A DNA stretch of 37,675 nt from a virus. Location of the stretch: IMG/VR virus record IMGVR_UViG_3300031951_000524, positions 1 to 37,675 of that record; one strand, 5' to 3'. Under the pieces are notes generated by a model. The model was not told the DNA's origin, made no database searches, and saw nothing but the letters and a program-made list of their open reading frames with translations. Positions 1 through 37,675 of this stretch are shown here, one piece after another (positions within the stretch are counted from its first letter, which is position 1; each line of letters starts with the position of its first letter). Both the position numbers and the translations under genes were made by a program.

Positions 1-1
1 A

Positions 2-205
2 ATCAAATTGGGCGCGGCACTGGCACTTGGGGTCAAGTACGATATGCCGAAGCCGCAAGCCCCTCGCAGTGACACCAGCGCCGTTGAGTTGGTGGAGGAT
101 TTGTACAGTAGGCTTGTTGCTCATGCGAACATGGTTCAACATCAGGCTTTATTCGCCAGAACACAGAACTGGCTAAAGAAGCAGAAAGGACAACACAGAT
201 GTTAG
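2..205 (+). CDS. Unidentified protein, C-terminal part (gene cut by window start)
   Basis: An open frame enters from the left edge and ends in TAG at 203-205, so only the last 67 or so residues are present. I do not recognise the family. The visible part has a short Pro/Lys stretch, then a helical segment rich in Glu, Leu, Arg and His, and a basic tail ending KKQKGQHRC. Its stop overlaps the helicase start by 7 bases, which supports translational coupling and the reality of the frame. From the replication context it could be the end of a primase or another DNA-metabolism protein, but no primase motif is visible. Confidence 0.55.
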   Translation: MKLGAALALGVKYDMPKPQAPRSDTSAVELVEDLYSRLVAHANMVQHQALFARTQNWLKKQKGQHRC

Positions 206-1455
206 ACGTAGTATTATTACAGATCATGAAGTACCGCAAGGAATTCCAGCGGCTCATGCGTACTGTACCAGTCGCGTCGATTGATCCAAAAACCAAAGCA
301 CTTCTCGACGACTTCGGGAAATATTTTGAGAAGTTCGACCATGATCGTATCGACCTCGCGGTGTTCACTCCTCGCTTCCGACAATGGCATCCGTCACTTA
401 CGGAAGAGCAATTCAACTCATACAAAGGTATTCTACGCCAAGTCGATCAGGATGTAGACGAGAATACCCGTGATGGGATTCTCCGAGACCTGTACGAGCT
501 ATCCCTTGGCACAAACATAGCGAACCTCGTCACAAAGTATGATGCAGGTGATCTGGTTATGCCTCTATCCGACTATATCAGTGCAGAGCTAGACGCTTTT
601 AAGCTGAATGTTGGTATGAAGGAAGTGAAATGGGATGATACAGACATCCTAGACCTCCTACAAGAGGACATCAACCAAGATGGTATCAAGTGGCGACTCA
701 ACATTCTCAATGAGCACATGCGCCCAATGGTTCCCGGTGACTTTGGTATTGTAGCTGGCCGACCTGACAAGGGTAAGACCTCGTTTATGTCGTCGGAGGT
801 TACGTTCATGGCAGCACAGCTTGCTGACGATAAGAACGTGCTCTGGCTGAACAACGAAGGCCCAAGTGGGCGTATCCGCAAGCGGCTGTACCAGTCTGCT
901 CTCGGCCTGTCTATTCGTGAACTCGTCGAGATGGCTGAAGACCCAGTAGCGTTGAAGCAAGCGTACATTGATGCCGTAGGACGTGCTGACAAGATTCGTG
1001 TAGTGAACATCCACGGTGCTCATGTTGGGCAGGTGGAGGCCATTATCGAGAACAGCAATCCCGGCATCATCATTTACGACATGATTGACAACATAAAAGG
1101 ATTTGGTGGCGAGGCTCGAACCGATTTACAACTAGAAGAGATGTACAAGTGGGCACGGGAACGCTGCGTTAAGTACGAGTGCATCGGTATCGCTGCATCT
1201 CAGATCAGCAACGAGGGCGATGGGATGCAATTCCCTACGCTCGGTATGTTGAAAGACTCCAAGACAGGTAAGCAGGGTGCTTGCGACTTCCAACTTATGA
1301 TCGGGGCAAGTAATGACCTGAATCTACAGTACAGTCGCTTCATCGGCCTACCCAAAAACAAACTGCGTAGAGAAGATATGCCGGGTGATCCTCATGCAGA
1401 AGTTACGTTCAAACCAAATATCGCCCGGTTCGAGGATTTAGAATATGGCAGTTGA
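199..1455 (+). CDS. Replicative DnaB-like DNA helicase
   Basis: A 418-residue RecA-fold helicase that should unwind DNA at the phage fork as a hexamer. The N-terminal ~140 residues are helical with no recognisable motif. The ATPase core follows: Walker A GRPDKGKTS at about residues 187-195, Walker B with hydrophobic IIIYD ending in Asp near 295, and a Gln sensor in AASQIS. No zinc finger or TOPRIM primase part is present, unlike T7 gp4, so a primase must be a separate gene, presumably to the left of the window. The ATG at 199 has AAAGGA about 8 bases upstream and overlaps the preceding stop. The next small gene begins inside its last codons (11-base overlap). The helicase assignment is firm; the oligomeric behaviour is inferred from the family. 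Confidence 0.9.
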   Translation: MLDVVLLQIMKYRKEFQRLMRTVPVASIDPKTKALLDDFGKYFEKFDHDRIDLAVFTPRFRQWHPSLTEEQFNSYKGILRQVDQDVDENTRDGILRDLYELSLGTNIANLVTKYDAGDLVMPLSDYISAELDAFKLNVGMKEVKWDDTDILDLLQEDINQDGIKWRLNILNEHMRPMVPGDFGIVAGRPDKGKTSFMSSEVTFMAAQLADDKNVLWLNNEGPSGRIRKRLYQSALGLSIRELVEMAEDPVALKQAYIDAVGRADKIRVVNIHGAHVGQVEAIIENSNPGIIIYDMIDNIKGFGGEARTDLQLEEMYKWARERCVKYECIGIAASQISNEGDGMQFPTLGMLKDSKTGKQGACDFQLMIGASNDLNLQYSRFIGLPKNKLRREDMPGDPHAEVTFKPNIARFEDLEYGS

Positions 1456-1648
1456 TGAAGACTCGGCTGGTGACGTACTGAACATCTCAATCGAAGTATT
1501 CGTAAAAGATGGATGCGTCATCGAAGTACGGCAAGACGGTAAGCAGATTCGTGCTATCGTGAATGACTACGACATCGACTTCCCATGCGTGGCAAATAAT
1601 GTACGCAAGGATGAAGACGGTGAATTCTACATGGAGCAATTAGTATGA
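1445..1648 (+). CDS. Small acidic protein of unknown function
   Basis: A 67-residue protein that I do not recognise. It is acidic (many Asp and Glu) with alternating hydrophobic and polar stretches suggesting a small beta-rich fold (SIEVFVKDG, CVIEVRQDGKQIRAIV). The ATG at 1445 has GAGG about 8 bases upstream inside the helicase end. Its last bases overlap the ATG of the metallophosphoesterase gene at 1645, so three genes are translationally chained here. Tight packing and a plausible composition support a real gene. A role as a partner or regulator of helicase or phosphoesterase would be a guess from position only. Confidence 0.65.
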   Translation: MAVDEDSAGDVLNISIEVFVKDGCVIEVRQDGKQIRAIVNDYDIDFPCVANNVRKDEDGEFYMEQLV

Positions 1649-3303
1649 AACACGCCGATAACAAAGACTTTTATAAAGGAGCTTTCTCGGAGGCCGATGT
1701 ACGAGGTTTCATTGCATCCGAGGGTAGTATCCGTGCCGCTGCTAAACATATTAATACTTTCTATACCGTTAAAGCAAGCGAGTCTGGCATTCGTGCCTAC
1801 CTTGCTAATCGGAAGCCGACTAAGAAAAAGAAAGAGGACAACCGACCTATCGCTGGGGGCGTGCTTGATGCTCCTGATGCCCGGCGGAAGTCTCTTGCTG
1901 GTACACGATTTGTATTCACATCGGCTCAGAATAACACACATGTGCACGAGAATTTTCTTGCGAGCTTATTACGGTTCTGCGGCCATAACGATGCACAGCT
2001 TGTTGTGTCCCGTTTCACTTACAATAAATCAGGATTCCAGAATGGTACAAAAGACGATAAAGAGTTGTGGTACGACACACGACTCACGGAGTTCTTCCTA
2101 GATGAGTCCGCGCAAGTTAGCAAAGACCTTATCTTCTGCGGTGAACTCGATATTCTTCCCACCGCGTCAAATCCCCTGTCCGGGTTTGAAGGGTATAGCC
2201 ATAACTGCTCAGGGATTATCCCACATGCCAAAGTCGCTATGCAATCCTTGCCGCGAATGGCTGGTGAACCTCCACGGTTCCTCTATACCACTGGGGCAAT
2301 TACCCTGCGTAACTACATACAACGAAAAGCAGGACAGAAAGCAGAGTTCCACCATGTCTTCGGTGCTCTGTACGTTGAGATCGATGATAAGGGGGATTTC
2401 TTCGCCCGTCAGTTGATTGCAGACAACTCAGGTACATTCTATGACCTGACCACGAAGTACACGCCAGAAGGCGTAGAAACTGGGCAGGAAGTGCTTGCCG
2501 TGAACTACGGTGACATCCACATCGAGAAGATGGATGAGAACGTGCTCGAAGGAGCATGGGGTAATGGAGACTCGATCTTGAACGTGCTACAGCCACAGTT
2601 CCAGTTCATCCACGACCTAACAGACTTCTCGGCACGTAACCACCATAATATCCATGACCCGTACTTCTTAGCGGAGAAGCACTTCAATGATGCTGACTCG
2701 GTTGAGCAGGGTATCCAGCAATCTGCTGAGTTCCTTGAGTACATCACGCGCAAAGGGAACATGGCTATTGTAGTGGAAAGCAACCACGATCTAGCGTTCC
2801 ATCGCTGGCTCAAGGAAGCTGATATTCGTACTGACCCAGAGAACGCCGAATACTTCCATCGCATGAATGCGTTGCAGTTCAAGGCTATCCGAACTAAAGA
2901 AAGACGGTTCAGTATCTATGAGACTGCACTTCGTGAGAAGTTTGATCTAATCAACGTAGAGTTTCTACGCGAAGACGATTCATTCGTCATCGGTAACAAT
3001 CAGGAGATAGAGTATGAGACGGGTGAAATTGTCGGCGGGATCGAGTGCGGTTTACATGGTCATCGTGGCCCTAATGGCTCCCGTGGCAGTGCTCGTAATC
3101 TCCGCACTATTGGCCGTAAAATTAATCTTGGCCATAGCCACAGTGCTGGCATTATTGATGGGGCTTATGTGGCTGGTGTGTCTGGACTTATGGACATGGG
3201 TTACAACAAAGGCCCGTCATCTTGGTCGCACTCGCACATCATAACCTACCAGAACGGTAAACGAGCCATCATCACAATGCGTGGAAGTAAATGGAGAGCA
3301 TAG
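1645..3303 (+). CDS. Calcineurin-like metallophosphoesterase with basic N-terminal region (T5 A1-like?)
   Basis: A 552-residue protein. The C-terminal half carries the ordered metal-binding motifs of calcineurin-like phosphoesterases: GDIH at residues 289-292, a GNHD-type motif as ESNHD near 378-382, HGH at 471-473 and GHSH at 496-499. These would bind two metal ions and hydrolyse a phosphodiester or phosphomonoester. Residues ~15-65 look like a helix-turn-helix-type segment followed by a lysine-rich run (PTKKKKE), suggesting nucleic-acid binding. Residues 90-285 form a separate region with no motif I know. The size and motif layout recall the phage T5 A1 protein, but that resemblance is from memory and unproven. 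It sits among helicase and ligase genes, so a DNA substrate is plausible. It could instead be a nucleotide phosphatase. Confidence 0.72.
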   Translation: MKHADNKDFYKGAFSEADVRGFIASEGSIRAAAKHINTFYTVKASESGIRAYLANRKPTKKKKEDNRPIAGGVLDAPDARRKSLAGTRFVFTSAQNNTHVHENFLASLLRFCGHNDAQLVVSRFTYNKSGFQNGTKDDKELWYDTRLTEFFLDESAQVSKDLIFCGELDILPTASNPLSGFEGYSHNCSGIIPHAKVAMQSLPRMAGEPPRFLYTTGAITLRNYIQRKAGQKAEFHHVFGALYVEIDDKGDFFARQLIADNSGTFYDLTTKYTPEGVETGQEVLAVNYGDIHIEKMDENVLEGAWGNGDSILNVLQPQFQFIHDLTDFSARNHHNIHDPYFLAEKHFNDADSVEQGIQQSAEFLEYITRKGNMAIVVESNHDLAFHRWLKEADIRTDPENAEYFHRMNALQFKAIRTKERRFSIYETALREKFDLINVEFLREDDSFVIGNNQEIEYETGEIVGGIECGLHGHRGPNGSRGSARNLRTIGRKINLGHSHSAGIIDGAYVAGVSGLMDMGYNKGPSSWSHSHIITYQNGKRAIITMRGSKWRA

Positions 3304-3536
3304 ACTATCTTAAGGAGTCTCTGACGCTACTGCGTCGAGTCACCGAGAGATTGTTGCACCTCTCTAAAAGTCGAGTTACCGATAAAGAAATCGACGCGTT
3401 CATATCCCGCGTAGCAAAGGATATACCAGAAGTAGAACCTCATAAATTCGGAGAACCTAATGCAACAACAAACTTCACAAGAAGCACTACAAGCCGTGAA
3501 ATCCCAGCTTCCGTCACTTCGGACTCTGGTACTTAA
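3291..3536 (+). CDS. Small protein of unknown function overlapping both neighbours
   Basis: An 81-residue frame starting with ATG 13 bases before the end of the phosphoesterase gene. A GGAAGT-type ribosome site lies upstream. Its first 55 or so residues look like a real helical protein (YLKESLTLLRRVTERLLHLS, then DKEIDAFISRVAKDIPEVEP). The last 25 residues are Thr/Ser-rich and run through 77 bases that also encode the next gene. The tail may therefore be dictated by the overlapping frame. I do not recognise a family. It is either a genuine small gene with an unusually long overlap or a gene whose stop was lost and extended. Confidence 0.5.
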   Translation: MESIDYLKESLTLLRRVTERLLHLSKSRVTDKEIDAFISRVAKDIPEVEPHKFGEPNATTNFTRSTTSREIPASVTSDSGT

Positions 3537-3732
3537 CTTCGTAACCGCTTGCGGTGAACGTGGCGCAACAAGCGAGGACTTGTACCATGCGTATCCTAAG
3601 CTGCCTCAGTCGTCGCTACATGCACGGCTCAGTGAACTTCAGGTACGTGGTAAAGTATCGCACCACGGTTTCCGCCGCAATACCCGTGGTCGTAAGATGA
3701 TCGTCTGGGTAGCCAATGAATCCCGAATTTAA
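3460..3732 (+). CDS. Probable winged-helix DNA-binding protein
   Basis: A 90-residue protein whose residues ~20-85 read as a winged helix: a helix (RTLVLNFVTACGERG), a short turn, the pair SEDLYHAYPKLPQSSLHARLSELQVRGKV, then a basic beta wing (HHGFRRNTRGRKMIVWV). That pattern matches small transcription-factor-like modules that sense or bind DNA. The ATG at 3460 has GGAG about 7 bases upstream, a better ribosome site than that of the overlapping 3291 gene. It overlaps the following DUF5664 gene by 17 bases. It might regulate the middle genes or coat DNA. The fold call rests on sequence pattern only. Confidence 0.6.
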   Translation: MQQQTSQEALQAVKSQLPSLRTLVLNFVTACGERGATSEDLYHAYPKLPQSSLHARLSELQVRGKVSHHGFRRNTRGRKMIVWVANESRI

Positions 3733-4723
3733 TATTGGCGATACAGTAATAAACATCGACCCATGTGACGATTTAGTATTGCAGAACTTCTATGTTGTAC
3801 GCTGGGTAGATCAGTGCGGCCTTATCTGGGTAGACATAGGCTGGCGCAAACGTGGCGGATATAAACCATATAGATTCAGGAAGGTAGATAGTATGACTTA
3901 TAAATTCACTCCGGGAGACACAGTTGAACTTGTCAGCTTTACGCACGGTAATTATGGCTCGGCAAATAACCTGACTCTCGGAAAACGATACACTGTGTTA
4001 GCTAAACCAGCTTACGCGCGTAGCGATCAATTCACTTACGTCAAAAATGATGCTGGTGAAGTTGAATCCTACATAGCAGGACGATTTAAGAAGGTAGAAG
4101 ATATGAAACAGAAACTACGAGTTGATGACAAAGTAATGATTGTCCGCAAAACTGAAGATTATAACGGGGATTGGGCGAACAGTTGGGTCGATGATATGGT
4201 GAATCGGATTGGTGATGGTAAAGTATATACCATTACTGGTATAACCAGTGCAGGTGTTGTTCTTAAAGGTACGCCATACCGCTATGACCCGGCATCGCTG
4301 GAGCTACATAAGTTGAAGCCAAATGTTAAAACCGACACCAAAATTTCTGCGGGATCTGAGACAAAAGGAATTCCCACAGATGGCGGATTAAAATACGATG
4401 GTGGAAAGCTGTTATTCCGTGCACTGACTCGCGGACTCGCCCTGCCTCTCAAAGCGGTGGCTGCTGTCCTTACCTATGGTGCAGCTAAGTACAAGATTGA
4501 TAGCTGGCAGACTGTACCCAACGGTGCAGAACGCTACGAAGATGCCCTTGACCGACACCTTAATGCGTGGAAGTCTGGTGAAAAGAACGATGAAGAATCG
4601 GGTCTGCATCACCTTGCACATGCAGCATGTAACGTACTGTTCATGCTGTGGTTTGAGATGACTGCTAATCCTCGCCGTGACTACACTAAGTTCAACGATC
4701 CGACTAAGCTATGTCAGAAGTAA
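3716..4723 (+). CDS. DUF5664 / dATP-dGTP diphosphohydrolase-like protein with three N-terminal beta modules
   Basis: A 335-residue protein. Residues ~222-325 match the phage DUF5664 (dATP/dGTP diphosphohydrolase-type, MazG-related) domain: GGLKYDGGK, then a conserved AAxxLTYGAxKY, then ERYEDALDRHLNAW, then EES-GLHHLAHAACNVLF. The acidic and His residues are candidates for metal and nucleotide binding. Such enzymes remove pyrophosphate from purine dNTPs. Before it are three beta-rich modules that look alike: residues 1-59, 60-129 and 130-~200, opening FNIGDTVINI, FTPGDTVELV and LRVDDKVMIV, as in SH3/KOW-like barrels. Modules 2 and 3 both start with Met preceded by AAGGTAGA, a possible internal ribosome site. 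The start at 3716 overlaps the previous gene by 17 bases and has a weak ribosome site. Substrate is inferred from the family. Confidence 0.75.
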   Translation: MNPEFNIGDTVINIDPCDDLVLQNFYVVRWVDQCGLIWVDIGWRKRGGYKPYRFRKVDSMTYKFTPGDTVELVSFTHGNYGSANNLTLGKRYTVLAKPAYARSDQFTYVKNDAGEVESYIAGRFKKVEDMKQKLRVDDKVMIVRKTEDYNGDWANSWVDDMVNRIGDGKVYTITGITSAGVVLKGTPYRYDPASLELHKLKPNVKTDTKISAGSETKGIPTDGGLKYDGGKLLFRALTRGLALPLKAVAAVLTYGAAKYKIDSWQTVPNGAERYEDALDRHLNAWKSGEKNDEESGLHHLAHAACNVLFMLWFEMTANPRRDYTKFNDPTKLCQK

Positions 4724-5571
4724 TGATGCTTGCACGGAACCTAGACTATAAACGTCTAGCGTTCCCCGTGCTGGTTCAAGAGAAGTTCGACGGTGTACCG
4801 GGGGATTTCTATGCCAAGGCTGATGGAGAGATCTCCGCTCTGACTCGTCAGGGAGAAGAGATCCTGTCAGTTGGTCATATCACTGGCTGGCTCTATGGAT
4901 TGCTCAAGCCGCATCATCACCTTGTCGGTGAACTACATGTCACTGGACTGGCATTCAAGGACATCAGTGGTATGGTACGTGCAGAACGTCCGGCTCCTGA
5001 ACTTGTGCTCCGTGTCTTTGATTACTACATCAAGGGCTTTGAGAATATGACCTATGAAGAACGGCTCCGTGAGATGGCATTGAATATCGGTGTCCACGTG
5101 GAGCCTCGTAGCCCAGTACAATTGATACCCGGCGTGATGATTCATGATGAGAATACTCTCCGAGATAACATCGAGACCTTTGACCGACTATATCCCAACA
5201 AGGAAGGTGTCATCATTCGTAACCTCAATGGTACGATTGACATCGGTAAGCGTAGCTGGAATCTCCAGCGACATAAAGCTGTCGGCACCGCTGACCTCCG
5301 ACTGATTGGATTCGAGGAAGCTGTAGAGGGAGACACCAAGAAGCCCAAGGGCATGGTTGGTCGTCTCCTTGTAGAGTTCAACGGACAGACAATCGGATGT
5401 GGGCCGGGATGCCTACGCCACTCTGAACGCATCGCCATGTGGAATAATCCAGATGCATACCTACAACGTATCATTGAGGTCGAATACAAACCAGACCCAA
5501 CTTACGTTGCCCTTCGTGAACCAGTGTTCAAACGCTGGCGTGACGACAAGACACAACCAAACATCGAATAG
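4711..5571 (+). CDS. ATP-dependent DNA ligase
   Basis: A 286-residue ligase that should seal nicks between Okazaki fragments or repair ends. Motif I is EKFDG with catalytic Lys25, motif III is LVGELHV (Glu74), motif IIIa lies around VLRVFDYY, motif IV is EGVIIRN (165-171), and motif V lies in the RHKAVGTADLRLIGF region. An OB-type domain follows. It is shorter than T7 ligase, which has about 360 residues. Oddly, the usual motif I arginine (KxDGxR, as in T7 KYDGVR) is Pro here (KFDGVP). The start is given at 4711, overlapping the previous gene by 13 bases. In-frame ATGs at 4723 and 4726 are possible alternatives, since 4723 forms a TAATG junction with the upstream stop. Confidence 0.9.
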   Translation: MSEVMMLARNLDYKRLAFPVLVQEKFDGVPGDFYAKADGEISALTRQGEEILSVGHITGWLYGLLKPHHHLVGELHVTGLAFKDISGMVRAERPAPELVLRVFDYYIKGFENMTYEERLREMALNIGVHVEPRSPVQLIPGVMIHDENTLRDNIETFDRLYPNKEGVIIRNLNGTIDIGKRSWNLQRHKAVGTADLRLIGFEEAVEGDTKKPKGMVGRLLVEFNGQTIGCGPGCLRHSERIAMWNNPDAYLQRIIEVEYKPDPTYVALREPVFKRWRDDKTQPNIE

Positions 5572-5578
5572 GAATAAC

Positions 5579-5815
5579 ATGGCGCAGCTAACAGAGATGA
5601 TCCTTCATAAGGATAACGACTACATCCTTACTGTCGAACACAACGGCGCTGCCCAGATCCGTTTAGTAGAACGTACACAGAACCGAACATTCCTCACAAC
5701 CGCAGTCGGCTTCCAACCTACATACGATCTTTACCGCTCCGTAGGTGGAAGACGATGCTGTGACCTACTGTGGGGAGAAGTGGAGGCAATGCATGGCACG
5801 ATACCTCGTCTTTGA
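5579..5815 (+). CDS. Small protein of unknown function upstream of DNA polymerase
   Basis: A 78-residue protein. The same frame stays open farther left, inside the ligase gene, but the ATG at 5579 has AGGAATAAC directly after the ligase stop, so this is the chosen start. The sequence begins MAQLTEMILHKDNDYILTVEHNG and looks like a small beta-rich domain, with a Cys-Cys pair (RRCCDLLWG) near the end. No family is recognised. The last 23 bases overlap the DNA polymerase start at 5793, whose GGAGG ribosome site lies inside this gene. This suggests translation of the two is coupled. Confidence 0.65.
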   Translation: MAQLTEMILHKDNDYILTVEHNGAAQIRLVERTQNRTFLTTAVGFQPTYDLYRSVGGRRCCDLLWGEVEAMHGTIPRL

Positions 5816-8060
5816 TTTAGAGACTGAAAACTACAAAACCTATAAGAGATTCGCTAATCCCTTCGACGAGATCAATTACGTTGTTGCCCGTGGCTGGAAG
5901 GCTCAGGGTGACGAGAGATGTAGCTGGTCGTACCACACAGGCCGTAGCCCAGAGAACCGACTGCATATCCCAGACGATGTGACGTTGCTTGTTGGACACA
6001 ACCTGAAGTTCGATCTGCTATGGGAATGGGATAATCCTGAACTCAAGGCATTCTTCAAACGTGGTGGCCGTATCTGGTGTACACAGTACGCCGAGTATCT
6101 AATCCAAGGTGCCCGACAAGACTACCACATGCCTTCGATGGACTTCATCATTGAGTCCTACGGTGGCCGCAAGAAGATCGACGAGGTGAAAGCCTTGTGG
6201 GAGATGGGAGTCAAGACCAGCCAGATCGACAAGGATCTGCTGATTGATTACCTCGTAGGCACGGAGGCTGAGGGTCGCAATAGTGGCGACATCGGTAACA
6301 CTGAGCTTATCTTCCTCGGCCAGATCAAGAAGGCTATGGGCAAGTCAATGCTTAAGATGATCCACACTCGGATGGATGGCCTGTGTGCTACCGCTGAGAT
6401 GGAGTTCAATGGGCTGAAGATTGACGTTGAGGAGGCTCGTCGTCGTATCAAGGACATGGGCGAAGAGCTTATCGAGATGGATGCCGAGCTAGAGCAATAC
6501 ATCCCAGAGTTGCCACCTGAGCTTAAGTTCAACTGGGCCTCGAATGTGCATAAGTCTGCCCTGATCTTCGGTGGAACCCTGAAGTATATCAAGAAGGCTC
6601 CATACATCGACGAGAAGACGGGCACAGTTGCCCGGAAACAGGCCACAGAGCAGTGGCCCTTGTTCGGTGGCTACCCTACTAGCCCAGAGGGTCTTGCGCC
6701 TTGTCCTAACCACTATCCTACGATCTTCTACCCCGGTCAGGATGTATACACCTCCGGCAAGAAGAAGGGTCAGGGTCGATTCAAGGCCGTGACCGTACCG
6801 GGGGAGGTCAAGCAGAAGAACCAAGAGTTCCACGTTGAACTGCCCGGCTACACTGTACCGGATAAGAAGTGGGAGACAAAGAACACCGATGCCGTAGGGC
6901 ATCCCGTGTATCAGACTTCTGATGATGTCATTGAGGAGCTAGGCTCACGTGACATCCCGTTCCTCAAGCTGATGGCCAAGCGACAGTCGCTCGTCAAAGA
7001 CCTTGGCACATACTACTTGAGGTACGACGAATCCAAAAAAGAATATGTAGGAATGATGACCTGTGTGATGAAGCACAGCCACATCATCCACCACAGTCTG
7101 AACCACACCTCAACGGTAACAACTCGACTTTCATCGAGTGACCCGAACTGCCAGAACATCCCCAAAGAGGGAACGTCTGAGGTTAAGAAGATGTTCATCT
7201 CCCGCTTCGCTGGCGGTAAGATGATTGAGATCGACTACACTCAGCTTGAGATCGTAGTCCAAGCGTTGCTGACTGGCGACAAGCAACTCATAGAAGATCT
7301 GCTTAACAAGGTTGACTTCCACTGTAAGCGTGTAGCTGCATGGAAGAACATCTCATACGAAGAAGCTGTAGCCCGCTGCAAGAATCCCGCCCACCAAGAG
7401 TACAAGCTCTGGCATGGATACCGGACGGATGCCAAGGTGTTCAGCTTCCAACGTGCCTACGGTGCTGGCGCTGCTAAGATCAGTGACACCACGGGCATGG
7501 CTGTAGACGATGTAAAAGACCTCATTGAAGCAGAAGAACTCTTGTACCCAGACATCCTCTCGTTCAACCAGCGTGTTGAACAGGCGGTGCAGAAGTCTGC
7601 GGTGCCGTTCCGAGATCCCATCCGTGGGTTCAGGACGTTCCGTAGAGGTACATGGCAAGCTCCGACTGGCACCCTGTATAGCTGGCGCACTTATGACGCT
7701 CCTAAGTGGGCGAAGGATAAAGGCATCAACGATACATTCATGCCAACGGAGATGAAGAACTATCCAGTGCAAGGCACTGGTGGTGAGATCGTGCAGATGC
7801 AACTAGGTTTGTTGTGGAGACATTTCGTAGCCAATGATAACTACGGTGGCCGCGCATTGCTTTGCAATACCGTACATGACTGCGTATGGATTGACAGCCA
7901 GCCTGATGTAGTGCACGAAGTAGCAGTGGATGCCAAGAGAATTCTTGAGAGCGTACCAGAGAGTCTGGAGCGCATCTTTGGGATTCATTCTCCTGTGCCA
8001 TTCCCCTGCGAGGTAGAGGTTGGTAACAACCTTTTCGATAAACAAGTTTATCATGTATAG
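5793..8060 (+). CDS. Family-A DNA polymerase with 3'-5' exonuclease domain
   Basis: A 755-residue T7-like replicative polymerase. The proofreading domain shows Exo I FDLETEN (Asp8, Glu10) and Exo II GHNLKFDLLW (Asp74). An Exo III-like YxxxD region lies before residue 200. The polymerase domain has motif A EIDYTQLE with Asp481, motif B RTDAKVFSFQRAYGAG with Arg544 and Lys548, and motif C VHDCVWI with Asp696. Its size is close to that of T7 gp5, which is 704 residues. The frame is open from 5745, but ATG 5793 has GGAGG 6 bases upstream and begins right at the exonuclease fold, so it is preferred. The metal-binding Asp residues are all intact. Whether it recruits host thioredoxin cannot be told from sequence. 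Confidence 0.95.
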   Translation: MARYLVFDLETENYKTYKRFANPFDEINYVVARGWKAQGDERCSWSYHTGRSPENRLHIPDDVTLLVGHNLKFDLLWEWDNPELKAFFKRGGRIWCTQYAEYLIQGARQDYHMPSMDFIIESYGGRKKIDEVKALWEMGVKTSQIDKDLLIDYLVGTEAEGRNSGDIGNTELIFLGQIKKAMGKSMLKMIHTRMDGLCATAEMEFNGLKIDVEEARRRIKDMGEELIEMDAELEQYIPELPPELKFNWASNVHKSALIFGGTLKYIKKAPYIDEKTGTVARKQATEQWPLFGGYPTSPEGLAPCPNHYPTIFYPGQDVYTSGKKKGQGRFKAVTVPGEVKQKNQEFHVELPGYTVPDKKWETKNTDAVGHPVYQTSDDVIEELGSRDIPFLKLMAKRQSLVKDLGTYYLRYDESKKEYVGMMTCVMKHSHIIHHSLNHTSTVTTRLSSSDPNCQNIPKEGTSEVKKMFISRFAGGKMIEIDYTQLEIVVQALLTGDKQLIEDLLNKVDFHCKRVAAWKNISYEEAVARCKNPAHQEYKLWHGYRTDAKVFSFQRAYGAGAAKISDTTGMAVDDVKDLIEAEELLYPDILSFNQRVEQAVQKSAVPFRDPIRGFRTFRRGTWQAPTGTLYSWRTYDAPKWAKDKGINDTFMPTEMKNYPVQGTGGEIVQMQLGLLWRHFVANDNYGGRALLCNTVHDCVWIDSQPDVVHEVAVDAKRILESVPESLERIFGIHSPVPFPCEVEVGNNLFDKQVYHV

Positions 8061-8068
8061 GAAACAGT

Positions 8069-9010
8069 ATGACAATTGATTATAAAGCACTAGCCGCTCA
8101 AGCAGCGGAGATGGAAGATCAAACAGACACCCAAGCTGGTGGTGACTTCGAGTATCAGGTTGCTCCAGAAGGTATTACCTTTGGCCGTATGATCGAGTAC
8201 ATTGAACTCGGTAAGCAGAAGCAACGTGCCTTCCAAGGCAAGCCTAAGAAAGATGCAGATGAAGTACGCATCACCTTTGAGTTGCTTCACCCTAAGAAGA
8301 ACATCCGCGAGATCGAAGTTGATGGTAAGAAGATTCAGGTAACTGATCGTATCAGCATTAACACCACGAAGTCTCTGCACGAGAAGTCGGGCTACGTCAA
8401 GTTGTTCAAAGCAATGGCTCGTGGCCGCGAGGACATCAAGCATATGGCTCAGATGTTGAACGAAGCATTCCTCTTGACTGTCTCGCATAATGTCAAAGAG
8501 AAAGACGGTAAGAAGACCACGTATGCCAACCTTCAGAAGGACGGTGTATACAACATCGCGGCTCCCGTGATCGTTGATCCTGTTGCTGAGACCACCACTC
8601 AAATCCCAGTACCAGCGGCTCTGTCACCCATCCGTATCTTCCTCTGGAATAACCCAACGAAAGAAACGTGGGATACCTTGTTCATTGACGGTGATAAGAC
8701 TGTCAAGGATGAAGATGGTAGCGAGAAGCAAGTGAGCAAGAACTGGTTGCAAAATCGCATCCTCGGTGCGACGAACTTCGCTGGCTCTGCCCTTGAAGAT
8801 CTTCTCTCCGGCTCCGCTGAACTGGAGGCTGCTATTGGCGAAGCTGAGCCAGAAGCCAAGCCAGCTAAGACTGACACGCAGAAGGCTGCTCCAGCAAAAA
8901 AGTCCGCTACGGCCTCCTCGGTCAAGACGACCGCGAAAGCCTCCTCACCTACCCCTAAAGCTAAGGCTGCCCCTGTAGACGAAGATCCATTGGCGAAGTT
9001 AGGTCTCTAA
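8069..9010 (+). CDS. Putative ssDNA-binding or replication accessory protein
   Basis: A 313-residue protein with ATG 8069 after a clear AGGAAACAG site, 8 bases past the polymerase stop. The first ~180 residues are mixed alpha/beta with many basic residues (KQKQRAFQGKPKKDADEVRITFELLHPKK), suggesting nucleic-acid contact. A long low-complexity tail (residues ~255-305) is rich in Ala, Lys, Pro and Ser, and the protein ends with an acidic/hydrophobic tip, DEDPLAKLGL. A flexible linker plus a short acidic tip is typical of single-stranded DNA-binding proteins, and its place next to the polymerase fits that job. I cannot match a family by eye, so the SSB role is inference from position and tail architecture. 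Confidence 0.5.
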   Translation: MTIDYKALAAQAAEMEDQTDTQAGGDFEYQVAPEGITFGRMIEYIELGKQKQRAFQGKPKKDADEVRITFELLHPKKNIREIEVDGKKIQVTDRISINTTKSLHEKSGYVKLFKAMARGREDIKHMAQMLNEAFLLTVSHNVKEKDGKKTTYANLQKDGVYNIAAPVIVDPVAETTTQIPVPAALSPIRIFLWNNPTKETWDTLFIDGDKTVKDEDGSEKQVSKNWLQNRILGATNFAGSALEDLLSGSAELEAAIGEAEPEAKPAKTDTQKAAPAKKSATASSVKTTAKASSPTPKAKAAPVDEDPLAKLGL

Positions 9011-9011
9011 T

Positions 9012-9581
9012 ATGAATATCAACCAGATTCCACAAGTCTGGATTGATATGCTACGCAAGGTTCAAGGTGAGTTGCCATCAGCAGTGATTGCTGGTGGCGC
9101 TCTCCGCGACCTGTGGCATAACAAACCAATCAAGGACGTAGACATATTCATTCCGATGAAGTCTGACGAAGTAGACCTTGACGCTATCGAGGCGAAAGTC
9201 CTAGCCATCTATCCGTACAGTGAACTTGTACTGACTTCTATGTACGGTCAGAAGGGTGACGTAGCCACTCCCGGATTCCGAAACATATTCGCTATCTGGC
9301 GTATGGAAGTTGATGGTGTTATCTATGAATTGATATTCATCGAAGACATGGGTGAGAATATGATCGACGTGTTCGACATATCTATCTGCCAGATCAGCTT
9401 CGATGGAGAGATGCTACACACAAGCAAAGAGTTCATGCGGAGTATCGGAGACGGAGTGATTCGTGTCTGCAATACAAACCGTGCTGACCGCCAAGTGAAA
9501 CGTCTGAGACGTGTGATGGATAAGTATCCTGAATACGTTTGTGAACCGGGTGCACTCGACGAAGACATTCCATTCCTATAG
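9012..9581 (+). CDS. Nucleotidyltransferase (poly(A) polymerase / CCA-adding-like fold)
   Basis: A 189-residue protein with the class II nucleotidyltransferase head signature: AGGALRD (Gly28-Gly29, Arg32, Asp33) followed by IKDVDIFI with catalytic-type Asp42 and Asp44. Only the head and short following helices are present; full CCA-adding enzymes are about 400 residues. It may therefore be a minimal nucleotidyltransferase that adds nucleotides to RNA, DNA or protein. The C-terminus is basic then acidic (RADRQVKRLRRVMDKYPE, then GALDEDIPFL). The gene begins one base after the upstream stop. phiKMV-like phages carry a nucleotidyltransferase at about this place, from memory. Its substrate in phage infection is unknown to me. 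Confidence 0.75.
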   Translation: MNINQIPQVWIDMLRKVQGELPSAVIAGGALRDLWHNKPIKDVDIFIPMKSDEVDLDAIEAKVLAIYPYSELVLTSMYGQKGDVATPGFRNIFAIWRMEVDGVIYELIFIEDMGENMIDVFDISICQISFDGEMLHTSKEFMRSIGDGVIRVCNTNRADRQVKRLRRVMDKYPEYVCEPGALDEDIPFL

Positions 9582-9589
9582 GAGCGAGT

Positions 9590-10531
9590 ATGATTATAAA
9601 CGGTATCGACCTCTCTAAGCTAGAGGCTGAGACCTCTGGTGACCCAGCCGTAGTTCCGGGCCGCGTAGTCCAGATCGACGGTGACTTCGCTGCTTACATG
9701 GTAGCCTACGATAAAGACCGTAGCATAGATGACATGAAGAAAGTATTGGATATGATCCTTGAACGTCTTCGTGTCAAAGCTGGTGCAGAGTCTATGGTTA
9801 TCCATCTAACTCCAAAAGAGTCTACCAAGGGTAACCGATACGACCAAGCATTGCTACGCGAGTATCAAGCTACGCGTTCCGGCAAGGTCAAACCGCGCTT
9901 CCTACATCTTATCCGTGCTTACATGGCCGATCACTACGGTGCCATCCAGCATGTGAACTGTGAAGCCGATGATGGTATGTCTATGGCACAGTATAAAGCC
10001 ATAGCAGATGGCAATCGCCAGCTATCAATTATCGCCACTAAAGACAAAGATCTCGCCATGGTTCCCGGCCTATCTCTTGACTGGGCTACTGGTGAGATAA
10101 CTGATACAAAAGACGACTACGGTTACATTGAACTTCGTGGTGCTCCTCATGGGACAAACAAAGCCAAGAAGATCAAGGGACGTGGCTGGAAGTTGTTCTG
10201 GGCGCAAATGCTGACAGGAGATGCAGCAGATAACATCTCCGGACTACCTCTCGTGACTGACCTGAAATACCTGCCACGTGGCAAAGATAAACCATGCGGC
10301 CCGGTATTGGCTTACGAGATTCTGAGTCCTCTCTCAACGAACAAAGAAGCGTTCATTGCAGTGCGGGACTTGTATAAGTCGTATGCTGAGAAGCATGGTT
10401 TCACGAACTGGCGTACTGGCCAGCCTATCACGGCTGGTGATGCCTTCCTGTCAGAAGCCAAGCTACTATGGATGCGGCGTAATAACAACGATGATGATGT
10501 CGTTGAATGGATGAAGGAGCACTGCGTATGA
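9590..10531 (+). CDS. 5'-3' exonuclease (FEN / T7 gp6-like)
   Basis: A 313-residue nuclease of the PIN/FEN superfamily. Acidic clusters that bind the two metals are visible: QIDGD (Asp30, Asp32), CEADD (Glu125, Asp127, Asp128), ATKDKD (Asp152, Asp154) and LTGDAADN (Asp211, Asp214). The last begins the helix-hairpin-helix-like region that grips DNA. It should remove RNA primers and resect ends for recombination and host-DNA breakdown, as T7 gp6 does. ATG 9590 has a strong AGGAGCGAG site 8 bases after the nucleotidyltransferase stop. The same TAGGAGCGAGT leader precedes RNA polymerase. Its end forms an ATGA overlap with the next gene. Confidence 0.88.
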   Translation: MIINGIDLSKLEAETSGDPAVVPGRVVQIDGDFAAYMVAYDKDRSIDDMKKVLDMILERLRVKAGAESMVIHLTPKESTKGNRYDQALLREYQATRSGKVKPRFLHLIRAYMADHYGAIQHVNCEADDGMSMAQYKAIADGNRQLSIIATKDKDLAMVPGLSLDWATGEITDTKDDYGYIELRGAPHGTNKAKKIKGRGWKLFWAQMLTGDAADNISGLPLVTDLKYLPRGKDKPCGPVLAYEILSPLSTNKEAFIAVRDLYKSYAEKHGFTNWRTGQPITAGDAFLSEAKLLWMRRNNNDDDVVEWMKEHCV

Positions 10532-10908
10532 AGTACCGTGGATACACAATTGTCATGGTGCCTTGGTTCGATAACGAAGGCATGAAACAGTGGTCACGTA
10601 TGACCTTCCGTGGCCAGATCGACCGAAAGTTCTTGATTAAGCAAGTCGTCAAATACATCAAGAGTGCGTTCAGTAAGTCGGTTGACAAACACTGGGTCAA
10701 TGAACACTGTATCATTATGAACGAGTTCGATAAACGCGAGGAGCTTCCAGAGGCAGCTATGTCTACCTTCGAGGCTGCTAAGGAAGCGTGGATCAAACGA
10801 TTGGAGGAAGCTGCCGATGAAGATGAAGACAACACAGATCCCGTTCTTCCGCAAGAAGATACTGGAAGTGCAACAGTTCCGTTGCGCCCTCTGCCGGATA
10901 GCAATTGA
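10528..10908 (+). CDS. Small protein of unknown function with acidic tail
   Basis: A 126-residue protein. The frame is open from 10507, but ATG 10528 forms an ATGA overlap with the exonuclease stop and has GGAG about 10 bases upstream, so it is preferred. It begins MKYRGYTIVMVPWF and has a basic middle (RKFLIKQVVKYIKSAF). It ends in a strongly acidic and proline-rich tail (EEAADEDEDN, then TGSATVPLRPLP). No family is recognised. The last 92 bases are also the start of the endonuclease VII gene in another frame, so the odd tail composition may be a by-product of that overlap. Confidence 0.6.
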   Translation: MKYRGYTIVMVPWFDNEGMKQWSRMTFRGQIDRKFLIKQVVKYIKSAFSKSVDKHWVNEHCIIMNEFDKREELPEAAMSTFEAAKEAWIKRLEEAADEDEDNTDPVLPQEDTGSATVPLRPLPDSN

Positions 10909-11188
10909 TGACGACACCTCCTGCCTCGATCATTGCCACGGAACGGGTCAGATACGAGGCGTGCTGTGCAGGAATTGCAATGGAATCGAGGGCAAGGTAT
11001 TTAACCTTGCTCGTCGAGCAAAGCGCGATGGCACGGTTGTATGGTGGATTACCCGTCTTATTGGGTATTATTCGCAACACCTAGAGAACCCAAGCGGCAT
11101 CTATCACCCGACACATAAAGACGAAGATGAGAAAAGATTAGCACGTAATAAGAAAGCTAGGCTCAGACGAGCCAAGTCCAAAAAGTAG
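10817..11188 (+). CDS. Endonuclease VII-type Holliday junction resolvase
   Basis: A 123-residue nuclease with the recombination endonuclease VII zinc and His-Me finger signature: Cys23-x2-Cys26, then LDHCHGTGQIRG (Asp38, His39, His41), then Cys51-x2-Cys54-Asn55. It should cut branched DNA before packaging. It replaces T7 endonuclease I, as in phiKMV-like phages. The C-terminus is very basic (RLARNKKARLRRAKSKK), fitting DNA binding. It lies mostly beyond but starts 92 bases inside the preceding gene. GGAGG at 10803-10807 is well placed for ATG 10817; an in-frame ATG at 10823 is an alternative. The RNA polymerase GTG follows 8 bases after the stop. Confidence 0.9.
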   Translation: MKMKTTQIPFFRKKILEVQQFRCALCRIAIDDDTSCLDHCHGTGQIRGVLCRNCNGIEGKVFNLARRAKRDGTVVWWITRLIGYYSQHLENPSGIYHPTHKDEDEKRLARNKKARLRRAKSKK

Positions 11189-11196
11189 GAGCGAGT

Positions 11197-13635
11197 GTGG
11201 AACCAAGCATCCAAGAACAGATTGATCTTGAGAAACGTATGGTGGCTTACGGCATAGGCCGTTATAAGAGCACTGTACAGAAGGCTCTGGAGAAAGGCCG
11301 TGGTGCAGACACCCAGTCTGCCCAGAAGTTGATGCAGGAGTTCGTATTGCCTGTTGCTACGGCCATCCGCGAATGGTGCGAGCACAAGTCTCCCGGCCCG
11401 AAGAAGAAGTACAATAAGCTACTGTCTGTTGTTGAGCCTGAGGTTGCTGCTTATCTCGGCCTCCGTGCTGTATTCGATCACTTCACTAACAACACACCAT
11501 TGGTCTCCCTCGGCTCTCGAATCGGTATGCTTATCGAGGATGAGGTTAAGTTCAGTAAGTTCCAAGAGAAGCACGGTGAGTATTACGATGCCATCATCCG
11601 TGACTTCAAGAAGAAAGGGACGACGAACTATCGCCACATGCACCGTGTATTGACGATGAAGGCCAAGCAACATGAAGTTGACTGGGTCGATTGGTCGAAT
11701 GAAGAACGTGCACAGGTTGGTGTAAAAGTCATCGACTTAATCATGCAGAGCACTGATCTGATCGAGATGAAGAAAGAGAAAGCCAAGGGTCGCAGACACC
11801 TGATGCAAGTCATCATTGTCCCGACTGAGAGCTGCCTCAAGTGGATGAAGGAGTTCGACTCCTACGCTCAACTGATGAACCCAGACAGATCGCCATGCAT
11901 CATACCACCAGATCCGTGGACTAGCGTTGACCAAGGCGGGTACTATACCCCTCAGCTTCGTCGCCGGACACCTCTGGTCAAGGTCAAGAACAAAGCTCAT
12001 CTTGAACTGTTCAACGATGGGAAGATGGACAAGGTCATGCAGTCGGTGAATATCCTACAGCAGACATCTTGGGAGATTAACAGGGAGGTCTTTGAGGTAT
12101 TGAAGACAGCTTGGGAACAGTCGTTACCGATTGGACTCCCACAGTCTGAACCTTATCCTCTCCCAGCCTCGCCAATACCTAAAGACACAAAGAAATCTGA
12201 CATGACTCCGCTACAGAAGGTTGCCTTCGACGAGTGGAAGTCAGAAGCTCGTGTCGTGTACACCATGAACAAAGAGCGTGTGTCTAAGTGCTTCCAAGTT
12301 ATCCGTGTACTGCGGATGGCCAAAGAGTTCATGGACTACAGTAAGTTCTGGTTCGTATACCAGTGCGACTTCCGTGGTCGTATATATGCTACGGTATCTG
12401 GTCTGTCGCCACAAGGCCCAGACTTTGCCAAAGGTCTCTTGCGCTTCTCAGAGGGGAAGCCGCTAACTGAGCGGGGACTGTATTGGCTGAAGATACATGG
12501 CGCTAACACATTCGGGAAGGATAAGATCTCATATGCTGAACGAGCTAAGTGGACAGAGGATAATGCTGAACTCATCCGAGCAATTGCTAGCGACCCGCTC
12601 ACCCATCGTGATGCGTGGGCGAATGCAGACAAGCCTTGGCAGTTCTTGGCATTTTGTTTCGAGTATGCGAGATTCTTACATCTCGGACTTGGTATGCTAT
12701 CGCATCTCCCTGTCGCTCTTGACGGAAGTTGTAACGGGCTGCAAAACTTCTCCGCTATGCTCCGTGACGAAGTTGGCGGTAGAGCGACTAACCTCACACC
12801 TTCAAAAGTCCCAGCAGACATATACTCCGAAGTGGCAAGAGTGTGTACCGAGAGGCTCCGGGGTTCTACAGACCCTCTGGCCGCTGTTTGGTTAAACTTC
12901 TGCGATGCCGAACACGGTGGTTTTTTGCCCCGTGGGCTTGCGAAACGACCCGTCATGACCCTACCCTACGGCTCGACCCAACAATCGTGCAGGGAGTACA
13001 TTTATAAATACATGCTGGAGGAAGCGCAGGAGTCCTTCCCCAAGGAGATCCGTTTCCGCTTATCAGTGTTCTTAACACCTATCCTATGGGCTTCCATTGG
13101 CGAGGTGGTTGTCGCTGCCCGTAAGGCTATGGACTGGATACAGAAATGTGCCGGGATCGTAGCCCGTGAAGATAATCCACTGGTCTGGCATACCCCGATA
13201 GGCTTCCCTGTGTATCAGGGTCGCAAGAAGGTTATCAGTCGCAGAGTTGATACCCAACTTGCTGGCCGCATACAGCTCCGACTGAACGTGGATTCAAACC
13301 AGATCGACGTACAGAAGCAGCGACTTGGTGCCAGTCCGAACTTCGTGCATAGCATGGATGCTTGCCATCTGATGCTCACGTTGACTTCTGCCTCAGCCAA
13401 GGGAGTAACCAGTTTCGCTTGCATACACGATGACTTTGGTACTCATGCCAATGACACCGATGCCATGCATACAGCGATCCGGGATGCCTTTGTTTCGATG
13501 TACGAGAACAGCGATCCTCTACTGAACTTCAAGACAGGCATTGAAAACTCTACGGGAATTGTACTCCCAAGCTTACCTCCAAAGGGTAGTCTAAACATCA
13601 CTGACATCCTCCGTTCACCTTACTTCTTTGGGTAA
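11197..13635 (+). CDS. T7-type single-subunit DNA-directed RNA polymerase
   Basis: An 812-residue RNA polymerase expected to transcribe the middle and late genes. Catalytic features: palm motif A as LDGSCNGLQ with Asp509, the KRPVMTLPYG helix with Lys583 and Tyr591 (T7 Lys631 and Tyr639), and CIHDDFG with Asp745 (T7 Asp812). DFRGRIYATV and the C-terminal VHSMDACHL are also typical. The region near residues 668-715 should hold the specificity loop that reads the promoter. The start is GTG, preceded by TAGGAGCGAGT. It sits after DNA metabolism and before structural genes (phiKMV-type placement), so its own synthesis probably depends on host RNA polymerase. The 24-base repeats starting right after this gene are its likely promoters. 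Confidence 0.97.
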   Translation: MEPSIQEQIDLEKRMVAYGIGRYKSTVQKALEKGRGADTQSAQKLMQEFVLPVATAIREWCEHKSPGPKKKYNKLLSVVEPEVAAYLGLRAVFDHFTNNTPLVSLGSRIGMLIEDEVKFSKFQEKHGEYYDAIIRDFKKKGTTNYRHMHRVLTMKAKQHEVDWVDWSNEERAQVGVKVIDLIMQSTDLIEMKKEKAKGRRHLMQVIIVPTESCLKWMKEFDSYAQLMNPDRSPCIIPPDPWTSVDQGGYYTPQLRRRTPLVKVKNKAHLELFNDGKMDKVMQSVNILQQTSWEINREVFEVLKTAWEQSLPIGLPQSEPYPLPASPIPKDTKKSDMTPLQKVAFDEWKSEARVVYTMNKERVSKCFQVIRVLRMAKEFMDYSKFWFVYQCDFRGRIYATVSGLSPQGPDFAKGLLRFSEGKPLTERGLYWLKIHGANTFGKDKISYAERAKWTEDNAELIRAIASDPLTHRDAWANADKPWQFLAFCFEYARFLHLGLGMLSHLPVALDGSCNGLQNFSAMLRDEVGGRATNLTPSKVPADIYSEVARVCTERLRGSTDPLAAVWLNFCDAEHGGFLPRGLAKRPVMTLPYGSTQQSCREYIYKYMLEEAQESFPKEIRFRLSVFLTPILWASIGEVVVAARKAMDWIQKCAGIVAREDNPLVWHTPIGFPVYQGRKKVISRRVDTQLAGRIQLRLNVDSNQIDVQKQRLGASPNFVHSMDACHLMLTLTSASAKGVTSFACIHDDFGTHANDTDAMHTAIRDAFVSMYENSDPLLNFKTGIENSTGIVLPSLPPKGSLNITDILRSPYFFG

Positions 13636-13656
13636 CTTCCTCCATACCTAGTAAGG
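13633..13656 (+). promoter_or_regulatory. Candidate phage RNA-polymerase promoter, copy 1
   Basis: A 24-base element (TAACTTCCTCC followed by ATACCTAGTAAGG) begins inside the last codons of RNA polymerase and ends before ATG 13671. The same 24 bases occur before the capsid gene, and a near copy occurs before the tail fibre gene. Long near-identical repeats in intergenic gaps of a T7-like phage are usually promoters of its own RNA polymerase. The transcription start is not known; T7-type polymerases start at G, so a GG near 13655 is a guess. Confidence 0.72.
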
Positions 13657-13670
13657 CAACGGAGGAGTCA

Positions 13671-13856
13671 ATGAGTACATCCCTATCAGACCTTGATGAC
13701 ATCCAGAAGATTGAGATGGCTATTGACTGCGTTAAGCATGAGGTAGCAATCCCAGTCACGATAAGTGACTTCTTGGTTCAGCATGGCCTGTATGATCTCA
13801 TAACAAAACCGAAGGAACGATATGTCCCTATTAGCAAGAAACCTACCAAAGGTTAG
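13671..13856 (+). CDS. Small protein of unknown function, first gene after candidate phage promoter
   Basis: A 61-residue protein. ATG 13671 has a strong site, AACGGAGGAGTCA, and lies just downstream of promoter-like copy 1, so it should be well expressed in the middle or late phase. It reads as two helices (DLDDIQKIEMAIDCVKHE and ISDFLVQHGLYDLI) with a basic end (PISKKPTKG). No family is recognised. It overlaps the following gene by 35 bases. Confidence 0.7.
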   Translation: MSTSLSDLDDIQKIEMAIDCVKHEVAIPVTISDFLVQHGLYDLITKPKERYVPISKKPTKG

Positions 13857-14160
13857 CCGAGAGTTCGCTCTTGAGCTTAACAAGATGTTCCCACCGATTC
13901 AGGTGAATCCTAATATGAATCGAGATCTCATGATGAATCTAGTCATGCAATCCTACGGAGAACGTAGAGTAGTAGAAAAGATATTACAGATGAGTAATAA
14001 TAAGGTAGTAAGTAGTAAGGTAGAAGATATTATACCAGATAATAAAGAAGATACAGATAATACTATAGATAAATCTGATATGAAGATTACTATGGAACCT
14101 ATATATGTAACTCCTAGTACACCTTGGTGGAAGAACTTTACTACCCGTACTGCTAACTGA
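13822..14160 (+). CDS. Unknown protein with unusually AT-rich middle
   Basis: A 112-residue protein with AAGGAACGAT before ATG 13822. The first 55 residues are a normal helical stretch (LPKVSREFALELNKMFPP). Residues ~50-90 are encoded by a strongly AT-rich, simple tract (13970-14080) full of gtag, aata and gata words, giving a Ser/Asn/Asp/Lys-rich disordered linker. It ends in TPWWKNFTTRTAN. No family is recognised. Its place between RNA polymerase and portal is where phiKMV-like phages carry small unknown virion or late genes. The AT-rich patch looks unlike its neighbours and may be an expanded simple-sequence region. Confidence 0.65.
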   Translation: MSLLARNLPKVSREFALELNKMFPPIQVNPNMNRDLMMNLVMQSYGERRVVEKILQMSNNKVVSSKVEDIIPDNKEDTDNTIDKSDMKITMEPIYVTPSTPWWKNFTTRTAN

Positions 14161-14173
14161 CTGAGGAAGGTAT

Positions 14174-14626
14174 ATGCTATTACTATGGGACGCAAGAGTA
14201 CATGAATTTCTAAAATTGGTACAGGCATTCATCGCTGAAACAGATTATCCAATAACGTATAGTGAAAAGGATTCAAAGGAGTATCTCTGGTCATTAATCA
14301 ATAACCCAGACACCGCTGTGTTCGTTCACTACGAACAGGATGAGATGGCTGGCATGATGATTGTCACTAGGGCTAATGAGTTCCATAACGAATACTTTGG
14401 GTATATCTCAAAAATGTATGTCTTACCGAAGTTCAGAGGGACACGAACTGGCAGAGCACTTCTCGAAGATGCCTGTGAATGGTTCGACCTGATGGACTGT
14501 GCGCTATCGTTTGGTACAGCAACCGCTGCTATCGGACAAGATCAATTATATATCAACCTTCTCGGTAAGTTTGGGTTCGTACTACAAGGTACAGTCCTAA
14601 TCAGACAAAGGAAAACACATGAGTAA
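14174..14626 (+). CDS. GNAT-family N-acetyltransferase
   Basis: A 150-residue protein with the GNAT fold order: an N-terminal helix pair, a strand pair FVHYEQDEMAGMMIVT, then ISKMYVLPKFRGTRTGRALL. The acetyl-CoA pyrophosphate loop is Arg88-Gly-Thr-Arg-Thr-Gly93. The final motif B area is INLLGKFGFVLQGTVLIRQ. It would transfer an acetyl group from acetyl-CoA to an amine on a protein or small molecule. AGGAAGG lies before ATG 14174. The gene lies just before the portal block and overlaps the next gene by 8 bases. Target unknown: a host enzyme, a host toxin or a virion protein are possible. Confidence 0.82.
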   Translation: MLLLWDARVHEFLKLVQAFIAETDYPITYSEKDSKEYLWSLINNPDTAVFVHYEQDEMAGMMIVTRANEFHNEYFGYISKMYVLPKFRGTRTGRALLEDACEWFDLMDCALSFGTATAAIGQDQLYINLLGKFGFVLQGTVLIRQRKTHE

Positions 14627-14867
14627 ATTTAGAAAGATACTGAGTTCAGTTACCGGAATTCTTGGAATGGGTGCACCTAAGCCACCTGAACTTCCAACTC
14701 CACAGGTAGCCGCTGCACCTGCACCGACTCAGAACAATGACACTGGCGCTACAATCATGATTGGTCGTGATGCAGCACTCGGTGACCGTATTACGGGATC
14801 AAATAAGAAACGCAAAGTTGGCGATGTTCTAGGTGGACTAGGCCAATCGAGTGGTCTTAGAGTATAA
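14619..14867 (+). CDS. Small virion-associated-type protein before portal (T7 gp7.3-like position)
   Basis: An 82-residue protein with AAAGGAAAA before ATG 14619. The first 18 residues are basic and amphipathic (MSKFRKILSSVTGILGMG). Then comes a Pro/Ala-rich linker (PKPPELPTPQVAAAPAPT), and it ends GGLGQSSGLRV. Small proteins with this Pro/Ala-rich middle and Gly-rich, Arg-ending tail are common directly before the portal gene in T7-like phages, where T7 has gp7.3, a minor virion protein. The assignment is by position and composition, not by alignment. It is joined to the portal gene by a TAATG junction. Confidence 0.62.
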   Translation: MSKFRKILSSVTGILGMGAPKPPELPTPQVAAAPAPTQNNDTGATIMIGRDAALGDRITGSNKKRKVGDVLGGLGQSSGLRV

Positions 14868-16444
14868 TGGATAAGGAATCCAAATTACCGCCGGACAAGA
14901 AGTTATCTGACCGCTGGACAGAGTTGAACGCAAAGAAGACGAATCTAATAAATCGTTGCCAAGACTATGCCATGTGGACACTACCGTACCTGTTCCCCCG
15001 GACTGGTACGCAGGATTCTGAACTGCAAGGGCCGCTTGACAGCACCGGAGCACGGGCAGTAAACCACTTGTCGAACAAGTTAATCATGGCGCTGTTTGCA
15101 CCATCTCAGCCATTCTTCCGCCTCACCATTAGTGATGAGATCGCTGAAGAGTTAGCTGCTAAGGCCAAGGACGGAGATGAACAAGCTCTGACCCTCATTG
15201 CTGCTATGGACGAAGCATTAGCTAAGACCGAGAAATCTGCGATGAAGGAATTGAACTTCAATCGCTACCGGACTGAAGCAACTACCGCTGCCAAGTCTCT
15301 TATTGTCACTGGTAATGCCATGCTGTACCACCCTAAGAATGGGCCTGTACAGATGTATGGTTTACGTGACTACTGTGTATGCCGCGATCTATCCGGCAAC
15401 GTAGTAGAGATCCTGACGATGGAGAAGAAAAACCTCCATACGTTTAAGAAAGAAATCCGTGAGAAACTGGAAGCCTACAACAAAGGCAAGTACAGTTCTC
15501 AGAAAGAGGTATGCATATACACTCAGGTGATCCTTGAGGATGATATGAAATACCACATGTATCAGTACGCTGATGACATGAAACTCGAAGAGTCGTCTGC
15601 AACGTGGACTGCTGAAGACCTGCCGTATCTTGTATTGACTTGGAACCTTGTACGTGGTGAAGACTACGGACGTGGCCTTGTTGAAGATTACGCTGGTGCT
15701 TTCCATGCGCTGTATCAACTCGCTCAAGCAGAGATTGATGTCGTAGCTATTGCTGCTGACATTAAATTCCTTGTCGATCCCGGTTCGTCCGCTGACGTAG
15801 AAACCCTGAACGCTTCGGAGTCTGGTACATACCACTCAGGCCGTGAAGGTGACGTAACTGTATTGCAGATCAACAAGGCTGTTGACATGCAGATGGTTGA
15901 GGGAATGGTTCAACGTCTACAGCAACAGATCGGTGCAGCATTCATGCTACAGTCCGCTGTGACACGTGATGCTGAACGAGTGACTGCTGAAGAAGTTCGC
16001 CAAGTCGCAAATGAACTCGATCTATCAAACGGTGGTATCTACTCTCGCTTTGCCGAGGAGTGGCAATACCGCACAGCAATCTTAATGCTGAACCGAATCA
16101 ATGTGAATCTTGGAGACAAGACGATTGATCCGGTAATTATTACTGGTCTGGATTCTCTATCCCGTGCTGGTGACATCGACAACCTACGCTTGCTCATAAG
16201 CGATCTAGCTGCGTTGAATGAAGTGCCTGAAGATGTTCGGGCCGGAATTGACCCAGCTAAGTTCATTGCTTACTGTGCAGTACGCCGTGGAGTGGATTAT
16301 CAGAAGTTCGAGAAGAGTCCTGCTAAGATTCAGGCAGAGAATCAACAGATGCAACAACAGGTGCAGATGCAGCAAGAGGGCGAGGCCCAAGTTGGCATAG
16401 CTCAAGAAGCTGCACGAGCTGCATTCAAACAACCCGGAGAATGA
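14867..16444 (+). CDS. Portal protein (head-tail connector, T7 gp8-like)
   Basis: A 525-residue portal, near the ~536 of T7 gp8. It should form the dodecameric ring at one capsid vertex that nucleates assembly and passes DNA. The N-terminal sequence (LNAKKTNLINRCQDYAMWTLPYLFPRTG) and the segment HLSNKLIMALFAPSQPFFRL are typical of T7-like connectors. The C-terminus is a Gln/Met-rich helix (ENQQMQQQVQMQQEGEAQ), as in other podoviral portals. The ATG overlaps the upstream stop by one base. The scaffold gene starts one base after its stop. Confidence 0.93.
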   Translation: MDKESKLPPDKKLSDRWTELNAKKTNLINRCQDYAMWTLPYLFPRTGTQDSELQGPLDSTGARAVNHLSNKLIMALFAPSQPFFRLTISDEIAEELAAKAKDGDEQALTLIAAMDEALAKTEKSAMKELNFNRYRTEATTAAKSLIVTGNAMLYHPKNGPVQMYGLRDYCVCRDLSGNVVEILTMEKKNLHTFKKEIREKLEAYNKGKYSSQKEVCIYTQVILEDDMKYHMYQYADDMKLEESSATWTAEDLPYLVLTWNLVRGEDYGRGLVEDYAGAFHALYQLAQAEIDVVAIAADIKFLVDPGSSADVETLNASESGTYHSGREGDVTVLQINKAVDMQMVEGMVQRLQQQIGAAFMLQSAVTRDAERVTAEEVRQVANELDLSNGGIYSRFAEEWQYRTAILMLNRINVNLGDKTIDPVIITGLDSLSRAGDIDNLRLLISDLAALNEVPEDVRAGIDPAKFIAYCAVRRGVDYQKFEKSPAKIQAENQQMQQQVQMQQEGEAQVGIAQEAARAAFKQPGE

Positions 16445-16445
16445 A

Positions 16446-17348
16446 ATGGCTGAAGAACAAGGCGTAGTGGATAAAGCAGATGAACAAGCGTTAGGTGCAC
16501 CAGAAGGTGTACGGAACCGCGATCTGAGCGATGGACACTCGAACAAAGGCCCAAATGCTCCCGCTGAACCCAGCAATGCACCTCCTGTAAAGGAGCCTAC
16601 TGCTGAGGAGAAAGCTGCAACAGAGAAGGCGGAAGCCGAGGCTGCTGCGAAGGCTGCAACTGAAGCTGCGGAGAAAGAAGCGGCTGATAAAGCTGCTGCC
16701 GATGCTAAGGCTGCTGAAATTGAAGAATCGAAGAAAGCATATCCGACCTACGGAGACGAAACGGCTGACGCTGTTATTGATCTACTGAAGGAATCGAATG
16801 TAACTCCTGCTGAAGCAGACGACATCTTCCGTGAGGCCGTTGAAAAGGGCACTCTGGAAGGGATCGACTGGAGTAAGTTGGAAGAAAAGATGGGCAAATC
16901 AAAGGCTAATCTTGTCAAGACAGGTGTGACTGAATACTACAACCGCATTAACTCAAGCGTTAAGGCTGTCGTGGAAGCAGTTACCTCGGTAGTTGGTAGC
17001 AAGGAGAACTTTGATAAGGTAGCTAAATGGGCGCAAGCCAAAGAGACCGCCGATCCAGCATTCGGTAAGGAACTTGATTCGTACCGTAAGATGCTCGACT
17101 CGAATGAACCGACGACTGCAAAGTTGGCCGCTGAGGCTCTACTCAAAGCATACAATGCAGATCCAAAGAATAGCTCGCTGGATGTACGCCGTATAGACGG
17201 TGATAGTGCTCCAACGGAGACTGGCTTCGTGCCACTGTCCCGTGCAGACTATATCAAGGGTATGCATGAAGCAAATGCTAAAGGTGACCAAGCTGCTGTT
17301 AAACTTCTGAATGATCGTCGTCTTCAGACAATTCGACTCGGCAAATAA
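16446..17348 (+). CDS. Capsid assembly scaffolding protein (T7 gp9-like)
   Basis: A 300-residue acidic protein placed between portal and capsid genes, as in T7 (gp9, 307 residues). Residues ~30-100 are a Glu/Lys/Ala-rich helical repeat (EKAEAEAAAKAATEAAEKEA), typical of scaffolds. The C-terminal part (DRRLQTIRLGK) is basic and would contact the capsid protein. The scaffold is expected to be lost from the mature head. The ribosome site GGAGA lies in the end of the portal gene. Candidate promoter copy 2 follows this gene, so capsid and scaffold may be expressed at different levels. Confidence 0.9.
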   Translation: MAEEQGVVDKADEQALGAPEGVRNRDLSDGHSNKGPNAPAEPSNAPPVKEPTAEEKAATEKAEAEAAAKAATEAAEKEAADKAAADAKAAEIEESKKAYPTYGDETADAVIDLLKESNVTPAEADDIFREAVEKGTLEGIDWSKLEEKMGKSKANLVKTGVTEYYNRINSSVKAVVEAVTSVVGSKENFDKVAKWAQAKETADPAFGKELDSYRKMLDSNEPTTAKLAAEALLKAYNADPKNSSLDVRRIDGDSAPTETGFVPLSRADYIKGMHEANAKGDQAAVKLLNDRRLQTIRLGK

Positions 17349-17363
17349 AACATCAACCCTGCC

Positions 17364-17387
17364 TAACTTCCTCCATACCTAGTAAGG
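17364..17387 (+). promoter_or_regulatory. Candidate phage RNA-polymerase promoter, copy 2
   Basis: This repeats all 24 bases of copy 1 (core CTCCATACCTAGTAAGG) in the 77-base gap between scaffold and capsid genes. T7 also has a strong late promoter in front of its capsid gene. The capsid ATG is 39 bases downstream with its own AAGGAGA site, and a strong terminator follows the capsid gene. High-level transcription of the capsid gene as a short unit is therefore likely. Confidence 0.75.
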
Positions 17388-17425
17388 ACAATTTAGGCGC
17401 ATAATCATATTTCCAAGGAGACCCC

Positions 17426-18385
17426 ATGGCCTACGGTACAGATGCCGTTAATTTATCCGATGTAACCACTGAGCTGCTCATCGAGCAATACGGCGGTGAA
17501 GTCGAATCTCAATTCGCTAAAAGCTCGATCATGCGTGAATTCGTTAAGATCCGTCCGGTACGCAATACCGACACCATCACGAATAACCGCGTTGGTCGTA
17601 CCACCCTTCAAAAATTAGTACCCGGTGCTCGCCCTGATGCAATCGCCACCAACTTTGGTAAAGTCTCGCTGACCGTTGACACGGTTATCCTGAGCCGCGA
17701 TTCTCGCTCGATGCTGAATGAATTCCAAGCGCACTTCGATGCTCGTATAGAACTCGCTCAAGATCATGGTAAAGAGATCGGTAAATTCTTCGACCAAGCA
17801 TTCATCATCCTTGCTATCAAAGGCGCAGGTCAATCGGCTCCGGCTGGTCTGAACAATGCATTTGGTGCAGGTAAATCGACGACCCTCGCTGCTGCGGGTG
17901 ACGAACTCGATCCTGATAAACTCTACACCGCCATCACTGGTATCATCACCACGATGGAAGAGGAAGACATTGACGTAAGCGATCTGCTTGTGTTTGTCCG
18001 TCCTAAACAATTCGAGGTTCTCAAGAACAACAACAAGTTGATGTCTCGTGACTTCTCGGCTGGTAACGGTGACTATGCTAAAGGTATGCTGTACGAAATT
18101 AACGGTGCTCGCATTGTTAAGACTGCACGTATCCCAACTGCTGCAATCAGCGGCCACCTTCTCTCGAACCCTAACAACGGTAACGCTTACGATGTGAGTG
18201 CAACTGAGGCGAAAGCTGTTGCAGTAATCCTGCATCCTAAGTCGCTGTTGGCTGGTGAGACCATTCCGCTTACGAGCGATGTATGGTTCAACAAAGAAGA
18301 GAAACTGTGGTTCATCGACAGCTTCCTGTCGTTTGCTGTAACAGTGAACCGTCCTGACGTATGTGGTCGCGTACTCCGCTTCTAA
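17426..18385 (+). CDS. Major capsid protein (T7 gp10-like)
   Basis: A 319-residue HK97-fold-type capsid protein of the T7 branch. The opening MAYGTDAVNLSDVTTELL, the TNNRVGRTTLQKLVPGARP stretch and the C-terminal MFNKEEKL-type strand region (residues ~285-319) fit podoviral capsid proteins. It assembles into the icosahedral head around the scaffold. An AAGGAGACCCC ribosome site precedes ATG 17426. The gene is flanked by promoter-like copy 2 and an intrinsic terminator, consistent with it being the most abundant product. I see no programmed frameshift signal that would make a T7 10B-like minor form. Confidence 0.93.
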   Translation: MAYGTDAVNLSDVTTELLIEQYGGEVESQFAKSSIMREFVKIRPVRNTDTITNNRVGRTTLQKLVPGARPDAIATNFGKVSLTVDTVILSRDSRSMLNEFQAHFDARIELAQDHGKEIGKFFDQAFIILAIKGAGQSAPAGLNNAFGAGKSTTLAAAGDELDPDKLYTAITGIITTMEEEDIDVSDLLVFVRPKQFEVLKNNNKLMSRDFSAGNGDYAKGMLYEINGARIVKTARIPTAAISGHLLSNPNNGNAYDVSATEAKAVAVILHPKSLLAGETIPLTSDVWFNKEEKLWFIDSFLSFAVTVNRPDVCGRVLRF

Positions 18386-18417
18386 GCTAGAGTAACCCTC
18401 ATCGTATTCCGACTATT

Positions 18418-18451
18418 GCCCCTCTCCTTAATCGGGGAGGGGCTTTTTTTT
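18418..18451 (+). terminator. Intrinsic terminator after capsid gene
   Basis: A 10-pair stem (GCCCCTCTCC with GGGGAGGGGC, one G-T pair) with loop TTAATC is followed by eight T. It lies 32 bases past the capsid stop and before the tail tube A gene, the same place as the T7 late terminator T-phi. It should partly stop transcription, with read-through feeding the tail genes. Confidence 0.93.
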
Positions 18452-18468
18452 CTGTTGAAGGAAACATA

Positions 18469-19089
18469 ATGACTGCATCTCTTGACGTATTAAACCACGT
18501 TCTCAGTGTCGTTGGGGAAACTCCAGTGAGTAACCCAGATAGCCAACATCCTACCGCGCAGACTGCTACGAACACTATCAACCGTGTGAACAAGCGGATG
18601 CAGCTACGTGGGTGGTGGTTTAACCGCGACCTCAATCTAATACTATCCCCGAATCTGGCTGGTGAGATCATTCTCCCCTCCACGACTATCAAAGTCGATC
18701 CGGTGGACTCTCGCTCTCGTCTCGTATGGCGTGGCAATCGTCTCTACGACCCTATCAACCATACTTTCGTTATCGGCACTACTGTACCCGTGAATATCGT
18801 CACTCTATTGAACATAGACGATCTCCCTGATGCTGCCGTGCAATACCTCTCGGACAAGTCTGCTTACGACTTCTACGTGAATGACGATGGCGATGAGCTT
18901 AAAGCTAAATTATTGCTCATGGAAGTACAATCTTCATGGGCTGCTCTGACATCTCAACAGATGCAAATGAGCAACGTAAACGCGAAGAACCGTCCAACTG
19001 CTGCTCGTGTGCTTCAAGGCATAGGGCAATACGGATCCGGCTCTAATGGAAACCCTGACCTAATTGGTGGAGGATTTACTCATGGCTAA
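18469..19089 (+). CDS. Tail tubular protein A (T7 gp11-like adaptor)
   Basis: A 206-residue protein (T7 gp11 is 196). The pattern SLDVLNHVLSVVGETPV, then INRVNKRMQLRGWWFNRD, then RGNRLYDPINHTF, then IDDLPDAAVQYLSDKSAYDFY is typical of the tail tube A / gatekeeper family. The family forms a ring between portal and nozzle. The ribosome site is GAAGGAAACAT, right after the terminator T-run. Its end overlaps the tail tube B start by 8 bases. Confidence 0.92.
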   Translation: MTASLDVLNHVLSVVGETPVSNPDSQHPTAQTATNTINRVNKRMQLRGWWFNRDLNLILSPNLAGEIILPSTTIKVDPVDSRSRLVWRGNRLYDPINHTFVIGTTVPVNIVTLLNIDDLPDAAVQYLSDKSAYDFYVNDDGDELKAKLLLMEVQSSWAALTSQQMQMSNVNAKNRPTAARVLQGIGQYGSGSNGNPDLIGGGFTHG

Positions 19090-21481
19090 AGTAGATGGCT
19101 CTCTTGGGTCATTGATCCAAGGTGTATCACAACAGCCTCCCCGTACTCGGCTTCCCGGCCAATGTACGGCGCAAGATAATATCTCTTCCAACCCTGTAGA
19201 TGGTTTGACTCGTCGAGCCGCGATGGAGGAGGTGATGAAATTGTTCTCTGCTTCTCCTGAGGCGCAGTTCTATGACTTCGATCTTGGTGGTGACCTACAG
19301 TTCATCATGGCTTGTCTGCCCGGCGTAGTACGGGTATTCAACTACAATACAGGAGTCGAGAAGACCGTGAACAACGTGTCATCTGGATTCTCCTACATTG
19401 ATGGCGCTCCACTTGCTTTCACTACACTAGATGATCTGGTGTACGTGGCGAACAAGAACAAGGTAGTGGAGATGGATCCCGCCGTTAAAAGCTATGTACA
19501 GACAGGCGCTATAGCCTATGTACTTGGTGGATCTTATGGGCGTGTCTATACATGCACGATTAACTGGAGCGGTACGACCATAGTTGGTACATACACGACT
19601 CCTACTGGCTCAGTGTCTACAGACGTTAATTTAATCACGACTGATAACATAGCTACACAGATTAAAGCAAGCCTAGATGGCAATGGTACATTCTCGGCTA
19701 ACTTCACCTGTTCTCGCGTTGGAGATGTCCTCTACATCAAGAAGACATCCGCTCCGGCAGATCAGGTATTCAACGTCACAACCACCGATGGCTTTGGTGG
19801 TACTCAATTTCTTGTGATAAACAACACAATTCAAGACCGAGCCAAGCTACCTCGTTTTGCGCCTCATAACTACATCGTGACCATAACTGGGGACGGTAGT
19901 ACAAACGCTGACGAGTGGTACGCTCAGTTCATCTGTAATAAAGACTCTGCTGGGAATTATCCAGCCATGGGTGCTGGCTTTGGCCTTGCAGGATCGTGGC
20001 AGGAATGTGTCGGGCCTAACGTGCCATATAAGTTCAAGATCGACACCATGCCGCATGTCCTGTTCTATGATTTCAACACTGATACATTCAGCTTTGGGCC
20101 GGGTAACTGGGCAGAGCGAGCAGCAGGAGACACAGAGAGTAACGAGGATCCTACATTCGTCGATGAGACAGTGGAAGGGCTTGGATACTTCCAAGGTCGC
20201 CTTGTGCTTCTTGGTGGTGCCGCTGTGTGCATGTCGCGTACAGATCGACCACTAGATCACTGGAATAACTCTGCCACTGAAGTTGCTGACTCTGATCCGA
20301 TTGACATTCAATCGACCATTGAAGGTGTACGGAAGATGTATCACTGTGTGCCGTTTAACCGAGATCTTGTTGTCTTCTCCGATAAGGGACAGTTTATTGT
20401 CTTTGGGCGTGTAGCCCTTACGCCAAACAACTCGTCTCTGGTTCTGACGACAACCTTCGAGGTGGACATCAATGCGATTCCTGTAGCTGCTGGGCGTAAC
20501 GTATTCTTTCCGATTGCCTTCGGGCAGTTCACGGGGGTACGAGAGTTCTACGCCTCCGACTCGCAAGACGCAAACGATTCACGACCCATCACACAGCATG
20601 TACTAAAGTACTTGAATGGTACAGTCAAGATGCTGTCCACGTCATCGAACTTCGACATCCTTCTGGTGCAGACACTCGCGGACGGTCATATTGTCTACAG
20701 CTATGAGTACATCTGGCAGGACGATAAGAAAGTTCAATCAGCGTGGAGTCGCTGGATATTACCAAACGATGCGAAGTACATCTTCATCATCAAGTCTAAA
20801 GTGTATATCATCACAAAGATCGGTAACGATTATATGTTGAACACGATGGATCTGGATGTTAAGGATGACACAGGTTTGACGTACAATGTCCGGCTTGATC
20901 GTAAGAAATCAGCTACAGGTGTGAACCTGACCATAGCTAATCCGTATAACCCTATGCCAAGTGACCCAGACTCCATTGTATTCGTACAAGGAGAAGGATG
21001 TCCAACTCCGGGCATGGTTGCATGGGTTGAAAGCTATAACGCAGGTACAAACACGTATACGTTTGATCGAGACATGGAAGGTGGCACTGTTATATACGGT
21101 GTGCCGTATCGCTCATCTTACATCCCTACTGAACCTGACGTTAAGGATTCTGATAAAGTCCGTATCGGTACTGGTACATTGATTGTAGGTAAGTTCTTCC
21201 TGAACTGTAAGAACACAGGGAAACTTCTCTGCCGTAAATTCTCCAAGTACGCATCGGATGTTATCGTGGAGTTCACTGGACGGTTCGTTGGCGATCCCAA
21301 CACTCATGTCGGTGAACCTGCTATTGTGGATGCATCTTACATCATGCCGTTCCGCTCTGAAGCAACACGTGCTGGGATCGAATTGTATTCGGACAGTCAC
21401 TTACCCTTCACTGTGACCGACATCGAATGGAAGGGCCAGTATACTAAGAAGGGCCAACGTATCCAGAGTGGAGGTAACTAA
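19082..21481 (+). CDS. Tail tubular protein B (T7 gp12-like nozzle)
   Basis: A 799-residue protein, almost the size of T7 gp12 (794). It starts MAKVDGSLGSLIQGVSQQPP, the family hallmark. It forms the hexameric nozzle below the adaptor and contacts tail fibres and cell surface. The frame is open from 19064, but ATG 19082 has GGAGG 8 bases upstream and begins at the family's conserved N-terminus, so it is preferred. Its stop overlaps the next ATG by one base (TAATG). Confidence 0.93.
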   Translation: MAKVDGSLGSLIQGVSQQPPRTRLPGQCTAQDNISSNPVDGLTRRAAMEEVMKLFSASPEAQFYDFDLGGDLQFIMACLPGVVRVFNYNTGVEKTVNNVSSGFSYIDGAPLAFTTLDDLVYVANKNKVVEMDPAVKSYVQTGAIAYVLGGSYGRVYTCTINWSGTTIVGTYTTPTGSVSTDVNLITTDNIATQIKASLDGNGTFSANFTCSRVGDVLYIKKTSAPADQVFNVTTTDGFGGTQFLVINNTIQDRAKLPRFAPHNYIVTITGDGSTNADEWYAQFICNKDSAGNYPAMGAGFGLAGSWQECVGPNVPYKFKIDTMPHVLFYDFNTDTFSFGPGNWAERAAGDTESNEDPTFVDETVEGLGYFQGRLVLLGGAAVCMSRTDRPLDHWNNSATEVADSDPIDIQSTIEGVRKMYHCVPFNRDLVVFSDKGQFIVFGRVALTPNNSSLVLTTTFEVDINAIPVAAGRNVFFPIAFGQFTGVREFYASDSQDANDSRPITQHVLKYLNGTVKMLSTSSNFDILLVQTLADGHIVYSYEYIWQDDKKVQSAWSRWILPNDAKYIFIIKSKVYIITKIGNDYMLNTMDLDVKDDTGLTYNVRLDRKKSATGVNLTIANPYNPMPSDPDSIVFVQGEGCPTPGMVAWVESYNAGTNTYTFDRDMEGGTVIYGVPYRSSYIPTEPDVKDSDKVRIGTGTLIVGKFFLNCKNTGKLLCRKFSKYASDVIVEFTGRFVGDPNTHVGEPAIVDASYIMPFRSEATRAGIELYSDSHLPFTVTDIEWKGQYTKKGQRIQSGGN

Positions 21482-22071
21482 TGAGCTATTGGATGCTCGC
21501 ACTACAAGGCGCACAAGCCTTCAGTGCCTTTGGTGCTGATAAAGCACGAGCCAAAGCAGATCAGGCGTATCAAGCCTATAAGAATGCAATGGCTCGTATC
21601 TCGGATGCCACAACTCAAAACGTGATAACCGAGAACCAGATTGCAACGAATCAGGCTTACGGAGATCAAGCTGTTGGAATCAAACAACAGAACATCTTAT
21701 CGGTAGCACAAGCAGAAGTATCTGCTGCGGCTGCTGGTGTAAAAGGTCGCTCAGTAAATCAAGTTCAACTCAATATCAATCGCAGTGCCGCTCTTGCTGA
21801 ACGGCAACGCCAGAACGATATGAAGAATGCGAACCTGAGCTTTGCAGGTCAACGGCAACAGTCTGCACAGGCTGCTGCTAATGCCCAAGATTATACTTAT
21901 ATCCCTACGCCTAAGTTAGGCTCGTACCTATTAAAAGCTGGTATGTCCTACGCTACTGGGAGACAAGGTATGGGTGACAGACCTACACCATCAACGTCCA
22001 CAGATGAATCACCAATAGATTACCTGTGGCGTAATATACGCAGCGGTGCAGATTATCTGCGGCGGCTTTAG
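21481..22071 (+). CDS. Internal virion protein B (T7 gp14-like)
   Basis: A 196-residue protein of the same length as T7 gp14. It begins with a hydrophobic helix (MSYWMLALQGAQAFSAFGADKARAK would span the membrane-contacting segment). It continues as a long Ala/Gln-rich helix, with SAAAAGVKGRSVNQVQLNI and RQRQNDMKNANLSF typical of the family. The family is ejected from the capsid core and forms part of the channel through the outer membrane. The N-terminal Trp-rich hydrophobic stretch supports this. The gene is followed by a UUCG hairpin before the next core gene. Confidence 0.85.
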   Translation: MSYWMLALQGAQAFSAFGADKARAKADQAYQAYKNAMARISDATTQNVITENQIATNQAYGDQAVGIKQQNILSVAQAEVSAAAAGVKGRSVNQVQLNINRSAALAERQRQNDMKNANLSFAGQRQQSAQAAANAQDYTYIPTPKLGSYLLKAGMSYATGRQGMGDRPTPSTSTDESPIDYLWRNIRSGADYLRRL

Positions 22072-22083
22072 ATAAACAATTTT

Positions 22084-22109
22084 GTGGGCTGGTCTTCGGA
22101 CTAGCCCAC
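22084..22109 (+). terminator. Strong UUCG hairpin between internal virion protein genes
   Basis: An 11-pair stem (GTGGGCTGGTC with GACTAGCCCAC, one G-T pair) closes on a TTCG tetraloop, an especially stable RNA loop. There is no real T-run after it, so it is a poor intrinsic terminator. It may instead be an mRNA-stabilising or RNase-processing structure. The TTG start of the next gene lies 20 bases downstream with AGGAG between them. Confidence 0.5.
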
Positions 22110-22129
22110 TTCACCTATAGGAGATAACA

Positions 22130-24997
22130 TTGGCCAATGAACAAGGTCGCTACGGAAGTGCTACCCGCGAGGTAGTAAATGATCCGCTCTCGCCTAATCT
22201 AGGCGCATTTAAGGCTCCCGTCCAAATTCAGGGCGGAGGTGTCGGAGGAGTTGCTAGCTATGACACTTCACGTATAGGTGCTGGACAACGGGCTATCGCT
22301 GATTTACTCGGTTCAGTCTCGACCGTATACGAGACCTACCTTGAGAAGAAGAAAGATCAGTGGGAGCTTGATGGCAAGCTAGCATACGCGCAAGGCAAGA
22401 CAGAAGACGAGATTCGTTCTTCGGGAAACAAATACACCCTCGGCGGGTTCTTAGCAATGGATGTTCGTACAAAGTCGAACGAGTTCTTCCAGAATTCCAT
22501 GCAACAGATCGAGACCGTCGATAAGACTATAGATCCAAACGAGTATCGAAACAGATTGTCGAAGACGTATGCCGACTTATCTGAACGAGTCAGCTCAAGT
22601 AGCGATCCATTTGTCAAACAACTCCTCGCTGCTAACGCAGAAGAGACGATGCCTAAGCTCATGGAAGCTCAGACAAAGGCACACAATTCATGGCGTGAGT
22701 CACAGATATACGAGTCCTTCATCGGATTAGGTTTATCTGAGGCAGGTCGCCCAGACATCGACATGGAGACTCTCAATGAGACTCTGAGTATTAATCCGGG
22801 CTTATCAGAAGAACGCTTCAACCAAGCTCGCTCTGACATCGTAGCGACTGCTGCTACTCTCGGTAACAAGAAGCCATTTGAGGCTCTTGGTATTTCCGAG
22901 CGTGATAAAGTCAAGATGCAGACGCAAGGAGCAGGAGTACCTGCTGGACTTGTCTCTGCTATAATGATGACAGAGAGCCGTGGTAAACGGTACGGTAAAG
23001 ACGGTAAGCTTCTCACTTCACCAAAGGGTGCTAAAGGTGAGATGCAAGTCATGGATGGTACGAATACCGATCCGGGATTTGGAGTCCGTCCTGCCGCAGA
23101 TAATTCTCCAGAGGAACGTGCTCGTGTTGGTCGTGACTACCTAGGAGCTATGCTGAAGCGTTACAACCAGTCTCCGGAGCTAGCCGCTGCGGCATATAAC
23201 GCAGGGCCGGGCACAGTGGATGACCACATTGCTAAGGTCGGAGATCCAACCAAAGGTGAGATACCTATCCTTGAATTCGTCAAGTCTTTACCATTTGCTG
23301 AGACACGCAAGTATGTGAAAGATGTGATGAGTCGGTGGAAGCCAGACATGGTAAACGAGGCTGTAGCTGCATCTGAAGTTGATGCTGATTACGCTACGAT
23401 GATAAGCCTGACCAAGCAAGGATTTAATCCTGCTCAGATCAAAAGCATTATAAATTCGCTGGATCAGTACGAAGCAAAACGATCCACCGAGTTCAGCAAA
23501 GATCGAATACTGACAGAACAAAGCATATACGAATCGGTTCTGGCAAACGGAAACTACGAGGCGGCTCTTGACACCATCCAAAAGGTGAAAGATGAGCGTG
23601 GCTACTCTGATGCATGGGCAAACGCTCAAGCAAACAGTGCTCAGTCGGCCATGGAGAAGTACGTGAAGAGTAACGGCGAATTGCGATCCCGCCAGTCAGC
23701 GATTGTTAACGGTACAGTGCGAACCCTTTCACCAGCGGATCAAGCTAAGGCTATTGATGAGAATCGTGTAGCCATCGCTGAGGAATTAATTGCACAGGGA
23801 ATTGATCCAGCTTCCTCTGAAGGGCAAGCTGCAATCAAAGCTAAACAACGCGAGTTCCTGATCCGTAACAGTGTTGTAGATGAGAAATGGAAAGGCGAGA
23901 TGTCGGCTAACCTATCTGGCACACTCTTAACTAAAGGTGGTCAAGTATCCGAGGGCGCTCTCGAAGCATATCTGGATTACATGAACATCGCTAAAGAGGC
24001 TAGTCCGGGATTTGCTAACCAATTCCTCGACGCAGATGCTCAGAAACTCGTTGCCCTTGCAGAGACTTATGACTCCGGCATGAACAGCGAGCTTGCTCTG
24101 AAGACCGCCATTGACGTAATGGAGATGTCAAAGAGCGAACGCTACACTGCACCAAAAACTGCTGTACCAGCAGAGATCGGTGCAATCGCGGACAAAAAGA
24201 TTGACGAGTTGAATCCAAGTTTTTGGGCGTTCTTCTCGAAATACCAGTCCGCCGATACGTTGGACATCTCTGACCAAGACATCTCTAAAGCTAAGAGTAA
24301 TCCTGCATTGAAATCTATGCTTACCGCAGAGACCAATCGGATTCTAGCTGCTGACACGTCACGCAGTATGAAGCCAGAGGCAGCCGCTAACCTTGCGATG
24401 AAAAACATTCAAGGTAAGGTGGAATTGCTTCCCGGTGGGAACCTAGCCTTCAGTGGTCGCTCAAGCAGCATCCGCAAGGATATGGGATTCCCCGAAGCTA
24501 ACTCCAACAACTTTGTACACTCGGTTATGTCTGAATATCTTGCTCATCATGGTAAGGCTTATTTTGGACAGATCTACGTTGGACGTACTGAAGATGCAGA
24601 CACTCAGGCTAAGATATACAAGGCCGCTCACAAGAGCGATCCTGATGTACCGTCTGAAGATAGCCGCTGGCTAGTTGGGCGTACCCGCGATGCAATTACT
24701 GGGACACCTGACAACCTATACATCAACTACAACCCAGACTCTAAATCATTTACTGTCGATCTATGGGTCGATGATGACATGGGCAATAAGGTATTACTTG
24801 GAAACTCAGTTTCCATACCTGCTGCGGATCTCGGCAACTGGGCTAAGTCTCAGAAGGTCGATGAACGTAGCTATTCTAGCCGCGAACAGGCGTTACTCGC
24901 TAAGTTCAAGGCAAACCGTACACCTGAAAATCAACTGGCTCTGCAACGGGAGAAGAATCCGTGGCTTGCGCCTCTATTAATGATTGGGCCTAACTAA
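22130..24997 (+). CDS. Internal virion protein with lytic transglycosylase domain (T7 gp15 position)
   Basis: A 955-residue core protein starting with TTG. AGGAG at 22119-22123 is well spaced for it, and the frame reads MANEQGRYGSATREV from there. Residues ~265-400 are a soluble lytic transglycosylase domain: VSAIMMTESRGK with catalytic-type Glu282, a KGEMQVMD motif where the family usually has GLMQ, and AAAAYNAGPG. It would cut peptidoglycan during DNA entry. In T7 this domain is at the N-terminus of gp16, but here it is inside the gp15-position protein. The rest is helical with coiled segments, as in gp15-like channel proteins. It ends in a TAATG overlap with the next gene. Confidence 0.85.
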   Translation: MANEQGRYGSATREVVNDPLSPNLGAFKAPVQIQGGGVGGVASYDTSRIGAGQRAIADLLGSVSTVYETYLEKKKDQWELDGKLAYAQGKTEDEIRSSGNKYTLGGFLAMDVRTKSNEFFQNSMQQIETVDKTIDPNEYRNRLSKTYADLSERVSSSSDPFVKQLLAANAEETMPKLMEAQTKAHNSWRESQIYESFIGLGLSEAGRPDIDMETLNETLSINPGLSEERFNQARSDIVATAATLGNKKPFEALGISERDKVKMQTQGAGVPAGLVSAIMMTESRGKRYGKDGKLLTSPKGAKGEMQVMDGTNTDPGFGVRPAADNSPEERARVGRDYLGAMLKRYNQSPELAAAAYNAGPGTVDDHIAKVGDPTKGEIPILEFVKSLPFAETRKYVKDVMSRWKPDMVNEAVAASEVDADYATMISLTKQGFNPAQIKSIINSLDQYEAKRSTEFSKDRILTEQSIYESVLANGNYEAALDTIQKVKDERGYSDAWANAQANSAQSAMEKYVKSNGELRSRQSAIVNGTVRTLSPADQAKAIDENRVAIAEELIAQGIDPASSEGQAAIKAKQREFLIRNSVVDEKWKGEMSANLSGTLLTKGGQVSEGALEAYLDYMNIAKEASPGFANQFLDADAQKLVALAETYDSGMNSELALKTAIDVMEMSKSERYTAPKTAVPAEIGAIADKKIDELNPSFWAFFSKYQSADTLDISDQDISKAKSNPALKSMLTAETNRILAADTSRSMKPEAAANLAMKNIQGKVELLPGGNLAFSGRSSSIRKDMGFPEANSNNFVHSVMSEYLAHHGKAYFGQIYVGRTEDADTQAKIYKAAHKSDPDVPSEDSRWLVGRTRDAITGTPDNLYINYNPDSKSFTVDLWVDDDMGNKVLLGNSVSIPAADLGNWAKSQKVDERSYSSREQALLAKFKANRTPENQLALQREKNPWLAPLLMIGPN

Positions 24998-27900
24998 TGG
25001 ACGAAGAGTTCACTGACTTACAAAAACAAGCGATTGCGATCAGCTCCCGTGGTACAAGACTACAGGATCAGGTTGGACGTGATACGAGTGCTGAGGCTGC
25101 TGCCCAGAATCGTTCGCTAGACGCTTCAACAACAGACCTCATTGGACGGGGTTTCCGCTCAATGAATGCTGCTGCTGGTGTAGCACAGTGGGCAGAACGG
25201 AGCTTTACAGTTCCCGATCCAGACTTTGATTTGAACTCCAACTGGGATGCTCTCACGCAGGGCATTCCAGAGGAGTACAAAGACAAATTCAATTCAGTAC
25301 GCAGTATGGAAGAGGGGCAGATGCTCCGTGCAGATATTGTACAGGAGCTTGAAGATCAAGCGGTTCTCGGCGGTGCAGGTGCACGTGGCATGGTCGCTGC
25401 TGGCCTTGCTAGCATCATCGACGTAGATCTTCCCCTTACCTTTCTGAGCGGTGGTTCATACCTCGCTCCAAAGACTGCAAAGTTTATGGCGGAGGCCGGA
25501 TTAGCAGGAACCAAGTTCGCTCGTTCCGCAACCGTGGCCACCGCTGGTTTAGAAGCTGGGGTGCTCACGCAGACAGCGAATACGATTGCTCGCCCTACAG
25601 GGCAGTGGTCTGATATTCCTGATGCTGCTCTAGGCGGACTTGTATTTGGTGGCGCTCTCGGAGCCGTTCTACCAAAGAGCATGTTCCTAGCTGACCAACA
25701 ATTACAGGTAGCACGAGCACAGTTCGAGGCCGCTAAAGCACAGGGCTTTGCTGAACCAAGCTACAAGCCAGTACGCAAAGATCCAGTATTGGATGCGTAT
25801 ATGAAGGACACGAGTAAAGGTGACTCGGTTGGTGCAGCAAGTATGCGTACTGACCAGAACTTCCCGTACATGAAACCAGAAGAGACTGGTGCATGGGTAT
25901 CTCGTATGCAGAAGATGAACGTAGATGATGGATACACCGGAGATCGGTGGGATGTCGGCAACTATTTCAATAGCAATCCAGTATCTCAAGCTGCTAAAGC
26001 AGTATACCGTGGTGTATCTAAGACTCTATTCGCTTCAGACTTTGACCGTCTGTTTAATGCACCCGGAGTTCTTGCTCCGTCATTTGCTGCACGTCTCTTA
26101 GAGAGTCCGAGCGGTGTAGGCCGTATGGTCAATCAGACCAGCGCGAACCTTCTTGATGGCTATACCGCAGCGATCCAAGCTCCTGTAGCCCAACGCTATC
26201 GCCCAGCGTTCTCCAAGTGGTTGAAAGAAACCAAAGACGGAGAACCAACGGAGCTTGCGTGGAATGACAACACAAAGCGCAATAAGTTTGACCGAGAAGT
26301 TCAATTGGAGCTTGCTCACCGTTATCATGACGGGATGAGCAATCCGGCTTCGAGTGCCGCTGTACGTGAAATGGCAGATGCCGTAGACGAGGCAGCAAGC
26401 AACGCAGTGAACGTATATCGCGGCGCTGAAGGAGAGACTCCTGCATTTGGTGCAGAGACTCTGGAGGCACGTCCCGGCTGGTATCGTCAGGTATGGTCAG
26501 GAGCAAACATACAGCAAGCTATCGTCAGAGCACAGACTGAGTTCGGTGCAAAAGATGGTCGTAAGCTTATTGCAGATTCTCTGGCTTTGTCCTACCGTCA
26601 ATTGCATGGTTGGAACGCTAAGGTAGCTAATGCTGTCGCTAACGCGGTAATAAGCCGTGCTCTGGCACATGCAGAAGGTGCTAATACAAGCCTGTTCCGT
26701 ACAATGAACTTTGAAGATGGCGCATATCTACGTGAAATGCTGGAAGGCAACAACTTGGATGGCAAGATCGTTGACGAGTTCATGGAACATATCAAAGGTA
26801 AACTCGCAGAGCGTGGTAAAAACCCTGCCTTGAAGCATCGTAACGACATTGATCCCCGCACTCCTATTGCTGGCACAGATATGACCCTCATGGATCTGCT
26901 AGATACGGATCTGGAAGGAACGTGGTTGCGATACGCTCGTACCGCTGCTGGTTCGTCGGCGTTAGCTCGTAATGGTATACAGTACCATGAGCTTGACAGT
27001 TATCTGTTGGCCATGAATGACGAGATTTCGGCAATGGGTGGTAAACCCTTTGACCAAGAGTTTCTCAAGACACTCAAGACATATTTCTCTGGTAATGCAT
27101 ACGGCGGTGGAGTTAATCCAAACATCCGTAGGCTCAATCTCATCTCCCGCCTATCCCTGCTTAACGGTATGGGATTGACGCAGCTAGGTGAGCTAGGAAA
27201 CACGATTGGTATGGTGCATCTTGATAACTTCTTGGCTACCGCTGGGACAGAAGCTAAAGCAGTGTTCGGTGGAAAACTTCTTCCGGCACACGAACAGCTT
27301 CAGTATCTCGACGGGGCTATCATAGGTGACCATCTAATCAGTGCTCCCCATCGTAGTATGGATGAGATGCGTTTCAGTAGCATGGGTCAGCCGGGTGAAC
27401 TCGGTAACCTTCTCGACACTGCTCTTGCTCGTGGTGCTCGTATCCAAGGATACACGTCTCTGTTCTACAAGACGAACCAATGGATGCAGAACGCTGCTCG
27501 TGCAGGTATGTCACATCGCTTATGGAAACATGCAAATGGTAAGGACACAGGATTCTCAGATCAACGATGGGCGGACTTCGGTTTTGCTAACGGATCTCAA
27601 GAACGAATCTTGAAGTATTTCCGAGACGGTACTGTGGAAGTAAAAGATGGACGTATCTACAGTTATCATCCTGAAAAATGGGATACGAAAGACTGGACAG
27701 ACTTTGCTGCATTCCTCCGTCGTTCAAGCTCACAGGCAGTACAGAAAAACTTCCGTGGTGAAGACGCTTGGTGGATGCATAAAGAAGCAGGGTCATTCCT
27801 GATGCACTTGAAGTCATTCACATTCACAGCACTTCATAAACAACTCATCCGTAACATGCGCCTTGCTGATCCAGAATCAGTCGGCACATTCTTTTGGGGC

Positions 27901-28488
27901 TTAGGAACTGCTGCTGGTGCTTTTGCTGCACGGCAATACACATCAGGCAACCAAGAGAAATTAGATGGCGAGAAGCTGGTAAAGGGTATGCTCAACTACA
28001 GTAGCATTACCTCTCCTGTCATTCAATTCAGTGACCCTGCTATGGGTATTCTTGGATTGAGCGACTACCAGATTGGTAACTTCCAAGGTGCTGGTCGTAT
28101 GGGTGCAAGTACAGACTTGTTATCTATGCCAGCACAGTTCAATGTTGTGAACCGCCTTGCTAAGATCCCTGCTGCTGGTGTACGTGCCGCTACAGGTGAT
28201 ATGACAAGCAATGACGTGTACGCTTTACAGGCTACGCCTCTGGTAGGAAACATCTATGGCATGGGTTACCTTGCAAATGCAATGCGAGCCGACATCAATA
28301 GTCGCAAGAAAGAGCAAGTCAAGGTAGACATGAAAGACAAAGAGGATAAACCTCCAGTCAAGTTGATAGACAAACCATCTGAGACTCCAGTAGAGCCTAA
28401 ACAGAAGAAAGACACTGAATCTAAAGAAGATTCCGCTACTTCAGTAGATCTACTGAATAGCGTGGTTAAATCGGGTGGTGGGCAGTAA
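24997..28488 (+). CDS. Large internal virion protein (T7 gp16-like, without transglycosylase domain)
   Basis: A 1163-residue core protein, shorter than T7 gp16 (1318), which has an N-terminal transglycosylase that is missing here. Long hydrophobic Gly/Ala stretches (GAGARGMVAAGLASIIDVDLPLTF and ALGGLVFGGALGAVLPKSMF around residues 125-228) could cross the inner membrane during ejection. The C-terminus is a charged, disordered tail (DKEDKPPVKLIDKPSE). After ejection, proteins of this family form the DNA channel through periplasm and inner membrane. The assignment rests on order, size and composition. The stop is followed by promoter-like copy 3. Confidence 0.83.
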   Translation: MDEEFTDLQKQAIAISSRGTRLQDQVGRDTSAEAAAQNRSLDASTTDLIGRGFRSMNAAAGVAQWAERSFTVPDPDFDLNSNWDALTQGIPEEYKDKFNSVRSMEEGQMLRADIVQELEDQAVLGGAGARGMVAAGLASIIDVDLPLTFLSGGSYLAPKTAKFMAEAGLAGTKFARSATVATAGLEAGVLTQTANTIARPTGQWSDIPDAALGGLVFGGALGAVLPKSMFLADQQLQVARAQFEAAKAQGFAEPSYKPVRKDPVLDAYMKDTSKGDSVGAASMRTDQNFPYMKPEETGAWVSRMQKMNVDDGYTGDRWDVGNYFNSNPVSQAAKAVYRGVSKTLFASDFDRLFNAPGVLAPSFAARLLESPSGVGRMVNQTSANLLDGYTAAIQAPVAQRYRPAFSKWLKETKDGEPTELAWNDNTKRNKFDREVQLELAHRYHDGMSNPASSAAVREMADAVDEAASNAVNVYRGAEGETPAFGAETLEARPGWYRQVWSGANIQQAIVRAQTEFGAKDGRKLIADSLALSYRQLHGWNAKVANAVANAVISRALAHAEGANTSLFRTMNFEDGAYLREMLEGNNLDGKIVDEFMEHIKGKLAERGKNPALKHRNDIDPRTPIAGTDMTLMDLLDTDLEGTWLRYARTAAGSSALARNGIQYHELDSYLLAMNDEISAMGGKPFDQEFLKTLKTYFSGNAYGGGVNPNIRRLNLISRLSLLNGMGLTQLGELGNTIGMVHLDNFLATAGTEAKAVFGGKLLPAHEQLQYLDGAIIGDHLISAPHRSMDEMRFSSMGQPGELGNLLDTALARGARIQGYTSLFYKTNQWMQNAARAGMSHRLWKHANGKDTGFSDQRWADFGFANGSQERILKYFRDGTVEVKDGRIYSYHPEKWDTKDWTDFAAFLRRSSSQAVQKNFRGEDAWWMHKEAGSFLMHLKSFTFTALHKQLIRNMRLADPESVGTFFWGLGTAAGAFAARQYTSGNQEKLDGEKLVKGMLNYSSITSPVIQFSDPAMGILGLSDYQIGNFQGAGRMGASTDLLSMPAQFNVVNRLAKIPAAGVRAATGDMTSNDVYALQATPLVGNIYGMGYLANAMRADINSRKKEQVKVDMKDKEDKPPVKLIDKPSETPVEPKQKKDTESKEDSATSVDLLNSVVKSGGGQ

Positions 28489-28505
28489 TGCTCACCTCCC
28501 TACCC

Positions 28506-28528
28506 TAACCTCCTCCATACCTAGTATA
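28506..28528 (+). promoter_or_regulatory. Candidate phage RNA-polymerase promoter, copy 3
   Basis: TAACCTCCTCCATACCTAGT followed by ATA matches copies 1 and 2 except for one C for T and the bases after CCTAGTA. It lies in the 65-base gap between the last core protein and the tail fibre gene, with ATG 28554 downstream. T7 also has a late promoter before its fibre gene 17. The bases just past the core differ from the other copies, so strength may differ. Confidence 0.72.
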
Positions 28529-28553
28529 CAAACATTTACGCTAAGGAGAAGAT

Positions 28554-30029
28554 ATGGCGTTTAGTATTATTCAGACCACCGCAACAGGTGCGACGAATGC
28601 CTTCCCCATTAACTTCACCCTCGGCTTCAACAACCGTAATGAAGTTACCTGCCAAGTCAACGATGAAGTCGATGGCCTTGGTGACCCAGTGTACCGTGCC
28701 CTTGATTGGGTAAATGACGGACTGGTAAACGTATTACCAGCTACGCTGATCCCAGCCTCAACAAAGGTGGTGTTCAAGCGCACAATTAATAAAACTGCTC
28801 TCGCACACGACTACGCGAATGGCGAAGCTATCGACGAGATCAATCTCGATGAGAGCAATAAACAGAATTTAATGGCGATCCACGAGCTATTCGATGGACG
28901 CTTCACAAGTGCCTTACAACAAGACTTGGATATGGGTACTCACAAGATAACCAACCTTGTACCCGGCTCTAACCCAACGGACGCTGTAACCTTCGGCCAA
29001 TTGAATGGCTTGAGTGGTGGCGCTGGCAATGGCCTGTTCTTAGACGTAGGTGGCACACAGGTGCAGGATGATTCGCTGCTGTGGGATACCACAGCTATGA
29101 AATTCATCCGGCGCTCTATTACCTACTTGAAGACTCAATTAGGAATCTCCGCTTTCGGTTCTAGTCTTATTTCGTCTGCTAACGCATTGGCAGCACGAAT
29201 AACTCTTGGGATATCCGGAATATCTTCCACTGCGGAAACCACAACTGTTGGAGCGAGTATCGCTCTTGCAGAAGGCACAAACAATGGTACAAACACTCTT
29301 TCGTTGAAGGCTGCTGATTCATTGCCAGCAAACATTGTGCTTGTAGGCACTGTAGGCGGGAACGTGGTTACTGAGTCTGGGACACAGACGTTAAGCGGCA
29401 AGACCATGGATTTTGGGTCGAACACGTTTTCTGGGTTTCCTTATTTTACTAATGTGGTCCAGCAGCGGTTTACCGCCAGCGGCACCTATACCCCAACCGC
29501 AGGAATGAAATATTGCATTGTCGAAGCTGTCGGTGGCGGTGGCGGCGGCGGCGGTGGCAATGCAAGCGGCTGCGGGGCAGGAGGCGGCTCCGGTGGATAT
29601 TCTCGGTCACGTTTTGATGCGGCAGCTATTGGCGCATCTAAAGCCGTTGTTATCGGCGCGGCAGGGACGGGCGGTGCTGTGGCAACTAACGGAACAGCCG
29701 GGGGTACGACTACTTTAGGTGGAACATTGCTCACAGCAATAGGAGGGCCTCTTGGTTTTGGTACGGCAGGGTCTAATGCCGCAGGTAGTGATACTGCTGC
29801 TGCCGGAACAGGCGGTTTAGCTGTGGGCGGCTCAGCGGGAACGGCAGGGTCCCTTATGGGAGGTAACGGCGGCAACTCCTTCTTTGGTGGGGGTGGAGGC
29901 GCTGGCGCTGCTGGCGCTGCTGGGAAGCCTGCTGCTGCGAATACAGGCGGCGGGGGCGGAGGTGGTTCTGGCCCATCTGCAGGCGGTGCAGGCGCGGCTG
30001 GCCTTATGGTTATCACGGAATACATATAA
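28554..30029 (+). CDS. Tail fibre protein with T7 gp17-like N-terminus and glycine-rich C-terminus
   Basis: A 491-residue fibre. Residues 1-~150 resemble the T7 gp17 N-terminal tail-attachment domain (ATNAFPINFTLGFNNRNEVTCQV, KRTINKTALAHDYANG, DESNKQNLMAIHELFDGRF). A short linker follows, with NPTDAVTFGQLN. From about residue 300 (FTASGTYTPTAGMKYCIVEAVGGGGGG) the protein becomes a Gly-rich domain with long Gly and Gly-Ala runs. It ends MVITEYI, a common phage Gly-rich tip that may bind the receptor. The codon style changes after ~29400 toward GGC/GGG/GCG-rich, suggesting an exchanged tip. AAGGAGAAG precedes ATG 28554. Confidence 0.9.
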   Translation: MAFSIIQTTATGATNAFPINFTLGFNNRNEVTCQVNDEVDGLGDPVYRALDWVNDGLVNVLPATLIPASTKVVFKRTINKTALAHDYANGEAIDEINLDESNKQNLMAIHELFDGRFTSALQQDLDMGTHKITNLVPGSNPTDAVTFGQLNGLSGGAGNGLFLDVGGTQVQDDSLLWDTTAMKFIRRSITYLKTQLGISAFGSSLISSANALAARITLGISGISSTAETTTVGASIALAEGTNNGTNTLSLKAADSLPANIVLVGTVGGNVVTESGTQTLSGKTMDFGSNTFSGFPYFTNVVQQRFTASGTYTPTAGMKYCIVEAVGGGGGGGGGNASGCGAGGGSGGYSRSRFDAAAIGASKAVVIGAAGTGGAVATNGTAGGTTTLGGTLLTAIGGPLGFGTAGSNAAGSDTAAAGTGGLAVGGSAGTAGSLMGGNGGNSFFGGGGGAGAAGAAGKPAAANTGGGGGGGSGPSAGGAGAAGLMVITEYI

Positions 30030-30583
30030 TGTTATTTGTGATATATCTAGTTATAACTGGTCTTCTTGTGCGTGCTGATGGATGGGGAACAGATAACCCC
30101 AAATTGCAGCCATTAGCCAAGTTTTTTGACGTATGGACGTGCGCTTCACTATTTACTTTACTCAGTACCAGCCTATTCGGCGTATATACTGGTCTAGCTT
30201 CTGGTGCAGCATTCTTCATCTATCGCTTATCCGGCTTTGACGGATGGAAGAACTGGAAGAACATGTATTGGCGTGGACTGTGGACATCTGCGATTGGTTT
30301 TACACTAGTCTCGATAGTAGTTCACGGCCATGCTGCCTACGGTCTTCTGGCTATTCCGTTCTCGGCTATCTACATGCTGATCTACAGCGGCGCTCATAAT
30401 TACCTACCTGAGAATATCGGTGGGTTCAATAAGCACGTTTGGGTAGAACATTCCTCAGGATGGGTCTTTGGATCATTCCTCGTATTCATTATCTCTAGTA
30501 CAGGATTCCTATGTACCAACATTTACGCGACCAGTGGGCTGACCTTCTTATCTTTGCTGGGTTATCCTTCGTGTTCGCTTTAA
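30029..30583 (+). CDS. Multi-pass membrane protein of unknown function
   Basis: A 184-residue protein with about four to five hydrophobic segments (residues 1-14, ~36-65, ~88-122 and ~143-170). It has a His- and Trp-containing loop (IGGFNKHVWVEHSSGW). It starts in a TAATG overlap with the tail fibre. The last 73 bases also encode the start of the probable holin in another frame. I do not recognise a family. Its place directly before the holin suggests a lysis or membrane role, perhaps an antiholin-like or superinfection-exclusion protein, but nothing in the sequence proves this. Confidence 0.65.
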   Translation: MLFVIYLVITGLLVRADGWGTDNPKLQPLAKFFDVWTCASLFTLLSTSLFGVYTGLASGAAFFIYRLSGFDGWKNWKNMYWRGLWTSAIGFTLVSIVVHGHAAYGLLAIPFSAIYMLIYSGAHNYLPENIGGFNKHVWVEHSSGWVFGSFLVFIISSTGFLCTNIYATSGLTFLSLLGYPSCSL

Positions 30584-30840
30584 CTAAACTGGTACTTGCA
30601 CCTGAGTCCCAAAGTCTGCGAGTATCCATGATTACCATTCTCATCGGTGTTATCATTGGTACAGTAACAGGTGGACTTGCACTCAGTCTTGGCTGGGGCG
30701 ATTATGTCGCTCTGTCATGTTCGAGTTTCGCTAGTCTGTTATCCCGCGACTTTGTCGTAGGCGTACTTAACAACAAGGGCTTCCTTGGGCATCTGCTCAA
30801 ACAAGCCGCTGAGAACTTGACAAATAAAGTAACCAAATAA
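30511..30840 (+). CDS. Probable holin
   Basis: A 109-residue protein with two to three membrane segments (residues ~12-30, ~39-63, ~68-82) and a basic C-terminal tail (GHLLKQAAENLTNKVTK). This is the size and layout of a phage class I holin. RVSMITILIGVIIGTVTGGLALSLGWGDYVA and SRDFVVGVLNNKG are the main family-like stretches. ATG 30511 has AGGA 7 bases upstream but lies 73 bases inside the preceding gene. It ends one base into the terminase small subunit gene. It would open the inner membrane to release the endolysin encoded at 33560, about 3 kb away. The call is from topology and context. Confidence 0.65.
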   Translation: MYQHLRDQWADLLIFAGLSFVFALTKLVLAPESQSLRVSMITILIGVIIGTVTGGLALSLGWGDYVALSCSSFASLLSRDFVVGVLNNKGFLGHLLKQAAENLTNKVTK

Positions 30841-31169
30841 TGCAAGCTACTGACAAAGAGCTAGGTGAGCTACATAGAAAAGTAGCACGACAACTAGCTG
30901 TACAATTAGAACAAGCTGACAAGGCTCAACGTCTCCTTGCCCGTAAGGGTGAAGAGGATTGGGAAGCCGAAGTTTGTGAGTTCCTCTTGACGTGCTCTAC
31001 TGCTTCGCCAGCCTTGCTGACGATTGCAGCAAAGTTCCTCAAGGACAACGACATTACATGTCAGGTAGAAGACTCAAAAGAAATGAGCGACCTAGACAAA
31101 CGATTAGCTGCAAAGCGTGAACGCAAGGCGGTAGGTAATGTCATACCACTTCTCTCTGAAGACGAGTAG
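30840..31169 (+). CDS. Terminase small subunit (T7 gp18-like DNA maturase A)
   Basis: A 109-residue protein (T7 gp18 is 89) directly before the large terminase. The helical sequence with SPALLTIAAKFLKDNDI followed by an acidic short linker and a basic segment (RLAAKRERKAVG) is typical of the podoviral small subunit. It should recognise phage DNA and load the motor. The gene overlaps the upstream stop by one base (TAATG). A 68-base gap holding a strong hairpin separates it from the large subunit. Confidence 0.82.
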   Translation: MQATDKELGELHRKVARQLAVQLEQADKAQRLLARKGEEDWEAEVCEFLLTCSTASPALLTIAAKFLKDNDITCQVEDSKEMSDLDKRLAAKRERKAVGNVIPLLSEDE

Positions 31170-31177
31170 CATTTACA

Positions 31178-31213
31178 GTGGCACCCTGACTTCTATAGGG
31201 TGACGGGTGCCAC
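31178..31213 (+). promoter_or_regulatory. Hairpin with competing stems before large terminase gene
   Basis: A perfect 9-pair inverted repeat, GTGGCACCC (31178-31186) with GGGTGCCAC (31205-31213), spans an 18-base loop. The loop holds AGGGTG (31197-31202), which can pair instead with CACCCT (31182-31187), so two structures compete. No T-run follows, so it is unlikely to be a simple terminator. It may be an RNase-processing site or a translational switch for the terminase gene, whose AAGG site and ATG 31238 lie just downstream. Confidence 0.5.
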
Positions 31214-31237
31214 GATAAATTCTATAAGGACTCAAAC

Positions 31238-33040
31238 ATGCCACTACTCGAAGACAAAGACCTCGCTGAACAGCGGTGGTCGGATTTAGAAAAGTTGCAG
31301 GAGCATTACGCAAAGTTTGAGGATTTCCTCTATGACGTAATCACTGATGTACTGGGATTCCAGTGCACATGGCTCCAGCTTGACATCGCAAACTACTTAG
31401 CCGAAGGGCCGAAGTACAAGATGATCCAAGCGCAACGTGGACAGGCCAAAACAACCATTACCGCAGCGTATGCTGTATGGCGGTTGATACATGATCCACG
31501 GACTCGCATTCTCATCATCTCGGCAGGTTCCGATATGGCTACAGAGATCGCCAACTGGGTGATCCAAATGATTATGCATATGCCTGAGCTTGAATGCTTA
31601 CGCCCAGACACCTCATTCGGGGATCGCTCAAGCGTGAAAGCATTCGACGTTCACCATTCGCTCAAAGGCGCAGAGAAATCTCCGTCTGTTGCTTGCGTAG
31701 GCATTACATCGAACCTGCAAGGAAAACGAGCTGACGTTCTGATTGCGGATGATATTGAATCCGGCAAGAACAGCCAGACCGCTACCCAACGTGAGCGCCT
31801 TGCTCACTTGACTAAAGATTTCACGTCGATATGTTCGACTGGGGATATTATTTATCTCGGTACGCCGCAGAATAACGACTCCGTATACAACTCCCTCCCT
31901 TCACGTGGATTCGAGGTGCGTATCTGGACTGGTCGCTATCCTACTGCGGAGGAGCTTAGTAACTATAGCTCCTTCCTCGCCCCAGCCTTGCGGCGTAGGC
32001 TGGAACAAGACCCAAGCCTAATGACAGGTGGTGGGCCAACTGGTGATCGTGGACAACCCACTGACCCAGACATGCTTGATGAAGACACTCTCTGTGCAAA
32101 AGAGATAGACCAAGGTAAAGCGTACTTCCAACTCCAGCACATGCTTGACACTAAGCTGATGGACGAAGACCGTTACCCACTCAAGGCACGTTCAATTGTA
32201 TTCATGCCGATTCCTAAAGAGTCTGCTCCGTTGATTGTCAACTGGGCTGCATTGGAATCAAATCGCATACATCCTCCACAAGGCTTCCCATTGCAGGAGG
32301 CATACTACGCTGCTCAAGGTGGCGGAGAAGAGTTCGGCGCGTTTGCCGGATGTCATATGTACGTCGATCCGGCAGGTGGTGGTAAGAATGGGGATGAACT
32401 AGCATACGCTGTAACCAAGTTCCTTGGTGGTCGCGTGTTCCTAGTTGACTTCGGAGGTACACCCGGAGGCTACACTGACGATAAGCTTAACTGGCTTACG
32501 CAGGTAGTGCTCAAGTGGAAACCTAATCTTGTACAGATCGAGGAGAACTTCGGTAAAGGCGCGTTCCAACGTGTCTGGACTCCGACCCTTCACGCTGCCC
32601 TCAAGAAGATCAACCACACCTGTGGTATTGAAGAGGTATGGGAATCCGGCCAGAAAGAACTGCGCGTCATTGACGCGCTAGAACCTATGATTGGTAGCAA
32701 TCGTCTAGTGATCGACCCAGAGTTAATCACGAAAGACTGGAACTCTGTACAGAAATACCCAGTGGAGAAACGTGCTACCTTCAGCTTCTTCTTCCAACTG
32801 TCCCGCATCACGCGGGATAAAGGTGCCTTAATCCACGACGATAGACTCGACGCGGTGGCTGGCTCCTGTCGCTATTGGGTAGATGCTCTTGCACAAGATG
32901 CCGCTAAAATGGCAGCAAAGGCAAAGACCGAGCAATGGAAGAAACTGATAAGCAATCCTTTAGGTAACGGGCGTAAGATCCCCGGCATGAATGGAGTGCA
33001 ACCCTTGAACGCATTTAACAAGTTTAGACGGAAGACATAA
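31238..33040 (+). CDS. Terminase large subunit (T7 gp19-like packaging ATPase/nuclease)
   Basis: A 600-residue packaging motor (T7 gp19 is 586). Walker A is QRGQAKTT with Lys71, a variant like that of T7 gp19. Walker B is VLIADDIES (Asp171-Asp172), and the coupling region follows in IYLGTPQNNDSVYN. The C-terminal RNase H-like nuclease shows CHMYVDPAGGGKNGDE, IEENFGKGAF and HDDRLDAVAG acidic clusters. It drives DNA into the prohead through the portal and cuts concatemers at the genome ends. The gene starts after a 68-base gap holding a hairpin and ends one base before the next gene. Confidence 0.94.
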   Translation: MPLLEDKDLAEQRWSDLEKLQEHYAKFEDFLYDVITDVLGFQCTWLQLDIANYLAEGPKYKMIQAQRGQAKTTITAAYAVWRLIHDPRTRILIISAGSDMATEIANWVIQMIMHMPELECLRPDTSFGDRSSVKAFDVHHSLKGAEKSPSVACVGITSNLQGKRADVLIADDIESGKNSQTATQRERLAHLTKDFTSICSTGDIIYLGTPQNNDSVYNSLPSRGFEVRIWTGRYPTAEELSNYSSFLAPALRRRLEQDPSLMTGGGPTGDRGQPTDPDMLDEDTLCAKEIDQGKAYFQLQHMLDTKLMDEDRYPLKARSIVFMPIPKESAPLIVNWAALESNRIHPPQGFPLQEAYYAAQGGGEEFGAFAGCHMYVDPAGGGKNGDELAYAVTKFLGGRVFLVDFGGTPGGYTDDKLNWLTQVVLKWKPNLVQIEENFGKGAFQRVWTPTLHAALKKINHTCGIEEVWESGQKELRVIDALEPMIGSNRLVIDPELITKDWNSVQKYPVEKRATFSFFFQLSRITRDKGALIHDDRLDAVAGSCRYWVDALAQDAAKMAAKAKTEQWKKLISNPLGNGRKIPGMNGVQPLNAFNKFRRKT

Positions 33041-33041
33041 C

Positions 33042-33560
33042 ATGGCTAATAACAAGAATAAACCTGTGGCTCCTGTAGCCGCAGAAAAACAAACTGATAC
33101 TGTTGAGGCTGTACTGGCCGAGACTGTAACCGCTGAAGACGGTACTGTCATTGAAGCTGGCACGGAAGTCCTCGTAGATGCCAAAGAATTGGTCACTGAA
33201 GAGGCTGCACCTGCTGAAGCTACTACCCCTGCTGAGGTAGTCAAAGAAGCTGCTCCTGTAGCGGTTCCGGCTGGCCCAGTGGTATCCCACAACCCTACTT
33301 TTATCCAGTGGCCAACTGACCCTTGGGGCATGACTGCTGAACTCAAAGACACTATCGTGCGTTTGGCTTCTCGCATTCAAGGCGCTGAAGACAAGAAGCG
33401 TCTAGCGGATGCTGCGCTTGCTGTGGGTATCGCCCACCTTGAAGCTAAGTTCCTCATTGACGCTAAAGTGCGTGAAGACGCTATTGCGGCTGTTGTAGCT
33501 GAGAACGAAGCCAAACAAGCTATCGAAGAGACCATTGCCGCTCAAGGCGAATTGTTCTAA
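33042..33560 (+). CDS. Unknown Ala/Glu/Val-rich protein after terminase
   Basis: A 172-residue protein I do not recognise. The first ~85 residues are low-complexity (TEEAAPAEATTPAEVVKEAA), likely disordered. Residues ~90-170 are a compact helical region opening HNPTFIQWPTDPWGMTAELKDTIVRLASRIQ and rich in Ala, Glu and Lys. It may be a virion-associated or capsid-binding protein with a flexible arm, but there is no direct evidence. It sits directly between terminase and endolysin and overlaps the endolysin start by one base. Confidence 0.65.
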   Translation: MANNKNKPVAPVAAEKQTDTVEAVLAETVTAEDGTVIEAGTEVLVDAKELVTEEAAPAEATTPAEVVKEAAPVAVPAGPVVSHNPTFIQWPTDPWGMTAELKDTIVRLASRIQGAEDKKRLADAALAVGIAHLEAKFLIDAKVREDAIAAVVAENEAKQAIEETIAAQGELF

Positions 33561-33964
33561 TGCAGACCAAAGGCATTCGACTTAACAACCCCGGTAATAT
33601 AGAACGTGGTGCTAAGTGGAAGGGACTCTCGGATGTACAATCCGATCCTCGGTTCTGTTCGTTTACTGATCCTGAGTACGGCATTCGGGCTTTATGTAAA
33701 GTTCTGCTGACCTATCAGCGTAAGTACAACATCACGACCATCCACGGTATGATTAACCGATGGGCACCACCGCACGAGAATCCTACCGCTGCTTACGTGT
33801 CAAACGTAGCGAAGTGGTCTGGCTTTGGTGCAAAGGTTCCTGTTGATCTAAGTAAACGCGAGAACTTGGCTAAGATCGCTAAAGCAATCATCCGCCAAGA
33901 AAATGGAGTACAACCGTACTCTGACGACCTTATTCTTATGGGTGTCGATCTTGCACTAAACTAG
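33560..33964 (+). CDS. Endolysin (muramidase/transglycosylase, GIRLNNPGNIE family)
   Basis: A 134-residue peptidoglycan hydrolase of the small phage lysozyme family. The key pattern is GIRLNNPGNIE, then W-x-G, then DPRFCSFTDPEYGIRAL, then LLTYQRKYN, and IINRWAPPxEN-like (MINRWAPPHENPTAAYV). Family members are often annotated as phi6 P5-like structural lysozymes or endolysins; this is from memory. No signal peptide or membrane anchor is visible, so it would rely on the holin at 30511. The spanin genes follow immediately, which makes an endolysin role most likely. The exact bond cut (glycosidic or peptide) is not visible. Confidence 0.82.
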   Translation: MQTKGIRLNNPGNIERGAKWKGLSDVQSDPRFCSFTDPEYGIRALCKVLLTYQRKYNITTIHGMINRWAPPHENPTAAYVSNVAKWSGFGAKVPVDLSKRENLAKIAKAIIRQENGVQPYSDDLILMGVDLALN

Positions 33965-33972
33965 GAACTAAA

Positions 33973-34239
33973 ATGACACAAATCATTTCCTACCTAAGAA
34001 ACTTTTACCTCTCATATAAAACGTACATCATAAGCTCTACTCTCGTGATCTTCCTTTTAATCGGATCGTATCACGCAGGTAAAGCCGTTGGTGCTGCTGA
34101 AGAGCGTGGAAAGATTGCTACCAATCAGGTAGCTGCTACAAAGAAAGGAGTACAAGATGGTGCAAACATCGACCAAAGCGTTCTCACGCTTCCTAATGAT
34201 GACCTTGATCGCCGCTACAGTAAGTGGCTGCGCGACTAG
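33973..34239 (+). CDS. Inner-membrane spanin (Rz-like i-spanin)
   Basis: An 88-residue protein with one N-terminal membrane segment (residues ~18-34, YIISSTLVIFLLIGSYH). A helical periplasmic part follows (EERGKIATNQVAATKK), and it ends LPNDDLDRRYSKWLRD, typical of Rz-like ends. It is short for an Rz. It should pair with the lipoprotein from 34157 to join inner and outer membranes and complete lysis. AGGA lies before ATG 33973. The last 83 bases are shared with the o-spanin gene in a different frame. Confidence 0.85.
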   Translation: MTQIISYLRNFYLSYKTYIISSTLVIFLLIGSYHAGKAVGAAEERGKIATNQVAATKKGVQDGANIDQSVLTLPNDDLDRRYSKWLRD

Positions 34240-34369
34240 CACTGCCTATATTCCAGAATGCTCATGGACGAAAGCTATTAATCCTTCTCGGAAAGATAAA
34301 GTAACCCGTGGCACTAAACAACAGATCGTAGCCCACAATGAAAAGTGGGAACGATTCTGCTCACAATAA
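34157..34369 (+). CDS. Outer-membrane spanin lipoprotein (Rz1-like o-spanin)
   Basis: A 70-residue lipoprotein. Residues 1-24 are a signal peptide ending in a lipobox V-S-G-Cys25 (FLMMTLIAATVSGC). The mature 46 residues include CSWTKAINPSRKD, then GTKQQIVAHNEKWERFC, a pattern seen in o-spanins of podoviruses. The lipid-modified Cys25 would anchor it to the outer membrane, where it meets the i-spanin. It starts inside the i-spanin gene with AAAGGAG 6 bases before ATG and extends 130 bases past it, so it is overlapping rather than fully embedded. Confidence 0.87.
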   Translation: MVQTSTKAFSRFLMMTLIAATVSGCATSTAYIPECSWTKAINPSRKDKVTRGTKQQIVAHNEKWERFCSQ

Positions 34370-34381
34370 GAAGGATACACT

Positions 34382-34711
34382 ATGTCAAAGATCCGAGCGT
34401 TCTCCGTGAATGCACCGACTCTTCTAATTACGGCAGGGACGACAGCTAGTACTCCAGTTGCGCTGCCAAACGTGGGCGCTTCTGTCCGTCTGTGTAACAC
34501 AGGCGCTAACATCGTCTATGTGCACCTTGCACCTGCGCCTGTTCCAGTCGTAGCGACTTTGCCCGGTGCTTCGTTTAGCAACACCTGCTTACCAGTCCTG
34601 CCCGGTGAAGATGCAATCTTCTTCAAAGGCAATGCTACTGACTGGAATATCTCAGCTATTACATCAACCGGGACAAGCGGCTTGCTCGTCTCAGTAGGAG
34701 AGGGAATCTAA
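34382..34711 (+). CDS. Unknown beta-rich small protein (possible virion or decoration protein)
   Basis: A 109-residue protein I do not recognise. It is rich in Thr, Val, Ala and Gly with few charges (FSVNAPTLLITAGTTASTPVALPNVG, then CNTGANIVYVHLAP). It shows the alternating pattern of a beta-sandwich, as in phage head decoration or fibre-associated proteins. AAGAAGGATACAC leads ATG 34382. It overlaps the next ATG by one base. Placement after the lysis cassette and before fibre-like genes supports a structural role, at low certainty. Confidence 0.6.
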   Translation: MSKIRAFSVNAPTLLITAGTTASTPVALPNVGASVRLCNTGANIVYVHLAPAPVPVVATLPGASFSNTCLPVLPGEDAIFFKGNATDWNISAITSTGTSGLLVSVGEGI

Positions 34712-35208
34712 TGCGCCCTATTAATGCAACAACTCTCGCTGCTGCCGGAAGTCTTCTGGCTATTGCTGAACTCATTGAACTCATCAAAGACCCAGAGTAC
34801 GCTAAACGCATACCTGAACTCATTGAAGCTAACGAGACGATTCTTAAAGCTGAAGATCTCCGCAAGGAAATCGCGGCGTTTGATTCCCGCGTAGCTGAGT
34901 TTGATGCTCAGGTTGCCGCTGCTGTCGTTAAAGCCACTGAGCTTAATGACCGCGAGTTAGCCCTCAATGAGCGTGAAGGTACACTTGTCGCTAAGGAATC
35001 TGCCTTGAGTCAATATCAAGCAGACCTTGATGCCCGGCAGAGTGAACTGGCACAAGCTGAAGCTCGCCTGAAAGATACTGTCGCAGCTTACGTGACAAAA
35101 GGCAACCGTCTTGAGACTGAACTGGCAAAAGCCCGTACAGCTACAGCGGAGGCTAATGCACTACGCGATGAATACAAAGCTAAACTGACGACCCTGAGTA
35201 ACCTCTAA
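34711..35208 (+). CDS. Coiled-coil protein of unknown function
   Basis: A 165-residue protein, nearly all helix. A short N-terminal helix with PEYAKRIPELIEANETIL is followed by a long heptad-rich coiled coil from about residue 50 to 160 (Leu/Ala at core positions with Glu/Arg/Lys flanks). No catalytic motif is visible. It could be a trimerisation or chaperone module for the fibre-like protein encoded next, with which it shares a one-base TAATG junction. That link is an inference from neighbourhood. Confidence 0.65.
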   Translation: MRPINATTLAAAGSLLAIAELIELIKDPEYAKRIPELIEANETILKAEDLRKEIAAFDSRVAEFDAQVAAAVVKATELNDRELALNEREGTLVAKESALSQYQADLDARQSELAQAEARLKDTVAAYVTKGNRLETELAKARTATAEANALRDEYKAKLTTLSNL

Positions 35209-36083
35209 TGTTAAAGGCTCCGGGTAATCCAACTACCGGGGGTGGGGCTGGTGATGTATCCGGCCCCGCATCCTCAGTTGATAACGCAATTGCCCGTTTT
35301 GGCGGCACGACCGGCAAGCTGATTCAGGGCTATACCGCTAACTCGCCTACCATAAACGATACCGGTGAAATGTCTATTGGGTATAGCGCGGCTACAACTC
35401 CCCCGCTTTCTGTTACGGGCGGTGCATCTGGAACTGACCTTATCCGCCTTATACGGCCAACAACGGGACTGACTTACGGCTGGTCGCTTGCGGGTGGCGG
35501 CCTTGCGTTCAATGATGTTACCGCTGGTTTTATTCCGTGTAATATTTTCGCGGATGTTGGCGTTAACCAAGTTTACCTCGGGCAGAAACTTAAGACGATT
35601 GCTGACACTCGCCCAAGCCTTTTAAGTGCAACAACCTTTGGCACTACTGCTGGCACCGATGTCGCTGGGAATGACCTTCGCATTCAAGGCGGACTTGGAA
35701 CGGGCTCGGGGTTATCTGGAGGCATATCATTTAGAACAGGCGACCCGCTCGCTAGCGGAACTACCACACAAACATCTACTGAAAAACTACGCCTTGGCGC
35801 AGATGGCAAAATCACGGTACTTGGAACCAACACAGCGGCTGGCACCACTGGAGCGCGTACAATCAACAGGGCAAGCGGCACCGTCAACTTTGCAGCGGGG
35901 GCAACCTCGCTGGTAGTGACGAACGCACTCTGCACCACGGCAAGCATTGTATTCGCTACTGTCCGCACGAATGATGTCACCGCAGTTATCAAGAATGTGG
36001 TCCCGGCAGCGGGGTCATTCACCATCAACCTCGCCTCTGCTGCTACTGCCGAAACCAGCGTTGGCTTCTTAATCATCAACTAA
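35208..36083 (+). CDS. Second tail-fibre-like / appendage protein
   Basis: A 291-residue protein with the common phage fibre opening GGGAGDVSGPASSVDNAIARFGGTTGKLIQ, here near residues 11-41. A Thr/Gly/Ser-rich repetitive body follows, with IGYSAATTPPLSVTGG, GTSTEKLRLGADGKI-type stretches and FAAGATSLVVTN. It ends with a beta-rich tip (SVGFLIIN). Codon choice is distinct from the neighbours, with more GCG, GGC, TTT and ATT. This suggests a recently exchanged gene, as often seen for receptor-binding parts. Whether it attaches to the tail or the head is unknown. Confidence 0.75.
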   Translation: MLKAPGNPTTGGGAGDVSGPASSVDNAIARFGGTTGKLIQGYTANSPTINDTGEMSIGYSAATTPPLSVTGGASGTDLIRLIRPTTGLTYGWSLAGGGLAFNDVTAGFIPCNIFADVGVNQVYLGQKLKTIADTRPSLLSATTFGTTAGTDVAGNDLRIQGGLGTGSGLSGGISFRTGDPLASGTTTQTSTEKLRLGADGKITVLGTNTAAGTTGARTINRASGTVNFAAGATSLVVTNALCTTASIVFATVRTNDVTAVIKNVVPAAGSFTINLASAATAETSVGFLIIN

Positions 36084-36091
36084 GAGCATTT

Positions 36092-36385
36092 ATGACAAAG
36101 ACTGAAGAATATTTAGCAAGTGGCGATCTAATTCCTTCTGCCGACCCTGCATGGGTGACGCTACGAATTGACATGTTGCTTAAGCGCTCAACAGTGGATA
36201 ATGGCGGAATTGACCAAATTGCCGCGCTAGACGGGTGGACTCCTGATAACCCCCTTAATCCACCCAAGTTCTGCGTGGAATACGTTAAAAAACTAGCGCA
36301 GCAAAAACTGGCTATTCTAGTTCACAGGCAGCTAGAAGCTCAGGCTCTTGCTCAAGCCCCTGCAATCATCGAGAGCCTTGTGTAA
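36092..36385 (+). CDS. Unknown small protein
   Basis: A 97-residue protein with a basic/acidic helical composition. It opens MTKTEEYLASGDLIPSADPAWVTLRIDMLLKRS and ends in a Gln/Ala-rich helix (KKLAQQKLAILVHRQLEAQALAQAPA). The ATG lies 8 bases past the fibre stop, preceded only by a weak AAGAG-type site. It overlaps the next ATG by one base. Such genes directly after a fibre are often tail-fibre chaperones; the helical C-terminus would suit that, but I see no family signature. Confidence 0.55.
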   Translation: MTKTEEYLASGDLIPSADPAWVTLRIDMLLKRSTVDNGGIDQIAALDGWTPDNPLNPPKFCVEYVKKLAQQKLAILVHRQLEAQALAQAPAIIESLV

Positions 36386-36624
36386 TGGCTTGCTCTGTGC
36401 CATGGCCGCTAGGCAAATGGCTGGACGAGAATCATGCCGACATATGCGACGAGCATGACATTGCTTACTGCACTCGTGTATGGCGGATCAAGGTAGCCTC
36501 GGACTTCGTGGTTGCTCAACGATTCGCTGAACGCGGTTACGCTTCAATCGCCTATCTGTCAATCCCGTACCTCATGGTATTTGGGACGATCTACTGGCTC
36601 TGGGGAAAGTTCTTCCGGCGCTAA
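36385..36624 (+). CDS. Small membrane protein with phospholipase A2-like motif
   Basis: A 79-residue protein. Residues 19-28 read DICDEHDIAY, which fits the phospholipase A2 catalytic pattern C-x2-H-D-x2-Y (Cys21, His24, Asp25, Tyr28). Asp40 in ASDFVVAQRF is in the place of the second catalytic Asp. A membrane segment follows at ~54-74, with a basic end (WGKFFRR). If active, it would cut phospholipids with calcium. Classical disulfides are missing, and the fold would be minimal. A non-enzymatic membrane protein with a chance motif is possible. TAATG junction with the previous gene. Confidence 0.6.
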   Translation: MACSVPWPLGKWLDENHADICDEHDIAYCTRVWRIKVASDFVVAQRFAERGYASIAYLSIPYLMVFGTIYWLWGKFFRR

Positions 36625-36657
36625 CACTAATTATCAACTCTATAAAGGATTAATACA

Positions 36658-36930
36658 ATGGCTATTACAAACGTATCTTACACCAAAATGGGTGACTTCA
36701 CTGTTGTGCCTCTGGCTGACCTCAGCTTGCTCGCAGCTTCGTGCAACCTGAACGGTGACGCTCGTAAAGGTACTAAAGGTGGCTCGACTGCCCTTGGTAA
36801 GACTGCGGGTATGGTTCTGTTGGCTGACCACGGTGCTGGCCAGTTCAGCATGGTTGTCGCCCTCGGCTCGGCTCCTAACGCTAAATGGCAGAACGTAGCT
36901 GTACCTGCAACTCAATACACCCCTATCTAA
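36658..36930 (+). CDS. Unknown small protein, last gene of the rightward block
   Basis: A 90-residue protein with a clear AAAGGATTAATACA leader before ATG 36658. It is Gly/Ala/Val-rich with few acidic residues (MAITNVSYTKMGDFTVVPLADLSLLAASCNLNG, then GMVLLADHGAGQFSMVVALG), consistent with a small beta-fold. Composition and a strong ribosome site suggest high expression, as for a decoration protein. No family recognised. The region after it carries no gene. Confidence 0.65.
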   Translation: MAITNVSYTKMGDFTVVPLADLSLLAASCNLNGDARKGTKGGSTALGKTAGMVLLADHGAGQFSMVVALGSAPNAKWQNVAVPATQYTPI

Positions 36931-36984
36931 CTGCTACACGGCTGGAGGCTCTGCTCGAAAGAGTACCCTCCAGTCCTCTCCGCC

Positions 36985-37055
36985 TGTACTGGCGTACCCT
37001 TGGAATAGCTCCTATGCCCTTACTAAGCATTCCACTCCGAGGGTACACCAGTGCA
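36985..37055 (+). promoter_or_regulatory. Long imperfect hairpin in non-coding right end
   Basis: The outer arms 36985-37000 and 37040-37055 form 16 positions with one mismatch and one G-T pair. Inside, TGGAAT (37001-37006) pairs with ATTCCA (37029-37034), with CTCCG bulged on the 3' side (37035-37039). No T-run follows. It could be a structured RNA, a processing site or a DNA feature for packaging. Confidence 0.6.
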
Positions 37056-37067
37056 GATGTACCGCCT

Positions 37068-37085
37068 TTGGCTACTAGGGTAGCT
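37068..37085 (+). repeat. Direct repeat, copy A (TTGGCTACTAGGGTAGCT)
   Basis: An 18-base word that recurs at 37280-37297 with one change (C to G at position 8). Both copies lie in the non-coding right end about 210 bases apart. The word is partly self-complementary (AGCT end and GGCTA start), so it could bind a protein or form small stems. No known phage element is recognised. Confidence 0.65.
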
Positions 37086-37279
37086 CCCTGTATCCAGATC
37101 CTGCTGTACGGGCAAGAAATCGGCCCTGCTATCGATTCTATAGAGCCTATCGAAAACGCATAGATACAGGCCAGATCATATCCCAGATACCCGAATGTTG
37201 AAAATGGGTCATAATTGTGTGAGGGTATTTAATACAATCCCCGCGTAGATTTCCCCCATAGGGCACCTGATTGCATGCC

Positions 37280-37297
37280 TTGGCTAGTAGGGTAGCT
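37280..37297 (+). repeat. Direct repeat, copy B (TTGGCTAGTAGGGTAGCT)
   Basis: The second copy of the 18-base word, with 17 of 18 bases the same as copy A. It is preceded by GCATGCC and followed by AGCATAGTATTAC. A weaker third echo, GCATGCTCTGGCTATC, lies near 37354. Confidence 0.65.
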
Positions 37298-37498
37298 AGC
37301 ATAGTATTACTACTGTTGTAGACCCTGTTTCTTGCCAAGTGTGCATGGGTGTGCATGCTCTGGCTATCTATCTTGTTTCATTATCCTATATCAACCTCAT
37401 GTATTAATCATTATTAACTATTCATTCAATACCAGTATGCTATCATTATACCTATTAGGTGTCTATATATTTATTTTCATATTATGCTATTATTTATC

Positions 37499-37526
37499 TT
37501 GACACCATAGATTATATCTCTATAAT
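37499..37526 (+). promoter_or_regulatory. Consensus sigma70 promoter (early promoter candidate)
   Basis: A perfect -35 TTGACA (37499-37504) and a perfect -10 TATAAT (37521-37526) are 16 bases apart in an AT-rich tract, reading rightward. No gene starts before the window ends, so it would drive genes beyond 37675, presumably the early genes read by host RNA polymerase, as with the T7 A1-A3 promoters. Confidence 0.8.
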
Positions 37527-37610
37527 GCTTGCCCTTTGTTATCTAGTTACGTTCTAGCGTAGCTATCACTATTTTATAAACTGATACCATACTCACCAGA
37601 TACCAATTGT

Positions 37611-37634
37611 TATACCTAATATGGAGGAGGTTAG
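37611..37634 (-). promoter_or_regulatory. Reversed copy of the phage promoter-like element
   Basis: Read on the minus strand, this is CTAACCTCCTCCATA, then TTAGG, then TATA. It matches copy 3 in 20 of 24 places, with the first 15 bases identical. It points leftward, against all genes in the window. The plus strand also shows ATACCTAATA close to the core ATACCTAGTA, so the site is partly two-sided. It may be a leftward promoter, a polymerase-binding site used for replication, or a genome-end signal. GGAGGAGG on the plus strand is not followed by a start codon at ribosome distance. Confidence 0.5.
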
Positions 37635-37675
37635 ATATTTATCACCTATAATCTATTGAATTATATGGGCTAATG

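Follow-up and report, generated by a model that had tools for sequence, protein, structure and literature searches.

A probable inverted terminal promoter, matched to the phage's own RNA polymerase, in a clade of T7-like viruses

We analysed a linear piece of virus DNA (the window), 37,675 nucleotides long, that starts just before a helicase gene. All of its genes run rightward and include those for a DNA polymerase, a T7-type RNA polymerase (positions 11197 to 13635, plus strand), the portal, the capsid, and the terminase. The plus strand has three forward copies of a phage promoter: one (copy 1, 13633 to 13656) follows the RNA polymerase gene, the next (copy 2, 17364 to 17387) precedes the gene for the major capsid protein, and the last (copy 3, 28506 to 28529) precedes the gene presumed to encode the tail fibre. 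Roughly 8 kb of early region is missing. In the near-complete 44.6-kb contig of a relative (G005), the terminase and helicase genes are separated first by gene-free DNA and then by early genes spanning about 8 kb. This gene order implies that the window stops inside the terminal/early region and not at a genome end. A first-pass annotation had described a promoter-like element at the right end of the genome; that placement needed correction, and in the mature genome, the last ~450 bases of the window would form the left end.

The element, TAACCTCCTCCATATTAGGTATAA, lies at positions 37610 to 37634 on the minus strand (37610 to 37633 as a promoter feature). The T of −17 is at 37633 and the predicted +1 G at 37616, with predicted transcription running leftward. 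Its 14-nt core, TAACCTCCTCCATA, is identical to that of copy 3 and one base off copies 1 and 2. Fourteen-mers with at most one mismatch to this core occur four times in the 37-kb window, against 0.01 expected, and no equally good match arose on either strand in 3,000 dinucleotide shuffles of the terminal region. The initial view that a promoter-like element sits on the opposite strand, with a likeness to copy 3 that chance would hardly give, is therefore confirmed for the exact 14-nt core. Just after the core, at positions −3 to +1, the reversed element is unlike copy 3, which brings the match over the full length to 19/24. The initiation part of the reversed copy differs from the forward copies both in the window and in the close relative G002. 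In both, positions −4 to −1 are AT-only (ATTA followed by GG in the window; ATAA followed by GA in G002, with G at +1), and an AT-rich −4 to −1 stretch with a purine start is a trait of T7-type promoters. As first described, the element points into gene-free DNA, with no leftward gene downstream of it. It was also correct that such phages normally keep their promoters on one strand, as is the case in relatives that share the gene order.

The ends of the mature genome were inferred by homology. Counted from the left end, TTCCCCCATAGGG begins at base 24 both in T7 and in Rhizobium phage Paso; for Paso, the ends are a PhageTerm prediction based on reads. In the window it starts at 37251, so that the mature left end would fall at about 37228, where the first bases also agree (TTTAATACA versus TCTAATACA). 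The terminal repeats of T7 (160) and T3 (231) end directly before ATCTGTT, the repeat of Paso (371) ends directly before ATCTATCTTGTT, and the annotated junction of K11 is at the same place. With ATCTATCTTGTT as the boundary, the same rule would give the window phage a direct terminal repeat of ~138 bp at 37228 to 37365 (plus strand). The tract between this repeat and the element (37366 to 37609), which is on the downstream side of the reversed promoter, is 72% A+T, and it is 69 to 73% in three relatives. It holds a perfect sigma-70 consensus, TTGACA-16-TATAAT (37499 to 37526, plus strand), probably a host early promoter, which faces right and converges with the reversed promoter ~0.1 kb further on. 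On the minus strand, where a leftward host promoter like A0 of T7 would be expected, only two sigma-70 sites lie between the repeat and the element, both 9/12 (37465 to 37437 and 37407 to 37380), a rate close to that of shuffled sequence.

Counted from the inferred left end, the reversed promoter lies at +383 to +406, which is the place of T7 phiOL. In T7, T3, and K11, phiOL is a phage promoter 0.35 to 0.5 kb from the left end, between the terminal repeat and the early genes (T7, 405; T3, 366 to 388; K11, 479 to 501), and the window element sits in just such a position. In contrast to phiOL it is on the opposite strand, and it is followed by a TATCNGTY motif that T7 and T3 phiOL lack. T7 phiOL has been proposed to pull the genome into the cell (PMC6171733). 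That role is impossible here because the promoter points at the entering end. Promoter A0 of T7 (224) and T3 (126 to 150) is likewise leftward and near the left end, but it is used by host RNA polymerase and lies nearer to or inside the terminal repeat.

Evidence on identity also comes from related, uncultured phages. The promoter sequence differs in each of five related contigs, and every one of the five phages has its own promoter sequence repeated, in reverse, in the terminal region. In the two nearest relatives (G001 and G002), the RNA polymerase is 87% identical to that of the window and the promoter is different, TAATTCACTTCGTACCTAGTAAGG. G002, whose contig reaches the terminal region, has the reversed form TAATTCACTTCATATAA at the matching place. 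G004 pairs forward TAATTCACTCCCTATTTAGTACAA with reversed TAATTCCCTCCCTATTTAGTAGGA, and G005 pairs forward TAATGTGACTCATACATAGTAGAT with reversed TAATCTGACTCATACATAGTAGAT. Across the window and these three phages, the reversed cores differ from their own phage's cores by 0, 1, 1, and 1 mismatches and from those of the other phages by 2 to 6, and none of 3,000 shuffles was as good in any of the four. The fifth case, G040, is a contig reached via a different gene. When it was searched for inverted repeats without guidance, the best match was a 21-nt exact pair, with the forward arm before the tail fibre region and the reversed arm 3 kb past the terminase. By homology-inferred left ends, the reversed promoters lie at +406 (window), +419 (G002), +376 (G004), +346 (G005), and about +499 (G040). 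Close relatives thus keep the reversed copy at the same place, a point on which the first-pass reading had depended.

The polymerases point the same way. When the window enzyme is aligned to solved structures of T7 RNA polymerase, its D685 takes the position of T7 N748, the residue that sets promoter specificity. The N748D change switches T7 polymerase to the preference of T3, with CC at −11/−10. The window promoters have CC at −11/−10, as in T3, with D at this position; G001/G002 have L/T with AC, and G005 has H with GA, so that the residue fits the promoter in four phages. The recognition core (−17 to −5) of the reversed copy is common to the phage's other promoters and fits its polymerase. 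Taken together, these comparisons make it almost certain that the phage's own RNA polymerase uses the element as a promoter, and we hold with high confidence to the fuller description of it as an inverted promoter of that T7-type polymerase at the terminal, phiOL position. That it is an inert leftover or a chance match seems very improbable. The drift of its initiation part in the window and G002 would suit such a relic, but a dead copy would not follow a changing polymerase specificity, and here five specificities are tracked at one place in five phages, with no shuffle as good.

The reversed orientation follows phylogeny. In a terminase tree, all five reversed cases fall in one clade (support 100/100), and one change of orientation is needed. 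Outside the clade, the terminal promoter is forward in 16 of 16 scorable relatives, 12 called by scan and four (G007, G008, G011, and G021) by eye from the sequence. Since both neighbouring groups are forward, the reversed orientation is probably the derived one. The contigs of another two clade members, L008 and L020, stop short of the terminal region. The survey covers only relatives found via the terminase, the polymerase, and two small genes. A nucleotide search with the right end of the window against cultured phages gave no match, a search for clade members via the last late gene returned only G002, and one via the RNA polymerase returned no contigs beyond those already known. Searches of the open-access literature turned up no case in which a T7-like genome carries a reversed phage promoter at its end. 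As a separate observation, clade members share a first early protein of ~160 aa (L163/L164/L165, position 5001), and the same protein occurs in many Pseudomonas, Acinetobacter, and Vibrio phages (584 records).

Downstream of the window promoter, at +31 to +38 of the predicted leftward transcript, lies TATCAGTT (37579 to 37586, minus strand). A TATCNGTY motif follows 20 of the 21 terminal promoters, 5/5 reversed and 15/16 forward. We scored it as [TC]ATC[TAG]GT[TCA] within 60 nt downstream in the direction of transcription, a pattern chosen after seeing these sequences and fitted in its exact form to the same set. The contrast with controls is nevertheless large: shuffled sequences gave a mean of 0.4 and a maximum of 4 in 300 rounds, and the opposite (upstream) flank gave 0/21. 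Within the clade, G004, G005, and G040 carry exactly ATCTGTTT, while the window and G002 carry ATCAGTTT. In our sequences, promoter and motif are inverted together.

For T7 polymerase, the class II pause/termination sequence is ATCTGTT, which occurs at the T7 concatemer junction (PMC11617373). TATCNGTY, in its variants TATC[T/A/G]GT[T/C/A], resembles it and also lies downstream of a promoter, with the difference that the T7 signal, which a T run follows on the non-template strand, is at the repeat boundary, while the clade motif directly follows the promoter and is a putative pause site. In phages of Rhizobium, Agrobacterium, Stappia, and Nostoc (for example Paso, RHEph02, and Atu_ph02), the terminal promoters share both the place and the downstream motif but are forward. 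At gene promoters the motif is found in 7 of 43, and six of these seven lie directly after the DNA polymerase gene. Nine relatives have such a second promoter-plus-motif module there: Paso (16754), RHEph02 (18048), Atu_ph02 (11870), SI01 (18423), G024 (38768), G026 (12136), NMeng1 (17783), Oiolarie (5338), and RHph_Y1_20 (16021). It is absent from the window clade, as checked in the window, G001, and G005.

We considered what a leftward transcript might do in its own right. Late leftward transcription could silence host-type early promoters in its path, and the perfect sigma-70 site between element and repeat, which faces the element, would be a fitting target, as would a similar host-type promoter at about +260 in G002. 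Such interference is possible in the window and G002, but it is not a shared function because in G004 and G005 the clear TTGACA promoters are found behind the reversed promoter and diverge from it; the forward modules of relatives would not oppose early promoters either. We consider it improbable overall and rejected early-promoter interference or antisense control as the shared function of the clade, whose host promoters lie on different sides. The first-pass annotation raised an antisense RNA; antisense control of a gene has no target common to the clade. The suggestion of a structured RNA in the same annotation fared no better. A conserved small noncoding RNA acting as RNA would account for UAUCNGUY in the first 40 to 50 nt of nearly all such transcripts; however, Rfam gave no match, the 21 transcripts show no shared fold, and their sequences are largely unrelated outside the motif. 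This reading seems slightly less probable still than interference. Hairpins after the motif that had looked promising by eye were rejected for want of a common fold.

An end-pointing promoter of this kind suggests a service to DNA replication or to the making of genome ends and not to gene switching. The annotation had named replication, packaging, or polymerase recruitment among its options; this is still the best class of explanation, and sequence does not separate them. We favour replication, and give about 55% to the whole explanation of an inverted terminal promoter with replication-origin-like action. Under this model, the phage polymerase would start at 37616 late in infection, run left, and pause at TATCAGTT, ~30 nt on, in AT-rich DNA. 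The phage helicase and DNA polymerase would adopt the short RNA of the paused complex as a primer, and the site would thereby act as a replication origin beside the terminal repeat. The gene-free leftward path, the motif ~30 nt from the start, and the 72% A+T fit short RNAs or a parked polymerase. In T7, a stalled transcription complex can be displaced by the helicase and DNA polymerase, for which its RNA then serves as primer (PMC5997990); this is why we favour an origin-like role. The T7 primary origin (phi1.1A and phi1.1B plus an AT-rich stretch) is likewise a promoter followed by AT-rich DNA and a proposed source of RNA primers, but it is internal and forward with no ATCTGTT downstream. 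Two findings count against an origin role. Downstream ATCTGTT is absent at the T7 origin promoters phi1.1A/B, phiOR, and phiOL, so T7 does not carry a link between motif and origin, and the A+T content on the two sides of the reversed promoters differs little (69.5 versus 66.8%). We regard the priming role of the leftward transcript, taken by itself, as plausible at somewhat less than even odds.

Processing of the genome end ranks behind this origin-like role, and we judge it unlikely. Here, a polymerase paused beside the terminal repeat would help terminase cut the concatemer, or help copy the repeat. The element is ~250 bp from the inferred repeat edge, its leftward transcript would traverse the repeat, and a pause-like motif is present; the polymerase-lysozyme complex of T7 makes contact with the packaging proteins and has a pause site at the concatemer junction (PMC3276506). 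However, the motif would halt most polymerase at least 200 bp short of the repeat, the same module follows the DNA polymerase gene far from the ends in nine relatives, and the forward versions in relatives head away from the repeat. Replication priming could also be extended to all of this group of T7-like phages, although we offer this tentatively and hold it doubtful. The promoter-plus-pause module (TATCNGTY 20 to 45 nt on) would then be the replication origin of the group, at the left end and, outside the clade, after the DNA polymerase gene. The window clade would have lost the internal copy and inverted the terminal one, and its leftward paused transcript would start replication.

The role of T7-like end promoters is still debated between genome entry, replication, and packaging. 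The clade offers a natural experiment, in which an end promoter and its motif were turned around and yet stayed matched to a changing polymerase. The inversion speaks against gene expression and genome entry here and leaves replication or end processing, and the motif opens the module to tests in cultured relatives, Rhizobium phage Paso among them.

Two further stretches near the element were noted. Directly behind the reversed promoter, TATAATCTATTGAATTATAT (37646 to 37665) is 20 bp identical between the window and G002, and the surrounding DNA has diverged. Left of the inferred mature end, a gene-free stretch (36931 to 37227) contains a strong palindrome near 36981 to 37057, ~170 to 250 bp from that end, in a place comparable to that at which T7 concatemers form hairpin ends. 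Long stretches of it are identical in G002; in other relatives the sequence of this region is unrelated, yet it is structured too.
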